Positions 1 to 64,000 of a stretch of DNA of 64,000 bases are shown one piece after another. Made by a program: the position numbers and the translations under genes. The stretch comes from Psychromonas sp. MME1 (lineage in GTDB: Bacteria; Pseudomonadota; Gammaproteobacteria; Enterobacterales; Psychromonadaceae): positions 558,001-622,000 of the forward strand of contig NZ_CP160906.1 of NCBI RefSeq assembly GCF_041080865.1. Direction: 5' to 3'. The notes under the pieces were generated by a model, which did not search any database, was not told where the DNA came from, and worked only from the letters and a program-made list of their open reading frames with translations. Each line of letters begins with the position of its first letter. The stretch's first letter is position 1.

Positions 1-55
1 CAATGATAATGCTAGCCTTGAGCAATCACTGGCAGCAGTTAAAGGAGCACAATAA
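1..55 (+). CDS. fabD: C-terminal end of malonyl-CoA:ACP transacylase FabD (partial)
   Basis: An open frame enters from the left edge and ends with TAA at 53-55, giving only 17 residues (tail AAVKGAQ). The stop overlaps the A of the fabG ATG (TAATG), so the two genes are translationally coupled. The identity is inferred from position: fabD directly precedes fabG in the conserved fab cluster of gammaproteobacteria. The fragment is too short to show any domain. Confidence 0.6.
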   Translation, partial: NDNASLEQSLAAVKGAQ

Positions 56-789
56 TGAGTATGAAAGGTCAAGTGGTATTAGTAACGGGTGCAAGTCGTG
101 GTATAGGACGTGCTATTGCTGAAAGTTTCGTTGCATTAGGTGCAACGGTACTTGGTACAGCGACGAGTGAAAATGGCGCAGCAGCGATCAGTGAATATTT
201 AAGTGATGCAGGTAAAGGATTTGTGCTAAATGTAACAGAAACAGATTCTATCAGTACACTTTTTGATGAGATCAAAGCACAATATGGGGCTGTTGATGTG
301 TTAGTCAATAACGCTGGCATTACTCGTGATAACTTATTGATGCGTATGAAAGATGATGAGTGGAATGATATCATTAACACGAATTTAACGCCCATCTTTA
401 AAATGAGTAAAGCGGCATTGCGTCCAATGATGAAAAAACGTCATGGACGTATAATTAACGTCGGCTCTGTTGTTGGTACTATGGGCAATGCAGGGCAGGC
501 TAACTATGCTGCTGCAAAAGCGGGTGTGATTGGCTTTACTAAGTCTTTAGCACGAGAAGTGGCAAGCCGTGGTATTACTGTTAATACAGTAGCTCCTGGG
601 TTTATTGAAACTGATATGACTAAAGCATTAACAGAAGAGCAACGTGCAGCGACACTTTCTGCTGTACCTGCAGGTCGTTTAGGTGATCCGAAAGAGATTG
701 CTGCAACGGTTGTATTTCTTGCATCAGAAGGCGCAGCTTACATTAATGGTGAAACAATTCACGTTAATGGCGGCATGTATATGGTCTAA
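55..789 (+). CDS. fabG: 3-oxoacyl-ACP reductase FabG
   Basis: NADPH-dependent reductase that reduces beta-ketoacyl-ACP in the cytosolic type II fatty acid elongation cycle. The 244 residues carry the short-chain dehydrogenase signature: the cofactor loop TGASRGIGRAIA near residues 11-22, NNAG near 85-88, catalytic Ser in NVGSVVG near 138, and YAAAK near 151-155. The length equals the family norm (244 in E. coli). AAAGGAG at 41-47 supports the ATG at 55; a second ATG at 61 is also possible. It overlaps the fabD stop by one base and is followed by acpP, as in the classical cluster. Confidence 0.97.
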   Translation: MSMKGQVVLVTGASRGIGRAIAESFVALGATVLGTATSENGAAAISEYLSDAGKGFVLNVTETDSISTLFDEIKAQYGAVDVLVNNAGITRDNLLMRMKDDEWNDIINTNLTPIFKMSKAALRPMMKKRHGRIINVGSVVGTMGNAGQANYAAAKAGVIGFTKSLAREVASRGITVNTVAPGFIETDMTKALTEEQRAATLSAVPAGRLGDPKEIAATVVFLASEGAAYINGETIHVNGGMYMV

Positions 790-952
790 AATTGACCGCT
801 AAATTGGTGAAAATGGTTGGAATTTATATCTTTATTGATTAAGATCCAAAAAAAGTGGTCTAACCAGCAATAGAATACTTGAATATTAAACGTGATAGAA
901 TAAACTGTCGCAACTAAATAACGCAACAGCGTATCCACAAAGGAAAATAAAA

Positions 953-1186
953 ATGAGCAATATCGAAGAACGCGTAAGAAACATCATCGTTGAACAACTA
1001 GGTGTTCAACTAGACGAAGTTAAAAACGAAGCTTCTTTCGTTGACGATCTTGGAGCTGATTCTCTAGATACAGTTGAGCTTGTAATGGCTCTTGAAGAAG
1101 AGTTTGATACAGAAATTCCAGATGAAGAAGCTGAGAAAATCACAACTGTTCAATCAGCTATTGATTACATTGTAAACAACGCTTAA
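953..1186 (+). CDS. acpP: acyl carrier protein
   Basis: Small acidic carrier (77 residues) that holds growing acyl chains on 4'-phosphopantetheine during fatty acid synthesis. The attachment site is in [11 protein letters not shown] with Ser37, the universally conserved DSL serine. The length matches AcpP. It is separated from fabG by 163 bases, so it may have its own promoter. AAGGAAAA lies just before the ATG. A strong hairpin terminator follows at 1221-1250, consistent with the separately high expression of acpP in relatives. Confidence 0.98.
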
Positions 1187-1220
1187 TAATTCATTCAACT
1201 CTGAATGATTGTGTATTTTT

Positions 1221-1250
1221 AAAAGGCGGTCCTATGACCGCCTTTTGTGT
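1221..1250 (+). terminator. Rho-independent terminator after acpP
   Basis: Perfect 11-bp stem AAAAGGCGGTC / GACCGCCTTTT with a four-base loop (CTAT), the 3' arm ending in four Ts. It lies 34 bases after the acpP stop. Confidence 0.85.
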
Positions 1251-1277
1251 CTTTAGCGGTTCAGATTAAAGTAACTA

Positions 1278-1436
1278 ATACCAATCCGTATAAGTATCTG
1301 ACCTATTTCGTTGGTTAAAATAATAGATAACAGCATTGCATTCAATCGTAATAGCGAGCTATTACTCAATCATGCGCCTTGCTCTCTATCATTTTTCCTC
1401 AACAAGCTATGACCGTAATATTATGTTAATTGGTAT
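1278..1436. repeat. non-coding repeat with ATACCAAT inverted ends, copy 1
   Basis: A segment of about 159 bases between the acpP terminator and fabF begins ATACCAATCC and ends AATTGGTAT, so its ends are inverted repeats (ATACCAAT). It has no coding frame. Its right part (TAAAATAATAGATA, then ATTTTTCCTCAAC, AAGCTA, GACC, ATATTATG, ATTGGTAT) recurs at 55881-55981, and the same end motif borders 33167-33314. It looks like a MITE-type element; no transposase is visible in this window. Confidence 0.6.
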
Positions 1437-1499
1437 GAATCAGCATTATTATGGTGATAATTGATTTAGTTTAAATAATCCTAATCAGGAGGGATCATC

Positions 1500-2741
1500 G
1501 TGTCAAAGCGAAGAGTTGTAATAACTGGCTTGGGGATGCTATCACCCGTAGGTAATACGGTGGAAGAATCATGGCAAGCAGTACAAGCTGGACAAAGTGG
1601 CATTTCTAATATTGACCATTTTGATACAGAAAAATTCTCTACAAAATTTGCTGGATTAGTCAAAAACTTCAATGTTGAAGATTATATGCCACGTAAAGAA
1701 GCCCGTAAAATGGATGAATTTATCCAATATGGTGTTGCCTCAGCGGAGCAAGCTTTACAGGATTCTGGGCTAATCATCAATGATGATAATGCCGAGCGAA
1801 TCGGTGTCGCCATCGGTTCGGGTATTGGTGGTATCACCACGATTGAAAACAATGTACGTAATTTCGAAAAAAGTGGTCCGCGTAAAATAAGCCCATTTTT
1901 TGTACCTGCAACGATTATCAACATGATCTCTGGCCATGTTTCAATTAATAAAGGCTTAAAAGGGCCTAACATTGCGATAACAACGGCTTGTACAACGGGA
2001 ACACACAGTATCGGTATGGCTGCACGTATGATCCAATATGGTGATGCAGACGCTATGTTAGCGGGCGGTGCTGAAAAAGCTTCAAGCGAATTAAGCATGG
2101 GGGGATTTGCCTCAGCTCGCGCCTTGTCAACGCGTAATGATTCACCTGAAACAGCGAGTCGTCCTTGGGATAAAGATCGTGATGGTTTTGTGTTAGGGGA
2201 TGGCGCGGGTGTATTAGTACTCGAAGAGTATGAGCATGCCAAAGCGCGTGGTGCAAAAATTTATGCAGAACTTGTTGGTTTTGGTATGAGTGGCGATGCT
2301 TACCATATGACATCACCACCAGAAAGTGGAGCAGGTGCAGCATTATCAATGAAAAATGCGATTAAAGATGCCAATATCGCCGCAACTGATATTCAATATA
2401 TTAATGCCCATGGTACGTCAACGCCTGCTGGAGATATCGCAGAAACGCAGGCTGTTAAAAGTATCTGGGGTGATCGAGCCAATGAAGTGATGATGAGCTC
2501 AACTAAATCGATGACAGGTCACTTGTTAGGTGCAGCTGGTGCCATCGAAGCTATTTTTAGTGTGCTAGCATTGCGTGACCAAGTTGCGCCACCAACGATT
2601 AATTTGCAAAATCCAAGTGAAGGTTGTGATCTAGATTATGTGACCGATGGTAAAGCTCGTCCAGCAGATATCGAATATGTACTATCTAACTCCTTTGGTT
2701 TTGGTGGTACTAACGGTACTCTGATTTTTAAACGCGTTTAA
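1500..2741 (+). CDS. fabF: 3-oxoacyl-ACP synthase II FabF
   Basis: Beta-ketoacyl-ACP synthase II (KAS II), which condenses malonyl-ACP with acyl-ACP and in relatives mediates temperature control of membrane unsaturation. The 413 residues carry the Cys-His-His triad: Cys164 in [10 protein letters not shown], His in [11 protein letters not shown] near 304 and His in [12 protein letters not shown] near 341, plus the glycine-rich C-terminal SFGFGGTN. The start is GTG at 1500, preceded by CAGGAGGGA. It is divided from acpP by a terminator and a repeat element, so fabF probably has its own promoter in 1437-1490. Confidence 0.97.
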
Positions 2742-2801
2742 TCTATTGGCTGTGTTACTCTGAAGCTGAACTGCATTTCTAAGTAATTTAGGTATATAAT
2801 A

Positions 2802-2830
2802 AAAACCCGATTTCATGGTCGGGTTTTTTT
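2802..2830 (+). terminator. Rho-independent terminator after fabF
   Basis: Stem AAAACCCGA / TCGGGTTTT with an eight-base loop, followed by further Ts. It sits between fabF and pabC, so pabC expression would need read-through or its own promoter. Confidence 0.8.
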
Positions 2831-2850
2831 ATATGTGAAGAAAGTGAAAT

Positions 2851-3687
2851 ATGTTAATTAATGGAATAGAAAATAATCAAATTGCGGCAACGGATCGTGG
2901 TCTTGCCTATGGTGACGGGCTCTTTTCGACAATTAAAGTTGAGCACGGTGCTGTGCAGCTATGGGATTATCACCTTGCGCGCTTTAAGCGAGGTGCCGAA
3001 CGTCTATTTTTCCCCGTTGTTGATTGGTTTTTACTTGAACAGGAAGTTATGACCTTGGCTAAAACGCTTTCAGGGAACTCCCTCGCTGTCATTAAAGTGA
3101 TATTGACGCGTGGCTCTGGTGGTAGAGGCTATAGTAGTCGTGGTTGTGATACACCGTTGCGTATTGTTTCTTGCCACCCCTTTCCCGATTTTTATTTGTC
3201 ATGGCAGCAGCAAGGGATCAACATTGAGTTATGCCAACAGAGATTAGCCAGTAGCGGCCAACTCGCTGGTATAAAAACCCTAAATCGTCTTGAACAAATA
3301 CTCATTAAACACGAACTGGAAACTTTGCAGGCATTAGAAGGCATTGTCTGTGATAATGACGGCTATGTCGTAGAGGCCTGCAGTGCCAACGTATTCGTTT
3401 ATTTAAATGATCAATGGCTGACTCCGAAACTCGAGACCAGTGGAGTGGCTGGTGTTAAACGTCAACAGATTCTAGATGCTGCGCAGCAATCGGGGATAGC
3501 TATTAAAGAGACGCATCTACGGGTAGATGAATTATTCAACGCGCAGGGATTATGCATTACTAATGCGTTGATGGGGATCGTTGCGGTGCGCCAACTGCAA
3601 GATCATGTTTATCCGAAGGAAGGGTTAGTCGCTGTCCTTACTTTGCAAAATTTATTAAATCAAAGAGAACAATTAGATGTCTTGTAA
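2851..3687 (+). CDS. pabC: aminodeoxychorismate lyase PabC
   Basis: PLP enzyme of fold type IV that converts 4-amino-4-deoxychorismate to p-aminobenzoate and pyruvate for folate synthesis. The 278 residues include the early RGLAYGDGLFST motif and the PLP-binding lysine in GIKTLNRLEQ, then the EACSANVF segment. Branched-chain and D-amino acid transaminases share this fold, but the fab cluster position next to mltG and tmk is the standard location of pabC. Its 3' end overlaps the next gene (ATG at 3677) by 11 bases. Confidence 0.93.
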   Translation: MLINGIENNQIAATDRGLAYGDGLFSTIKVEHGAVQLWDYHLARFKRGAERLFFPVVDWFLLEQEVMTLAKTLSGNSLAVIKVILTRGSGGRGYSSRGCDTPLRIVSCHPFPDFYLSWQQQGINIELCQQRLASSGQLAGIKTLNRLEQILIKHELETLQALEGIVCDNDGYVVEACSANVFVYLNDQWLTPKLETSGVAGVKRQQILDAAQQSGIAIKETHLRVDELFNAQGLCITNALMGIVAVRQLQDHVYPKEGLVAVLTLQNLLNQREQLDVL

Positions 3688-4679
3688 AAGAACCGGCCTA
3701 GCCTTACTTGTATTATTGAGCTTATTGTTCACCGCTTTATATTATGCACAAAAAAAGTTAGATGAATATTTTTCGCAACCACGCATTGATAAAACTATGT
3801 TATTCACTGTTAATAGTGGCAGTAATTATTCGAAACTGGGTAATCACCTGAAAACGCAAGGTTTAGTGAGTGATTTGTTATTATGGAAAGTGATTGGCAA
3901 ATTACATCCGCAGTTGACCGATATTAAATCTGGCACTTATCAGTTTAACGAGGGGGCAACGATTGAAGATATTCTTGCTATTGTCAATAGAGGTGTGGAA
4001 TATCAATTTAAAGTTACTTTTGTTGAAGGTAGTACCTTTAAAGAGTGGGTAGCTATATTAAATAATGCCGAAATGCTCAATCCAATAGAAAAAAATGAAC
4101 AGCAAATATTAGCAATGCTTGGTAGTCCATACAGCAAACTGGAAGGGTTACTTTTTCCGGAAACTTACCATTATACCGCTTCGATGAGCGCCTATAACAT
4201 TATTGAAACCGCTTATCAAAAGCAGTTGTCTGTGCTTGATAAATTGTGGGCAGCAAAACGGGGACCCAAATTTACCATTGAAAACACCCTATGAAGCCTT
4301 GATTTTGGCTTCGATCATCGAAAAAGAGAGTGCATTAGCAGCAGATCGTGACAAAATTGCTTCGGTCTTTATTAATCGAATTAATAAACGGATGCGATTA
4401 CAAACTGATCCTACGGTTATTTATGGCATGGGAGATAGATATAACGGACGTATACGCAAAAAAGATCTACAAGAAAATACGCCTTATAATACCTACCGAA
4501 TAGATGGCTTACCGCCAACTCCTATTGCTATGTCAAGCGAAGCAGCGTTATACGCCGCATTACATCCAGCCAAAACTAATTATTTATATTTTGTGAGTAA
4601 AGGGGATGGTAATTCTTACTTTTCAAAGAATTTGGTTGAGCATAATAGGGCAGTACAAAAATATATTTTAGGGAAATAA
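3677..4679 (+). pseudogene. mltG: endolytic murein transglycosylase MltG (YceG), frameshifted
   Basis: MltG is an inner-membrane lytic transglycosylase that cuts nascent peptidoglycan strands. The first frame (3677-4294) gives an N-terminal membrane segment (residues about 6-24) and the LysM-like/YceG start, then runs off after LDKLWAAKR. The second frame resumes [24 protein letters not shown] and ends at 4679, including the catalytic Glu in IIEKES. Together they make the usual length of roughly 335 residues. Removing one G from the GGGG run at 4260-4263 restores [16 protein letters not shown], matching the family. This is either a sequencing error or a true inactivation. The neighbours pabC (11-base overlap) and tmk (4-base gap) are intact. 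Confidence 0.9.
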
Positions 4680-4683
4680 AATT

Positions 4684-5349
4684 ATGTCAACGTTAGATAA
4701 GTTAGCCAATAAATTTATTGTGATTGAAGGTCTTGAAGGCGCTGGAAAGACCACTGCCATTAATTATGTTGCGAAATGGTTGGCTTTACAAAATATCCCT
4801 GAGAATAAAATAGTTTATACTCGCGAACCCGGTGGCACTGAGCTTGCTGAAAAAATCCGTGATATTGTCAAAATGGATATCGATGGTGAATTGCTTGACG
4901 ATAAAGCCGAGCTACTGCTGATGTACGCTGCGCGAGTGCAGCTTGTTGAGCATTTGATTAAACCGGCTTTGGCAGAAGGAAAAGTAGTGATTGGTGATCG
5001 TCATAATTATTCATCACTTGCCTATCAAGGTGGTGGGCGAGGCATTGATTTACAGCTAATTAAAGAGATTAAACAGGTTGCCCTAGGTGATTTTGAAGCG
5101 GATTTTACCCTCTATTTAGATATTGACCCAGAACTTGGTTTAAGTCGCGCAAAAGGGCGTGGTGAATTAGATCGTATTGAGCGACAAGCGCTTGATTTTT
5201 TTCAACGAACACGCGACGTTTTTAACGCTTTAGTTGATAACGATCCAAGCGCTTACCGCATTGATGCGAGTCAAACGCCTGAATTGGTCGAAAAAGCCAT
5301 TTTCTTACAGTTGGATAACTGGTTAACGAGCCTCTCTGACTATGATTGA
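4684..5349 (+). CDS. tmk: dTMP kinase
   Basis: Thymidylate kinase, which phosphorylates dTMP to dTDP with ATP. The 221 residues have the P-loop GLEGAGKTT near residues 16-24, the TREPGGT motif near 48, the [15 protein letters not shown] segment near 104 and a LID region [12 protein letters not shown]. It begins four bases after the mltG stop, and its end overlaps holB by eight bases, which suggests coupled translation. Confidence 0.97.
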
Positions 5350-6376
5350 AACAGTGAATAATCAATTTGATTTGGTTTCCACTTCTTGGTTAACCCCTGC
5401 TTTCCTGCAATTAATAAATACCTACCAAAGCGGGCGTTTTGCTCACGGTTTATTGTTCACTGGTAGTGCGGGCGTGGGTAAATTTAAGCAGGCGAAAAAT
5501 TTAGCGCAGTACTTACTTTGTAGTGATAAACAGGCCCATGGAGCCTGCCAAGCTTGTCATTCTTGTAAGCTTTTTTTAGCACATAATCATTTAGATTTTC
5601 ATTTTCTACACAATGAAAATAACTCCATCGGTATTGAGCAAGTCAGAGGTCTCATCGCATCCTTGAATGAACGCCCCCATCTTGGTGAAAATAAGGTCGT
5701 TATTATTAAAGATGCGCATTTGTTAACGTCCTCAGCTGCGAATGCGTTACTGAAAACATTGGAAGAGCCGCAGGGGAATAGTTACTTGATTTTGCTCGCT
5801 CGTACGCATCATCAACTGATGCCAACGCTGCTTAGTCGCGTGCAACATACGCATATCCATACGCCCGATGATGTGACTCTGTTAGCTTGGTTAGCCGAGT
5901 TGGGCTATATGGTTGACGATATTGGTCTGTTACGCTTATTTCAAAATAGTCCATTAGCATTGTTAAATCATCTGCGCAATATTGAAACTGGGCAGAGTGA
6001 GGATGAACGTAAAAATTGCATCGAGGGTATCTTTGCACTATTAAATCAACCTGACACGCTATTTACATTTAGTCACTATTTGGCTGAAGCAGTTGAGTCA
6101 CGTCTACAACTGTTATTTCACCTTTTCCATGATCTACATAAATTAAAACTACTTGATTCAGCACTTGACCATGATGCTATTTACAGCTTTGCGTTGCCCC
6201 AATTACAAATATGGCAGCGACAAATTAGTTTGAAAAGCTTGCGTTATATAAATAATGAAATATTGCATACGCGTCACTTACTTGTATCACATGCAGCGGT
6301 GAAGAAAGAGTTACTTATCAATGCATTGTTAATAAAAATAAAAAATGAATTTATGGAGCCCGATTATGTTGGTTGA
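5342..6376 (+). CDS. holB: DNA polymerase III subunit delta'
   Basis: Delta' is the stationary wedge of the clamp loader that opens the beta clamp. The 344 residues begin with an AAA+ domain whose P-loop is degenerate (GSAGVGKF, no Ser/Thr after Lys), as expected because delta' does not bind ATP. A zinc module with CX8CX2CX2C spacing follows near residues 60-75, then KTLEEP and LLSRVQ. It overlaps tmk at the start and tatD at the end, as in the conserved pabC-mltG-tmk-holB-tatD order. Confidence 0.95.
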
Positions 6377-7148
6377 TTCTCATTGCCATCTCGATGGTTT
6401 AGATTATAAAAATAGACATAAAGATCTTGCCGATGTGGTCAGCAAAGCGCAAGCGCAGGGGGTTAATCATCTCTTGAGTGTTTGTGTGGAATTGAAAAAA
6501 TATCCAGCAATGGCGGAATTGGTTGCCCCTTTTGCAAATATTTCCAGCTCAGTGGGGATGCATCCACTGCATCAAGATGAAGTAGTTGATGAGGCATTAC
6601 TCTTAAAATATGCCCAAGATGAAAAAGTAGTCGCGATAGGTGAAACGGGGCTCGATTATTACTATTCGCCCGATAACAAAGAAGCACAGATAAGTTCTTT
6701 TCGTTGTCATATACGGGTTGCTCGTGCGGTCAATAAACCTTTGATTATACATACACGAGACGCTCGTGAAGAGACCTTAGCTATTTTGCAAGAAGAGGGG
6801 GCTGCAGAGGTTGGAGGGGTTTTACACTGCTTTACCGAATCGCTACAGATGGCACAAACTGCAATGGAGTTGGGCTTTTATATCTCGGTTTCTGGCATTG
6901 TTACCTTTAAAAATGCAAAGGCGCTACAAGCTGTGATCAAGGCTATCCCACTGGATCGTTTGTTAGTGGAGACCGATTCCCCCTACTTAGCTCCGGTGCC
7001 ACACCGTGGACAAGAGAATGAACCTGCCTATACGCGCGATGTCGCAGGATTTGTCGCTAATTTAAAGGGCATCTCTTTAGCAGAACTAGCACAAGTAACA
7101 ACACAAAATTACTTTAGGTTATTTGCAACCGCTAAGCAGTGTAATTAG
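6366..7148 (+). CDS. ycfH: TatD-family metal-dependent hydrolase (YcfH)
   Basis: TIM-barrel hydrolase of the TatD DNase family. The start ATG at 6366 was chosen because it gives the canonical [14 protein letters not shown] and has GGAG at 6355-6358; an in-frame ATG at 6345 lies inside holB without such a site. The 260 residues contain the metal ligands HxH (6 and 8), GETGLDY, HTRDA, HCFTES and ETDSPY. It overlaps holB by 11 bases, so it is the last gene of that operon. The exact substrate in this organism is not shown by the sequence. Confidence 0.93.
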   Translation: MLVDSHCHLDGLDYKNRHKDLADVVSKAQAQGVNHLLSVCVELKKYPAMAELVAPFANISSSVGMHPLHQDEVVDEALLLKYAQDEKVVAIGETGLDYYYSPDNKEAQISSFRCHIRVARAVNKPLIIHTRDAREETLAILQEEGAAEVGGVLHCFTESLQMAQTAMELGFYISVSGIVTFKNAKALQAVIKAIPLDRLLVETDSPYLAPVPHRGQENEPAYTRDVAGFVANLKGISLAELAQVTTQNYFRLFATAKQCN

Positions 7149-7268
7149 AATTTTTAGAAGGAAGTCGTTGAAATTATCCTCCTCGATTCTCTGAAAATCC
7201 CTTAAGCATCTCTATTTTGTGCTATTTATTCATTGCTTTGAATTAATAAAAATCACTCAAATATGTTT

Positions 7269-7303
7269 CGTTCAAAGGGAGAAACACCCCTTTGAACGTT
7301 TTG
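7269..7303. terminator. bidirectional terminator between ycfH and pepD
   Basis: Perfect 11-bp inverted repeat CGTTCAAAGGG / CCCTTTGAACG with an eight-base loop, followed by TTTTGCTTT on the plus strand. It sits between convergent genes, so it may serve both. Confidence 0.75.
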
Positions 7304-7335
7304 CTTTAAGATTTAGTTACTACCAACTAATACTG

Positions 7336-8793
7336 TTAGTCTAGCGCTTTTAACGTCGCTAAAAGTAGCTGCCAGTAGTTATCTACGCTATTAATATGTA
7401 CTTTTTCTGCAGGACTGTGTGGAAATTTAATCGTGGGACCGAAGGAGATCATATCCCAGTGAGGATATTTATCGCTAAATAAACCACACTCTAGTCCAGC
7501 ATGAATGACCATTGTTTTCGGTGTGCGATTAAATAGCGCAAGGTATTGCTCTTCCATTACTTTATAAATAAGCGATTTTTTATTCGGAGTCCAACCCGGG
7601 TAGTTGCCCTCCTGTGTTACTTGAGCTGTATCAGATTTAAATTGTTGTGTGATTTTATCAGCAAGTGCGTATTTTTCAGTTTCTATTTGTGAACGAACTA
7701 ATACCTGAATATCGAAAAATTGGTGATTGTTATGGCTTTGTTTAATGACCCCTAAATTCGATGAGGTTTGTACAACATTGGCAAAGTTTTGATCCATAGT
7801 AAATACGCCATTGTCACAATTTCGCAAGCTATTTAATAAGTTATCCTGACTTTCATGGGTTAGTACCGATGCAGGCAAATCAATGGATGAAATCGATAAT
7901 TGAATATCTTCATCACTGTGTTGATATTGATTGGTTAGTGATGCCTGTAAACTATTAATAATAATCTCAAGGCTATTTTGATATTGTTCATCACAAACAA
8001 TTACAGCACTGGCTTCACGAGGAATCGCATTGCGTAAACTACCTCCTTCAAAGGAAGCGAGATTAAATGGAATGGCATCGAAATTAACGAATTGGTCGGC
8101 TAATATTTTAATCGCATTACCACGGTCTAAATGAATATCACAACCGGAATGGCCTCCCTTTAGCCCGCCTAATGTGATTTCAAATGCTTTTGCCGTTGGC
8201 TCTGACTCCATTTTTTCATAGGCTAGCGATATATTAACATTGATACCCCCTGCACAGCCTACATAGAGTTCTCCCTCTTGCTCTGAATCAGTATTGATTA
8301 GAATTTTGCCCTTTAGAGACTCTGACTGTAAACCAAAAGCTCCAGTCATACCGGTCTCTTCATCGGTTGTTAATAGTACTTCGAGTGGGCCGTGCTGAAT
8401 ATTGTCGTCTGCTAATACGGCGAGGCAAGAAGCCATACCGATGCCGTTATCGGCACCTAGTGTTGTGTTATCGGCGTGTAACCATTCCCCATCAATAATG
8501 GTTTTAATCGGATCTGTTAAAAAATTATGTTCTGTTTGTCTGTTTTTTTGTGGAACCATATCTAAGTGTGCTTGCAGAATAACTGGCGTTTTATTTTCAT
8601 ACCCTGTGCTGGCAGGCTTAGATAAAATTAAATTCCCGATAGTGTCCTGTTTACATGTGATATTATTTTTTGCAGCCCAATCGATAATCCAAGTGGCTAA
8701 CGCTTGTTCATGTTTAGATGGGTGTGGAATCGCACAGATGTTAAGAAAAAATGACCACAATGGCGCAGCTTTAGTTTTTTGTAATTGTTGCAT
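7336..8793 (-). CDS. pepD: aminoacyl-histidine dipeptidase (cytosol non-specific dipeptidase) PepD
   Basis: Zinc peptidase of family M20C that cleaves dipeptides including Xaa-His. The 485 residues equal the E. coli length. Metal and catalytic motifs are visible: LQAHLDMVPQ, GADNGIGMAS, TDEETGMTGA, TDSEQEGELYVGCAGG and, near the C-terminus, HAGLECGLF and SFGPTIKFPHSPAEKV. The start MQQLQKTKAAPLW aligns with the family N-terminus, and AAGG lies upstream of the ATG. It is monocistronic and convergent with ycfH. Confidence 0.96.
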   Translation of the reverse strand: MQQLQKTKAAPLWSFFLNICAIPHPSKHEQALATWIIDWAAKNNITCKQDTIGNLILSKPASTGYENKTPVILQAHLDMVPQKNRQTEHNFLTDPIKTIIDGEWLHADNTTLGADNGIGMASCLAVLADDNIQHGPLEVLLTTDEETGMTGAFGLQSESLKGKILINTDSEQEGELYVGCAGGINVNISLAYEKMESEPTAKAFEITLGGLKGGHSGCDIHLDRGNAIKILADQFVNFDAIPFNLASFEGGSLRNAIPREASAVIVCDEQYQNSLEIIINSLQASLTNQYQHSDEDIQLSISSIDLPASVLTHESQDNLLNSLRNCDNGVFTMDQNFANVVQTSSNLGVIKQSHNNHQFFDIQVLVRSQIETEKYALADKITQQFKSDTAQVTQEGNYPGWTPNKKSLIYKVMEEQYLALFNRTPKTMVIHAGLECGLFSDKYPHWDMISFGPTIKFPHSPAEKVHINSVDNYWQLLLATLKALD

Positions 8794-8924
8794 AGATAGG
8801 CCTTATGTTGATGAAAAATGAATATCCATAAATTTTATCGGTGTTTCAATGAGATATTTAAAGGTAGAATTAATTGATATAGAATCAAGTGCAATATTTT
8901 ATCAATTTTCTAAAGGAATCGACA

Positions 8925-9041
8925 GTGTCAGAAGATAATTTTAAAGACCCATACTCAATTCGTTATTTTTTAGGTTTTTTGCTCGTTATGCTTATTCCAA
9001 CTTTACCTGCTACATTAACATTAATTAACGTCTTTTCTTAG
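8925..9041 (+). CDS. possible small membrane protein (38 residues)
   Basis: A GTG-started frame preceded by TAAAGGA at 8911-8917, seven bases upstream. It encodes a polar N-terminus (SEDNFKDPYS) followed by one hydrophobic stretch (FLGFLLVMLIPTLPATLTLI), the layout of a single-pass small membrane protein, and ends with TAG at 9041. It lies alone in the region between divergent pepD and carA. No family is recognised. Support comes only from the ribosome site and the amphipathic layout; it could be a chance frame. Confidence 0.45.
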   Translation: MSEDNFKDPYSIRYFLGFLLVMLIPTLPATLTLINVFS

Positions 9042-9155
9042 TTAATAACTCATAGAATTTTTACCTCGTTTAAGATTTTTTTACGAAAATTAAAAATTGA
9101 TTGGTCAATTGTGCGTAAGATCTATAAACTGTCGCGAATTTGCCAAAATTTATGA

Positions 9156-9193
9156 TATCTGGTGAAAAATGCTTTGCATGCCTTCATCAGATA
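9156..9193 (+). promoter_or_regulatory. hairpin in the carA leader
   Basis: An 11-bp stem with one G-U pair, TATCTGGTGAA / TTCATCAGATA, topped by a second short stem ATGC/GCAT around a TTT loop. It ends 35 bases before the carA start codon, and a T-rich tract (9205-9210) follows about 11 bases later. The position suggests a leader structure or operator for the carbamoyl-phosphate synthase operon. No ARG box was convincingly seen. Function is inferred. Confidence 0.4.
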
Positions 9194-9228
9194 CATAAAA
9201 TTTATTTTTTGTTTTCACGGAGGTTATC

Positions 9229-10365
9229 TTGAGTCATTCCGCCATATTGGTATTGGAAGATGGAACAGTGTTTAAAGGTGTTTCAATCGGCGCTGATGGG
9301 AATTCTGTTGGTGAGGTTGTTTTTAACACGTCAATGACGGGTTACCAAGAAATTCTTACTGATCCATCCTACGCACGTCAAATCGTTACTTTAACTTACC
9401 CCCATGTCGGCAACACTGGTACCAATGATGAAGATGAAGAATCATCATCTATCCATGCTTGTGGATTAATTATCAGAGATCTTCCCTTACTCGCTAGTAA
9501 TTTCCGCAGTCAAGCATCATTGAGCGATTATCTGAAAGCGCATAATGTTGTTGGTATTGCTGAAATCGATACACGTAAGTTAACGCGTATTTTACGTGAG
9601 AAAGGGGCGCAGTCAGGTTGCATTATTGCAGGGGAAAATATTGATGAAGCGCTTGCGTTAGCTCAAGCCAAAGCATTTCCAGGCCTAAAAGGAATGGATT
9701 TAGCGAAAGAAGTGACTACGGATAAAATATATCAATGGGCACAGGGTAGTTGGACGTTAACGGGTGGTTTGCCTGCAGATATTATTGATGCTAAATACCA
9801 TGTTGTTGCATTCGATTACGGTGTTAAGCGTAATATTTTACGTATGCTAGCTGACCGTGGTTGCCGCATTACCGTTGTTCCAGCACAAACTTCCGCTGCC
9901 GATGTACTTGCACTTAATCCTGATGGTATCTTTTTATCCAACGGCCCTGGCGATCCTGAACCTTGTACCTATGCAATTACTGCGATTCAAGAGATTTTAA
10001 AAACGGCTATTCCCGTTTTTGGTATCTGTTTAGGCCATCAATTACTTGCTTTGGCAAGTGGTGCGAAAACTCTGAAAATGAAATTTGGCCATCATGGTGC
10101 TAACCATCCAGTAAAAGATTTAGATCGTGGCGTTGTTATGATCACCAGTCAAAACCATGGTTTTGCTGCTGATGAAGCGACATTACCTGCAAACTTACGT
10201 GCAACGCATGTATCATTGTTTGATGGTTCACTACAAGGCATACATCGTACCGATAAAGCGGCATTTAGTTTCCAAGGGCATCCAGAAGCAAGCCCGGGTC
10301 CACACGATGCAGCACCATTATTTGATCACTTCATTGATTTGATCGAACAGTACAAAAACGCCTAG
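9229..10365 (+). CDS. carA: carbamoyl-phosphate synthase small (glutaminase) subunit
   Basis: CarA hydrolyses glutamine and channels ammonia to CarB for carbamoyl phosphate, the shared precursor of arginine and pyrimidines. The 378 residues have the N-terminal CPSase domain and a C-terminal class I amidotransferase with the nucleophile elbow [10 protein letters not shown] and the His/Glu pair in [11 protein letters not shown]. The start is TTG at 9229, well placed after CGGAGG at 9218-9223; a TTG start is also known for E. coli carA. carB follows after 41 bases. Confidence 0.97.
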
Positions 10366-10406
10366 TTAATCGGATACATAGAACCAGAATAGAAAGGTAA
10401 TTTCAG

Positions 10407-13400
10407 ATGCCAAAACGTAATGATTTAAAAACCATCCTAATTATTGGTGCGGGGCCGATTGTTATCGGCCAAGCCTGTGAGTTTGATTACTCAGGTGCTC
10501 AAGCATGTAAAGCCTTAAAAGAAGAAGGCTATCGTGTTGTATTGGTTAATTCCAACCCTGCAACGATTATGACCGATCCAGAGATGGCTGATGCAACTTA
10601 CATTGAGCCTATTCATTGGCAAGTTGTTGAAAAAATTATCGCAAAAGAACGTCCCTGTGCTGTTCTGCCAACGATGGGTGGACAGACTGCACTTAACTGT
10701 GCGTTAGAACTTGAAGCTAAAGGTGTTTTAGCTAAATATAATGTTGAAATGATTGGTGCAACAGCCGATGCTATCGATAAAGCAGAAGATCGTAGCCGTT
10801 TCGATGAAGCAATGAAAAAAATAGGCCTTGAGTGTCCACGAGCTGGTATTGCCCATTCAATGGATGAGGCCTACAAAGTTTTAGATATGGTTGGTTTTCC
10901 TTGTATTATTCGCCCTTCTTTTACGATGGGTGGAACCGGTGGCGGTATCGCCTATAACAAGGAAGAATTTGATGATATCTGTTCAAATGGCCTAAATCTT
11001 TCTCCTACTTCTGAATTGCTAATCGATGAATCTTTAATCGGTTGGAAAGAGTATGAGATGGAAGTGGTTCGAGATAAAAACGATAACTGTATTATTGTTT
11101 GTTCTATTGAAAACTTTGACCCAATGGGTATCCATACGGGCGACTCTATTACGGTTGCCCCTGCACAAACATTAACGGATAAAGAGTATCAATTAATGCG
11201 TAATGCTTCCTTAGCGGTATTACGTGAAATTGGTGTTGAAACGGGTGGTTCAAACGTTCAGTTTGGTATTAACCCTGCTGATGGCCGCATGGTGTTAATT
11301 GAGATGAATCCTCGTGTATCTCGTTCTTCTGCATTAGCATCAAAAGCAACGGGCTTCCCTATTGCTCGCATCGCGGCAAAACTTGCCATCGGTTATACTC
11401 TTGATGAGTTACAAAATGATATTACTGGTGGCAAAACGCCAGCATCTTTTGAGCCCACTATCGACTACGTTGTTACTAAAATTCCACGTTTCAATTTTGA
11501 AAAATTTGCCAATTCTAATGACCGTTTAACAACGCAAATGAAGTCTGTTGGTGAGGTTATGGCTATCGGTCGTAACCAGCAGGAATCACTGCAAAAAGCA
11601 CTACGTGGTTTAGAAGTTGGTGCTGATGGTTTCAGCCCGATGGTTGACCTTAATGATCCCGATGCAAAAGATAAAGTATTATATGAGCTACGCGAAGCGG
11701 GTGCTGAACGTATTTGGTACATCGGTGATGCATTCCGTTTAGGCATGACTATGGATGAAATCCATAATATCACAATGATTGATAATTGGTTCTTAGTACA
11801 AATTGAAGATCTGATTAATGAAGAGAAGAAATTGTCTGAAGGTGGGTTACGTTTACTGGATGAGACATTATTAAAACGTCTCAAACGTAAAGGTTTTGCC
11901 GATAGTCGTATCGCAAAAGTGGTTGGTGTTTCTGAAACCGAAATACGTAAGTTGCGTGAGCGTTTTGTACTACATCCTGTTTACAAGCGTGTGGATACCT
12001 GTGCTGCTGAATTTTCTTCGGATACAGCTTACATGTACTCTACCTATGATGAAGAGTGTGAAGCGAACCCTACTGACAATGAAAAAATCATGATCATTGG
12101 TGGTGGCCCTAACCGTATCGGCCAAGGTATTGAATTTGATTACTGTTGTGTACATGCTGCTCAAGCGCTGCGTGCAGACGGCTATGAAACGATTATGGTT
12201 AACTGTAATCCTGAAACGGTTTCCACCGATTTTGATACATCGGATCGTCTCTATTTTGAATCTATTACCCTTGAAGATGTATTAGAGATAGTACGTGTTG
12301 AAAATCCTAAAGGTGTGATCGTGCAATACGGTGGTCAAACACCACTTAAATTAGCGCGTGCACTTGAAGCGGCTGGTGTACCTATTATTGGTACTTCACC
12401 AGAAGCTATTGACCGAGCTGAAGATCGTGAGCGTTTCCAACAAGTTGTTGAGCGTTTAGGTCTAAGACAGCCTGAGAATGATACGGTGACAACGCTTGAT
12501 CAAGCGGTTGCTTCAGCAAAAGAAATTGGCTATCCCTTGGTTGTTCGCCCTTCCTATGTATTGGGTGGTCGTGCCATGGAAATCGTTTATGACGAAGTTG
12601 ATTTACGTCGCTACTTTAAAGAAGCGGTTAGTGTTTCTAATGAGTCGCCTGTATTACTGGATCGTTTCTTAGATGATGCTATCGAAGTCGATATTGATGC
12701 TATCTGTGATGGTACCGATGTGGTCATCGGTGGGATTATGGAGCATATCGAACAGGCTGGCGTGCACTCAGGTGACTCCGCTTGTTCCTTGCCTGCTTAT
12801 ACATTAAGTGCAGAAATTCAAGATGAGATGCGCGGTTATATTCATCACTTAGCATTAGAATTAGGTGTGGTTGGCTTAATGAATACGCAATTAGCCGTTA
12901 AAGACGACACTATTTACATGATTGAGGTGAATCCACGCGCAGCGCGTACTGTTCCTTTTGTTTCTAAGGCAACAGGCGTACCCATTGCCAAAATTGGTGC
13001 GAGCGTAATGGCTGGCAAAACACTCAAAGAGTTAGGTATTACAAAAGAAGTTGTACCACCTTATTATTCAGTAAAAGAGGTGGTCTTACCCTTTAATAAA
13101 TTCCCTGGCTCAGATCCAATTTTAGGCCCTGAAATGCGCAGTACTGGCGAAGTGATGGGAGCGGGTGATAGTTTTGCTGAGGCTTATGCAAAAGCCGAAC
13201 TGGCATCGATTAAAGATGTGCCGACAATCGGTCGAGCGTTACTTTCTGTTCGTAACAGCGATAAAGCCCGTGTTGCTAAACTTGCATTGAAGCTGATAGA
13301 TTTAGGTTATGCAATTGATGCCACTGAAGGGACTGCTGAAGTACTTAAAGATGCCGGTATTTATGTACGTACTGTTAAGAAAGTACATGAAGGCAGACCA

Positions 13401-13637
13401 CATCTTTTAGACCGTACTAAAAATGGTGAGTATACTTATATGGTAAATACAACTGAAGGGCGTATTGCTATTGAGGATTCGCGTCAACTTCGTCGTGCTG
13501 CTTTACGTTATAAAGTAAATTACACCACTACGCTAAGTGGTGCATTTGCAACGTGTCAAGCACATCTTGCCGATCCAACGGCGGATGAAGCAACGGTTAA
13601 TTCAGTACAAGAGTTACATCAACGTATTATTGGTTAA
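10407..13637 (+). CDS. carB: carbamoyl-phosphate synthase large subunit
   Basis: Synthetase subunit (1076 residues) with two homologous ATP-grasp halves, one phosphorylating bicarbonate and one phosphorylating carbamate, joined by an oligomerisation region, and a C-terminal allosteric MGS-like domain. Visible motifs include [21 protein letters not shown] at the start, [12 protein letters not shown] in the first ATP-grasp, the second-half [33 protein letters not shown], and [13 protein letters not shown]. Length is normal. AGAAAGG lies upstream of the ATG. It forms an operon with carA, closed by a terminator at 13661. Confidence 0.98.
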
Positions 13638-13660
13638 TATTCTTTAATCACTTAATCGTG

Positions 13661-13694
13661 AAAAGGCTATCCAGCAGTGGGTAGCCTTTTTTTT
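13661..13694 (+). terminator. Rho-independent terminator after carB
   Basis: Stem AAAAGGCTA / TAGCCTTTT (extendable by a CC/GG step) followed by a run of eight Ts, 24 bases after the carB stop. Confidence 0.85.
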
Positions 13695-13826
13695 ATCTGT
13701 GATTTATATATCAATTGTTATAACCATCAAAAAATATTTTTGATGGCAACAAGTTGATTTCATTTGTGCTATAGATATGCGACAATTTTAGGATCTAATT
13801 TCATCTGTCAGTTTAGAGTAGCCTTT

Positions 13827-14783
13827 ATGTATAAGTCGATATTAAAAAGTAAATCCAGCGATCCAAAACTAGGGGTCTACTTCATAGGAACCACTCCACC
13901 GAAACAAGATACAGACATCGAATTGGTTTCGGGTATCGCAGATAAACTATTGCAACGTTTAGAATGCATTGATTATGACGGGTTGATTGTTTATGACATT
14001 CAAGATGAAACATCTCGCATCGAAAAACCGAGACCATTTCCTTTTAAATACACGCACGATTCAAGATTATATTCAAAATTATTACATGATAAATCAGATA
14101 AGCCAGTGATCACCTATAAAAGTGTTTCTCAACGTGATGCAGCAGATTTTTCTCGCTGGTTATCGGATGCATGGCATCAGTTTTCGGTTCGAGACATTGT
14201 GTTGGTTGGTAGCCCATCTTCTGAAGGTGAGATTAAACTTTCATTAAATGATGCCTATCAAACATTAAAAGCGCATCGTTCTGAGTTTCATCTCGGTGGG
14301 GTGACGATTGCTGAACGCCATTTGAGTAAGGGCAATGAACATATACGTATGATTGAAAAGGAGCATCAAGGATGTGAATTTTTTATCTCGCAAGCGGTTT
14401 ATAATGCTCAGGCAACGATTGATCTTCTTACCCGTTACGCAATGCAATGTAAGAGTCTAGGTATACCGCCTAAACGTGTTATTTTAACTTTCTCACCCTG
14501 TGGCAGTGCTAAGACATTAGAGTTTATTGAATGGCTAGGGATTTCGGTGCCTGAAGCGACCAGTCTGCGTATTTTACAAGCAGAGAACCCTCTCAAGGAG
14601 TCGTTACTCATCAGCCGTAATAATTTCGAGCAAATTTTACAAGCTTGCTTACCCCTTGATATTCCACTCGGGCTAAATATTGAGAGTTTAACCAATCGTA
14701 AAGAGGAAATTGATGCGGCTATTTTATTATTTAAGTTACTCAAAGCAACATTAGATTTAAAACTTGCTGAGTCTCAATTATAA
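13827..14783 (+). CDS. methylenetetrahydrofolate reductase-like protein
   Basis: Likely a TIM-barrel protein of the MTHFR family (318 residues from the ATG at 13827; a TTG 63 bases upstream gives an implausible extension). Seen: GVYFIGTTPP near the N-terminus, YDIQDETSR, RPFPFKYTH, then GGVTIAERHL, KEHQGCEFFISQAVYNA and FSPCGSAKTLEF. The phrase (C)xFFISQ with a following tyrosine matches the FITQ-type segment of MetF proteins. It lacks the canonical MetF N-terminus, so it belongs to an atypical branch, and its substrate is uncertain. It stands alone between carB and yjjP. Confidence 0.55.
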   Translation: MYKSILKSKSSDPKLGVYFIGTTPPKQDTDIELVSGIADKLLQRLECIDYDGLIVYDIQDETSRIEKPRPFPFKYTHDSRLYSKLLHDKSDKPVITYKSVSQRDAADFSRWLSDAWHQFSVRDIVLVGSPSSEGEIKLSLNDAYQTLKAHRSEFHLGGVTIAERHLSKGNEHIRMIEKEHQGCEFFISQAVYNAQATIDLLTRYAMQCKSLGIPPKRVILTFSPCGSAKTLEFIEWLGISVPEATSLRILQAENPLKESLLISRNNFEQILQACLPLDIPLGLNIESLTNRKEEIDAAILLFKLLKATLDLKLAESQL

Positions 14784-14870
14784 TTTGGTATTATTTTTTA
14801 TGAAACAAAGTCTCCTTTTTACAATATTTATCATTTAATGTAAGCGTGATTTTCATCGTAAGGGAATATA

Positions 14871-15647
14871 ATGAACTTAACCCGTGAAGGACAAACCGAG
14901 TTAACGCGCATTGCGGTTAAAGCGGGGCAAATTTTACTTCAACATGGTGCTGAAAGCCGGCTTGTTGAGCAAATTACGCAACGGATTGGTGTCGCCTTAG
15001 GGGCGCAAAGTATTGAGCTTTCTGTTAGTAGTGATGCGATTGTTATTACTAGCTTATTTGAAGGCAACTGCATAACAACCACGCGCCGTTGCTATGATCG
15101 CGGTATTAATATGCACATGGTTTGCGAAGTTTTACGTATTTGTGTAATGTTAGAAAAACAGTTATTAAATGCAAAAGAGGTTAAGGAGCGTTTAGCTCGT
15201 TTAGAACCCTATAAATATAACCGCTGGGCTGTGGTGGTTATGATTGGTTTTTCCTGCTCTAGTTTTAGTTATTTTTTCGGTGGTGACCTACCTGTCTACA
15301 TCACCACATTTATTGCCTCTGCCTGTGCAATGACACTGCGTCAAGAGTTGGCCCATCGTCACCATAACCCCTTTGTCAATTTTGCATTAAGCGCATTTTT
15401 AGCAACGACGATTGCTAGTCTCGGTGCTATTTATCAAATTGGTGCGAAACCGGAACTCGCGATGGCCGCTTCTGTCCTCTTATTTGTTCCTGGATTTCCA
15501 TTAATCAACGCTGCATCGGACATGCTTAAAGGGCACATTGGCACCGGGATTGCGCGTTGGGTTTTTGCAACATTATTAATGATTAGTGTTTCTCTAGGCA
15601 TTATTGCCTCTATGTCAATCACAGGCGTATCGGGGTGGATAGCATGA
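14871..15647 (+). CDS. yjjP: threonine/serine exporter family protein, large component (YjjP-like)
   Basis: Inner-membrane protein of 258 residues, the DUF1212 half of a ThrE-type exporter; E. coli YjjP with YjjB is linked to succinate export. The soluble N-terminal half has QILLQHGAESRLVEQ and RGINMHMVCEV; the C-terminal half has about five membrane segments including the conserved LLFVPGFPLINAASDMLKGH. Its last codons overlap the start of yjjB (ATGATG at 15644-15649), so the two are co-translated. The natural substrate is not determined by sequence. Confidence 0.88.
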   Translation: MNLTREGQTELTRIAVKAGQILLQHGAESRLVEQITQRIGVALGAQSIELSVSSDAIVITSLFEGNCITTTRRCYDRGINMHMVCEVLRICVMLEKQLLNAKEVKERLARLEPYKYNRWAVVVMIGFSCSSFSYFFGGDLPVYITTFIASACAMTLRQELAHRHHNPFVNFALSAFLATTIASLGAIYQIGAKPELAMAASVLLFVPGFPLINAASDMLKGHIGTGIARWVFATLLMISVSLGIIASMSITGVSGWIA

Positions 15648-16111
15648 TGGAATTATTAACATTTTTTTTGCTTGATGCTTTGATGGCTAGTATTCCCGCC
15701 GTGGGATTTGCGATGGTTTTTAATGTTCCCCAAAAAATGCTTGTTTATTGTGCCATTGGCGGGGCTTTTGCACACAGTTTACGTTTTTTACTGATGCATT
15801 TTGGCATCCCTATCGAGTGGGCTACCTTAGTGGCTTCGACGAGTATGGGTTTTTTAGGCTTATATTGGTCAAGAAAACGTTTAATCCCTCGTCCTGTATT
15901 TACTGTGGCTTCGGTCATTCCAATGATTCCCGGTAGTTTCGGATTTACGACACTGGTTGGTATTTTTGAATTACATACATTGGGCTACAGTTTACAATTA
16001 ATGCAGGTGGTTGTAGAAAATGGTTTACGTACTTTATTTATTTTAGGGGCATTAAGTTTTGGATTAGCGATTCCTTCAATACTGATTTATCGTGGACGAC
16101 CTATCGTTTAA
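15644..16111 (+). CDS. yjjB: threonine/serine exporter family protein, small component (YjjB-like)
   Basis: Membrane protein of 155 residues (DUF3815), partner of YjjP. Four to five hydrophobic segments and the conserved ASIPAVGFAMVFNVP and VASVIPMIPGSFGF are seen. The start ATG at 15644 (or the next ATG at 15647) overlaps the yjjP stop and gives the family length of about 157; an upstream GTG at 15635 is less likely. The split into two genes mirrors E. coli yjjPB. Confidence 0.88.
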   Translation: MMELLTFFLLDALMASIPAVGFAMVFNVPQKMLVYCAIGGAFAHSLRFLLMHFGIPIEWATLVASTSMGFLGLYWSRKRLIPRPVFTVASVIPMIPGSFGFTTLVGIFELHTLGYSLQLMQVVVENGLRTLFILGALSFGLAIPSILIYRGRPIV

Positions 16112-16175
16112 ATTAATACATTGTTTCTATTTTAGTGTAAGCTTCGCGCTTATTTATTTCTCAGCAGGATTGACC

Positions 16176-16520
16176 ATGTCAGACAAGTTCTTTTTTAAAG
16201 GTAGAAAAGAAAAAAAACCAAAACATGCAAGTTATGGTTTTAATACAAAACGTGTTGTTAAAATAGGAACAGAAGAGTCACCATTGACACTGACTGTTAA
16301 TAGTGAAAACCGTCGACAAGAAGTACTGGGAATTGTTGAGCAGCATGGGCTTTTTGCTAATATTGAAGTTAATAGTGATGTTGCTGAAAATATTATAGAG
16401 TTACAAGGTGTACTAAATAAACCCAGCACAATCACGTTTGCGAAAAAGCCTAATCGTAATGATCCATGCAGCTGTGGAAGCGGTAAAAAGTATAAAAAGT
16501 GCTGTGCATCAGCTGAATGA
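16176..16520 (+). CDS. SEC-C metal-binding motif protein, PBPRA1643 family
   Basis: A 114-residue protein. The start at 16176 (MSDKFFFKGRKEKK, AGGA upstream) was preferred over an upstream start at 16092 inside yjjB. The N-terminus is basic (GRKEKKPKHASYGF), the middle is a small alpha/beta region, and the C-terminus is the SEC-C zinc motif [18 protein letters not shown], very like the SecA tail. It matches the small family named after Photobacterium PBPRA1643. The function is unknown; zinc binding is inferred from CxCx8CC. Confidence 0.8.
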   Translation: MSDKFFFKGRKEKKPKHASYGFNTKRVVKIGTEESPLTLTVNSENRRQEVLGIVEQHGLFANIEVNSDVAENIIELQGVLNKPSTITFAKKPNRNDPCSCGSGKKYKKCCASAE

Positions 16521-16526
16521 TATTGA

Positions 16527-16564
16527 GTTTTAAAGCCGTTATTTTTTACGGCTTTAAAACTTTA
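16527..16564. terminator. bidirectional terminator between the SEC-C gene and DUF2333
   Basis: Perfect 13-bp inverted repeat GTTTTAAAGCCGT / ACGGCTTTAAAAC with an eight-base loop and a short T tract. It lies between convergent genes. Confidence 0.8.
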
Positions 16565-16575
16565 CCTGTTATTGA

Positions 16576-17565
16576 TTAACCTTGCGTGAGTAAAGCGCGT
16601 AAATCAATGAGTGCTGCATTAGCACGCGATATATAATTTGCCATCACTAATGAATGGTTCGCCAGTAAGCCAAAACCACTACCGTTTAAAATCATTGGGC
16701 TCCAAACCATTTCCTGCGTTGCCTCAAGGTCTCGAATAATCTGCTTAAGGCTCACTAATGCATTTTTCTTTTTCAGCACATCTTCAAAATCAACTTCTAC
16801 GGCTTTTAAAAAATGTAAAATAGCCCACGCAGCACCACGACTTTCATAAAACACATTATCAATTTGTAACCACGGTGTTTTCACCATCTCCTCATCAGCA
16901 GTTTTTGTCGCTTGTTTAGCTGTTGAATCACCGGCTAATTCTAAATTAAATCTATCTTGTCCTACGCTAGCACTCAATCGGTGGGAGATAGAGCCTAATC
17001 GTTTATCTACTTCTCTGAGCCATTCATTCAAGTTATCAGCACGAGTGTAAAATTGCGCATCTTTTTCATTGTGTGAGACTAATCTTATGCGATAACGTTT
17101 AAGGGCTTTAATTGCATTTGCATACTCACTCTCAGCACTGGGTAGCATCCAGTTTTTATGTGATATGTTAAGTTTACTTTGTGCGATTTCTAAATCTTTA
17201 TCACCCGTTGACTGTGACTGTGAGCGGCTAAAGTCTAAGCGCATTGCTAATGCTAAATCACGTACCTGCTCCAATACACCATATTCAAAGGAGGGCATAT
17301 TATCCATAAATACGGAAGGAGGCGTAATATCATTAGATAAAAAACCGCCAGGCTTGTCGAGTAACCAGCTTGCCATATCAATTAACGTCGTGGTTGTTGT
17401 GTAACCTGTTACGACTTCATGATTTTGTTCTTTGGCAATGGCATTGGCTCGAATGCTGACATCATAACTTTCTGGCATCCAGCTCTCCCAAATCGAGACT
17501 AGCCAGAGTAAAAATACTAAAACGAGTAAAGTGGTTAAGATGGTCTTTTTAGATGGAATTGTCAT
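16576..17565 (-). CDS. DUF2333 family protein
   Basis: A 329-residue protein with one N-terminal membrane anchor (residues about 9-27, LLVLVFLLWLVSIWESW) and a periplasm-facing helical domain. Seen: PESYDV, ASWLLDKPGGFLSND, SESEYANAIKAL-type segments and a C-terminal SGFGLLANHSLVMANYISRAN. This matches DUF2333, found in Vibrio, Shewanella and pseudomonads; its function is unknown. It is monocistronic and divergent from folA, with a 232-base shared upstream region. Confidence 0.82.
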   Translation of the reverse strand: MTIPSKKTILTTLLVLVFLLWLVSIWESWMPESYDVSIRANAIAKEQNHEVVTGYTTTTTLIDMASWLLDKPGGFLSNDITPPSVFMDNMPSFEYGVLEQVRDLALAMRLDFSRSQSQSTGDKDLEIAQSKLNISHKNWMLPSAESEYANAIKALKRYRIRLVSHNEKDAQFYTRADNLNEWLREVDKRLGSISHRLSASVGQDRFNLELAGDSTAKQATKTADEEMVKTPWLQIDNVFYESRGAAWAILHFLKAVEVDFEDVLKKKNALVSLKQIIRDLEATQEMVWSPMILNGSGFGLLANHSLVMANYISRANAALIDLRALLTQG

Positions 17566-17797
17566 TATTAACTCCTGCCATTGAGGGCAATAAAATATTT
17601 GTTAAAAAATTAATCTCTGCAGTATATTCAGCTATATAATTTTATGCCAGTATCCATTGGTTTTTAGAGTAAAAAGTATTGATACAGAGAGAATTACTCC
17701 TTTTTTATGGTAACCTGTTATCAATACCAAACCAAATGCCAAGTGTGCGTTAATGTCTCTATTGGCAATGGGGCAATGATAAAAAATAAGGATTGAT

Positions 17798-18289
17798 ATG
17801 ATTATTTCGATGATAGCGGCAATGGCGAACAATCGTGTGATCGGTTTAGATAATAAAATGCCTTGGCATTTACCCGCTGATTTACAATTTTTCAAACGTA
17901 TAACCCTAGGTAAACCAATTATTATGGGACGCAAAACTTTTCTCTCCATTGGTCGTCCGTTACCAGGGAGGCTCAACATCGTTTTGAGCCGTGATAAAGG
18001 CCTTGATATTGAAGGGGTCACTTGCGTGCAAACGTTACAACAAGCGTTAGCACTAGTAAAAGATGAGCCGGAAGTCATGATCATTGGTGGGGCGACTATC
18101 TATGAGCAATTTTTATCTAAAGCGCATCGTCTATATCTGACTTTTATCGATTTAGATGTTACAGGCGACACCTGTTTTCCTGATTATATGAAAAATGCAA
18201 CTTGGATTGAAACTGAGCGTGAAATACACGTTGCAGACGACAAAAACAACTATAATTATCAATTTGTGACGTTAAATCGTAGCGTATAA
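17798..18289 (+). CDS. folA: dihydrofolate reductase
   Basis: Reduces dihydrofolate to tetrahydrofolate with NADPH. The 163 residues show MIISMIAAMANNRVIG at the N-terminus, the substrate-binding Asp in MPWHLPADLQFFK, the GRKTF cofactor loop, LPGRLNIVLSR and IGGATIYEQF. Length is normal (159 in E. coli). AAGGATTGAT lies before the ATG. In many relatives folA adjoins apaH; here a GGDEF regulator lies between them. Confidence 0.97.
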   Translation: MIISMIAAMANNRVIGLDNKMPWHLPADLQFFKRITLGKPIIMGRKTFLSIGRPLPGRLNIVLSRDKGLDIEGVTCVQTLQQALALVKDEPEVMIIGGATIYEQFLSKAHRLYLTFIDLDVTGDTCFPDYMKNATWIETEREIHVADDKNNYNYQFVTLNRSV

Positions 18290-18340
18290 AATTTTTTATT
18301 GCTGATGGCATTGATATTGCCAAATAGGAGTCACGTATTT

Positions 18341-19607
18341 ATGACACAAACGCCGAATAAATACATTTTAGTTGTTGAAGATAGTCAAATGTTTACCCGT
18401 ATGTTAACTCGCAAAATTGAATCTGTAGACCAGTTCGAAGTGATCGCTGTGGCTAGTTTTAATGAGTTGAAATTATTATTAGCGGAAAATAGGCATACAT
18501 TTTTTGCTAGTTTATTAGATGTTAATTTGCCTGATGCACCGAATGGTGAAGTTATCGATTACGTGTTAGATCATAACATTCCTTCGATAGTCTTTACCGG
18601 GAAATTAGATCAACTCTTTCGTGATAATATTTATAAAAAAGGGGTGGTGGATTATATTTTAAAGGAGGGGCCTGCGAATGTTGAGTATGTTATTTCATTA
18701 TTAAAGCAATTGTTACGCAATCAAACTAAAACGATATTAATCGTTGATGACTCAAAGATCTGTTCGAGGCTATATTAAACATCTCCTATCTATTTATCAG
18801 TTTAATGTACTCGAAGCAGAGGATGGCGTTGAAGCGCTACACATATTGAAAGACAATCCTTCGATCAGCTTAGTGTTAACTGATTTCAATATGCCTAATA
18901 TGGATGGCGTTGAGCTAACCAAACATATTCGCCAACTCTACAGTAGCCAAGATTTGGCAATTATAGGTATGTCAACATATGGTAATAACAAGCTTTCAGC
19001 CCATTTTTTAAAAATAGGTGGTAGTGACTTTATTAACAAACCTTTTTTAGAAGAAGAGTTCTTTTGTCGCATCAATCAAAATATGGAGCTACTTGAACAT
19101 ATTAGTGAATTACAGTACTTAGCTCGCTGTGATTATTTAACTGGATTATATAATCGTCGCTACTTTTTCGAGCAAAGTAAAGAGTATATCAAGCAGAAAA
19201 AAGATGGTAAAAGGGCTGCAGTTGCTATTTTAGATATCGATTTTTTTAAAAAAATAAATGATACCTACGGGCATGATGCTGGTGATCTAGTGCTAAAAAA
19301 ATTAGGCGTGATACTCCGTAATGAATTTGCTGATGGTGATGTAGTTGCGCGTTATGGTGGTGAAGAGTTTTGCTTTTTATTGCCCGAACATTCTCCAGAG
19401 CAAGCATTGCAGCGTTTTGAAAATTTGCGTAAACAGATAGAAGATCAAGCGTTTATTTTATCTGATGGGCATTCATTGAAAGTGACTTCCAGTATAGGTG
19501 TTTATATTGGTAGGATAAATACGGTAGAAGATGCGCTAAATGTTGCCGATAAAGGACTCTATCGGGCTAAAGAAAATGGTCGTAATCAAGTTGTTTTAGG
19601 TCAGTAG
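18341..19607 (+). pseudogene. REC-REC-GGDEF response regulator / diguanylate cyclase, frameshifted
   Basis: Two receiver domains and a C-terminal GGDEF domain, which would make cyclic di-GMP. The first frame from ATG 18341 (AGGAG upstream) carries receiver 1 (VVEDSQMFTRML, acceptor Asp in LLDVNLPDA) and the first strand of receiver 2 (ILIVDDSKI), then stops at 18778. The second frame continues SVRGYIKHLLS, LTDFNMPNMDG, and a GGDEF domain with active-site RYGGEEF and no RxxD inhibitory site at the usual position. Deleting one A near 18758 restores DDSKSVRGYIKHLL. Total would be about 421 residues. It may be a sequencing error or a real mutation. Confidence 0.85.
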
Positions 19608-19721
19608 TATTCCCATGCTACTTCTAGATGATAAAGTATTTGAGGTGACATGGGGATAGTTACAGCAATCAATGATCGCAATACTCAACTGCCCCATAAA
19701 TAGGTTATCTAATTAAAGGTA

Positions 19722-20546
19722 TTAGCTACTATAGACTGGGCAAGAGAGAGAAAATATTTTTTTATCTTGCCAGCGCAGCATGGTTAAACTATTCCCCCAA
19801 ACACAGCCTGTATCTAAGCCATAAATTCCGGGTTTATTGGTTTTACCTAATAGCGCAGCCCAATGACCAAAAACGATTTCACAGCGTTTATCTAAAGTTT
19901 CTACCTCAAACCAAGGAACAAGTTGATTCTTATCCTCTATTTGTTGTGGGGCTAGTTTACAGCCAAAGTCTAAGGAGCCATCTGCAAAACAGTAGCGCAT
20001 ACGTGTAAATACATTAACTGCAAAACGTAAGCGGTCAATTCCCTGTAGATCCGGTGACCAGCTTTGTGGTTGATTACCATACATCTCTTTTAGAAATTGT
20101 GGGTAATGGTCACTACGTAATTGCTGCTCAACTTCCTGTGCCAGTTGTTCAGCTTCTGTGAGCGTCCATTGTGGTGAAATACCCGCGTGCACCATGATGA
20201 AGTTAAATTCAGGGTGACGAAGCAAGAGAGGCTGCATACGCAACCAATTTAGTAGTTCATTACGGTCATGCGCTTTTAATAATCCAGATAGTTTATCTTT
20301 CTTATTACTGCTATGAATGCCTTGATCAATTGCCAGTAAATGTAGGTCATGATTGCCTAATACCACCTTGGCACAAGGGCCAAGGTTTTTAATAAAACGT
20401 AATGTTTTTAATGACTTAGGTCCGCGAGCTATAATATCACCCGTTATCCAAAGCTCATCTTGTTTAGGTGAAAACTGAACCAGTTTAAGTAAAGACTTTA
20501 GTTCATCATAGCAACCTTGGATATCACCAATAATATAGGTGGCCAT
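19722..20546 (-). CDS. apaH: bis(5'-nucleosyl)-tetraphosphatase (symmetrical) ApaH
   Basis: Metallophosphatase of 274 residues that splits Ap4A to two ADP and decaps Np4-capped RNA in E. coli. Motifs are GDIQGC at residues 7-12, GDIIARGP, GNHDLHLL and VHAGISP, and the C-terminal GHWAALLG and GLDTGCVWG. It starts directly after the rsmA stop (20547-20549), so no apaG lies between them as it does in E. coli. It is the distal gene of the lptD-surA-pdxA-rsmA run. Confidence 0.96.
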   Translation of the reverse strand: MATYIIGDIQGCYDELKSLLKLVQFSPKQDELWITGDIIARGPKSLKTLRFIKNLGPCAKVVLGNHDLHLLAIDQGIHSSNKKDKLSGLLKAHDRNELLNWLRMQPLLLRHPEFNFIMVHAGISPQWTLTEAEQLAQEVEQQLRSDHYPQFLKEMYGNQPQSWSPDLQGIDRLRFAVNVFTRMRYCFADGSLDFGCKLAPQQIEDKNQLVPWFEVETLDKRCEIVFGHWAALLGKTNKPGIYGLDTGCVWGNSLTMLRWQDKKIFSLSCPVYSS

Positions 20547-21358
20547 CTATTGCCCTGCTTTTAAATCATTAACATAATTAGCGATTTTTACATACTCTTC
20601 AACGCTAATATTTTCCGCACGTTTCGTTGCGTCAATACCTATCTCCTGCATCTGTTCACCGAGAGTATGTCGCGCAGGCAGTTGCGAATAGTTTTACGAC
20701 GTTGATTAAAGGCCATAGAACAGACTTGATTGAGTGTTTTCATGCTATTAGCGATGAAAGGTGGTGTGTCGTAGGGCTCAAGACGCACTACTGCTGAATC
20801 AACTTTTGGGGCTGGTTTAAACGCTGTCGGTGGCACTTCAAGTACGGGAATAATACGGCAGTAATATTGAGCCATAACGGTTAGACGACCGTATGCCTTG
20901 CTATTTGGACCCGCACAAAGACGGTTAACCACTTCTTTTTGTAGCATAAAATGCATATCTTTTATTTTATTGGCATACTCAAAAAGATGAAACATTAATG
21001 GTGTTGATATGTTATAGGGTAGATTACCAAAGACGCGCAATTGTTTACCCTCTTGGGCAAGTTGGCCAAAATCGAATTGCATCGCATCTGCTTGGGTAAT
21101 TTTTAATTTTTTGCTTAATATAGGGTGTTGTTCAAGTCTAATCGCCAGATCACGGTCGAGTTCGACCACATTTAAGCAGTTGACTTTAGCGGCAACAGGT
21201 TCGGTTAATGCGCCTAAACCGGGGCCAATTTCGACGATATTATCATCAGCCTGTGGGGCAATGGCTGCAACAATCGAATCAATAATATAATCATCATGTA
21301 AGAAGTTTTGCCCGAAACGTTTTCGCGCCGTATGCCCTAAATGGGTTTTGTCATTCAT
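20547..21358 (-). pseudogene. rsmA: 16S rRNA dimethyladenosine transferase RsmA (KsgA), frameshifted near the 3' end
   Basis: RsmA dimethylates A1518 and A1519 of 16S rRNA. The main frame (21358 to 20639) has GQNFLHD, the SAM site [11 protein letters not shown] and the catalytic NLPYN, but ends 239 residues in after DILSV. A second frame to 20547 gives [22 protein letters not shown], the expected C-terminal helix. One missing base near 20657 (the coding strand reads GGTGAACAG where GGTGGAACAG is expected) separates them. The repaired length is about 270 residues, normal for the family. It is coupled to pdxA (11-base gap) and abuts apaH. Confidence 0.9.
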
Positions 21359-21369
21359 ATTTATATGCC

Positions 21370-22365
21370 TTAACTTTTATCTTTTTGTTGACTGTGACTC
21401 ATTGTGATTGCTTCATTGACCGCACACAAGAGGCTACCAGCATCAGCTTGGCCTGTTCCAGCAAGATCTAACGCTGTACCATGGTCGACAGATGTTCGAA
21501 TAAACGGGAGTCCTAGGGTAATATTGACCGATTTGCCAAAGCCTTTATATTTTAAAACAGGTAAACCTTGATCATGATACATAGCCAAAACGGCATCAGC
21601 ATCCTGCAGATATTTTTCTTGAAAAAGTGTATCTGCGGGTAAAGGTCCAACTAAATCTATATTTTTTCTGCGTAATTTATCCAATGTTGGAATGATGGTA
21701 TCGATCTCTTCTCTACCCATGTGTCCACTTTCACCGGCGTGAGGATTTAATCCACAGACGTATATTCGTGGATTATCAATCCCATATTTTTGTTTTAATT
21801 CTGCATCTAAAATAGTAATTACTTCAGATAGACGTGTTTCGGTGATGGCATTAGGTACATCTTTCAATGGTAAGTGAGTGGTAACTAATGCGACTTTTAG
21901 CCCTGTAGTGGCAAGCATCATAACTACAAGATCCACATCAGCTTGCTCAGCAAAAAATTCGGTGTGGCCGCTAAAGGAGAAACCTGCATCATTGATGATT
22001 CCTTTATGAACAGGTGCAGTCACTACCGCGGAAAATTCACCTGATAAACAGCCTTGACTCGCAAATGTGAGTGTATCTAAAACAAATTGTCCATTTTCTA
22101 CGTTAAGTTGACCGGGTAATGATCTTGCTGCTAAGCCTATATGGGCAACGGTCAATGTTCCTTGCTGTGATGCATATGCTGCTTGATTTGCGTCATAATC
22201 AATTAACTTAACATCTACATTAAGAGCCTTGGCACGGTCTATTAATAACGCTTTGTCAGTACAAATAACTAATTGTACTGGCCACGCTTGTTGAGCCAGT
22301 TGTAAAATTAAATCTGGGCCAATGCCGCTTGGCTCTCCTGCGGTAATGACGATACGATTAATCAT
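21370..22365 (-). CDS. pdxA: 4-hydroxythreonine-4-phosphate dehydrogenase PdxA
   Basis: NAD-dependent dehydrogenase of pyridoxal phosphate synthesis, 331 residues. The N-terminal [12 protein letters not shown], the metal-binding [21 protein letters not shown] and [15 protein letters not shown] are the family markers, with the three zinc-ligand histidines in place. Its ATG overlaps the surA stop (ATGA), so the two are translationally coupled; rsmA follows. Confidence 0.97.
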
Positions 22366-23684
22366 TTTACAGCCTTAATCATATAATCTGGATCCATAAT
22401 TTTTATATAAGCTTCTTCACGTAATTCATTGAGCCAAACGGCGGCTTCGGCAGGGAAGCGTTGTCTATATATAATTGAGTAGGCTTTTTGTTTGGTCGCT
22501 TGTTCTGTGGTGTCAGAATCTCGTCTATTCATTACTTCAAGAATATGCCAGCCATGCATTGTTTTAAAGGGTTGACTGATCTTGTCAATCGGTAGTGATA
22601 ATGCTAAATCTCTAAACTCAGGAACATACATACTTGGATCAGACCAACCTAGATCTCCTCCTTTGATTGCTGACCCTGGATCCTGTGAATACTCTCTGGC
22701 TAATTGGGCAAAGCTTGCTTTACCATCAATAATTTCCTGACGGTATTGAGTTAACAGCTCCTTAGCTTTTTCATCACTGAGAATGATATTGGATTTAATT
22801 AAGATATGACGAGCATTAACCTCGGTGGTAATAACATTAGATGAACCTTTTTTATCGACAACTTCAATGATATGTAACCCCATATTACTGCGAATGGGGC
22901 CGATAATATTGCCTTTTTTGGTTTTAATATCATCAAAGGAATCAGCAAATAGAGTTGGAATTTCATTAATTGTTCGCCAGTCCCAATGTCCCCCTTCGAG
23001 CGCTCTCGGTCCCTGTGAATATTTCACCGCAAGGTTGGACATATCTTCGCCATTTTTAATGCGAGAGATCAACTCATTAGCTTGTTTGGTGAGCGTTTTT
23101 TCTTCCTCAACGGAAGCATTTGAGCTCATTCGTAGCATAATATGAACAAATTTAAATTGCGTATTTTTTTCTCCATGCTCGTTAAGTTTTTCAACCATTT
23201 GGTTTACTTCTTGATCTGAAATATTAATTCGACGGCGAACCTGCATTTGACGAACTTCATTGATCGTTAACTCTTGACGAACATCATCAACAAAAGCGCT
23301 ATAACTTTCACCTTCCTTTTCGAGCTTTGCCTGTAATTGTGCGACTGTCAGCCCTTGTTCCTTTGTTATTTCTTGGATAGTTTGGTCAAGTTGAGCATCA
23401 TTGATACGTAGGCCGATACGTTCGGCAATTTGCAGTTGCAAGCGATCATCAATCAGCTTATCTATAATTTGTTTTTGTAATTCTTGATCAGAGGGCATCG
23501 CGGCTTGTTCATTTTTATAATGCTTATGAACAGATAAGCGCATGCGTTTAACATCACTTTCTAAAATGACCTCTTGATTAACAATAGCTTCAATGCGATC
23601 GACTTGTACTTCCTTGGCTAAAACAGCAGGAATGGTTAATATTGAGCAAGATAATGCTAAAGCTAAATTTTTTATTATTTTCAT
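22362..23684 (-). CDS. surA: periplasmic chaperone/peptidyl-prolyl isomerase SurA
   Basis: Chaperone that escorts outer-membrane beta-barrel proteins, LptD among them. The start at 23684 ([13 protein letters not shown]) was chosen because it gives a proper signal peptide with cleavage after VLA and has a ribosome site; the longer frame begins inside lptD. The 440 residues have an N-terminal chaperone region ([14 protein letters not shown]), two parvulin domains (HIMLRMSS... and HILIKSN...) and a C-terminal helix. It follows lptD by 10 bases and overlaps pdxA. Confidence 0.96.
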
Positions 23685-23694
23685 TTTTTTTCCG

Positions 23695-26020
23695 TTATTG
23701 TAAGTAAAAAGGGCGACCATAATTGAACAGCCCATCACTAGTGTCGCTATCTCCTGCACCACCTAATCCCATTAACTCAAAAGTAAAACTAATCGTCTGT
23801 TCGGTTTCATAATCTTCACCAATAGTGTCTAAGCTCCCGTAGTAAGGTAGCATGTGGTTATCATAAGTTATTCCGAAAGCCCAACAACAAGATTGATATT
23901 TTATACCGACGATTTGTTCAAAAATATGATTATATTCAAAATCATAGTAATAGCTGGCAAAGGTACTCCATTGGCTGTTAATTGCCCAGTTTACCTTACT
24001 ACCGAGTTGTTTAACGATACCTGCGACTTCATCAAAGCGGTCATCATTTTTAGGTTTGGCAATATAGCGGTAGTTTAGTTGTGCATAGGTATCGTACAGC
24101 CAACGTTTTTCAAACGTTGCATTGGCTTTATCAATGATATTGTCATCGGCATTCCAAACTACTCCGGAGTGGAAAAAATATTGGTCATCAAAGTTGATAT
24201 CAAATTCACCAATAATAGATGAACGATTTGCAGTTTTTGATGATGATTTTTCTTCTGGCAATCTGGTCTTCGATGGATTGAAATAATAATTTTGCCCGAT
24301 TGCAAAGCGCATTTTTTGCTCACCCTGTGGATTTAAAAAACTGCTCGACACCCCGACTGTGATTTGATTGGCATCAGCAATACGATCATAACCTGAATAG
24401 CGGTTATCGCGAAATAGTCCGTAATAATCGAGTTGCATTTTAGTTGAATCATAAATACCAATATTGTCTTGATTTTTATAAGGCACATATAAATATTGAA
24501 TTTGTGGTACCAGTGTTTGTTTATATTGCCCACCAAAAGCACTAAAATAACGCTCAAAGTTGATTCCCGAGTTAACTTTAAAAGAGGGAATATAGCGATT
24601 GACATTATCATCTAGCTCATTATACCAAGTTTCTTTATTGCTCTGTGGTAAATCTTGGTTATAGAACGTAGCCATATACTTTAATTCTGTGTTGATAAAC
24701 ATTGAATTGTAATAAAGCGGTAAGGTGAGTGTCGGCTCGAGATGAACACGAGAGCCGGATAAACATCATCATCATTATGGTCAAATTTTGTCATTTCTGA
24801 ATACCAATCAAATTGTAAATTTTGCCAATCGATCGGCTGATATGCGCTAAAAGCGAGTTTAGGCTCTACGATGTGCGGGGTGTCACCGTTTCCTAATATT
24901 TGAAATTTTCGCACCTCTAATTCGCTATTCCAGTTACTTTCGCGATAGCTTATTTTTCCTGTCTGTAATAATTGGTTATCACTCTGAGTCCCGTAATTGG
25001 TATTAATATCACTGAAGTAATAGTCGTCACTGACTTTGGTATAATCGGCGCTAAAATGCCAATTTTTAGCAAAATTACCAGCATGGTCAAAATGGTAAAG
25101 GTAGCGTGAATCATCACGGATCCTATCATTACTGAGGTTTTCTGCATGTAGTGTACCTGTACCAAAATCAAATAGGTAACGATATTCCGTCGCCAGTAGT
25201 GTACCGCGATCAGTCATATATGTCGGTGTAATTGTGGCATCCATGTTCGGTGCAATATTGATATATAAAGGTTGAGTAACAGTAAAGCCATTGGTTTCAG
25301 ATATTTCATAATTGGGTAGCAATAATCCCGTTTTACGCTTATCTGATATGGGATAACTTATATAGGGAAAATAGAACACGGGAACATCTTTCACTCGTAG
25401 AACCGCATTATAGGCGGTGCCCATATCATTTTCATTATCAATATATAGAGTGCTTGTATCAAGTGCCCATGTATTGTCTTCTGGTGGGCAAGCACTGTAA
25501 GTTGAATTGTTAAATTCATAGAGATCTAACCCATTATCATAAATGCGCTCTGCTTTTCCTCGCCCTCCTTGACCGTGAAATTGATAATCAGCATTGTATA
25601 AAGTTGCTTGCTTCGTTTCTAATTGTGATTCAATCTTATCAGAGTAAAGTGTAACACCTCCATCGACATAGTTTACATCGCCCTCAGCAGTGATTGTATT
25701 TTCATTTTTTAGATAGGTTAATTTATCTGCGGCTAAAAACTTATCCCCCTGTGTTAGGGTCACTTCATCTTGGTATAAGTATTTATCGGAATAACCAAAC
25801 GCTTGACGGGCGTTAATATTGACCGGTGTTTCTTGGCTAGACAAAGGGTTAGTATCTTTAATTATAGGGGAACCATGCGGTAACATTGAGCAAAGAAAAC
25901 ATTTTTGTCACGTGTACTCAAGTTTGTTTGGCTGATTGATTGATCGGTATTACTTGGCTGCTGGGCATATGCCAAAGATGCAGGTAGAAAAATAATCAGT
26001 AGAGGGAAAAGTTTTAACAT
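23695..26020 (-). pseudogene. lptD: LPS-assembly protein LptD, two frameshifts
   Basis: Outer-membrane beta-barrel that inserts lipopolysaccharide. Three frame segments read as one protein of about 775 residues: a signal peptide from ATG 26020 (MLKLFPLLIIFLPASLAYA) to FFAQC; then LPHGSPIIKDTN through the jellyroll and NIAPNMDATITPTY to VYPA; then RVHLEPTLTLPL to the end, with SCCWAFGI holding the conserved cysteine pair. One missing T near 25885 and one missing base near 24751 explain both breaks. The gene is essential in E. coli, so intact function, and hence sequencing error, is likely. It is divergent from djlA, as in E. coli. Confidence 0.9.
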
Positions 26021-26241
26021 TTACAACTCACAATAAGTAGCTTGGACGCTGAATACACAAAGCGAAAATATCTCAAAGATTGGGGGGCTATGATAGAGCA
26101 AACTTTATCTTGCTCCAATCTTTGTTCTCTATTAATAGGTTAAATTTCACTATTTTGCGTAAAAAATTAGCCAAATTGTTAATACTTAGTCAAAATAGCG
26201 ATGATTTTTTTACTCTCTATCATTTATAAGGTTTTACCGTT

Positions 26242-27042
26242 ATGCGTATTTGGGGAAAAATACTAGGTGGTTTTTTTGGTTTTATGTTCGGTGGTGTGGT
26301 TGGTATGCTACTGGGTATTTGGCTTGGCCATCGTTTTGATCGCGCTATGACCATGAATTTTAATATTCAAAATGGCTTATTTGCGAATATGGCTAGTAGC
26401 CAAGAGAGACAGAAAAATTTCTTTGACACGACTTTTTCCGTGATGGGGCATCTTGCAAAAGCGAAAGGTCAGGTCACTGAAACAGATATTCAAATTGCGA
26501 CCGCGTACATGGATCAAATGCGGTTGCAGGGGGCGGCTCGTGCACAAGCTCAAAAGTCATTTGCAGCGGGTAAAGATTGTCATTTTCCGTTAAAAGAAAA
26601 ATTAACTGAATTTGTGCAAATGGTTCGTGGTGATCGCAATGTTTTGCAGATGTTTTTGGGAATTCAAATACAGGCCGCTTATTCAGATGGTGAGTTTCAC
26701 CACAAAGAGAAAGAAATTCTTTATATTATCGCCGAACATTTAGGTTTTTCTCATTTTGAACTAGACCGTTTATTACAGATGTTTGAAGGCCAACAGCATT
26801 TTCATAATACCCAGCAAAATCAAGGGGCGAGCGAAGAGGATTCCTATAAAGTGTTGGGGATTGAGAGTAGTGCAACAGATAAAGAGGTTAAGCGTGCTTA
26901 TCGCAAGTTAATGAGTCAACATCACCCTGATAAGCTCGCATCGAAAGGTTTACCTGAAGAGATGATGACGATGGCAAAGGAGAAAACGCAAGATATTCAA
27001 CGTGCCTATGAAACATTACGTAAAATTAGAGGATTTAAATAA
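26242..27042 (+). CDS. djlA: co-chaperone DjlA
   Basis: Membrane-anchored DnaK co-chaperone of 266 residues. A glycine-rich N-terminal membrane segment (WGKILGGFFGFMFGGVVGMLLG, about residues 4-27) precedes a TerB-like helical domain, and the C-terminus is a J domain with the HPD triad in MSQHHPDKLASKG. It sits divergent to lptD and directly abuts the next gene, whose GTG follows the djlA stop. Confidence 0.95.
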   Translation: MRIWGKILGGFFGFMFGGVVGMLLGIWLGHRFDRAMTMNFNIQNGLFANMASSQERQKNFFDTTFSVMGHLAKAKGQVTETDIQIATAYMDQMRLQGAARAQAQKSFAAGKDCHFPLKEKLTEFVQMVRGDRNVLQMFLGIQIQAAYSDGEFHHKEKEILYIIAEHLGFSHFELDRLLQMFEGQQHFHNTQQNQGASEEDSYKVLGIESSATDKEVKRAYRKLMSQHHPDKLASKGLPEEMMTMAKEKTQDIQRAYETLRKIRGFK

Positions 27043-27565
27043 GTGCTGATTCGCCTGATTAGATCCTATAGCCTGAAGCTAGTGTTTGTCTCTTCGCTGT
27101 TATTAGCGATACAACTACCTAATTTTCTTGCCCAGTATGAAACACGTTTAGATGCACACTTACTGGAAGCAGAAGGTCAATTAGTTAAATATCAAGCACT
27201 CGCAGATTTTTTTTTGCAGGTGATATCAATGCCTTAATTAAAAAGCATCAACAGAGTAGTGTTGCGTTATTTGAAGCAGAAGCTTCTATTGTTGAAGAAT
27301 TGGTAGCGCGAGTCTCCTATTTAAAAAACCAACAAAACGCCTTACAAGGTTCGTTAGTTTCACGCTTGTTCACCTCCTTGGGGAAGTGAATCATCCGTTG
27401 TTTTTAGAAACAGAGGATAATTATCGCGCTGAAATTGCCTTAAATAAAGAGGCTATAACAGTAGGTATTGCCTTTGCACTATCTGTGACATTAACCATAG
27501 ATTTGCTATTTATATTCCTTACTTCTCTAGTTAGGCGTAAAAGGTCTGTACACAAATTAAATTGA
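27043..27565 (+). pseudogene. DUF2937 family protein, two frameshifts
   Basis: A small predicted membrane protein (about 174 residues if repaired) of unknown function. The GTG start at 27043 abuts djlA. Frame one gives a membrane segment and LQLPNFLAQYETRLDAHLLEAEGQL, stopping at 27237. A second frame gives AGDINALIKKHQQSSVALFEAEAS, and a third gives GEVNHPLFLETEDNYRAEIALNKEAITVGIAFAL with a C-terminal membrane segment. One T is missing from the T9 run at 27207-27215 and one base near 27368. The N-terminal (Q)LPNFxxQY pattern and the two-helix layout match DUF2937. Confidence 0.75.
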
Positions 27566-27691
27566 TTTAATGAAATTTAACAATTAATTGTTTTGTTTTG
27601 CATTTATCCCTTTAAATCTGTGATCTGCTTCTTTATTATGGCAGTTATAACTATTTTGTCATATTTCGAATTTAAAAAATGGAGTTAATTC

Positions 27692-28720
27692 ATGTCTACA
27701 TTTGCACTTGCTTTTGGCAGCGCTACTAAAAATCGTGATCAGAAGATTATAGAAGCATTTTTTCCAAATCCTCTACTAAATCCAAGTGATGATCTTGTTG
27801 CCGTTATTGCTGCCCTAGTTGGCTATGATAATGGTAATAAAGAGTTTACTATAACGGCGCAATTAGCAGAGCAACTAGCGGCTGCTTTTAATGGTGTAAA
27901 TGATACTAAAAATGCGGATTTTGCAATTGCGGCTGCAAAATCGGCACAGCCATTGATCTTGGTTATTCTTGAAACCGATCAAGCCCCCACTACCGTAGCT
28001 CAAGGTTATCTTAAATTACAATTGATTTCACATCGTCTGGTGAAACCTCATGGTATCGTTTTAGATGGCATTTTTGGCATATTGCACAATATTGCTTGGA
28101 CAAACAAAGGTGCGATTGATCTACCTGAGTTAGCAGATCGTCAAATTGCTGCTCGTCTAAATGGAGAAGTTATTACCGTTGATTGTGTTGATAAATTCCC
28201 TAAAATGGTTGATTACATTGTACCGTCAGGTGTGCGTATTGCGGATACATCACGGGTTCGTTTAGGTGCACATGTTGGTGAGGGTACAACGGTAATGCAT
28301 GAAGGTTTTATTAACTTTAATGCAGGTACAACCGGCGTAAGTATGGTTGAAGGGCGAATTTCGGCTGGCGTAATGGTTGGCGAAGGAAGTGATATTGGTG
28401 GTGGTGCTTCCATTATGGGTACGTTAAGTGGTGGTGGTAAAATGGTTATTTCGATTGGTGAAAATAGCCTGCTGGGTGCCAATGCCGGTTTAGGTATACC
28501 GCTTGGAAATCGCTGTACCATTGAATCTGGTTTATACGTGACAGCGGGCTCAAAAATTAAATTATTAGATAAAGAAGGGAAAGAAGCTGGATTTGCGAAA
28601 GCAAGAGAGCTCGCTAATAAGGATGACTTATTATTCCGTCGTAACTCAATGACTGGACAAATTGAATGTTTAGCTAATAAGAGTGCGGTAGAACTTAATA
28701 GTATGTTGCATTCAAATTAA
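27692..28720 (+). CDS. dapD: tetrahydrodipicolinate N-succinyltransferase (long-form DapD)
   Basis: Transfers succinyl from succinyl-CoA to tetrahydrodipicolinate in lysine/meso-DAP synthesis. The 342 residues place it in the long class seen in Pseudomonas and marine gammaproteobacteria rather than the 274-residue E. coli type. An N-terminal alpha/beta region precedes a left-handed beta-helix of hexapeptide turns (VRLGAHVGEGTTV, GRISAGVMVGEGSDIGGGAS, ENSLLGANAGLGIPLGNRC). GGAG precedes the ATG. It is monocistronic with a terminator at 28830. Confidence 0.95.
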   Translation: MSTFALAFGSATKNRDQKIIEAFFPNPLLNPSDDLVAVIAALVGYDNGNKEFTITAQLAEQLAAAFNGVNDTKNADFAIAAAKSAQPLILVILETDQAPTTVAQGYLKLQLISHRLVKPHGIVLDGIFGILHNIAWTNKGAIDLPELADRQIAARLNGEVITVDCVDKFPKMVDYIVPSGVRIADTSRVRLGAHVGEGTTVMHEGFINFNAGTTGVSMVEGRISAGVMVGEGSDIGGGASIMGTLSGGGKMVISIGENSLLGANAGLGIPLGNRCTIESGLYVTAGSKIKLLDKEGKEAGFAKARELANKDDLLFRRNSMTGQIECLANKSAVELNSMLHSN

Positions 28721-28829
28721 ATTGATTGAATGGTCGAAATATCTTTGTCAGGCGCTAGCGCTCTGTAGGGCAAGGAAAATAGCACCAATCAGCAATAATC
28801 TGCGTTGTTATAAAATCTCAATGTAAAAT

Positions 28830-28856
28830 AAAAGGGGCTTTTTAGTCCCTTTTATT
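28830..28856. terminator. terminator between dapD and dciA
   Basis: Ten-pair stem AAAAGGGGCT / AGTCCCTTTT with one G-U pair and a TTTT loop. It lies between convergent genes and could serve both strands. Confidence 0.7.
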
Positions 28857-28874
28857 TATCTTGGCTATAGCTTG

Positions 28875-29306
28875 CTAGTGAGCGCAATGCAGCCTGTAGC
28901 TCAGGTTCGCATTATCAGCCATCGCTATAAATGATAGTGCCACATCGTGCGGCATTTTACTGGCGCGTTTAATGGGCCTGTGACGTTTTTTAGTGTTGTT
29001 TGTTACGCTCGTGGTCAGATTAGGGTTTACTTTTATTTTTATCTCAAGAAGACCGGGTATCTCCTGACGCATTACGCTAAGTAACTCACTGCGCATAAAT
29101 TGTAAGCGAATTAACCACGTTGCGGTGGGGATTTCTATAAGCAAGCTCGCATTTTGTAAATAAGCTACTCGACAGCCTTCTATATTATGTTGTTTCAAAT
29201 AGCTTTGTAGTAAACTATTGAGCTTCGTGATTAGGCTCGTGTCAGGCTTTAGGTTACTTTTTTGCAAAAGCAAAGAAATAGCTTTAGGTTGTCGGGTTCT
29301 ATTCAT
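28875..29306 (-). CDS. DUF721/DciA-type protein
   Basis: A 143-residue basic protein. The N-terminal 100 residues show the DUF721 pattern (LNSLLQSYLKQHNIEGCRVAYLQNASLLIEIPTATWLIRLQFMRSELL) and the C-terminus is a positively charged tail (KKRHRPIKRASK). DciA proteins are predicted loaders of the DnaB replicative helicase in bacteria without DnaC/DnaI. The place next to the M23 peptidase and secA is the usual one for this family in Vibrio and Shewanella. It is divergent from the M23 gene by 29 bases. Confidence 0.75.
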   Translation of the reverse strand: MNRTRQPKAISLLLQKSNLKPDTSLITKLNSLLQSYLKQHNIEGCRVAYLQNASLLIEIPTATWLIRLQFMRSELLSVMRQEIPGLLEIKIKVNPNLTTSVTNNTKKRHRPIKRASKMPHDVALSFIAMADNANLSYRLHCAH

Positions 29307-29335
29307 TTAATTCATCAACAGTGATTTTAAGTATT

Positions 29336-30259
29336 ATGAGTATAACGATTATCTATTCAAAGGAGGAAACAGATCACTCGTTTTCGTTTACAAAAAATAG
29401 AATTCTGGTGAGTTTTCTTCTTTTTGTCACCTTATTAATAGGATGTGCTTGGTTTATACAATCTTATTACCAAAGCCAATTAAATCAATTTAAATTAAGT
29501 GCAACAAATAATCGAGATGTTAGTAAAGATCAATATCTAGCGCTCATTGAAGCACAAAGTAATGAGAAGATTGGCGTATTAGCTGATAAAATAGCGAATG
29601 TAGAAGCACAAATTAATCGCTTAAATGCATTGGGGGAGCGTGTTATTGATAAATCGAATTTACCCAAAAAGGAATTTGATTTTGATACCTCTTTGCCTAT
29701 TGGCGGCCCAAATATAGATCCAGTCGGGCAAAGTTCTCAGTTTGTTCCCCTGTTGGAATACATTGAAAATATTGAGCTACATCTCGAAAATCAACAAAAG
29801 CAGCTTGTACGTCTTGAAATCGCCTTAAACAATCTCAATCTCACTAAGCAACTGTATATTTCTGGCCGCCCAGTCAAAGGGAAAGGCTCATGGATATCTT
29901 CTCCCTTTGGTACTCGCAAAGATCCTTTTACCGGAAGAATGACTCGGCATAAAGGTGTTGATATTGCCGGGTATAGTGGTATGCCAATTATCGCCACCGC
30001 AGCGGGTGTTGTGACTGATTCTGGGAAAAAAAGTGGTTATGGGTTTATGGTTGAGATCCAGCACGGTAATGGCTTGGTAACACGTTATGCGCATGCTAAA
30101 AAGTTAAAGGTAAATATTGGGGATGTTGTTAAAAAAGGGGACATCATTGCGGTGATGGGGAGTACAGGACGTTCTACGGGGCCTCATGTGCATTATGAAG
30201 TATTAAGAAATGGGATGAGAATCAATCCAAATTATTATATACAAAGAACGACTGGTTGA
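29336..30259 (+). CDS. M23 family (LytM-type) metallopeptidase
   Basis: Inner-membrane-anchored peptidoglycan endopeptidase candidate, about 307 residues from the ATG at 29336 (a GTG at 29321 is an alternative). A membrane segment (residues about 23-41) is followed by a coiled-coil stretch with the repeated LADKIANVEAQINRL pattern, then the LytM domain with zinc ligands in RHKGVDIAG and HVHYEVLRNG. These ligands are intact, so it is probably active. It precedes secA by 59 bases, a common order where E. coli has secM. Confidence 0.88.
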   Translation: MSITIIYSKEETDHSFSFTKNRILVSFLLFVTLLIGCAWFIQSYYQSQLNQFKLSATNNRDVSKDQYLALIEAQSNEKIGVLADKIANVEAQINRLNALGERVIDKSNLPKKEFDFDTSLPIGGPNIDPVGQSSQFVPLLEYIENIELHLENQQKQLVRLEIALNNLNLTKQLYISGRPVKGKGSWISSPFGTRKDPFTGRMTRHKGVDIAGYSGMPIIATAAGVVTDSGKKSGYGFMVEIQHGNGLVTRYAHAKKLKVNIGDVVKKGDIIAVMGSTGRSTGPHVHYEVLRNGMRINPNYYIQRTTG

Positions 30260-30318
30260 TATTTCTAACTTTGCAAAAATTTAATTTAAACTAATTTTTA
30301 AACTATGAGAAAAATAAA

Positions 30319-33045
30319 ATGATCACACAGCTAATAACAAAAATAATAGGCAGTCGTAACGACCGTTATATCAAACAACTCCGTAAAATTGTTAATGAAA
30401 TAAATAAAATTGAACCGGAAATACAATCATTATCGGATCAAGAACTAAAAGCTAAAACGGTTGAATTTCAAGAGCGTATTGCAGCCGGAGAGAGCATTGA
30501 TGATGTCCTTGTGGAAGCTTTTGCTGTCGTTCGTAGCGCTTCTGAGCGTGTGTTTGGGATGCGTCATTTTGATGTGCAACTTATTGGCGGAATGGTCTTA
30601 AATGAAAATAAAATTGCAGAAATGCGTACTGGTGAAGGTAAAACGCTAACGGCAACCTTACCTGCTTATTTGAATGCGTTGACGGGTAAAGGGGTACATA
30701 TTATTACCGTCAATGATTATTTGGCACAACGTGATGCTCAATGGAATGCAAAATTATTTGAATTTTTAGGTTTAACCGTTGGTATTAATATCGCGGGCCT
30801 GACGCCTGAACAAAAACGAGCAGCCTATGCAGCTGATATTACCTATGGTACTAACAATGAATTTGGCTTTGATTACCTTCGCGATAATATGGCCTTTGAG
30901 GTTCAGCAACGTGTTATGCGTCCATTGCATTATGCTATTATCGATGAAGTCGATTCTATTTTAATTGATGAAGCTCGGACACCATTAATCATTTCAGGCC
31001 CAACTGATGGCGACTCTTCGCTTTATACACAATTAAATACGGTTATTCCATTACTTAGTAAGCAAGATAAAGAAGATACTGAGGAATATATTGGAGAAGG
31101 GGATTACACCGTTGATGAAAAAAGCAAGCAAGTTTTATTAACAGAACGTGGTCAAGAAAAAGTAGAGAAAATTTTACAAGAGCGTGGTTTATTAGAAGAA
31201 AATCAATCATTGTATGCTGCTGCGAGTATTAGTTTATTGCACCATGTAAATGCTGCATTACGTGCTCATACACTCTTTGAAAAAGATGTCGAATATATTG
31301 TCAATGATCAAGGTGAAGTGGTCATCGTTGATGAACATACTGGGCGTACCATGCCTGGTCGTCGTTGGTCAGAAGGCTTACACCAAGCCGTTGAAGCGAA
31401 AGAAGGTGTAAAAATTCAAAATGAGAATCAAACATTAGCCTCTATTACTTTCCAAAATTTCTTCCGTTTATATAAAAAACTAGCCGGCATGACTGGTACT
31501 GCGGATACTGAAGCTTTTGAGTTTCAATCTATTTATGGTTTAGAAACCATTGTATTACCGACTAATAAACCGATGATCCGTAAAGATGGTGGTGATTTAG
31601 TTTATCTAACCGATGAAGAAAAGTATCAAGCAATTGTAGCTGATATTAAAACGCGTGTAGAGCGTCGTCAGCCTGTTTTGATCGGCACCGTCTCTATCGA
31701 AAACTCCGAACTTTTGTCAAACTTAATGGATAAAGCGAAGATAAAACATAGTGTTTTGAATGCCAAATTCCATGCAAAAGAAGCGGATATTATTGCCAAT
31801 GCCGGTGCTTTAGGTGTTGTGACGATTGCAACTAATATGGCTGGTCGTGGTACTGACATCGTTTTAGGTGGTAATTTGCAGGCTCGCCTTGCAAAATTAG
31901 GTGAATTGACAACTGAGCAAATAGAAGCAGAGACTGAAAAGTGGAAAGCTGAGCACAAAATGGTGCTAGAAGCCGGTGGGCTTTACATTGTTGGTACTGA
32001 ACGCCATGAGTCGCGCCGTATTGATAACCAGTTACGGGGGCGAGCAGGGCGTCAGGGTGATCCTGGGGAGAGCCGTTTTTATCTCTCGATGGAAGATTCT
32101 TTGATGCGAATTTTTGCTTCAGAAAAAGTCTCCAATATGATGAAAAAAATGGGCATGGAAAATGGCGAAGCCATTGAACATCCTTGGGTTACGCGTGCTA
32201 TTGAAAATGCACAACGTAAAGTTGAAGGGCGTAACTTTGATATGCGTAAGTCATTATTAGATTACGATGACGTGGCTAACGATCAACGTAAAATAGTATA
32301 TCAACAGCGTAATGGCGTGATGGATAGCGATGATATTGGTGAAACAATTGAGCAAATTTGGGGGGATGTATTTAATCGTATTATTGATGAATATGTGCCA
32401 CAAAACTCGCTAACAGAACAGTGGGATCTTGAGGGGTTAGAGCTACGCCTTAAAAATGACTTTTTAATCAATCTTCCGGTTCAACAGTGGCTTGTCGATG
32501 ATGCTAATTTACAAGAAGAGACTATTCGTGAAAATATTCTCACTTATGCCAAAGAGAGTTACGCTGCTAAAAAAGAGTTGGTTGGAGAGGAGATCATCGC
32601 CTCATTTGAAAAATCTGTTATGTTGCAAACGATCGATTCTCTGTGGAAGGAGCATTTAGCTGCGATGGATCATCTGCGTCAAGGTATCCATTTACGTGGC
32701 TATGCACAAAAAGATCCTAAACAAGAGTATAAACGAGAATCCTTTGAAATGTTCTTAGCTATGTTGGATAACTTAAAAACCGATGTGGTTATGATTTTAT
32801 CTAAAGTGCAAGTGCAAAGCAGGGAAGAGGTTGATGCGATTGCAGAGCAACGCAGACAAGCAGAAGCTATGGCTAAAATTGAAATGCAACATGCACAAGC
32901 GAGCAATGGTGAACTAACACAAAGTGATGAACAGGCAGATAGTCATGAAACATTTGTTAGAGAACAGCCTAAAGTTGGCCGTAACGAACCTTGTCCATGT
33001 GGTTCAGGTAAAAAGTATAAACAGTGTCATGGTAAGCTAAGTTAA
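30319..33045 (+). CDS. secA: preprotein translocase ATPase SecA
   Basis: Motor ATPase of the Sec pathway, 908 residues (901 in E. coli). Walker [10 protein letters not shown] lies near residue 104 and the DEAD-like [15 protein letters not shown] near 209; the second motor domain has [14 protein letters not shown] and [18 protein letters not shown] helical scaffold and a C-terminal SEC-C zinc tail ([17 protein letters not shown]) that binds SecB follow. The ATG has GAGAAAA upstream. A strong terminator follows at 33070. Confidence 0.98.
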
Positions 33046-33069
33046 TTAAGTAATATATTAAATAAAACT

Positions 33070-33098
33070 AAAAGGCGCTTAATGATAGCGCCTTTTTT
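33070..33098 (+). terminator. Rho-independent terminator after secA
   Basis: Stem AAAAGGCGCT / AGCGCCTTTT with a seven-base loop and a run of six Ts. Confidence 0.88.
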
Positions 33099-33166
33099 AT
33101 TTCTTAGATAATCTCAATATGTTTGAGGTTGGCTGATGATTGTATTTAGCGATTGAGCATTAAATT

Positions 33167-33314
33167 ATACCAATCGGATAAATTGCTAGAGTAACTATGC
33201 TGGTTAAAATGATTCTTGTTTGGAGTCGCGCAAATGATTATCCACTTACGCTAGAACTAGAACTCATTCTTTATTTTACATAATATTCAATGTCAAATTT
33301 AATCCGATTGGTAT
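33167..33314. repeat. non-coding repeat with ATACCAATCGGAT inverted ends, copy 2
   Basis: A 148-base segment with perfect 13-base terminal inverted repeats (ATACCAATCGGAT at the left, ATCCGATTGGTAT at the right). The ends share ATACCAAT with the element at 1278-1436 and the right end of 55881-55981, but the interior differs. No coding frame is present, and a target duplication is not clear. The layout fits a MITE-like element between secA and the amylase gene. Confidence 0.6.
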
Positions 33315-33347
33315 TATTGTTGTAACATTGGTTATGAGCAAATTATT

Positions 33348-36300
33348 TTAGTCATTTGCAACTGCTGTTATGCTGTAATTTAATGTCGAATCATTTACAC
33401 GAACCACATATCGTCCTGCTAGTGTAGTGTAAATATCTGCACCTGATTGCTCAATAATGCCATCTTGATTACTATCGCCATAATTGTTTGACCAATCACC
33501 ATTTAGATCGAACTTGTAACGTTGTTCTGTTTGACCATTAAAATCTATAGTTATCTCCCAAGTATTGTCCGTAACTAATAGCATTGCGCTCGCTGCCCAG
33601 TTATTTGGGGTTCCTCGGAAATATAGCTGGTTAAAATTCTTAGCTGTTATTGGATTGTTATCACCAATTTTTACCATTTTGTAGGCTAGGGTCAAATCAT
33701 TAACCTCAATGAGATAGGTACCAGATACAGATGTGTAAATGTCTGCACCAGACTGCTCTAAAGTGCCGTCATGGTTACTATCGCCATAATTATTTTGCCA
33801 ATCACCATTAAGATCAAATTTGAAACGCTGATCCGTTTGGCCATCAAAGTTAACTGTTATTTGCCAAGTATTGTCTGCAACTAATGACATTGCACTGGTT
33901 GACCAGTTGTTTGCTGTGCCTCTAAAGTACAATTGTGCAAAGTTTTTAGCGTTATTACCATTATCAATAGTTAAAGTAACATCCGTTGATGCAATAGCTC
34001 CTTCATTATCTGTAATAGTAACCGTAAAGGTTGTAGTCATATCTAGAGTCACAGTAATTTCTGGCGTTGTTGCACCATTACTCCATAGATAACTCACTAT
34101 AGAGCCATCTTGATCCGTTGAATTTGTAGCAGATAAAGTCACAGCTTCACCTTGTTCAACAGTTTGGCTAGAAGGCGATATCACAGCAATAGGTGGGATG
34201 TTTTCAGGTACAGTTAATGTAATTGAGGTAACACTCGTTGCCCCTTCATTGTCAGTGACTGTTAAGGTAATGGTTTGCGTCTCATTGATTGTAATTGGCA
34301 AGGTGACACCACTTGCTCCTGTGCTCCAACTATAATCAACAATTGAACCATCACTATCGCTTGATGTGGATGCATCAAGTGTTAGTGTTGTTCCTTTAGC
34401 TACAGTTTGACTGCCTTGACTAATTTTCGCGACAGGTCGCTGGTTGTTGCTTAACTCTTCAGGCGTGCCAGATTTAACGACTCCTGCATTAAACTGCCAG
34501 ATGCCTTCACCTACCGAGTAATTTTGACCACCATTATTATCCCATGTGCCTGCACAGTTGTTAGTAACAAATTCAAGTTTATTATCGTCTTCAAGTGAAA
34601 CACTATAGGTATACCAGTTTTCGCCTAAACTAAGCATTTCAACACCTGGTGCAACAGTCCATGTCACAGTGCCATCGACCGTATAATGGAAGCATACTTT
34701 GCCCCAGCTATTAGTATCTTTGTAATAAATAGTTGAGCTAACACTTTCACCTATTATTTTTAAAGTTACGGTAGCTAATCTTGATGCACCTTTGTCATCA
34801 GTAACAGTGACAGTGTAAGTGCTTTTTTCATTAACGGTTACATCGATACTAACTCCCGTTTCACCTGTACTCCAAATATAACTAACAATTTCTCCGTCGG
34901 GATCAGTTGAATCGGCCGCGCTTAATGTAACCACAGTGCCTGCTTCAACTTCTTTACTTGCTGGTGTTATAACTGCGATAGGGCTTTTATTTCCAGGAAC
35001 AACATTGGCAGTAAAGAAAAGCGATTCACCAGCTATATCACCATTAATATCTTCAATAATTTGACCAGCTTCACTTTTAAAGCGACCAGTACCGACATAA
35101 ACCTGTTGAATATCACTACGTGTAACATTTCCTTTGCTATCGGTTGCTTCTATATAATAATCCAATAATTGATCTTGGTATTTATTAAAGTAGCTGTAAT
35201 ACATATCACCGATTTTTTGAGCAGGAACAACACTAAACATTCGTTCACCAGAAGGCTGCCAAGAAACACCATTGATATCAGGTGATAAATCTCGAACTTT
35301 CATGGTAACCGTTTCCCAATCACCAACGCGTGATGGATTGACATTTGCGTCGGCACTATGAGCTTCTGGGTTATATAGTTTAAATGTTTTATCTTTTGCA
35401 TCGGCACGTTTGTTAGTATGGACGCGGACTTTAACTTGTACGTTGGTTATGCCACTGACATCGTATGCGTAGGTATAAATTGCAAAGGTAGTGTCCGCAT
35501 AGATTGTTGCCCAACCTTCTGCTTTACTACTATTTGCACTACCTGGATTATAAGGATAACGTTGTGGCCACCAAACAGAAGGGCCTGTTTTATCTTTTAC
35601 TAACTTAGCGTCAACATATGGCATTGAGAAACTTAAGGATTGATTAAACGAGACTGTGGGTTTAACACCATCATCGACATTTTCATCGTAATAACCAAAA
35701 CCAGAATCAATCGATGCTAATAAGAAATACCAACTTAACTCAGCAGGGTTTGCTCCGCCCGCATAATTATTGTTTTCATCCCCTTTAACAGGATAAGACA
35801 TCATCCATGGGTTGAGTTGATTGCCTTCATAAGTGACCTGGTGATCTCGCTCTGTTGTTGGTTTCCAGTGATTAGGGTTTGCATCTAGCCATATTTGTTC
35901 TGCTGTTTTAGCATAATTCTCTGCAGCTTGTAGCAATGCAAAATTACGCTCTAAATAATGATACCCGAGTTCTAATGAAACCATGTGTGTGCGTGTTGCA
36001 GTAAAGTCGGTACCGTTTGCCATGTTGAAGGCACTCATTTGAGTATCCCAAACACCCATAGGAATATGCCAATGATACCAAGTTGGATCTGCGGATGAAT
36101 CACGTGTATCTATCCATGAACCATCTTGAACATGAACAATATCATTAGCTGGGATTGGGTTGGCTTGTAAATATTCATCTACTCCCATGCCAGTTACACC
36201 GCCATCAGAGTATGTGATATTTCCAGATGATGCCCAAGTTCCACCATCGCCAGCGCGGCCTCCTGAGTTATCTCCATCATGTGCGATAACAAAATATTGT

Positions 36301-37364
36301 TTACGGCCAAGTGTCCCTGCTTCACCTTCAAATGGCTTCAATGCAGAGGCAGTCACACTACCTTGATAACCTTCTTCCCATGAGCTTGCTTGTTCTACGG
36401 GAATACCTGCAACAGTATGTTCTTCGCCAGTTGAGGGGTCAACGTATTGTACCCAATGAGGAATAGAGGCAAATGGAAACTTATTAAAAGTCGTTTGCTG
36501 TTCATTAAACATGTGTAACTCAACCCAGTCTCCTAGGTTACTTTCATTTTGTAAATCAGCTCGGTTAGGAGGGGAGATAAGCGTATCTTTACCTGGGTCA
36601 TTCAGGTATGGGTAATCACGTAATGTACGAGAATAATGGACATTACCTAATACTGACCACTCGATCCCCAATTTTGTCAAAGCAGGGATAATACGTTCAG
36701 AAAAACCTAACTCTGTAGGAAAGAAGCCTTTTGAAGATTTAAATGAATCTCCTAAAAAGTAATCTTGTGCCAAGGTTACATTTTGATAAATAAGATCTTT
36801 TAAGAAATATTCATTTCCGACTAATGGTCCCATTGTGTGGTGTCCAGCGAAATGAATAGTATCGAGTGCATTATGACCGTTGGCGGTTTTGGTGCTATTC
36901 TGAGTATTTTTCCAGTAATTTCCCCAACCTAAATTATATCCATCCAAATTACCAAGCTCGGCAAAGCTTTGTACATTGTTTATGACAGAAGCTGACATTG
37001 TCACGTGGGTTTGGCTAAGAGGGTGATTATTTTTATTATTTAAAGCGGTATCCATAGGCCAGCTTAAATAGGCCCCTGTTTTAGCATGATGCGAGTAATA
37101 TGCGACAAGGTCATCATGTGGCATAGGCGCACCGCTATCTGGAATAAAAAAGGTGTAATTAGCTGGTGGGTTAGTTTTCAAATTGATGACTTGACCATCA
37201 TAGGTATAGCGTATTGGTGCTCCAACGGGTAGATCATCGTATTTAGTCACATCGTAATAAGGCCAAAAGTTTGGCATATGATTATGGTATATATGTGTAG
37301 CTGCTATTTCCGCTTGTACGTTAATAGCACCCATTACCAAACCTAAGGTAAATATCTTCTTCAT
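33348..37364 (-). CDS. secreted multidomain alpha-amylase-type glycoside hydrolase (GH119/GH57-like)
   Basis: A 1338-residue exported enzyme. It has a signal peptide (residues 1-18, cut after VQA) and a catalytic region of about 20-560 with HIYHNHMPNFWPYYD, HFAGHHTMGP, KGFFPTELGFSERI (candidate nucleophile Glu218) and YFVIAHDGDNSGG (candidate acid/base Asp363). These match conserved regions shared by GH57 and GH119. A beta-sandwich lies around 600-760, PKD domains at about 792-871, 976-1052 and 1056-1134, a CBM25/26-like starch-binding module at 877-962 (VYYK-type start, WDNNGGQNY), and two near-identical C-terminal modules (1139-1232, 1241-1333). The substrate is probably starch or glycogen (inference). 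It is monocistronic, with a 530-base upstream gap. Confidence 0.75.
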   Translation of the reverse strand: MKKIFTLGLVMGAINVQAEIAATHIYHNHMPNFWPYYDVTKYDDLPVGAPIRYTYDGQVINLKTNPPANYTFFIPDSGAPMPHDDLVAYYSHHAKTGAYLSWPMDTALNNKNNHPLSQTHVTMSASVINNVQSFAELGNLDGYNLGWGNYWKNTQNSTKTANGHNALDTIHFAGHHTMGPLVGNEYFLKDLIYQNVTLAQDYFLGDSFKSSKGFFPTELGFSERIIPALTKLGIEWSVLGNVHYSRTLRDYPYLNDPGKDTLISPPNRADLQNESNLGDWVELHMFNEQQTTFNKFPFASIPHWVQYVDPSTGEEHTVAGIPVEQASSWEEGYQGSVTASALKPFEGEAGTLGRKQYFVIAHDGDNSGGRAGDGGTWASSGNITYSDGGVTGMGVDEYLQANPIPANDIVHVQDGSWIDTRDSSADPTWYHWHIPMGVWDTQMSAFNMANGTDFTATRTHMVSLELGYHYLERNFALLQAAENYAKTAEQIWLDANPNHWKPTTERDHQVTYEGNQLNPWMMSYPVKGDENNNYAGGANPAELSWYFLLASIDSGFGYYDENVDDGVKPTVSFNQSLSFSMPYVDAKLVKDKTGPSVWWPQRYPYNPGSANSSKAEGWATIYADTTFAIYTYAYDVSGITNVQVKVRVHTNKRADAKDKTFKLYNPEAHSADANVNPSRVGDWETVTMKVRDLSPDINGVSWQPSGERMFSVVPAQKIGDMYYSYFNKYQDQLLDYYIEATDSKGNVTRSDIQQVYVGTGRFKSEAGQIIEDINGDIAGESLFFTANVVPGNKSPIAVITPASKEVEAGTVVTLSAADSTDPDGEIVSYIWSTGETGVSIDVTVNEKSTYTVTVTDDKGASRLATVTLKIIGESVSSTIYYKDTNSWGKVCFHYTVDGTVTWTVAPGVEMLSLGENWYTYSVSLEDDNKLEFVTNNCAGTWDNNGGQNYSVGEGIWQFNAGVVKSGTPEELSNNQRPVAKISQGSQTVAKGTTLTLDASTSSDSDGSIVDYSWSTGASGVTLPITINETQTITLTVTDNEGATSVTSITLTVPENIPPIAVISPSSQTVEQGEAVTLSATNSTDQDGSIVSYLWSNGATTPEITVTLDMTTTFTVTITDNEGAIASTDVTLTIDNGNNAKNFAQLYFRGTANNWSTSAMSLVADNTWQITVNFDGQTDQRFKFDLNGDWQNNYGDSNHDGTLEQSGADIYTSVSGTYLIEVNDLTLAYKMVKIGDNNPITAKNFNQLYFRGTPNNWAASAMLLVTDNTWEITIDFNGQTEQRYKFDLNGDWSNNYGDSNQDGIIEQSGADIYTTLAGRYVVRVNDSTLNYSITAVAND
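33366..33950 (-). repeat. two tandem C-terminal modules of the amylase-type enzyme
   Basis: Residues 1139-1232 and 1241-1333 repeat the same pattern: NFxQLYFRGTxNNW, then SAM, DNTW, QRxKFDLNGDW, NNYGDSNxDG, EQSGADIYT. The layout resembles SusE/SusF- or E-set-type starch-binding folds, but no family can be named with certainty. The high identity suggests a recent internal duplication. Confidence 0.75.
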
Positions 37365-37849
37365 TATCGAATCCTTTCAACACATTATTAATTTAAATCA
37401 TAATGTGAAGGTTTTTATATTAAAACTTGCAGAAGTTATAATAGATATTTTTTGTTACATGTCCGTATAACCTATCAGTGGCTCCTGCCCAAAGATGCAC
37501 CTGCATCGTAACTTCACCTTTATCACATAACGATTAATTTATCTCTTTGAAAGTTATAGTAATAAATAAGGTTGGAGGATAATACATGAAACAAATAAGG
37601 GGGCGATTAAATAACAAACATTTTGGTCGCAAAAAGAGCAAATAAAGTTTATTTAATGATCGCTTTTATGAGCAGGGTAGGATAAATGCCAATAATCTAA
37701 TTTGCAGATCATCTATTTTTTCTGAGTAAAAGATATTCTATTAAGCTTAAAAAGCAGTAATTTGGTGTTATTTTATGAAAATATTCACCAATTTTAGCGC
37801 TATTTTGAACAGCTTTTTGTGATTATTTTGGGGAGATGAATGCAAGTGA
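37365..37849. other. long intergenic region upstream of the amylase-type gene
   Basis: About 485 bases with no convincing gene. It should hold the minus-strand promoter of the hydrolase near 37370-37450, but no clear -10/-35 or MalT-type box was identified. One possible peptide frame exists on the plus strand at 37586-37645 (19 codons, MKQIRGRLNNKHFGRKKSK) with GGAGG seven bases upstream; it is basic and too short to judge. Confidence 0.4.
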
Positions 37850-37880
37850 TAAGTATAAAGCGCAAAGAGGCTTTGCGCTT
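37850..37880 (-). terminator. terminator after suhB
   Basis: Perfect 10-bp stem AAGCGCAAAG / CTTTGCGCTT with a three-base loop; on the minus strand it is followed by TTTATACTT. It lies 15 bases after the suhB stop. Confidence 0.7.
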
Positions 37881-37895
37881 AAATAAAACAATTGA

Positions 37896-38684
37896 TTATG
37901 CGTTATTTTTACGAATAACCGTTAACAACTCTTTTAATAGTTTTGGGTTAGATGCTACAACATTGCCAGTTTTCATATAGTCATTGCCACCATTAAAGTC
38001 TGTGACTATGCCGCCAGACTCTTTTATTAGTAGTTCACCTGCTGCGATGTCCCATGGTTTTAAACCAAATTCCCAGAAACCATCCATACGACCTGCTGCA
38101 ACGTAAGCAAGATCAAGTGCAGCACTACCGCTACGACGCATATCTGAAACATCTAAAAAGAGCTCTTTAAAGATGTTTAAGTAAGTTTCAGTGTGATGTT
38201 TTTGTTTAAATGGAAATCCAGTTGCTATCAATGTTCCTGATAATTTAGGCACAGAATTGATACGTGTTCGGTAACCATTTAATTGTGCACTTTGGCCTTT
38301 AACAGCAGAGAAAAGTTCATTACGAATTGGATCGAAAACAATACCGACTTCGGTACGACCTTTAATTTTTAAGGCAATTGATACAGCAAAATGAGGAATG
38401 CCGTGGATAAAGTTAGTGGTTCCATCTAGGGGATCAATAATCCATTGGTAATCCTTGTCTTTACCTTCATCGATACCAGACTCTTCAGCAATAAAGCAGT
38501 GGTCTGGGTATGATTTACGTAATGTACCAATGATTGCAAGTTCAGCTTCTTTATCAACGCTGCTAACGTAATCATTTAATGATTTTTCTTCAACTTCAAC
38601 TGACTCTAAATTTTCAAAGCCTTTAACAATTACTTTACCTGCATTTCGCGCAGCACGAATCGCAATATTTAACATTGGATGCAT
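37896..38684 (-). CDS. suhB: inositol-1-monophosphatase SuhB
   Basis: Mg-dependent phosphatase of 262 residues that also acts in rRNA transcription antitermination complexes in E. coli. The start MHPMLNIAIRAARNAG aligns with the family. Motifs are AEESG (metal), IDPLDGTTNFIHG, GSAALDLAYVAAGRMDGFWE and KPWDIAAGELLIKESGG. It is divergent from trmJ with a 205-base shared upstream region, the same arrangement as in E. coli. Confidence 0.96.
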   Translation of the reverse strand: MHPMLNIAIRAARNAGKVIVKGFENLESVEVEEKSLNDYVSSVDKEAELAIIGTLRKSYPDHCFIAEESGIDEGKDKDYQWIIDPLDGTTNFIHGIPHFAVSIALKIKGRTEVGIVFDPIRNELFSAVKGQSAQLNGYRTRINSVPKLSGTLIATGFPFKQKHHTETYLNIFKELFLDVSDMRRSGSAALDLAYVAAGRMDGFWEFGLKPWDIAAGELLIKESGGIVTDFNGGNDYMKTGNVVASNPKLLKELLTVIRKNNA

Positions 38685-38889
38685 TGGATCACCATTAGAT
38701 TTTAAAAGAACATTGAAGGGAGATTCCTTCGGCGCAAAATTATACAGAGATCACACAAATCTGCAAATTATTTAAACAATATATCGACAAAACAGATAAA
38801 AATCTTCGCCGCTCCCTTAGTTTGTTTGTCATGCAAATAATGGTAAACTCTGCCCATTTAAATTTTAGCTCAACGACCAAGGAATACAC

Positions 38890-39630
38890 ATGTTAGAAAA
38901 TGTGCGCATTATACTGATTGGAACGTCTCATCCGGGAAATATTGGCAGCGCAGCAAGAGCGATGAAAACCATGGGGTTATCAAACTTAGTATTAGTTGCT
39001 CCTGAATGTGACATTGATGGTAAATCCGTTGCACTATCAGCGGGAGCCTCTGATTTGCTGAAAAATCATCAATTATTTGCAACCTTAGATGAAGCGATTG
39101 CAGATTGTGGTTTAGTTATTGGTGCGAGTGCGCGTCCTCGTACATTAGATTGGCCTATGTTAGATCCCCGTGAAATGGGTGAGAAAGCGGTTATTGAGGG
39201 TAAAAAACACCCAATAGCGTTAGTTTTTGGTCGTGAAAATAGTGGTTTGACTAACGATGAATTGCAAAAGTGCCATTTTCACGTTTTTATTCCTGCTAAC
39301 CCTGAATATAGTTCACTTAATTTAGCAATGGCAGTGCAAACATTAAGTTATGAAGTTCGCATGGCCTTTTTAGCCGATAAAGCCTATCCAGAACAACAGG
39401 AAGAGTATCCGTTGGCGAATGAAATAGAGGGGATGTTTGAACATCTTGAGCAAACGCTAACGGATACCCGTTTTATTGTACCTCACCCCGGTTTAGTGAT
39501 GACTAAATTACGTCGCTTTTTCAATCGAGCTCGCCCAGAGGTTAAAGAGTTACGCATGTGGCGTGGGATTTTTAGTAGCATCCAAAAATCGATATCCAGC
39601 GATAACAAAGCCGCCGAGCACGATAAATAG
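38890..39630 (+). CDS. trmJ: tRNA (cytidine/uridine-2'-O-)-methyltransferase TrmJ
   Basis: SPOUT methyltransferase that modifies position 32 of tRNAs, 246 residues as in E. coli. The N-terminus [22 protein letters not shown], the knot segments [14 protein letters not shown] and [14 protein letters not shown], and a C-terminal arginine-rich extension are present. It lies directly upstream of iscR, the usual suhB-trmJ-isc order. Confidence 0.96.
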
Positions 39631-39673
39631 CTCAACAAATGTTTAGAAAAAACCTAGTAAAGCATGTGGTTTT

Positions 39674-39705
39674 TTACTTGACTGAAATTGTCAGGTATAT
39701 ATAAT
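39674..39705 (+). promoter_or_regulatory. isc operon promoter with overlapping IscR type 1 site
   Basis: A sigma70-like promoter is seen, TTGACT at 39678-39683 and TATAAT at 39700-39705 with a 16-base spacer. The 25 bases 39674-39698 fit the type 1 IscR site (ATASYYGACTRWWWYAGTCRRSTAT) at all but two positions. The site overlaps the -35 and spacer, so [2Fe-2S]-IscR should repress its own operon, as in E. coli. This is a by-eye match to a consensus recalled from the literature. Confidence 0.8.
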
Positions 39706-39759
39706 TACACTTATACAGTCATGGAAACTATTTATTTCCCACTACATAAGTGATGCATT

Positions 39760-40236
39760 ATGAAATTAACTTCAAAGGGTCGTTATGCGGTAACGGCAAT
39801 GTTAGATGTCGCGATTAAAGAGCATACCGGGCCGGTGCCCTTAGCTGATATATCTGAACGTCAAGGCATATCGCTTTCTTACTTAGAGCAGTTGTTCTCT
39901 AAATTACGTAAAAATAATTTAGTGAGTAGTGTCAGAGGTCCTGGTGGCGGTTATAAATTAGGACGTCCACGTAATGAAATATCCGTGGCGATGATTATTG
40001 ATGCGGTGAATGAATCTATTAATATTCGTAAATGCTCTGGCAATGGTGGTTGCACCGATGATGGGGTGCAATGTTTAACACACTCATTATGGGCGCAGTT
40101 AAGCGACCGAATTAGTTCGTTTTTAGATGATATTACCCTTGAAGAGTTAATGTCTTCTGACCATGTGCAACATATATCTGAAATTCAAAATAATAAATAC
40201 AATCAAACTGCGCAACTTAATGTGAAATCTCAATAA
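39760..40236 (+). CDS. iscR: Fe-S cluster-responsive transcriptional regulator IscR
   Basis: Rrf2-family regulator of 158 residues that carries a [2Fe-2S] cluster and controls iron-sulfur biogenesis genes. A winged helix spans residues about 1-75 ([29 protein letters not shown]), and the cluster ligands are Cys92, Cys98, Cys105 and His108 in the [18 protein letters not shown] segment. The Cys98-Cys105 loop is one residue longer than in E. coli. It is the first gene of the operon and sits behind an IscR box. Confidence 0.97.
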
Positions 40237-40262
40237 CGATAATGTTAGCAGTGGAGAGAAAA

Positions 40263-41477
40263 ATGAAATTACCGATTTACCTTGATTACGCAGCAACTAA
40301 CCCCGTTGATCCACGTGTTGCTGAAAAAATGATGCAATTTTTAACGATGGATGGTGAGTTTGGTAATCCAGCCTCTCGTTCTCATCGTTTTGGCTGGCAA
40401 GCCGAAGAGGCTGTAGATATTGCTCGTGAACAAATTGCTGACCTTATTAATGCAGATCCCCGAGAAATTGTTTTTACATCGGGGGCTACCGAGTCCGATA
40501 ATCTTGCGATTAAAGGTGCTGCGCATTTTTACGGTAAAAAAGGCAAGCATATTATCACTTCAAAAACTGAGCATAAGGCGGTTTTAGATTCATGTCGTCA
40601 ATTAGAGCGTGAAGGTTACGAAGTCACTTATCTTGATCCACAGGCTGATGGCATAGTAACACCTCAACAACTGCAAGCAGCATTACGAGAAGATACCGTG
40701 TTAGTGAGTTTGATGCATGTTAATAATGAGATTGGCGTGATTCAAGATATTGCCGCATTTGCTGAATTATGCCGTGCCAATAAAACAATATTACACGTTG
40801 ATGCAGCGCAAAGTGCCGGTAAAGTAGAGATTGATGTGCAAACAATGAAAGTTGACTTGATCTCTTTTTCTGCTCATAAGATATATGGTCCAAAAGGGAT
40901 TGGCGCATTATATGTGTGCCGTAAACCGCGTGTTCGTTTAGAAGCGCAAATACACGGTGGTGGTCACGAACGAGGTATGCGTAGCGGGACACTGGCAACC
41001 CATCAAATTGTTGCAATGGGAGAAGCTTTCCGTATTGCTAAAGAGGAAATGGCGACCGAAAATGAGCGTATTCTGGCATTACGTAATCGCTTATTAGACG
41101 GTGTAAGTGATATGGAAGAGGTTTATGTCAACGGCTCAATGGAACATCGAGTCGCGGGTAATATCAATATTAGCTTTAACTATGTTGAAGGTGAGTCATT
41201 GGTTATGGCGCTGAAAGATTTGGCTGTCTCTTCGGGAAGTGCTTGTACTTCAGCGAGCCTTGAACCTTCCTATGTATTAAGAGCAATTGGTCGTGATGAT
41301 GAATTAGCGCATAGTTCAATTCGTTTTAGTATTGGGCGCTTTACTACTGCCGAAGAAATTGATTACGCTATTAAAATCATTCGTGAAAATATCGGTCGTC
41401 TACGTGATATGTCACCACTTTGGGATATGTACAAAGAAGGCATTGATATCAATAGTATTGAATGGTCTCACCACTAA
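40263..41477 (+). CDS. iscS: cysteine desulfurase IscS
   Basis: PLP enzyme that takes sulfur from cysteine for iron-sulfur clusters, thiamine and tRNA thiolation. The start at 40263 ([18 protein letters not shown], preceded by GGAGAG) gives 404 residues, exactly the E. coli length; the longer frame from 40242 is unlikely. The PLP lysine is Lys206 in [12 protein letters not shown], and the persulfide cysteine is Cys328 in [13 protein letters not shown]. Confidence 0.97.
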
Positions 41478-41516
41478 TTCAGGCGCATTAAAATTAATTA
41501 GAAAAGGATAAATATC

Positions 41517-41903
41517 ATGGCTTATAGTGAAAAAGTAATCGACCATTATGAAAACCCACGTAACGTTGGCTCATTTGATAAAAATGATGCAAGTGTAGCA
41601 ACGGGCATGGTTGGTGCGCCAGCCTGTGGCGATGTAATGAAGCTACAACTAAAAATAGATGATAATGGCATTATTTCTGATGCGAAATTCAAAACTTATG
41701 GGTGCGGTAGTGCGATTGCTTCAAGTTCATTGGTAACTGAGTGGGTTAAAGGTAAAACGCTTGAACAAGCGAGTGAAATTACCAATACTGAAATCTCTGC
41801 TGAATTAGCTTTGCCCCCAGTGAAAATACATTGTTCTATTTTGGCAGAGGATGCAATTAAAGCTGCAATTGCAGATTATAAAAGTAAGCATCCAAATAAG
41901 TAG
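41517..41903 (+). CDS. iscU: Fe-S cluster assembly scaffold IscU
   Basis: Scaffold on which [2Fe-2S] clusters are built from IscS sulfur. The 128 residues have the three ligand cysteines Cys37 (GAPACGDVM), Cys63 (YGCGSAIASSS) and Cys106 (VKIHCSILAEDA), and the HscA-binding LPPVK motif at 99-103. AAAAGGA precedes the ATG. Confidence 0.97.
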   Translation: MAYSEKVIDHYENPRNVGSFDKNDASVATGMVGAPACGDVMKLQLKIDDNGIISDAKFKTYGCGSAIASSSLVTEWVKGKTLEQASEITNTEISAELALPPVKIHCSILAEDAIKAAIADYKSKHPNK

Positions 41904-41992
41904 TTCATATTCTTAACTTGTATCAAATAATCGACAAGTTAGGTATTATTAATGTTTTTTAAGAAATTATTAGTGTGTAATTGGAGTGGATT

Positions 41993-42316
41993 TTGGCAAT
42001 CACAATGACTGAACCTGCAGCTAAACATGTGGCTGCTTTTCTCGCAAATCGCGGTAAAGGAATTGGCTTACGTCTAGGCGTTAAAACATCTGGTTGTTCG
42101 GGCATGGCTTATGTCCTTGAATTTGTAGATGCACTCAATGATGACGATGTTGTCTTTATCGATAAAGGTGTGAAAGTTGTTGTTGATAAAAAGAGCTTGG
42201 TATATCTTGATGGCACACAATTGGACTTTGTTAAAGAAGGGCTTAATGAAGGCTTTGAATTTAATAACCCCAATACTAATGGCGAGTGTGGTTGTGGTGA
42301 AAGCTTTAGCGTTTAA
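41993..42316 (+). CDS. iscA: iron-sulfur cluster assembly protein IscA
   Basis: A-type carrier of 107 residues, the E. coli length. The start chosen is TTG at 41993 ([12 protein letters not shown]), with GGAG at 41983-41986; another TTG further upstream at 41981 would add four residues, and an ATG at 42005 would lose the first strand. The three cysteines are in TSGCSGMAY and GECGCGESF. The rest is nearly the family consensus ([30 protein letters not shown]). A hairpin terminator separates it from hscB. Confidence 0.95.
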
Positions 42317-42334
42317 CCTATAACCGATAATAAT

Positions 42335-42378
42335 AACGCCTTTTATCTTATAAATTGCTAAGATAGAGGCGTTTTTTT
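42335..42378 (+). terminator. intra-operon terminator/attenuator between iscA and hscB
   Basis: A two-part stem, AACGCCT / AGGCGTT and TATCTTA / TAAGATA, separated by a small internal loop, with an eight-base loop and six to seven Ts. It lies 18 bases after the iscA stop and 27 before hscB. Partial termination would make less hscBA-fdx than iscRSUA. Confidence 0.75.
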
Positions 42379-42404
42379 AAATCAACCTTCGCTAGGATAT
42401 TGTT

Positions 42405-42914
42405 TTGAATTATTTTGAGTTATTTTCTCTTCCCGTCGCATTTCAAATTGATCAAGCCCGCTTATCTGAAATTTATCGAGAACTACAAAAACAGGCGCAT
42501 CCAGATAAATTTGCGATGCATGATGATGCCCAACGTTTGCGCGCGATGCAACAAAGTACCGAAATTAACGATGCTTACCAAACGTTAAAAAACAGCTGTT
42601 TACGTGCACAATATATGCTCTCCCTTGTTGGGGTAGATATGGCGATGGAACAAAAAACATTGCAGGATACTACTTTTTTGATGCAACAGATGGAGTGGCG
42701 AGAGCGCATTGCTGACTTTACCGATCAAGACGAAGATGAGATAGACCTTTTTGCTATCCAGATTAAGCGTCAAGTTGCTAGCCTTGAGTCTTTGATTGCA
42801 GAGCAACTGCAAAATAAAAATTTTCAAGCAGCTGCAGATAGTGTTAGAAAACTTAAATTTATGTCCAAACTACAAACAGAACTTGAATTAGTTGAAGAAA
42901 AGCTTTTCGACTGA
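42405..42914 (+). CDS. hscB: Fe-S assembly co-chaperone HscB
   Basis: J-domain co-chaperone (169 residues) that delivers IscU to HscA. The start is TTG at 42405 (MNYFELFSLP), with AGGA at 42394-42397. The J domain has the HPD triad at residues 32-34 (QAHPDKFA), followed by the C-terminal three-helix bundle that binds IscU. hscA follows after 28 bases. Confidence 0.95.
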   Translation: MNYFELFSLPVAFQIDQARLSEIYRELQKQAHPDKFAMHDDAQRLRAMQQSTEINDAYQTLKNSCLRAQYMLSLVGVDMAMEQKTLQDTTFLMQQMEWRERIADFTDQDEDEIDLFAIQIKRQVASLESLIAEQLQNKNFQAAADSVRKLKFMSKLQTELELVEEKLFD

Positions 42915-42942
42915 AAATAAGCGTAAAACAGGATAACAAACG

Positions 42943-44796
42943 ATGGCATTACTTCAAATTGCAGAGCCTGGTTTATCGGCGGCTCCCCATCAGCATAAAC
43001 TTGCTGTCGGTATTGATTTAGGCACAACAAACTCCTTAGTGGCCAGCGTACGAAGTGGCGTAGCGGCAACACTTGTTGACCATCAGCAACAGGATATGCT
43101 TCCTTCTGTGATCCATTATGGCGATGAGCAAATTACCGTCGGACGGACAGCGCAGGATTATCTTCTTAGCGATCCCGTTAATACCTTAGTGTCGGTAAAA
43201 AGATTTATCGGTAAGTCATTAACGGATATCGATACAACACACGTTCCCTATCACTTTAGTGAACATGAAAGTGGTTTGTTACAAATAGATACCCGTCAAG
43301 GCCCGATTAATGCGATACAAGCTTCTAGTGAAATTTTAAAAGCATTAAGCGCACGTGCTAATGAAGCCCTGCAAGGAGAGTTAGACGGTGTGGTGATCAC
43401 TGTCCCTGCCTATTTCGATGATGCTCAGCGCCAAGGTACAAAAGATGCGGCGCGTTTGGCTGGATTACATGTTTTACGTCTATTGAATGAACCCACCGCA
43501 GCAGCGATTGCTTATGGTTTGGACTCTGCGCAAGAGGGGGTGATTGCAGTTTATGATTTAGGTGGCGGTACCTTTGATATCTCCATTTTACGCCTGCATA
43601 AAGGCGTTTTTGAAGTGCTAGCAACGGGCGGTGATTCAGCCCTAGGCGGCGATGATTTTGACCTTACCATCGTCGATTGGATCCGTACGCAAGCCAATAT
43701 TTGTGGAACGGTCACCCCTCAATTACAGCAGGAATTATTACAGGTGGCACGCTCAGCCAAACAGGCTCTTAGCGCGCAGTCACAGGTGACTATCGAATTG
43801 CAGGATAAACAGATATCGCTGACCTTAACGCGCAGTGAATTTGAAACGCTCATTAATCAGCTGGTTAAAAAAACCATTCGAGCCTGTAAACGGGCGGTAA
43901 AAGATGCCTCAATATCATTGACCGATATCGTTGAAGTGGTCATGGTAGGTGGGTCAACTCGAATACCAATGGTTCGCGAACAAGTGAGTCACTACTTTGG
44001 GCGAGAGGTTTTAACATCCATAGATCCCGATAAAGTGGTTGCCATTGGTGCGGCTATTCAAGCGGATATCTTGGTTGGTAATAAACCTGATTCAGAAATG
44101 TTATTACTAGATGTATTACCGCTATCTCTCGGTTTAGAGACGATGGGCGGATTAGTTGAAAAAGTTATTCCGCGCAATACCACGATTCCCGTGGCGCGAG
44201 CACAGGAATTTACTACCTTTAAAGATGGTCAAACGGCGATGCTTATCCATGTCTTGCAGGGTGAACGTGAAATGGTTGATGATTGTCGTTCATTAGCGCG
44301 CTTTGTTTTAACCGATATACCACCAATGGCGGCTGGTGCCGCTCATATTCGTGTGACATTCCAAGTCGATGCAGATGGTTTACTAAGTGTCAGTGCGATG
44401 GAGAAATCCTCTGGAGTGCAAGCTCATATTGAGGTGAAACCTTCCTATGGTTTGAGTGATAACCAAGTGATGCAAATGTTGTCAGACTCAATGAGTCATG
44501 CGCAACAAGATATCCAGTTACGTATGTTGATTGAGCAGCAGGTCGAAGTTAAACGTGTTGTAGAAAATTTACAGGCGGCATTATTTAAAGATGGTAAACA
44601 GTTGTTATCAGAGCATGAGTATCAAGCAATTGTTGAAAATATTGCACAACTTGAAATAATTGCCCAGGGGAGTGATGTTGAGGCGATCAAACAAGCATTA
44701 ACTGATATCGATAAATTAACGGATCACTATGCATCATTACGCATGGATGCCTCTATTAAACAAGCATTAACAGGTAAGTCTGTTAAGCAAATATAA
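42943..44796 (+). CDS. hscA: Fe-S assembly chaperone HscA
   Basis: Hsp70-class ATPase specialised for IscU, 617 residues. The nucleotide-binding domain has [13 protein letters not shown] near residue 24, [31 protein letters not shown] and [12 protein letters not shown]; the substrate-binding domain begins near [17 protein letters not shown]. The N-terminal extension before the ATPase core is typical of HscA. It is in the operon with hscB and fdx. Confidence 0.97.
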
Positions 44797-44826
44797 ATTT
44801 CTTTACTAGAATAAGGTGCTATTAAG

Positions 44827-45165
44827 ATGGCCAAAGTAATATTTTTACCCCACCAAGAATTGTGCCCCGATGGTTTAGTGGTTGAGGCGCAGGAGGGGGA
44901 GACAATTTTAGATGTCGCATTAAAAAATCATATTGATATTGAGCATGCCTGTGAAAAATCCTGTGCCTGTACCACCTGTCATGTGATTGTTCGAGAAGGT
45001 TTTGATTCCCTTGATGAAAGCGATGAGCTAGAAGATGATATGCTAGATAAAGCATGGGGGTTGGAGCCTGAATCGCGCTTAGGTTGCCAAGCTTGTGTTC
45101 GCGATGAAGATTTAGTGGTTGAAATCCCTAAATACACCGTCAATATTGTTTCGGAAAATCATTAA
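44827..45165 (+). CDS. fdx: ISC system [2Fe-2S] ferredoxin
   Basis: Adrenodoxin-type ferredoxin of 112 residues that gives electrons for cluster assembly. The cluster ligands are in EHACEKSCACTTCHV and the later CQACVRDEDL. Acidic residues (DSLDESDELEDDML) form the partner-binding face. It begins 30 bases after hscA and is followed by iscX. Confidence 0.96.
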   Translation: MAKVIFLPHQELCPDGLVVEAQEGETILDVALKNHIDIEHACEKSCACTTCHVIVREGFDSLDESDELEDDMLDKAWGLEPESRLGCQACVRDEDLVVEIPKYTVNIVSENH

Positions 45166-45191
45166 GTAACGATTATAAATCGGAGGTGAAT

Positions 45192-45389
45192 ATGCCATTA
45201 AAGTGGATCGACTCGACTGAGTTAGCATTAGCATTACTGGAGAAATATCCAGATCAGGATCCAAGCAAGATTCGCTTTACCGATTTACGAGAATGGATCT
45301 TAACTTTAGATGATTTTTCAGATGATCCCAAACATTGTAATGAACGGATATTAGAAGCCGTGCAGCAATGTTGGATAGATGAGTTTTAG
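45192..45389 (+). CDS. iscX: Fe-S assembly protein IscX
   Basis: Small acidic protein (65 residues from the ATG at 45192; a GTG at 45186 would add two) that binds IscS and iron and modulates cluster formation. The family markers KWIDSTELALAL, DPSKIRFTDLREWI, DDFSDDP, NERILEAV and WIDEF are all seen. GGAGG at 45182-45186 is well spaced for the ATG. It is the last gene of the isc operon. Confidence 0.95.
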   Translation: MPLKWIDSTELALALLEKYPDQDPSKIRFTDLREWILTLDDFSDDPKHCNERILEAVQQCWIDEF

Positions 45390-45403
45390 TTATTATTTTA
45401 TAC

Positions 45404-45431
45404 AAAACGTAAGCTTTGGCTTACGTTTTTG
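45404..45431 (+). terminator. Rho-independent terminator after iscX
   Basis: Perfect 11-bp stem AAAACGTAAGC / GCTTACGTTTT with a four-base loop and Ts, closing the isc operon 14 bases after iscX. Confidence 0.85.
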
Positions 45432-45449
45432 CTTACTAGGAAATAGAAA

Positions 45450-46745
45450 ATGATGAGCAATGAATTACAAGTCTCTTTAAGCTTTGGTAAGGCGCCTGCT
45501 GCATGGGGCAAAGATGCGTTACTTAGTTTTAGCGAAGGCTCTGCGAAGATCCATTTAGATGATAATAAAGTGCTATTTACACAGGTACAAACAGCGGCTC
45601 GCACGTTAAATACAATGGCGATAGAAGCGATAAAATTAATTGGCACTGGCTGGGATAATGAACTCCGATGGGCTTTTTCTCAGGGATTTTATACGGCTAA
45701 AAAGGGGGCTCCAGTCGATTTCGGTGATATCAGTGAAAGTGATTTAGAGCAGCTTACTCAGCGTAAAAATATCATCGAATGGGTCAGAGAAACCGTCAAT
45801 TTAGGTCCGCAAGCACTCTACCCTGAATTGTTGTGTGAAAAAGCGGTAGCACTGATTGAAAGTGTCTTACCCGCAGAGCAGACTATCACATACAATATTA
45901 TCGCAGGAGAGGCATTATTAGAGGCTAATTACCAAGGAATCTATCAAGTAGGTAAGGGCAGCTCACGTGCCCCTTGTTTGCTTGAACTTGATTATAATCC
46001 AACGGCAGAGCAAGATGCCGTTGTTGATTATGCGTTGGTGGGTAAAGGGATCACCTTTGACTCTGGTGGTTATAGCTTGAAACCAAGTGATTCAATGGCC
46101 TATATGAAAAGTGATATGGGGGGAGCGGCAACGCTGACCGCTGCGCTTGCATTAGCAATCGCGAATGGTTTGCAAAAAAGAGTTAAATTATATCTTTGTT
46201 GTGCAGAAAATATGATCAGCAATAACGCATTAAAATTAGGGGATGTGATCACCTATAAAAATGGCATAACCGTTGAAGTATTAAACAGCGATGCTGAGGG
46301 ACGTTTAGTGTTAGCCGATGGTCTGATTGCTGCGCAAGAGAGTAATGCGAAACGAATCATCGATGCTGCGACACTGACGGGGGCGGCTAAAATGGCAGTA
46401 GGTCGCGATTATAATTGTATTTTATCAATGGATGAAGGCCTAATCTCATCTGCTGTTAGATGTGCTAAAAGTGAAAATGAAAAGGTATGGCGTTTACCTT
46501 TAGAAGATTTCCACCTTAAACAAATTAGCTCCTCATTTGCCGATATTGCCAATATTCACAGCGGTGAAGGTATGGCGGGCGCATCGACAGCCGCCGCATT
46601 TTTAGCCAAATTCATTGACCAACCCGAGACAAATTGGATCCATTTCGACCTGTCAGGTAGTTATCAAGTCAGTGGTAATGGGTTGTGGGCTGTGGGCGGT
46701 AAAGGTCATGGCGTTCGTACAATAAGTAACATGCTTTTTTCTTGA
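45450..46745 (+). CDS. pepB: aminopeptidase PepB (M17)
   Basis: Leucyl-aminopeptidase-family enzyme of 431 residues (427 in E. coli PepB). The metal-binding and catalytic segments are VGKGITFDSGGYSLKPS, YMKSDMGGAATL and NSDAEGRLVLADGL. The PepB-type N-terminal domain, shorter than in PepA, supports the assignment, and pepB follows isc in E. coli too. Two ATGs (45450, 45453) are equally possible. Confidence 0.95.
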   Translation: MMSNELQVSLSFGKAPAAWGKDALLSFSEGSAKIHLDDNKVLFTQVQTAARTLNTMAIEAIKLIGTGWDNELRWAFSQGFYTAKKGAPVDFGDISESDLEQLTQRKNIIEWVRETVNLGPQALYPELLCEKAVALIESVLPAEQTITYNIIAGEALLEANYQGIYQVGKGSSRAPCLLELDYNPTAEQDAVVDYALVGKGITFDSGGYSLKPSDSMAYMKSDMGGAATLTAALALAIANGLQKRVKLYLCCAENMISNNALKLGDVITYKNGITVEVLNSDAEGRLVLADGLIAAQESNAKRIIDAATLTGAAKMAVGRDYNCILSMDEGLISSAVRCAKSENEKVWRLPLEDFHLKQISSSFADIANIHSGEGMAGASTAAAFLAKFIDQPETNWIHFDLSGSYQVSGNGLWAVGGKGHGVRTISNMLFS

Positions 46746-46781
46746 TTTTCATTTACAAAACCAGTTGTTAATTACTATTTT

Positions 46782-46808
46782 AAAGGTAGCCTGATGGTTA
46801 CCTTTTTT
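46782..46808 (+). terminator. Rho-independent terminator after pepB
   Basis: Ten-pair stem AAAGGTAGCC / GGTTACCTTT with one G-U pair and a TGAT loop, followed by further Ts. Confidence 0.8.
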
Positions 46809-47075
46809 ATTTTTACGCCTTTCGTTTACTGGCTGAGTCGTCATGATTGAGCGTTGAAAATTTAATCTAAGACTTTTCCAATCCACTATATCGCAAAATT
46901 ATTAGCGAACAATTTGATTCTAGTGCCATTAATAGATAATGTGATGATTCAATTAGATATATATAGCACGTTAATACAAAGTGAAATCCCCCTTTTGTTT
47001 ACTTAATTTAGGTCAGAAATATTGTATTTAAGGGGCTGTATAATGGCATTTTAATATTTTAAATAAGGAATAATA
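46809..47075. other. intergenic region before the P-loop kinase gene
   Basis: Together with the terminator this is a gene-free stretch of 330 bases. It is AT-rich, with no open frame of note and no repeat recognised. A promoter for the kinase gene is expected near 46990-47060 but no clear consensus pair was chosen; AATAAGGAATAATA forms the ribosome site. Confidence 0.3.
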
Positions 47076-47663
47076 ATGAAACGCTTAATTCTTGTCACCT
47101 CCCCACCAGCAAGTGGCAAAACCTATATTTCCAAGCAATTAGCCAAAGCGCTTAAACATGTTGTCTATTTAGATAAAGATACACTTATTGTGCTATCTCA
47201 CCAGATTTTTAAAGCCGCTAATGCAGAAGTGAACCGTAGTTCAGATTTTTTTGAAGAGCATATTCGTAATTACGAATATGATGCGATTTTAGCGCTGGCG
47301 ATGGAAGCCTTGGAATATGAGGATATCGTACTCATTAATGCCCCTTTTACCCGTGAAATAAGAGATACCGCTTTTATTGATGCGTTGAAAGATAAGTTAT
47401 TAGAAAAAAATGCCCGCCTAACCGTTGTTTGGGTAGCAACTGATATTGATGTTGTGAAACAGCGTATGATTGAACGAAATTCGCCGCGAGATACCTGGAA
47501 ACTTGATAATTGGGATGAGTATATTAAAGGAGTTAATTTCGCGATTCCAAGCAGTATCGATGAAGCTCATATTCATGATGATTTATTGCTATTCCATAAC
47601 TCTAATGAGGAGCAATACCAGCGCTCTATGCAGGATATTTTAGCCGTATTAGAGGCCAAGTAA
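47076..47663 (+). CDS. P-loop kinase/AAA-type ATPase of unknown substrate
   Basis: A 195-residue soluble protein. A Walker A motif SPPASGKT lies at residues 9-16, followed by DKDTLI at 37-42 (the position of the Asp-containing strand in zeta-toxin and nucleoside-kinase-like P-loop proteins), a hydrophobic strand IVLINAPF (88-95), and RMIERNSPRDTWK with the arginines expected in a lid. The fold resembles AAA_33/zeta-type kinases. No antitoxin gene lies next to it. The substrate is not known. Confidence 0.65.
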   Translation: MKRLILVTSPPASGKTYISKQLAKALKHVVYLDKDTLIVLSHQIFKAANAEVNRSSDFFEEHIRNYEYDAILALAMEALEYEDIVLINAPFTREIRDTAFIDALKDKLLEKNARLTVVWVATDIDVVKQRMIERNSPRDTWKLDNWDEYIKGVNFAIPSSIDEAHIHDDLLLFHNSNEEQYQRSMQDILAVLEAK

Positions 47664-47680
47664 CTTTAGTGTTCATTACT

Positions 47681-47708
47681 CCTTAGTAATCAACTGCGAT
47701 TGCTAAGG
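47681..47708 (+). terminator. possible terminator hairpin after the kinase gene
   Basis: Stem CCTTAGTAATC / GATTGCTAAGG, eleven pairs with one T-G wobble, and a six-base loop. The following tract (TGTGTTATTTG) is poor in Ts, so termination is uncertain. Confidence 0.4.
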
Positions 47709-47911
47709 TGTGTTATTTGTCTATATTGTTGATAAGTTTATGTTTTTATTTCATATTCACCTAGCATAAATTCATGTTTCACTGCTACGGTATTGAACAG
47801 AAAATATATCTACTGTTTTTGATGACGGATTTGCACAGTTTTTCTCTTTTTTAACACATGTTATTTTACGCACTATCCTCCTATAGTTGCAGCACAAACT
47901 AAGGAGTTTCA

Positions 47912-49293
47912 ATGACCATTACGAAAAATCAAAATGAAAACAATAAATCACATATAAACAGTGGATTATATAGGGTTATTAAGCTTGCTTTTCCTGTTGC
48001 GCTGCAAAGTGCTTTAGTTGCAATATTAGCCATAGCTGATGTGTTAATGGTTAGTGATTTCGGCCATGGTGCGACAGCGGCTGTTGGTATCGCATCAAAG
48101 TGGCAATTTGTTGCCATTATTATTATGGCTGGCATGGCATCGGCACATGGTGTTTTAGTCGCACAGTATTGGGGGAAAGGTGATGTCTCTGCGGCAAAAA
48201 CTATTACCATATTAGTTATTAATTGTGGTACTAAATTACTGATTCCCATTACGCTAATGATCACATTACTTTCTGGTTACATTATGTTGTTGCAAACAAC
48301 AGATAGTAACGTTATTGCATTAGGTTCAACTTACCTTTATTACAGCTTTCCTGTGTTGCTATTAACGCATTTAGTGATTGTTTCTGAATCAGCTTTACGC
48401 TCTTCAGGCGATACCGTTACGCCTTTATATCTAGGTATGATAACTATTATTGTTAATATTGCCTTAAACTTTTGGCTTATTAAAGGCGGATTAGGTGTAC
48501 CCGCAATGGGGGTTGCTGGTGCTGCTTTAGCAACGACGATCTCACGTCTATTGCAAGTTATGCTTATGGTTGGATTATTGTACTGGCGTAAACATTGGTT
48601 ATTCACAGTTATGCCATTAAAGGACTCTACATTTTTATGGAAATCGTATAAAAAACTTGCAGTTCCCTCTACTGCAAGTGCTTTAGTTTGGGCAATTGGT
48701 ACGCTTGTTTATCAGATGGTTTTTGGCCATATGGGAACCACAGAACTGACGGTTTTCAGTATGATTGGCCCCTTTGAGTCTTTGTGTTATTCACTGTTTT
48801 TTGGTCTTTCAGTTGCTTGTTCTGTCTTATTGGGACAGTCATTGGGGAGAGATGATTTTGCCCAAGCATTAGATATGTCAAAATACTTTATCAAAATAGT
48901 ATTGGTATTTGGCGGTATAATTGGGTTATTGCTCCTACTTGGCCAACACACCATTTTATCATGGTTAAACTTAGCCAGTGATGAACTTTACCCTCTTGCA
49001 TCACCTGCATTAATGATATTTTGCTGTGCGATATGGTTACGTATGCTCAATATGATTATTATTAATGGGATGTTAAGAGCTGGAGGCGATAACCTGTTTT
49101 GTTTACGTATGGATTTTATCTCAACTTGGGTCGTTGGGGTTCCAGTACGGCATTTGCCGCTTTTGTTCTGCATTTAGATTTTAAATACGTCTATATGATG
49201 ATGCTAAGTGAGGAGGTTGTAAAATTTATCCTCTGTTTTTCTCGTTACTTAAAACGTCATTGGATTAATAACTTGACAATGACGAGCGCATAA
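47912..49293 (+). pseudogene. MATE family multidrug/Na+ efflux transporter, frameshifted
   Basis: Inner-membrane antiporter of about 460 residues with twelve expected membrane helices. Frame one (47912-49177) covers the two repeats with KLAFPVALQSALVAILAIADVLMV, NFWLIKGGLGVPAMGVAGAALATT and GMLRAGGDNLF, then degenerates after VVGVPV. A second frame resumes AFAAFVLHLDFKYVYMMMLSEEVVKF and ends at 49293. One missing base near 49149 (GTACGG where GTAGCGG is expected) links them. A MATE helix of the form GxPxA(A)F is restored. This is a probable sequencing error or a late truncation; substrate unknown. Confidence 0.85.
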
Positions 49294-49296
49294 ATA

Positions 49297-49328
49297 AAAA
49301 GGATTATTCCATAGGGAATAATCCTTTT
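49297..49328. terminator. bidirectional terminator between the MATE gene and the ABC operon
   Basis: Perfect 14-bp stem AAAAGGATTATTCC / GGAATAATCCTTTT with a four-base loop (ATAG). It lies between convergent genes and has A/T tracts on both sides. Confidence 0.85.
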
Positions 49329-49349
49329 AGCTATAAAAGATATGAGAAA

Positions 49350-50270
49350 CTAACCTTTATAAATCTTTGGGTTAAAGGCATCTCTTAGCCAATCTCCCAA
49401 TAAGTTAATGACCAAAACTAATGTCACTAACACGATCCCTGGGAAAACGGTAATCCACCAAGCGCCAGAGAATATGTATTTGAAGCCGATGCTTATTAAA
49501 GCGCCCAGTGAAGGCTGATCAACGGGTAAACCTAAGCCTAAAAAGGAGAGGGCGGCTTCCGACATAATCGCATTAGCGACCTGAACCGTTGAGATAACTA
49601 AAATAGGTGATAGACAGTTTGGTAGGATATGTCTAAACATAATACGCAGTGATTTTAAGCCCATTACTTGTGCAGCTTCAACATATTCCTTCTGTTTTTC
49701 TGCGAGTACGGTTGCGCGTATTGTCCGTGCGTATTGTGGCCATTCAGCAATGCCGATGATGACAATCAATAGGATCACCGCATATTGACTAAAAAATTCA
49801 CTACCAAAGGTCGCTTTGAAGATAGCCGACACAATAATGGCGACCATCATGGTAGAAAAGGATAACTGAATATCGGCAAAGCGCATTAAAAAGCCATCAA
49901 TACGGCCTCCAAAATAGCCTGCCGACAAGCCAATAACAATACCCAGTATTAATTGCACGGCAACGGCTAAAAAACCAATCGTTAGCGATAAACGAGAGCC
50001 ATAAAGAATCGTTGATAAAACATCTCGGCCTTGGTCATCGGTACCTAGTATGAAGCGTGTATCGCCATCCTCTAACCAAGATGGGGGGAGCTCTGAATCC
50101 ATTAAATCTATCGCATTTAAGTCATAGGGATTCGTTGGTGCAATCAATGGAGCGAACAGTGCAGCTAAGAAGAACGCTAAAAATAGTGCAAAGCTCAGCA
50201 TGGCGACTTTATCTCTTAAAAAGTAGTAAATGAGATCCGAGTCTTTAAAGCTTCCAGCGAGAAGGAACAT
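49350..50270 (-). CDS. peptide ABC transporter permease (DppC/OppC-like)
   Basis: Inner-membrane permease of 306 residues with an OppC-type N-terminal region (LLAPxIAPTNPYDL-like, here FAPLIAPTNPYDLNAIDLMDSELPPSW), LGTDDQGRDV and five further helices; the EAA loop is EYVEAAQVMGLKSLRIMFRHILPN. The ATG at 50270 gives an odd start (MFLLAGSFKDSD). A start at 50292, just after the dppB-like stop, gives a basic N-terminus (MNNITSSHVPSRWK) that would join FKDSDLIYYF after a one-base shift near 50247, so the 5' end may carry an indel. Confidence 0.9.
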   Translation of the reverse strand: MFLLAGSFKDSDLIYYFLRDKVAMLSFALFLAFFLAALFAPLIAPTNPYDLNAIDLMDSELPPSWLEDGDTRFILGTDDQGRDVLSTILYGSRLSLTIGFLAVAVQLILGIVIGLSAGYFGGRIDGFLMRFADIQLSFSTMMVAIIVSAIFKATFGSEFFSQYAVILLIVIIGIAEWPQYARTIRATVLAEKQKEYVEAAQVMGLKSLRIMFRHILPNCLSPILVISTVQVANAIMSEAALSFLGLGLPVDQPSLGALISIGFKYIFSGAWWITVFPGIVLVTLVLVINLLGDWLRDAFNPKIYKG

Positions 50271-50294
50271 GTGAAGAGGTGATGTTATTCATAA

Positions 50295-51272
50295 TTAAGC
50301 GCCTTTACCGGTAATGTTTACAGTTGGGTTAATGATCCCATATAACAAGTCGACAATGGTATTTGTGACTACAAAAATTAAACCTACAAAAATGACATAG
50401 GCGGTAATTAAGGGGGTATCAACGCGGTTTATCGCTTCTAAAAAGAGGAATCCAGTGCCAGGCCATTGGAATACCGTTTCCGTTAAAATGGTGTAAGCGA
50501 CCATTGTGCCGATTTGTACGCCACCAACTGTAATAACGGGTAACATAGTGTTTTTAAGCGCATGTTGATAATATATTTTATTCATCGACAAGCCTTTCGC
50601 CGTGGCAAATTTCACATATTCTGAGCTCAACGCTTCGAGCATTTCAGAACGTACCAAGCGAATAAATAGTGGCATCATTATTGAAGATAATGAAATGCAG
50701 GGCAAAATAAGGTGTAACAGCCCATCTTTTGTTAAATAACCAGTTTCCCAACCTAAAATATTAACGGTTTCTCCCCGGCCATAGGAAGGTAACCAGTTAA
50801 GTTCTATTGAGAATAAGTACATAAGTAATATTGCTGTTAGGAATACAGGTACAGATATACCTAGGCTACTCACGGCCATGATGATTTTAGTCCATGTACT
50901 TTTAGGATTTATTGCTGAGTAGACACCGAGCGGAATGGAAATGAAAATAATCAGCAAGGTCGCGCCTAATACTAATTCAAGGGTTGCTTGTAACTTACTT
51001 AAAATAATTTCAACCGCTGGTTTTTTGAAGAAATAGGAGTTCCCTAAATCACCTTTTACGGCATTACTGATAAAGCGAGTATATTTGGTCAGATAAGGGT
51101 CATTGAGACCTAATTCATTACGTAATACTTGTCGTTGTTCTTCTGATACAGATTGCCCGACTAATTCACGTAATGGGTCTCCTAGATTATCCTGAATAGC
51201 GAAGGCTACCAGACTGATCACAAACATCACTATCAGAGCCTGAAATAGGCGCTGGACCAAAAACGTAAACAT
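50295..51272 (-). CDS. peptide ABC transporter permease (DppB/OppB-like)
   Basis: Inner-membrane permease of 325 residues, partner of the downstream OppC-type subunit. It begins MFTFLVQRLFQALIVMFVISLVAFAI (first helix), has the GDPLRELVGQSVSEEQ periplasmic segment and the EAA-type loop EYVKFATAKGLSMNKIYYQHALKN. AAAGGGATATATCA precedes the ATG. It lies after an attenuator hairpin downstream of the binding-protein gene. Confidence 0.93.
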   Translation of the reverse strand: MFTFLVQRLFQALIVMFVISLVAFAIQDNLGDPLRELVGQSVSEEQRQVLRNELGLNDPYLTKYTRFISNAVKGDLGNSYFFKKPAVEIILSKLQATLELVLGATLLIIFISIPLGVYSAINPKSTWTKIIMAVSSLGISVPVFLTAILLMYLFSIELNWLPSYGRGETVNILGWETGYLTKDGLLHLILPCISLSSIMMPLFIRLVRSEMLEALSSEYVKFATAKGLSMNKIYYQHALKNTMLPVITVGGVQIGTMVAYTILTETVFQWPGTGFLFLEAINRVDTPLITAYVIFVGLIFVVTNTIVDLLYGIINPTVNITGKGA

Positions 51273-51338
51273 TGATATATCCCTTTTATAAAAATAATGT
51301 TTTATATGCCCGATGCTCAGACATAAGATTATTTGCAG

Positions 51339-51373
51339 ATAAAAATATGGCCCTAAATGAATATTTAGGGCCA
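51339..51373 (-). terminator. intercistronic terminator/attenuator after the peptide-binding protein gene
   Basis: Perfect 11-bp stem TGGCCCTAAAT / ATTTAGGGCCA with a four-base loop; reading the minus strand it is followed by TATTTTTATC. It lies 29 bases after the binding-protein stop and would lower expression of the two permeases relative to the binding protein. Confidence 0.75.
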
Positions 51374-51402
51374 GTTATTATGGTTATAAACTCATAAAAA
51401 TA

Positions 51403-52953
51403 TTATTTAACGACTAGGTCACCAAAGTATGGGAAGTTCATAGCATTAACAATAGGTGCTACTTGTAAATTAGATTTTGCTCCCCAAGCTAGGTTTTGCC
51501 AGTGTAGAGGAACAAATGCAGCCTCATCATATAGAATTTTTTCAACACGTTGTAACATTTTAGCACGTAGTGCAGGATCTGTTTCCATGTTAGATTTATT
51601 AACTAGATCATCTACTTCTGAGTTTGAATAGTGACCACAGTTATAGGCTCCTTTACCTGTTTCTGCGTTACGAGTCATGGTTAAGAACTCTGAAAAGTTA
51701 GCAGAATCTTCAGTATCTGAATGCCAACCTATCATCATCATATCAGCAGAGCAAAGATCGAATTCAGGCCAGTATTGTGCCTTTGGCAGGGTTTTAAGAT
51801 CAACTTTAATACCAATTTTAGAGAGCATAGCAGAAGCTGCTTGTGCAATCTGAGCATCATTAACATAACGATTATTTGGTGCCATCATGGTTAGTTTGAA
51901 GCCTTTTTCATAACCCGCTTCTTTCATTAATTGCTTCGCTTTTTTAAGGTCATAACGAGGAACAAGTGCTGCGTCATAACCAGCATAACCTGCAGGTCCT
52001 TGTTGTCCTGCTGTTGTTGCAAAGCCTTTCATGATTTTTTTAACGATACCATCGTTATTAATGGCGTGGACAATCGCTTGACGAACACGGACATCTTTAA
52101 GTGCAGGATTACTTTCTTGATTCATTTGGAAAGTAATAATACGAGTGCCTGGTACTGTAATTAAGTCAACACCTTTGGTTTTTTCTACACGGTTATGGTC
52201 ATTAGGTGCAACAGGATTGATTAAATCAACATCACCAGAAAGTAATGCAGCAACACGGGTCGCATTTTCTTTAATTGGCACTAACGTTAATTTATCAACA
52301 TTGCCAGGTGATTTAGTATCCCAGTAATCTTTGAAACGCTCAAATACAACTTTAATACCTTGCTCACGTGATGTTACCGTGAAAGGACCTGTACCTGAAA
52401 CATTTGTAGAAGCAAATGAGCCACCATGTTTTACAATGGCTGCTTTGTCTTTGCCATCCATTTCACCAGAGTAAAATTTGCTATCCATTGGAAAAATATA
52501 AGTCGCAGTTTGTAAAACTAACGGGTAAGGCTCACTCGATTTGAGTTCCACGGTATAGTCGTCAACTTTAACCATCGCGTCGTATGGTGCAAAAACACCT
52601 TTAAAGTCTCCAGAAATCTTTAAACGATTGAATGTCCAGATAACATCATCAGCTGTTAGGCTATTTCCTGAATGGAATTTAACACCTTTGCGCAGTTGGA
52701 AGCGGAAAGTGTTTGCGTCAATACGTTCCCATTTTTCAGCTATACGAGGTTCAAACTCTAACTCTTTAGTAAAACGAACAAGTGGATCAAATAACATGTG
52801 TGACATTTGTAAAGTGCCACCAGAAAGCTGCTCGTGTGGATCAAGTGAAACCGGATCCGCATCATAGGCTACTGTTATGTCTGCTGCCGCTGCTGAAAAA
52901 CTCAGTCCTGCTGCAAATAAAGCAATTGCAAGTTTTGTTTTTAAAAATTTCTT
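51403..52953 (-). CDS. extracellular peptide-binding protein, SBP family 5 (start codon not found)
   Basis: Periplasmic binding protein of a Dpp/Opp-type transporter. The open frame extends past the first ATG (52806) to a clear signal peptide (KKFLKTKLAIALFAAG, cut near AAA-AD) and the mature start DITVAYDADPVSLDPHEQLSGG, then FDPLVRF, LRKGVKFHSG and WHSDTEDS. A ribosome site (AAAGGAG, 52961-52967) is correctly placed, but the codon expected to be ATG (52954-52956) reads TTA and an in-frame stop lies just upstream. The start has probably been lost through a small sequence error. The total would be about 517 residues. Confidence 0.88.
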   Translation of the reverse strand, partial: KKFLKTKLAIALFAAGLSFSAAAADITVAYDADPVSLDPHEQLSGGTLQMSHMLFDPLVRFTKELEFEPRIAEKWERIDANTFRFQLRKGVKFHSGNSLTADDVIWTFNRLKISGDFKGVFAPYDAMVKVDDYTVELKSSEPYPLVLQTATYIFPMDSKFYSGEMDGKDKAAIVKHGGSFASTNVSGTGPFTVTSREQGIKVVFERFKDYWDTKSPGNVDKLTLVPIKENATRVAALLSGDVDLINPVAPNDHNRVEKTKGVDLITVPGTRIITFQMNQESNPALKDVRVRQAIVHAINNDGIVKKIMKGFATTAGQQGPAGYAGYDAALVPRYDLKKAKQLMKEAGYEKGFKLTMMAPNNRYVNDAQIAQAASAMLSKIGIKVDLKTLPKAQYWPEFDLCSADMMMIGWHSDTEDSANFSEFLTMTRNAETGKGAYNCGHYSNSEVDDLVNKSNMETDPALRAKMLQRVEKILYDEAAFVPLHWQNLAWGAKSNLQVAPIVNAMNFPYFGDLVVK

Positions 52954-53020
52954 TAAATAGCTCCTTTAATGGGGACATTTCCCTTTGGTTTGGTGGTTAT
53001 TAGAAAATATTTCAACCTTG

Positions 53021-53036
53021 GATAAGCCAGCTTATC
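53021..53036 (-). other. small intercistronic hairpin after the ABC ATPase gene
   Basis: Inverted repeat GATAAG / CTTATC around CCAG, four to five bases after the ATPase stop on the minus strand. It may stabilise or process the operon mRNA. It is short and weak. Confidence 0.3.
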
Positions 53037-53040
53037 TTTT

Positions 53041-54756
53041 CTATGCGTTTTCTAATTTGTTTCTAAGCCCTTTAAATTCAGGCATTAATGATACAAGATG
53101 TTTACTATATTGATGTTGCGGATTGACAAACAGCTGTTCTGTTTCTGCAACCTCTACAAGTTGCCCTTGCTTCATCACGCCAATGCGATCGCACACTTGA
53201 CGAATAACTGGCAAATCATGACTAATGAATAACATAGTTAGGTTTAGCTCATCTTGCAGATCTTTCAATAAATTAAGAATTTGTGCTTGTACTGATACAT
53301 CTAATGCCGATGTAGGTTCATCACAGATTAATAGGCGAGGGCGTGTTGCCAATGCTCTTGCTATTGAGATACGTTGACGTTGTCCGCCAGAAAATTCATG
53401 TGGATATTTTACGCCAGCCATTCGGCCAAGACCAACATGATCTAAGAGGTCATGCACTATTTGCCGTATTTCAGCTTCAGATTTAGCTAATTTATGAAAG
53501 CGAATGGGTTCGGAGATAATATCGAAAATTTTCATGCGAGGATTCATTGACGTATAAGGATTTTGGAAAACCATCTGCATTTGTCTACGTATAGGACGGC
53601 GTTGGCTTTCTGATTTCAATGCTGTTAAATCAACGCCTTCGAAGGTTATTTTACCAGCATCGGCGCCATATAAGCCTGCAATAACGCGGGCAATCGTTGA
53701 TTTACCCGAGCCTGATTCGCCAACTAAACCAAATGTCTCTCCTTCATTGATATGAAAAGTGACATTTTTAGATGCCTGTACATACTCTCGATGACTAGCA
53801 AAAAAAGAGTCTTTAGTAATAAATCGCAAACTAACATTTTCCACATTGAGTAGCGGTCCTGTGTAGATTTTTTGATCTTCGCTTTGTCCTAGCCAATGAT
53901 TTTTAATATCGAGTTGCTTCATTTCACTGGCTTCTTCGATATAACTGACAAGTGGGAATCGGTCTAGTTTGATATCCGAGCGGGGCACGGCTGATATCAA
54001 GCTGCGAGTATAGTCATGATCTGGATCGCCAAGTACTTTTGCCGTAGTGCCAAATTCAACTAAATCACCACGATACATAACCGCGACTTTATCGGTCACA
54101 TTAGATACTACGCCCATATCATGAGTAACTAGCATACAGCCAACATTTTTTTCAACACAGAGTTGACGTATAAGGGTCAGTATTTGATCTTGAATAGAAA
54201 CATCGAGGGCAGTGGTAGGTTCATCAGCAATAATTAAATCAGGTTCTCCAGAGAGGGCGATAGCGATAACAACACGTTGCCTCATCCCACCTGAAAATTG
54301 ATGGGGATACTGTTTGATGCGAATATGTGGCTCAGGAATGCCCACTTGTTCCATTAAACTAAGCGCACGGGAAAAGGCATCTTCGGGTGATACATCTAGA
54401 TTAGCCAGAATGGTTTCAGTTATTTGCTGTTCGACGGTAAAAAGAGGATTTAAGGAGGTCATGGGATCTTGAAAGATGAAACCAATTTTAGAGCCGCGAA
54501 CAGTGCGCATTTGATTTGTAGACAAGCCCGAAATTTTTTCACCATCGAGATAAATATCTCCATTAGCAATAACACCTGGTGGGCTTAAAAGGTCAATTAC
54601 AGCATTCCCTACAGTTGATTTTCCCGCCCCTGATTCACCTACGACACCTACAATTTCACCTCTTTCAATAGTTAAAGAAAGCGATTTAACGGCGGCGTGA
54701 ACGCCATGCCGAGAAGGGTATTCAATGCGAAGGTTTTTTACTTCTAATAAAGACAT
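53041..54756 (-). CDS. peptide ABC transporter, fused double ATP-binding protein
   Basis: A 571-residue ATPase with two complete nucleotide-binding domains (DppD-DppF-type fusion, like YejF or GsiA). The first half has Walker A GESGAGKST near residue 40, signature FSGGMRQRV and Walker B IIADEPTTALD; the second half has GESGSGKST near 350, FSGGQRQRI and LICDEPTSALD. It is the first gene of the minus-strand operon ATPase - binding protein - permease B - permease C, so all parts of the transporter are present. The substrate is probably oligopeptides (family knowledge). Confidence 0.93.
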   Translation of the reverse strand: MSLLEVKNLRIEYPSRHGVHAAVKSLSLTIERGEIVGVVGESGAGKSTVGNAVIDLLSPPGVIANGDIYLDGEKISGLSTNQMRTVRGSKIGFIFQDPMTSLNPLFTVEQQITETILANLDVSPEDAFSRALSLMEQVGIPEPHIRIKQYPHQFSGGMRQRVVIAIALSGEPDLIIADEPTTALDVSIQDQILTLIRQLCVEKNVGCMLVTHDMGVVSNVTDKVAVMYRGDLVEFGTTAKVLGDPDHDYTRSLISAVPRSDIKLDRFPLVSYIEEASEMKQLDIKNHWLGQSEDQKIYTGPLLNVENVSLRFITKDSFFASHREYVQASKNVTFHINEGETFGLVGESGSGKSTIARVIAGLYGADAGKITFEGVDLTALKSESQRRPIRRQMQMVFQNPYTSMNPRMKIFDIISEPIRFHKLAKSEAEIRQIVHDLLDHVGLGRMAGVKYPHEFSGGQRQRISIARALATRPRLLICDEPTSALDVSVQAQILNLLKDLQDELNLTMLFISHDLPVIRQVCDRIGVMKQGQLVEVAETEQLFVNPQHQYSKHLVSLMPEFKGLRNKLENA

Positions 54757-55049
54757 TATTTGCTACCTGCAACTTAATAAACATTTACCAAGTTTTAAAA
54801 GTTATTCTATCCTATTGTCAGCCAAATTGCTGACACAAGTGGATAATATTAACAAGAAATTCAATTAGCTCAATACTCTTCACATAAAAATGACATAATC
54901 ATTCCATTTGTTCCTATGTTAAATTTAAATGTCGAATAATTTTACGACTCTTAAATAGTCAAAATATGAAAACAATTAAATACAACGTGTTATGTATGTG
55001 GTATTAAATTTGCTTTAAGTTTACTTCAACTTATCAAATGGAATTACAT

Positions 55050-55677
55050 ATGAACAAATTTATAAAAAGTGCATTATCTATTTCCGTGCTTGGCTTTATC
55101 TCTTTGCAAGCTCAAGCTGGTGTTGTTTTTTCATTCACTGAGTCTGGTGGTAATGTGTTAATGAATTCATCTGGCGTACTTAATACGGCTGAATTGGATT
55201 TCCTCACCGTCAGGATGGGGCGGGGTTGGTGTTGAGACCAACGCTTCGCAACAATCCGACATAATGGGGGATACTACTATGGGCGGGCTAGATGTGGCAT
55301 TTGGTTTTCACGATGGTACTGATTTCAGCCCTTGGATAGGGGATATGTTCACTACTTCGAATTTTGGTTGGTCAACGAGTGGGACGACTCAATTCGCCAC
55401 CTATATTATGGATCCTCTTCGCACTCCTGGAATTGGCATATCTTCTGCTGATTTGATTGGTGATTTTTGGACGCCAGATGTTTCTTGGTCTAAGTCTGGA
55501 ACTTTTGCAAATCTTGGTTTGACTGCTGGCGATTACACAATCACTGATGTTTTAACAGGGGAGTTTATATCAATTAAAATTGGAAATGTCACCTCAGCAG
55601 TCCCAGAGCCTACATCCTTCGCATTGGTGTTACTTGGCCTTGCTGGTTTAGTTTTTTCACGAAGAAAATCAATCTAA
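55050..55677 (+). pseudogene. PEP-CTERM exosortase-target protein, frameshifted
   Basis: An exported surface protein. Start ATG 55050 (GGAA upstream) opens a signal peptide (MNKFIKSALSISVLGFISLQ, cut after AQA). Frame one stops at 55235 after ELDFLTV; the second frame reads GWGGVGVETNASQQSDIMGDTT and continues to 55677. A small indel near 55213 in a G-rich stretch separates them. The C-terminus is a PEP-CTERM signal: VPEPTS, a hydrophobic helix (FALVLLGLAGLVF) and SRRKS. PEP-CTERM proteins are sorted by an exosortase not seen in this window. The central domain is not recognised. Confidence 0.8.
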
Positions 55678-55696
55678 AAAATATATTCTTATTGAT

Positions 55697-55728
55697 AAAA
55701 AGCATTGACGATGATCAATGCTTTTTTA
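55697..55728 (+). terminator. Rho-independent terminator after the PEP-CTERM gene
   Basis: Stem AAAAGCATTGA / TCAATGCTTTT with a six-base loop, followed by further Ts. Confidence 0.85.
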
Positions 55729-55880
55729 TTTTCAAAGTATATTCAACCTGCATAAGCTAGATATGTGATTTTAGCAGTATAACTAAAGCTCTCTTTTTTA
55801 TTCGCTAAATAGCTCCTGCCAATATCATAAAGTCATTTAAGTCAATATTTCTAACTTCATGCTGTCGTTTTTTACTCTCA

Positions 55881-55981
55881 GGTCTATCTTGGTGATTAAA
55901 ATAATAGATAGCAGCGTTTCTGCTGTTACTCTAGCATTTTTCCTCAACCAGCTACGACCAAAATATTATGCTGATTGGTAT
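55881..55981. repeat. partial repeat related to 1278-1436, copy 3
   Basis: The block shares TTAAAATAATAGATA, GCA, then ATTTTTCCTCAAC, AGCTA, GACC, ATATTATG and the end ATTGGTAT with the repeat at 1278-1436. About 40 bases in the middle are missing. The left end is degenerate, perhaps beginning near 55817. It is non-coding and lies between two terminators. Confidence 0.55.
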
Positions 55982-56031
55982 AAGTATAAATAGGTTGGTG
56001 CAGGTAAATATTAGATTTAAATTTTTACAAA

Positions 56032-56066
56032 AAAAAGCCAGTGAGGGAGCCCATCACTGGCTTTTT
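56032..56066. terminator. terminator downstream of the MalM-like gene
   Basis: Perfect 13-bp stem AAAAAGCCAGTGA / TCACTGGCTTTTT with a nine-base loop, A-rich on one side and T-rich on the other, so active on either strand. It serves the minus-strand gene ending at 56092. Confidence 0.85.
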
Positions 56067-56091
56067 ATCCTGTTCACTTTAAAGATGGGGG

Positions 56092-57318
56092 TTACTGTCC
56101 ATCTCTTGCTTTAAGGGCGTCGACAAAGGTTTTTCTAGCTGTTGTCGATCCTTCTGATTCTGCTTTATTCACTAATTGCAGAGCTTTAGCTGTTTGTTTA
56201 GCGGCAACGGCATCTTTAATTTGTTGGTTGATATCTTTTTTTACCTCTACACGAGTTTGAGGTGTTTTATTGTTATCAAGCGCATCAAGGAACGTCTGTC
56301 TTGCGCTTGGCGAACCCGCAGCTTCCGCTTGATCAACCAATGCGAGCGCTTTCGCTATCTCATTGACAGAAATCGCATCAATAATTTCTTGGTTATATTC
56401 TTGTTCACTGAGTACTACTGTTTCGTTGCGTTTTTTAAGTGCATCGGTGAAGGTCGTGCGAGCCGTTGTGGAACCTATAGATTCAGCTTCATGTACCAGC
56501 GTTAGTGCACGAGAAATTTCATTATCTGCAATTGCAGCTAAGATTTCCGTGTTGTAGTGTGCATCTTGTTCCGATATAGACTCTGATTTAGGCTCGATTG
56601 ATAAAAGGTTTGCCAATGGATTGTAGCCATTTTCACTATCCGTTGTTGTATTTTTACTCGCAACATTAAGCTCTATTAAACCAGTTGCAGAATGGGGGAT
56701 AATCGGATCTGGGATCTCTGGTGGTACTGTACTGTGAGCAATAGCAAAAGCTTTCGCAGGGTGGATTATGGTTGTGCCTCCCTTCATGTTTTCTGGCGAA
56801 GTATGGAATAAAATATAAGTTTCATTCGCAGGATTATTCGCTTGTTGGCGATATATAGTTAATGAAGCGAATAGCCTGTCGCCTTTTAATACCTTAGCTT
56901 CTTTATAAATAAATTGTCTGGCTTTGATGGTACGAGTCACTTTAAAGTTGGCATCTAATAATGTTACTTCAGGCATTAACACTGAATCAAATATTAAACT
57001 ATCCATCTCTAATCTTAATTCTTGGCTTTTACTTGTTATTTTATAGGCTTCAACAAAGCTTTTGCCGTTAGCAAAATTATAAGCTTGTGATTGATCTGTA
57101 ATCGCGATGCTTAGCGGCCCATCACTCTTTATCTCTTTATATTTTAATTGTTGAAAAGTAGTACAACAAACGGTTTTGTTTGCTAATTCATTGCGGGCTT
57201 TTGCTATTGGTTGAAACGCATTTGTATTTGCTTCTTGAGTCGCTTCTAATGAATAATTTGAACAGCTTGCGAGGAGTAAGCTAGTAAGTAAAATAACAGA
57301 GGATTGTCTGATAACCAT
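56092..57318 (-). CDS. MalM-like lipoprotein with C-terminal triple repeat
   Basis: A 408-residue exported lipoprotein. The start at 57318 (MVIRQSSVILLTSLLLASC) gives a lipobox LLASC and has GGA upstream; the longer frame lacks this. Residues about 40-230 match the periplasmic MalM family of the maltose operon (VCCTTFQQLKYKEI, YNFANGKSFVEAYKI, ASLTIYRQQ). Residues 255-405 hold three repeats of about 43 residues (EIxxAIxxNEIxKALxLVxxAEAxGSxxARxTFxDAL). The fusion is unusual. A maltodextrin role is inferred and would fit the amylase-type enzyme at 33348-37364. Confidence 0.7.
   Translation of the reverse strand: MVIRQSSVILLTSLLLASCSNYSLEATQEANTNAFQPIAKARNELANKTVCCTTFQQLKYKEIKSDGPLSIAITDQSQAYNFANGKSFVEAYKITSKSQELRLEMDSLIFDSVLMPEVTLLDANFKVTRTIKARQFIYKEAKVLKGDRLFASLTIYRQQANNPANETYILFHTSPENMKGGTTIIHPAKAFAIAHSTVPPEIPDPIIPHSATGLIELNVASKNTTTDSENGYNPLANLLSIEPKSESISEQDAHYNTEILAAIADNEISRALTLVHEAESIGSTTARTTFTDALKKRNETVVLSEQEYNQEIIDAISVNEIAKALALVDQAEAAGSPSARQTFLDALDNNKTPQTRVEVKKDINQQIKDAVAAKQTAKALQLVNKAESEGSTTARKTFVDALKARDGQ
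56095..56556 (-). repeat. three tandem helical repeats in the MalM-like lipoprotein
   Basis: Repeats at residues 255-297, 308-350 and 363-405 (numbered from the start at 57318) share the pattern (Y/I)NxxI, AI, ALxLV, AE, G, S, AR, TF, DAL. Each would form a helical hairpin. The DNA also shows residual similarity, suggesting duplication. Confidence 0.75.
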
Positions 57319-57568
57319 ATTCCATATCCTGATTTGAAGAAAGACCATGACTATAACGACATTTATCGAAAAATCCAGTAGTAATAGTCGTAATGGTTTG
57401 AGACAAGGTAATATATGCGTCTGGTCTCAAAATTTATACTTACCCAAAGTCACTATGGATGCGGTTTTTATTAGTATGAGCAGATTTTTTACGATTAGGA
57501 ATAGTTATCAATTCGGCTGTGCATGTTATCCTTATCAAATTGTATTTGAATCATTGAGGATTGCTTAA

Positions 57569-58336
57569 ATGTGCGAACTATTAGGCATGAGTGCCAACGT
57601 ACCGACTGATATTTGTTTTAGTTTTAGTGGATTAGTTAAACGTGGTGGTGATACTGGGCCACATAAGGATGGTTGGGGAATTACCTTTTACGAAGGAAAG
57701 GGGTGTCGTAGTTTTAAAGATCCTCGACCAAGTTGCGATTCACGTGTTGCGCAGTTGGTAAAAGAGTATCCCATTAAGAGCAAATCCGTTATTAGCCATA
57801 TTCGCCAAGCCAATAGAGGGGGGGTGAGTTTGGAAAATACCCATCCATTTACACGCGAACTATGGGGAAAAAATTGGACCTATGCGCATAATGGTCAGCT
57901 AACAGGCTATGAAGCCCTGCCAATGGGGCGTGCATTGCCCGTTGGTGAAACGGATAGTGAGCGTGCATTTTGTTGGATTCTTGAACAAATATCTGAAGAT
58001 TATTCCAATGAGCCTACAGATATGTTGCCAGTGTTTAAAAAAATCGCCAGTTATGCTGATACGCTCCGTAAAATGGGGGTGTTTAATATGCTTTTAAGCG
58101 ATGGTGAATACGTTATGTGCTATTGCACGAATAACTTGCATTGGATAACGCGGCGCGCTCCCTTTGGTAAGGCACAGTTGATCGATGAGGATATGACCGT
58201 TGATTTTCAGCAGGAGACATCGGATAGCGATATTGTTACTGTTATTGCAACTAGACCATTAACGAAAGATGAACAGTGGGTAAAAATGTCCGAGGGTGAA
58301 TTTTGCGTTTTTCATTTCGGTGAACGTATTTTATAA
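57569..58336 (+). CDS. yafJ: class II glutamine amidotransferase, YafJ family
   Basis: N-terminal-nucleophile amidotransferase of 255 residues, the same length as E. coli YafJ and very similar throughout. The start MCELLGMSANVPTDICFSF places the catalytic cysteine at residue 2 after Met removal. RGGDTGPHKDGWG, ISHIRQANRGG, NTHPFTRELWG, YAHNGQLTGYE and GETDSERAFCWIL are all present. The physiological acceptor is not known. An open frame upstream (57347-57568) on the same strand has no family features and is left out. Confidence 0.92.
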   Translation: MCELLGMSANVPTDICFSFSGLVKRGGDTGPHKDGWGITFYEGKGCRSFKDPRPSCDSRVAQLVKEYPIKSKSVISHIRQANRGGVSLENTHPFTRELWGKNWTYAHNGQLTGYEALPMGRALPVGETDSERAFCWILEQISEDYSNEPTDMLPVFKKIASYADTLRKMGVFNMLLSDGEYVMCYCTNNLHWITRRAPFGKAQLIDEDMTVDFQQETSDSDIVTVIATRPLTKDEQWVKMSEGEFCVFHFGERIL

Positions 58337-58440
58337 GGGGGGATAAATTATTTTTTCCTTTTAATCATCCTTTATGGGCTTAATTGAGTGGCGTAGATAG
58401 TTTGTTTTTCATTAAAATCAGCGTCTTTTAGTCTTTTTTT

Positions 58441-58468
58441 TTGCATAACTTTAACCATGTATTATACT
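58441..58468 (+). promoter_or_regulatory. sigma70-like promoter of the OmpA-family lipoprotein gene
   Basis: TTGCAT (58441-58446), a 16-base spacer and TATACT (58463-58468), 34 bases before the start codon at 58503. This is inferred from consensus similarity only. Confidence 0.5.
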
Positions 58469-58502
58469 CGTTTTACTTGCTGTTATTTAAATGAGGTTAG
58501 TT

Positions 58503-59201
58503 ATGTTCAATTTTAAAAAAGCGTTACCTGCTGCATCTTTATTGCTAATTGTCTCTGGCTGTTCAACAGTCGATGTAGGGCCTGTTCAGAGTAAAATCGA
58601 CGCCGCTAAATCAGGTCCTGATGGTGCTTGTATTGTTGCAACACATCAAGCTGCCATGGATATAGCTAATGCAGAAGCAATTCTTGATGGACGTGAGAAG
58701 GTAAGACAATCAACCTATGATAAAGCAATGGCTGCAGCCGACTCGGCAGTTGCAAACCGCGCTATTGTTGAGGATACCTGTTATGTTCGTTCAGAAGAAT
58801 TAGCCGGAGTTTTTACTGCTCATCTTGAAGAGTATGCAATGTTTCGAGCAAAACTCCATCAAGTGGGGGATATTTTGCGTGGTGTTACTTTCCACGTAGG
58901 GTCTTCTGATTTGACGGACGAAGCTAAAACTGTGTTAAATATTTTAGCTAATAACTTAATGAGACAACCGAAGAAAGCCGTTGTCATTGGTTTCTCATCT
59001 AATACAGGTGATGCTAAATCGAACTTGATGTTATCGCAAAAACGAGCTGAAAGCGTTGTTGCTTATTTAGTTTCTAAGGGAGTTGATGGTAATTTGTTAC
59101 TCGCGACAGGTTATGGTCAAGCTTACCCGATTGCGAGTAACGACACCGCTGAAGGTCGTACTGCCAATCAGCGTGTAGAAATTAAATATTTAAATCAATA
59201 A
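58503..59201 (+). CDS. OmpA-family lipoprotein
   Basis: Outer-membrane lipoprotein of 232 residues. The start at 58503 follows GAGG; an ATG at 58491 is less well placed. The signal peptide has a lipobox IVSGC. The N-terminal half is helical with two cysteines (GACIV, DTCYV) that could form a disulfide. The C-terminal OmpA domain (residues about 120-232) has FHVGSSDLTDEAK, SQKRAESVVAYLVSKGV, GYGQAYPIASN and GRTANQRVEIKYL, the peptidoglycan-binding signature. Confidence 0.87.
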   Translation: MFNFKKALPAASLLLIVSGCSTVDVGPVQSKIDAAKSGPDGACIVATHQAAMDIANAEAILDGREKVRQSTYDKAMAAADSAVANRAIVEDTCYVRSEELAGVFTAHLEEYAMFRAKLHQVGDILRGVTFHVGSSDLTDEAKTVLNILANNLMRQPKKAVVIGFSSNTGDAKSNLMLSQKRAESVVAYLVSKGVDGNLLLATGYGQAYPIASNDTAEGRTANQRVEIKYLNQ

Positions 59202-59245
59202 GATGTATTGTATCGTTTAATCGATAACTATTGATAATAAATGTT

Positions 59246-59271
59246 AAGCCCTCGATATTGAGGGCTTTTTT
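59246..59271 (+). terminator. Rho-independent terminator after the OmpA-family gene
   Basis: Stem AAGCCCTC / GAGGGCTT with a six-base loop and a T tract. Confidence 0.82.
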
Positions 59272-59331
59272 AATGGCTTCCCCAAACGCGATGAATAGTT
59301 ATAAAGTATGCGTCAAATTGCGCTATACCTT

Positions 59332-59877
59332 TTATTTTTCATATTCACGCTTCATCTGCCAATCTTCAAGTTCAACTAAAACAAGTAGGGCTCCATGACC
59401 ACCGAATTCAAGGGGGGCTTGATGAAAGGCTAAAATATCAGGATGTTGGGCCAACCATAATGGCACTTGTTTTTTTAACACATATTTACCGACACCGTGC
59501 ATGACGCTACAGCAGTATAGTCCCTCTTTTTTGCAACATGCAATCAAAGCACCGAGCTCGCGCTTAGCTTCCTCTTGAGTTAATCCATGTAAATCTAAAA
59601 TAATTTCGGGTGCAAAATCACCACGTCTTAACTGTTTTATTAAATATTTTTGAGCATCTTGTCGGATATAACGAACCGGTCCCTCTTCGGCAAGGTGTGG
59701 CTCAAAGCCATCGGAGAAATGTTCACTCTCAAAGGAAGCAATAATAGTTTTTTGAATTACCTGTTTTTTCTTATTGTTTTTAGGCGGTAGTTTTATGGTA
59801 TCCTGTTTTAATTTTTTAATACCAGAAAACTCTGCACTGAATAGTGAAAAATCATCATTTTTAGTTTTATCGGTCAT
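59332..59877 (-). CDS. smrB: endonuclease SmrB (Smr domain)
   Basis: An Smr-domain protein of 181 residues; the E. coli homologue cuts mRNA at collided ribosomes. An N-terminal basic linker (KLPPKNNKKK) precedes the Smr domain with LDLHGLTQEEA, the core VMHGVGKYVLKKQVP and the catalytic-type DLHG. It is divergent from prmB by 86 bases, the arrangement seen in E. coli (smrB-prmB-aroC). Confidence 0.93.
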   Translation of the reverse strand: MTDKTKNDDFSLFSAEFSGIKKLKQDTIKLPPKNNKKKQVIQKTIIASFESEHFSDGFEPHLAEEGPVRYIRQDAQKYLIKQLRRGDFAPEIILDLHGLTQEEAKRELGALIACCKKEGLYCCSVMHGVGKYVLKKQVPLWLAQHPDILAFHQAPLEFGGHGALLVLVELEDWQMKREYEK

Positions 59878-59963
59878 GGTCTTTCCAAAGCGCTATTTTG
59901 ATGTCAGTAGTTTACCCCAATTACATTGAAAATGTGATTGCTATTACCTAATTGGAGTCTACA

Positions 59964-60881
59964 TTGGATAGCATTTTAAAAGAAGAAGCGGTTAATGAGT
60001 TATTAACAATTCAAGACATGATCCGCTGGGCAACCACTGAATTTAACCGTGCAGGGCTTTTTTATGGGCATGGTGCTGATAATGCGTTAGATGATGCAAT
60101 GCGCTTAATTTTGCCATCACTTAATTTACCTTTTTTTGCTAGTAGTGAGCTTATCAGCGGTCGTCTTACTCGTCGCGAACGGGAAATGTTAGTTGAGCTG
60201 ATTGTTAAACGTATTGATCAACGTATCCCCGTCGCCTATTTAACCAATACGGCGTGGTTTTGTGGATTAGAGTTTTATGTTGATGAACGCACATTGGTGC
60301 CACGCTCTCCCTTTGCTGAATTAATTGAAGCGCGTTTCACTCCTTGGTTAAAGCAGTCACCGCAACGTATTTTGGATCTTTGTACAGGCAGTGGCTGTAT
60401 CGCTATTGCCTGTGCCTATGCCTTCCCCGATGCAGAAGTTGATGCGGTGGATATTTCTGATGATGCCTTAGAAGTTGCTGATATTAATATTCAAGGGCAT
60501 GGTTTAGAGCAGCAAGTTATTCCGATGTTATCGGATCTATTTTCCGGTGTAGAAAATGAAAAATATGACTTAATCGTATCAAATCCACCTTATGTTGATG
60601 CGCAAGATATGGCAAACTTACCTGAAGAATTTAAACATGAACCTGAATTAGGGTTAGCATGTGGTTACGATGGTTTAGACTTAGTTCGAAAAATGCTTTC
60701 TCAAGCGGCAGATAGACTCAACGACGGCGGTTTATTGTTTGTCGAGGTGGGTAATTCACAGGTTCATTTACAGAATAATTATCCAGAGATTCCATTTACT
60801 TGGATAGAGCTTGCTAACGGTGGGCATGGTATATTCGTGTTAACTAAAGAACAACTTGATGATATTTCAGTTAGTTTATAA
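59964..60881 (+). CDS. prmB: 50S ribosomal protein L3 glutamine methyltransferase PrmB
   Basis: N5-glutamine methyltransferase that modifies Gln150 of ribosomal protein L3. The start chosen is TTG at 59964 ([18 protein letters not shown]), because GGAG at 59954-59957 precedes it and the family begins the same way; a TTG at 59952 would add four residues. The 305 residues have [30 protein letters not shown], the SAM site [13 protein letters not shown] and the catalytic NPPYVDA. Confidence 0.95.
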
Positions 60882-60917
60882 CCTTGGTTTAATTTATTTA
60901 TAGTAGGAAAACAAATC

Positions 60918-62006
60918 ATGGCAGGAAGCAGTATTGGCCAACTTTTTAAAGTGACCACTTTCGGCGAAAGTCACGGGGCCGCATTAGGATGTATCGTAGA
61001 TGGTATACCACCTAACTTAGCTATTTGTGAAGCTGATTTACAGCACGATTTAGATAGACGTCGTCCTGGGCAGTCGCGTTATACTACAATGCGTCAAGAG
61101 GGCGATCAGGTTAAAATTTTATCTGGTGTGTTTGAAGGAAAAACAACGGGCTGTAGTATTGGTTTATTAATTGAGAATACCGATCAGCGCTCTAAAGATT
61201 ATTCAGCAATTAAAGACTTATTTCGTCCTGGACATGCCGATTACACCTATCATCAAAAATATGGACACCGTGATTATCGTGGTGGTGGGCGTTCATCGGC
61301 ACGTGAAACTGCAATGCGCGTAGCTGCAGGGGCTATTGCTAAGAAATATTTATTTGAGCAATTTGGCATTGTCATTCGCGGCTATTTAAGTCAACTTGGT
61401 GATATTACACCGGATCAATTGAATTGGGATGAAGTTGAAAATAATCCTTTTTTCTTTCCCGATGCAAGCAAAATATCCGCGCTTGAAGACTATATGAAAG
61501 CGCTGATTAAAGAAGGGAACTCTGTCGGAGCAAAGGTCTCCGTGGTTGCATCTGGCGTACCTGTCGGGTTAGGTGAGCCTGTATTTGACCGTTTAGATGC
61601 AGAATTGGCTCACTCATTGATGAGTATCAATGCCGTAAAAGGGGTTGAGATAGGAGATGGTTTTGCCGTTGCCAGTCAAAAAGGAACTGAACATCGTGAT
61701 GAAATGACGCCAGAGGGTTTTTTATCGAATCATGCTGGTGGGATTTTAGGCGGTATTTCAACGGGGCAGGATATTATTGCTCACATTGCGTTAAAGCCAA
61801 CATCGAGTTTAACGATTCCCGGACGTACCATTACCACTGATGGCGAAGCCACTGAGATGATAACTAAAGGTCGTCATGATCCCTGCGTTGGTATTCGGGC
61901 GGTACCGATTGCTGAAGCGCAAATGGCAATTACCTTATTAGACCATTTGTTACGCCATCGTGCACAAAATTTACATGTGCATACCAATACGCCTTTCCTT
62001 AAATAA
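60918..62006 (+). CDS. aroC: chorismate synthase
   Basis: FMN-dependent lyase that makes chorismate from EPSP in the shikimate pathway, 362 residues. The family signatures [66 protein letters not shown] and [17 protein letters not shown] are complete. It lies 36 bases after prmB, probably in one transcript, and is closed by a terminator. It marks the left edge of the restriction-modification segment. Confidence 0.98.
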
Positions 62007-62011
62007 TATAA

Positions 62012-62046
62012 TAAAATAGGGCGCTATTAGCGCCCTGTTTTATTAT
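62012..62046 (+). terminator. Rho-independent terminator after aroC
   Basis: Stem AGGGCGCT / AGCGCCCT with an ATT loop, flanked by AATAAAAT and GTTTTATTA so that the stem extends. A strong terminator. Confidence 0.85.
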
Positions 62047-62063
62047 GCGCCAATTGAGCACAC

Positions 62064-62171
62064 CTAAACATTTGATTGATGTAAATCAACAAAAAGGTTT
62101 GGGTGTCCGATTTCTTGAATAGCTTCGATTAATTGAATGGAAGAAACAGTTTCATGTTTTTCAATCGGAGG
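62064..62171 (-). pseudogene. possible gene remnant between aroC and the restriction enzyme
   Basis: On the minus strand 35 codons stay open and end in TAG at 62064-62066. The peptide looks protein-like (SSIQLIEAIQEIGHPNLF then VDLHQSNV), but an in-frame stop lies directly upstream at 62172-62174 and there is no start codon, so only a C-terminus remains. It may be the tail of a gene cut off when the restriction-modification pair arrived. No family is recognised. It could also be chance, and a regulatory palindrome lies in the same bases. Confidence 0.3.
62076..62089. promoter_or_regulatory. FNR-type palindrome
   Basis: TTGATGTAAATCAA is an exact match to the TTGATN4ATCAA consensus of FNR/Anr. 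It lies 129 bases before the endonuclease start. It may be a real site for anaerobic control or an accident within the remnant coding frame. Confidence 0.3.
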
Positions 62172-62177
62172 TTATTA

Positions 62178-62198
62178 TAGTTAAAGTATTTTTAACTA
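62178..62198. promoter_or_regulatory. inverted repeat upstream of the restriction endonuclease gene
   Basis: Perfect 8-bp inverted repeat TAGTTAAA / TTTAACTA around GTATT, 19 bases before the ATG. The place is right for an operator or a leader hairpin controlling endonuclease expression. No controller gene is visible nearby. Confidence 0.4.
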
Positions 62199-62217
62199 TT
62201 TGTAAAAAAGGGAAAAT

Positions 62218-63060
62218 ATGCCTCCGATAGTCGAATTCTCCGAAAAAGGAAAACCACAAATAAAGCGAGTGGATACATTTTGCTCTCTTCTTAATTATGA
62301 GCTTCCTTCAGAAGATTCAAGTTTTTCGGGTTTATTAGAACAATTCGATAAAATAATCAAAGATAAACATCCTCAAGTAACGTCCGGAGCATTAAGTAAT
62401 TGTCATGGTGATTGGTATGAATGGATGTTAGCAGCAAATGCTTGGAATTATAGGATCAAAAACAATAAAAACTTAATTCTCCTTCTTTTACCAAATGTAT
62501 CAAGTTTTGACGTGGCGGCACTATATAACGATGAGCTGTATGGTTATATTAATGATCTACTATTAAAGGTAAAGAAAACTGCTGATGTACAATTAATAAC
62601 TTCCAACCCTGATTTTGTTATTATTGATACAACAAATATTAAACTTGATGGTGAATTCCAAAAAAGTATTTCAGGTTTTACCCCTGACTCAATAGATAAG
62701 TTAGAAAAAAGCTATCAGCATTTTATTGGTAAGTGTTCATTTGAAAATATATCAGGCTATCTTTCAGTCAAAACAACATTTCGACCTGATCGTAGGCTGC
62801 AATTGTCGCATGAAGGTTCTCTTATGAAGGCAACATATGTGCACCTTCAAACTAGAGATTGGGTTATTAATCCTAAGGGTTTAAAATACTACGGCGCTGC
62901 AACAAAAATATCTGACGCAGATCGGCGTGGATTACGAACAGTGGCGACACACTCTATTCTCGATGTTCAAGCCACCCCACAAGCTGCGGTTGATGAGGTG
63001 TTTACCATTAATAGCAATTCAAATTGCGATGACGCTTTTAAAATCATTCTCAATGAGTAA
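62218..63060 (+). CDS. type II restriction endonuclease, Cfr10I/Bse634I family
   Basis: A 280-residue endonuclease of the CCGG group. Active-site residues can be placed by comparison with Cfr10I: Glu68 (GDWYEWM), Asp132 in SNPDF, Lys185 in SVKTTFRPDRRLQ and Glu199 in SHEGSLMKA. The RPDRR segment (189-193) holds the R-(D/E)R motif that reads CCGG in this family. HLQTRDWVINPKGLKYYGAA is also family-typical. The expected target is RCCGGY (family knowledge, not shown by sequence). Its 3' end overlaps the convergent methyltransferase gene by 11 bases. AAGGGA precedes the ATG. Confidence 0.88.
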   Translation: MPPIVEFSEKGKPQIKRVDTFCSLLNYELPSEDSSFSGLLEQFDKIIKDKHPQVTSGALSNCHGDWYEWMLAANAWNYRIKNNKNLILLLLPNVSSFDVAALYNDELYGYINDLLLKVKKTADVQLITSNPDFVIIDTTNIKLDGEFQKSISGFTPDSIDKLEKSYQHFIGKCSFENISGYLSVKTTFRPDRRLQLSHEGSLMKATYVHLQTRDWVINPKGLKYYGAATKISDADRRGLRTVATHSILDVQATPQAAVDEVFTINSNSNCDDAFKIILNE

Positions 63061-64000
63061 AAGAATCAAGATATTTCTTAACTGTACGAGCAAGTCCTAA
63101 GCTTGCTACGTACGGAACTCCATTCCCTATAGTTTTAAACATATTCGATAAAGTCATCGTATCAGGAAAAGAAAAGTCTTTTGGCAGTGACTGAATAGCT
63201 AAAGCTTCAGCTGCTGATAATCGTCTACTTTTATAAGGGTGTAAATGAACTTCATTGTTTCCATAAGCAGCCGTCGGTGAGTATCTCCATCTATGTAATC
63301 TTTTAAACGATTTTTTAGAATCATCTCCTTCGTCAATTACTTGAAACTTAGGTAATGCAGCTCTAGGCACAAAATGATGCTTAGAGTTAGGGTGGGCATT
63401 AACATTATTCTTATTGAACCAATATTCAACTGTTAATTCTTCATATTTTTTAATTTCAGTTGGAATTGTTTTTTCACCATTTTCTTTGTATATATCACGA
63501 GTAGGCCATTCTATTTTTTGAAATATTAGATTTCTATCGTACTTCAATTCAGATTGCCAATTAAAATCCATTTCTAATTGTTCATTATTTTTAGAGTTAG
63601 ATTTGGACTTTTTTATTCCAAAAAGTAATATTCTATCTCTATCTTGAGGCGCGCCATACTCAATACAATTTGTCAATCGATTTGTTAGTATATAACCAGC
63701 TTCTTCTAACTCTAATTTTACTTTTTCAAAAAACTCTCTATGTCTCGCAGTGCGCCATAAGCCTTTAACGTTTTCAAATATAAAAAAGTCCGGGCTGAAC
63801 TTAATTATTCCATTAACGTAAACTTGTGTTAATCGACCATTTTCACCATCTTTACCTTTATTCTTTCCTGCAACAGAGAAATCAGGGCATGGAGGCCCAC
63901 CAATAAAACCTATTAACTCATTTTGTTTTTTTGCATTATTAACTGTTTCTAAAAAGGATTCTTTTAAATCTCCTTCTACTAATTCTTCAATACTCTCATT
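63050..64000 (-). CDS. DNA (cytosine-5-)-methyltransferase, cognate of the restriction enzyme (partial at right edge)
   Basis: C-terminal 316 residues of a C5-methyltransferase, open to the window edge. Seen in order: motif IV GGPPCPDFSVAG with the catalytic PC, motif VI FENVKGLW, motif VIII APQDRDRILLFG, a target-recognition region (about 160 residues), then motif IX (RRLSAAEALAIQSLP) and motif X (IGNGVPYVASLGLA). The SAM-binding motif I and the start lie beyond 64000. It should protect the same CCGG-type target as the endonuclease. The tail-to-tail layout means the two genes are expressed from separate promoters. Confidence 0.9.
   Translation of the reverse strand, partial: NESIEELVEGDLKESFLETVNNAKKQNELIGFIGGPPCPDFSVAGKNKGKDGENGRLTQVYVNGIIKFSPDFFIFENVKGLWRTARHREFFEKVKLELEEAGYILTNRLTNCIEYGAPQDRDRILLFGIKKSKSNSKNNEQLEMDFNWQSELKYDRNLIFQKIEWPTRDIYKENGEKTIPTEIKKYEELTVEYWFNKNNVNAHPNSKHHFVPRAALPKFQVIDEGDDSKKSFKRLHRWRYSPTAAYGNNEVHLHPYKSRRLSAAEALAIQSLPKDFSFPDTMTLSNMFKTIGNGVPYVASLGLARTVKKYLDSFTH

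Follow-up and report, generated by a model that had tools for sequence, protein, structure and literature searches.

The window, a 64-kb stretch of DNA (G000:C1:558001-622000) from a source genome of 3.59 Mb in a single contig, ends within a restriction-modification locus. The locus was analysed using a genomic stretch that runs past the window end (L002; a window position equals the L002 position plus 58000). A gene for a Cfr10I/Bse634I-family restriction endonuclease lies behind aroC, where a sequence-only reading had placed it, and is followed by a convergent gene for a C5-cytosine methyltransferase and by a small helix-turn-helix (HTH) gene divergent from the methylase (Table 1). These three genes stand between the first and second copies of a palindromic repeat, and a ParDE toxin-antitoxin pair stands between the second and third. 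The sequence-only reading had described a pair. Endonuclease and methylase are both present, but the set as described was incomplete: a third gene, a candidate operator and the repeats on either side are found at the window edge or past it.

Table 1. Features of the locus in window positions (window-equivalent beyond position 64000) and predicted methylase promoters of four loci.
Feature	Position	Strand	Basis or remark
aroC (chorismate synthase), host gene directly upstream of the insertion	60918..62006	+	ORF and Pfam
Palindromic repeat, 50-64 bp, copy 1	62058..62121 (L002 4058-4121)	+	direct copy
Cfr10I/Bse634I-family restriction endonuclease, 280 aa	62218..63060	+	ATG start; ORF, Pfam and alignment to solved enzymes
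Overlap of the convergent 3' ends, endonuclease/methylase, 11 bp	63050..63060	.	ORF coordinates; methylase stop at 63050
C5-cytosine methyltransferase, 374 aa	63050..64000, continuing to 64174 (G000:C1:622174)	-	ORF, Pfam, alignment
Helix-turn-helix ORF, 67 aa	64248-64451 (L002 6248-6451)	+	ORF beyond the window; divergent from the methylase, 73 bp apart
Palindromic repeat, copy 2	64532-64595 (L002 6532-6595)		same orientation as copies 1 and 3
ParDE type II toxin-antitoxin pair	64804-65402 (L002 6804-7402)		ParE_toxin 70 bits, ParD_antitoxin 111 bits; second cassette
Palindromic repeat, copy 3	65450-65513 (L002 7450-7513)		same orientation as copies 1 and 2
Predicted methylase promoter, own locus			TTGACG-17-AATAAT, 35 nt before ATG
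Predicted methylase promoter, L060			TTGACT-16-TAAAAT
Predicted methylase promoter, L048			TTGACT-17-TAATAT; tied with a second site
Predicted methylase promoter, L052			TTGACT-17-TATTAT

The 280-residue protein was recovered in an intact reading frame with all four motifs named in the sequence-only reading (GDWYEW, SNPDF, SVKTTFRPDRRLQ and SHEGSL). It matched Pfam Bse634I (PF07832) over residues 5-280 (227.1 bits, cut-off 27), and among solved structures it matched Cfr10I (1cfr, E 8e-66) and Bse634I (1knv, E 1.6e-49), with SgrAI next (E 0.006); the Pfam score and the Cfr10I match uphold the family assignment made earlier. Identity was 48% with Cfr10I (110/227 aligned residues) and 38% with Bse634I (100/265). 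Residues R213 and W215 align to Bse634I R226 and W228, which we take to have a role in the tetramer. Residues E68, D132, K185 and E199 align to Bse634I E80, D146, K198 and E212, E68 presumably having a role in the active site. Together they form the permuted PD...K...E site with an extra acidic residue, a motif defined for the Cfr10I/Bse634I group (PMC6344858, excerpt), and R189-P190-D191-R192 align to Bse634I R202-R205, giving the R-(D/E)R motif of CCGG recognition. The family, the catalytic residues and the RPDR recognition block are therefore common to this enzyme, Cfr10I and Bse634I (R^CCGGY, Type IIF). As the catalytic and CCGG-recognition residues that were checked are conserved, R^CCGGY is the likely site, and the enzyme is most likely a tetramer holding two sites (Type IIF).

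The convergent methylase is intact in the genome, with its 5' part, 174 bases, cut off by the window edge. Motifs IV (PPCP), VI (FENV), VIII (QDRDR), IX and X were found as the sequence-only reading had it, and motif I (FSFFSGSGFLDLG) lies outside the window. The protein scored 161 bits against Pfam DNA_methylase and was the sole PF00145 match in its own genome. The 11-base overlap of the 3' ends was also as described earlier, and it recurs in an IMG/VR contig stretch (L060, 5121-5131). The methylase would place 5-methylcytosine in the endonuclease's own site and so protect the host. As proteins, endonuclease and methylase are unremarkable representatives of a known kind.

RCCGGY usage was analysed in 444 kb of the genome (19 stretches of 20 kb and the window). 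There were 128 sites against 137.3 expected (O/E 0.93), and O/E was 0.96 and 1.03 in two relatives (200 kb each). RCCGGY was not selectively avoided in this sample; consequently, there is no sign of long residence or of strong restriction pressure. The CCGG core was depleted regardless of its flanks (O/E 0.66 in the 444 kb vs. 0.96 and 1.11 in two congeners). Given the core, YCCGGR was as scarce as RCCGGY (0.86, 0.93), and the depletion is therefore not ascribable to the restriction-modification system. This depletion, in which RCCGGY is not singled out, would also suit an enzyme that reads another CCGG-core site, such as CCGG itself or a different flank, and as Bse634I reads the outer base pair mainly indirectly (PMC6344858, excerpt), sequence cannot settle the point. 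We nevertheless consider another site unlikely. The closest characterised relative (48% identity) is an RCCGGY enzyme, and Bse634I P203 and N73, located at the outer base pair (PMC4652773, excerpt), are both kept here (N61 at the N73 position), while Cfr10I has K at the latter.

The system had been judged probably acquired. PF07832 was found in one of the 24 genus genomes searched, the source genome itself, and in none of its 23 congeners (a few of them below 90% complete); in overlapping sets, it was found in 1/60 genomes (the source genome), 1/398 of the phylum and 2/394 of the order (the second being G534). As the family was not found in the 23 congeners, acquisition is probable. The comparison of aroC-downstream regions that had been proposed points the same way. 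The aroC gene was present in 22/24 genus genomes, and aroC, prmB and smrB occurred together in the loci of 21 relatives. Downstream of aroC in these 21 (6.7-8.8 kb for 20, 1.5 kb for L025), there was no endonuclease, methylase, HTH, ParE, ParD or DUF3545 match at E 1e-3. In three of them (L025, L045 and L047) asmA followed aroC within 108-244 bp, with nothing between; it was further off in six, and it was not seen in the examined stretch of the other 12. This survey indicates a variable place behind aroC and, in some relatives, an uninterrupted aroC-asmA junction. GC was 0.41-0.44 around aroC, 0.32-0.39 in the island and 0.36-0.40 on the asmA side, and says little on acquisition because the asmA side is similar to the island.

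A LysR-type regulator and a SLAC1-like membrane protein were seen behind aroC in L028, L032, L035, L036, L039 and L043, and also in L029, a stretch without asmA (by Pfam in L032, by eye in the rest), which again makes the place variable across the genus. The AsmA-family gene of the source genome (L002 8038-9959) is split into ORFs of 105 and 513 aa by a frameshift or sequencing error, while it is a single ORF of 624-697 aa in the seven relatives with the whole gene.

The 67-aa HTH protein was below every Pfam cut-off (HTH_3, 13.2 bits vs. 23), and a solved-structure search with it gave no convincing match. Among phage regulator families, it matched phrog_4 (E 0.009), and its homolog in L060 matched phrog_8 (E 3e-6) and phrog_4 (E 1e-5). 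Near-full-length homologs were rare. Two were found among 72,556 plasmid records, both from Moraxella osloensis (L048 and L052), the other plasmid matches having E 6 or worse (best 20 of 54). The third was in the IMG/VR contig L060; the IMG/VR scan used short exact peptide patterns, which miss distant homologs. Among 398 genomes of the phylum there were, apart from the own copy, two matches, both partial (E 5e-4 and 9e-4); phage records, searched with a limit of E 10, yielded 14 (best 0.1 among the matches listed). A 74-aa ORF beside a Nostoc methylase was rejected as a relative, not being homologous.

All four near-full-length HTH genes (own, L048, L052 and L060), on one chromosome, two plasmids and one IMG/VR contig, lie divergently upstream of a C5-methylase. 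The partner is a Cfr10I-type endonuclease in three loci: the own chromosome, the L048 plasmid (where endonuclease and methylase overlap by 15 bp) and the L060 contig. The L052 plasmid has a different methylase, 26% identical to the own one, and a convergent ORF of 306 aa. This ORF had no match at E up to 1 to any of nine Cfr10I-family queries, nor did it match a Pfam family; by position it is presumed to be an endonuclease.

Next, we compared nine Cfr10I-family loci (own, L026, L027, L048, L049, L050, L051, L055 and L060). Endonuclease and methylase genes are convergent in seven and in tandem in L027 and L055. The HTH gene is present in the own locus, L048 and L060; the other six gave no homolog (tblastn with a limit of E 10, no match better than E 0.7), and the HTH gene is therefore not an obligatory part. 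Partner methylases were 52-65% identical to the own one in six of the eight other loci (exceptions L049, 39%, and L051, 26%), and these six also resemble one another in the stretch from motif VIII to motif IX, in support of a shared specificity. Similar methylases also occur in L053 (49%) and L061 (52%), where the Cfr10I-family queries had no match at E up to 1. Phage records had no endonuclease relatives at E 1e-5.

Other regulators were observed in two of these stretches. In L061 (3746-3952), a 68-aa HTH_3 protein (43 bits) is encoded in tandem ahead of the methylase, like a classical C protein, so different small regulators meet the own methylase's group. In the IMG/VR contig L051 (5823-7313), the Cfr10I-type endonuclease is partnered with a different C5-methylase that carries an N-terminal DUF6471 domain (63 bits), possibly a fused regulator.

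The four divergent intergenic regions share a palindrome (ACGCACTGAGTGCG in the own locus, L060 and L048; ACGCACCTAGTGCG in L052). In the own locus this putative operator, TTACGCACTGAGTGCGCAA, occurs once; it stands in the spacer that separates the -35 and -10 hexamers of the predicted methylase promoter and is upstream of the HTH gene (-34 to -16 relative to its start codon). Taken from the own intergenic region, the best 15-mer recurs in the other three with two mismatches in total, while the minimum in 1000 shuffles was 9 (mean 14.3). In all four loci the methylase promoter whose spacer the palindrome occupies is the one with the top score, shared in L048 with a second candidate. Promoter-like sites were about as many as in shuffles (17 vs. 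15.6), and it is therefore the four-way conservation that carries the promoter claim.

By itself the palindrome is not diagnostic, because copies of its 14-mer occur in relatives without the system: one exact copy each in 2/23, and a copy at up to one mismatch in 10/23. The own genome has one exact copy and one single-mismatch copy elsewhere. The 14-mer search gave 17 places; among the matches listed there, those to the HTH, methylase and endonuclease queries were confined to the own locus. The 14-mer was absent from the 64-kb window at up to two mismatches, and hence from the region directly ahead of the endonuclease gene. When the L048 operator stretch was compared by blastn with 7.3 billion plasmid bases, it matched itself, then L052 (E 0.1) and then Nostoc, outside the palindrome (E 6). 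In one phage contig (L117), an operator-like palindrome was located some 500 bp ahead of a methylase match; the contig was rejected, as it had no HTH homolog (high-GC by eye). A looser palindrome pattern gave 17 viral stretches, with a methylase match in one and an HTH match in none; a stricter palindrome-plus-spacing pattern gave no viral stretches.

The HTH gene might be an unrelated passenger beside a plain Cfr10I/Bse634I-type pair, either left over from a phage repressor or belonging to the ParDE region. The six family loci lacking it and its score under the Pfam cut-off would fit such an origin, but four of four HTH genes divergently upstream of a C5-methylase across replicon types, with the same palindrome in the predicted promoter, are hard to explain in this way, and we regard a passenger as quite improbable. 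The sequence-only reading had also called the system active, a statement that would be consistent with the intact genes. A silent relic, with genes intact but unexpressed or recently inactivated, could account for the lack of RCCGGY avoidance; it is very doubtful, as the endonuclease and methylase genes are intact, and so are the predicted promoter and the putative operator.

The endonuclease and methylase genes of Kpn2I (T^CCGGA) converge with an 11-bp overlap, as they do here. C.Kpn2I, with 96 aa, is longer than the own HTH protein, and the likeness is drawn from layout and logic. Some activators use an operator in the promoter spacer, and the spacers of MerR-type activators are of 19-20 bp. 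It is highly improbable that the HTH protein activates the methylase promoter instead of repressing it, since the predicted promoters have good hexamers and 16-17 bp spacers, so that no activator seems needed, and C.Kpn2I, with the same gene layout, represses its methylase (PMC6237814, excerpt).

Kpn2I belongs to the CCGG family (PMC6344858, excerpt) and, like the own locus, transcribes R, M and C separately; the gene for its small regulator is next to M and diverges from it across a short intergenic region (PMC6237814, excerpt). In the published excerpt, C.Kpn2I, encoded divergently, represses M and leaves R alone; the site that it protects runs from -14 to +34 relative to its own gene, overlaps the M -35 and shows no obvious inverted repeats, and C.Kpn2I is a roadblock to transcription of that gene (PMC6237814). 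The putative site differs here, being a clean palindrome upstream of the HTH gene. The Klebsiella mini-plasmids examined were rejected as a Kpn2I source, as they carry a different set (tandem M and ORF). In classical C proteins (e.g. the EcoRV type), a small HTH protein holds the methylase down, as is proposed here. The classical C gene comes ahead of the endonuclease gene in a shared operon, and its product binds C-boxes upstream of the latter (PMC6237814, excerpt), whereas the HTH gene here neighbours the methylase and the endonuclease gene showed no site. XRE-type regulators have been reported beside Kpn2I-related systems (PMC6237814, excerpt), and varied small regulators are therefore already known as a general idea. 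In the literature on Kpn2I, Bse634I, Cfr10I, controllers and operator letters, we found no description of this HTH family or operator; coverage of the restriction literature was partial, which makes this weak evidence of novelty. The regulatory variant is apparently new, within a restriction-modification system of known kind.

We read the locus, with a probability of about two in three, as a horizontally acquired three-gene Type II restriction-modification cassette composed of an R^CCGGY Type IIF endonuclease, a C5-methylase for the same site and an HTH repressor that limits the methylase from a spacer operator. The gene set, the conserved residues, the conserved candidate operator and the patchy distribution are what was observed at these loci; from them we infer enzyme activities, specificity, DNA binding and repression. 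Restriction systems entering a new cell need methylase before endonuclease, and then not in excess; the usual controllers are located in the endonuclease operon. On entry into a new host, the methylase would be made freely. The HTH protein would then accumulate, most likely bind the single spacer palindrome and block RNA polymerase at the methylase promoter. With the methylase limited, incoming phage DNA would not be protected by excess methylation. The HTH protein probably represses its own gene as well, because the palindrome is just upstream of it, and more likely at initiation. The endonuclease gene is probably outside HTH control, as in Kpn2I, since there is no such operator near it. If this reading is true, an HTH family of about 60-70 residues acts on the methylase and on itself from one promoter-spacer operator.

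More tentatively, and at somewhat less than even odds, the HTH gene and its palindrome may be a free-standing methylase governor that can be transplanted into the promoter spacers of C5-methylases of different restriction systems. The governed system would here be one of two cassettes (the other being ParDE) bracketed by three direct copies of the hairpin repeat, which suggests cassette-like insertion without an integrase of its own. The probability of this proposal is lowered slightly because the convergent ORF in L052 matched no Pfam family and is only presumed to be an endonuclease. If it holds, the HTH family has moved between different methylases and is a compact, testable part for studying the establishment and spread of restriction systems.

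The repeat has perfect 23-bp arms in copies 2 and 3, and copy 1 is at 70% identity. Its ends are like GGACACCCAAAC/GTTTGGGTGTCC and its centre is TTGATNNNNATCAA, which we take to resemble an FNR box. We read this arrangement as a probable cassette-like insertion. Other origins were considered and rejected. Integron attC sites have the core GTTRRRY, which was not seen by eye, and the perfect 23-bp arms of copies 2 and 3 also spoke against attC. The one Y1_Tnp gene of the genome had no such palindrome in the surrounding 5 kb, and a RAYT transposon link was dropped. An ancestral aroC terminator was rejected, because the stretches searched in 20 relatives showed no match to the repeat downstream of aroC. 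The repeat is not widespread in the genome either: with up to three mismatches allowed, a 21-mer had three occurrences in the 3.59 Mb, all at this locus (reversed control, 1). Looser forms occur at G000:C1:700362 and 1338879, beside genes that by eye are ordinary; with three tight copies and looser forms at two other places, the repeat is a low-copy family.
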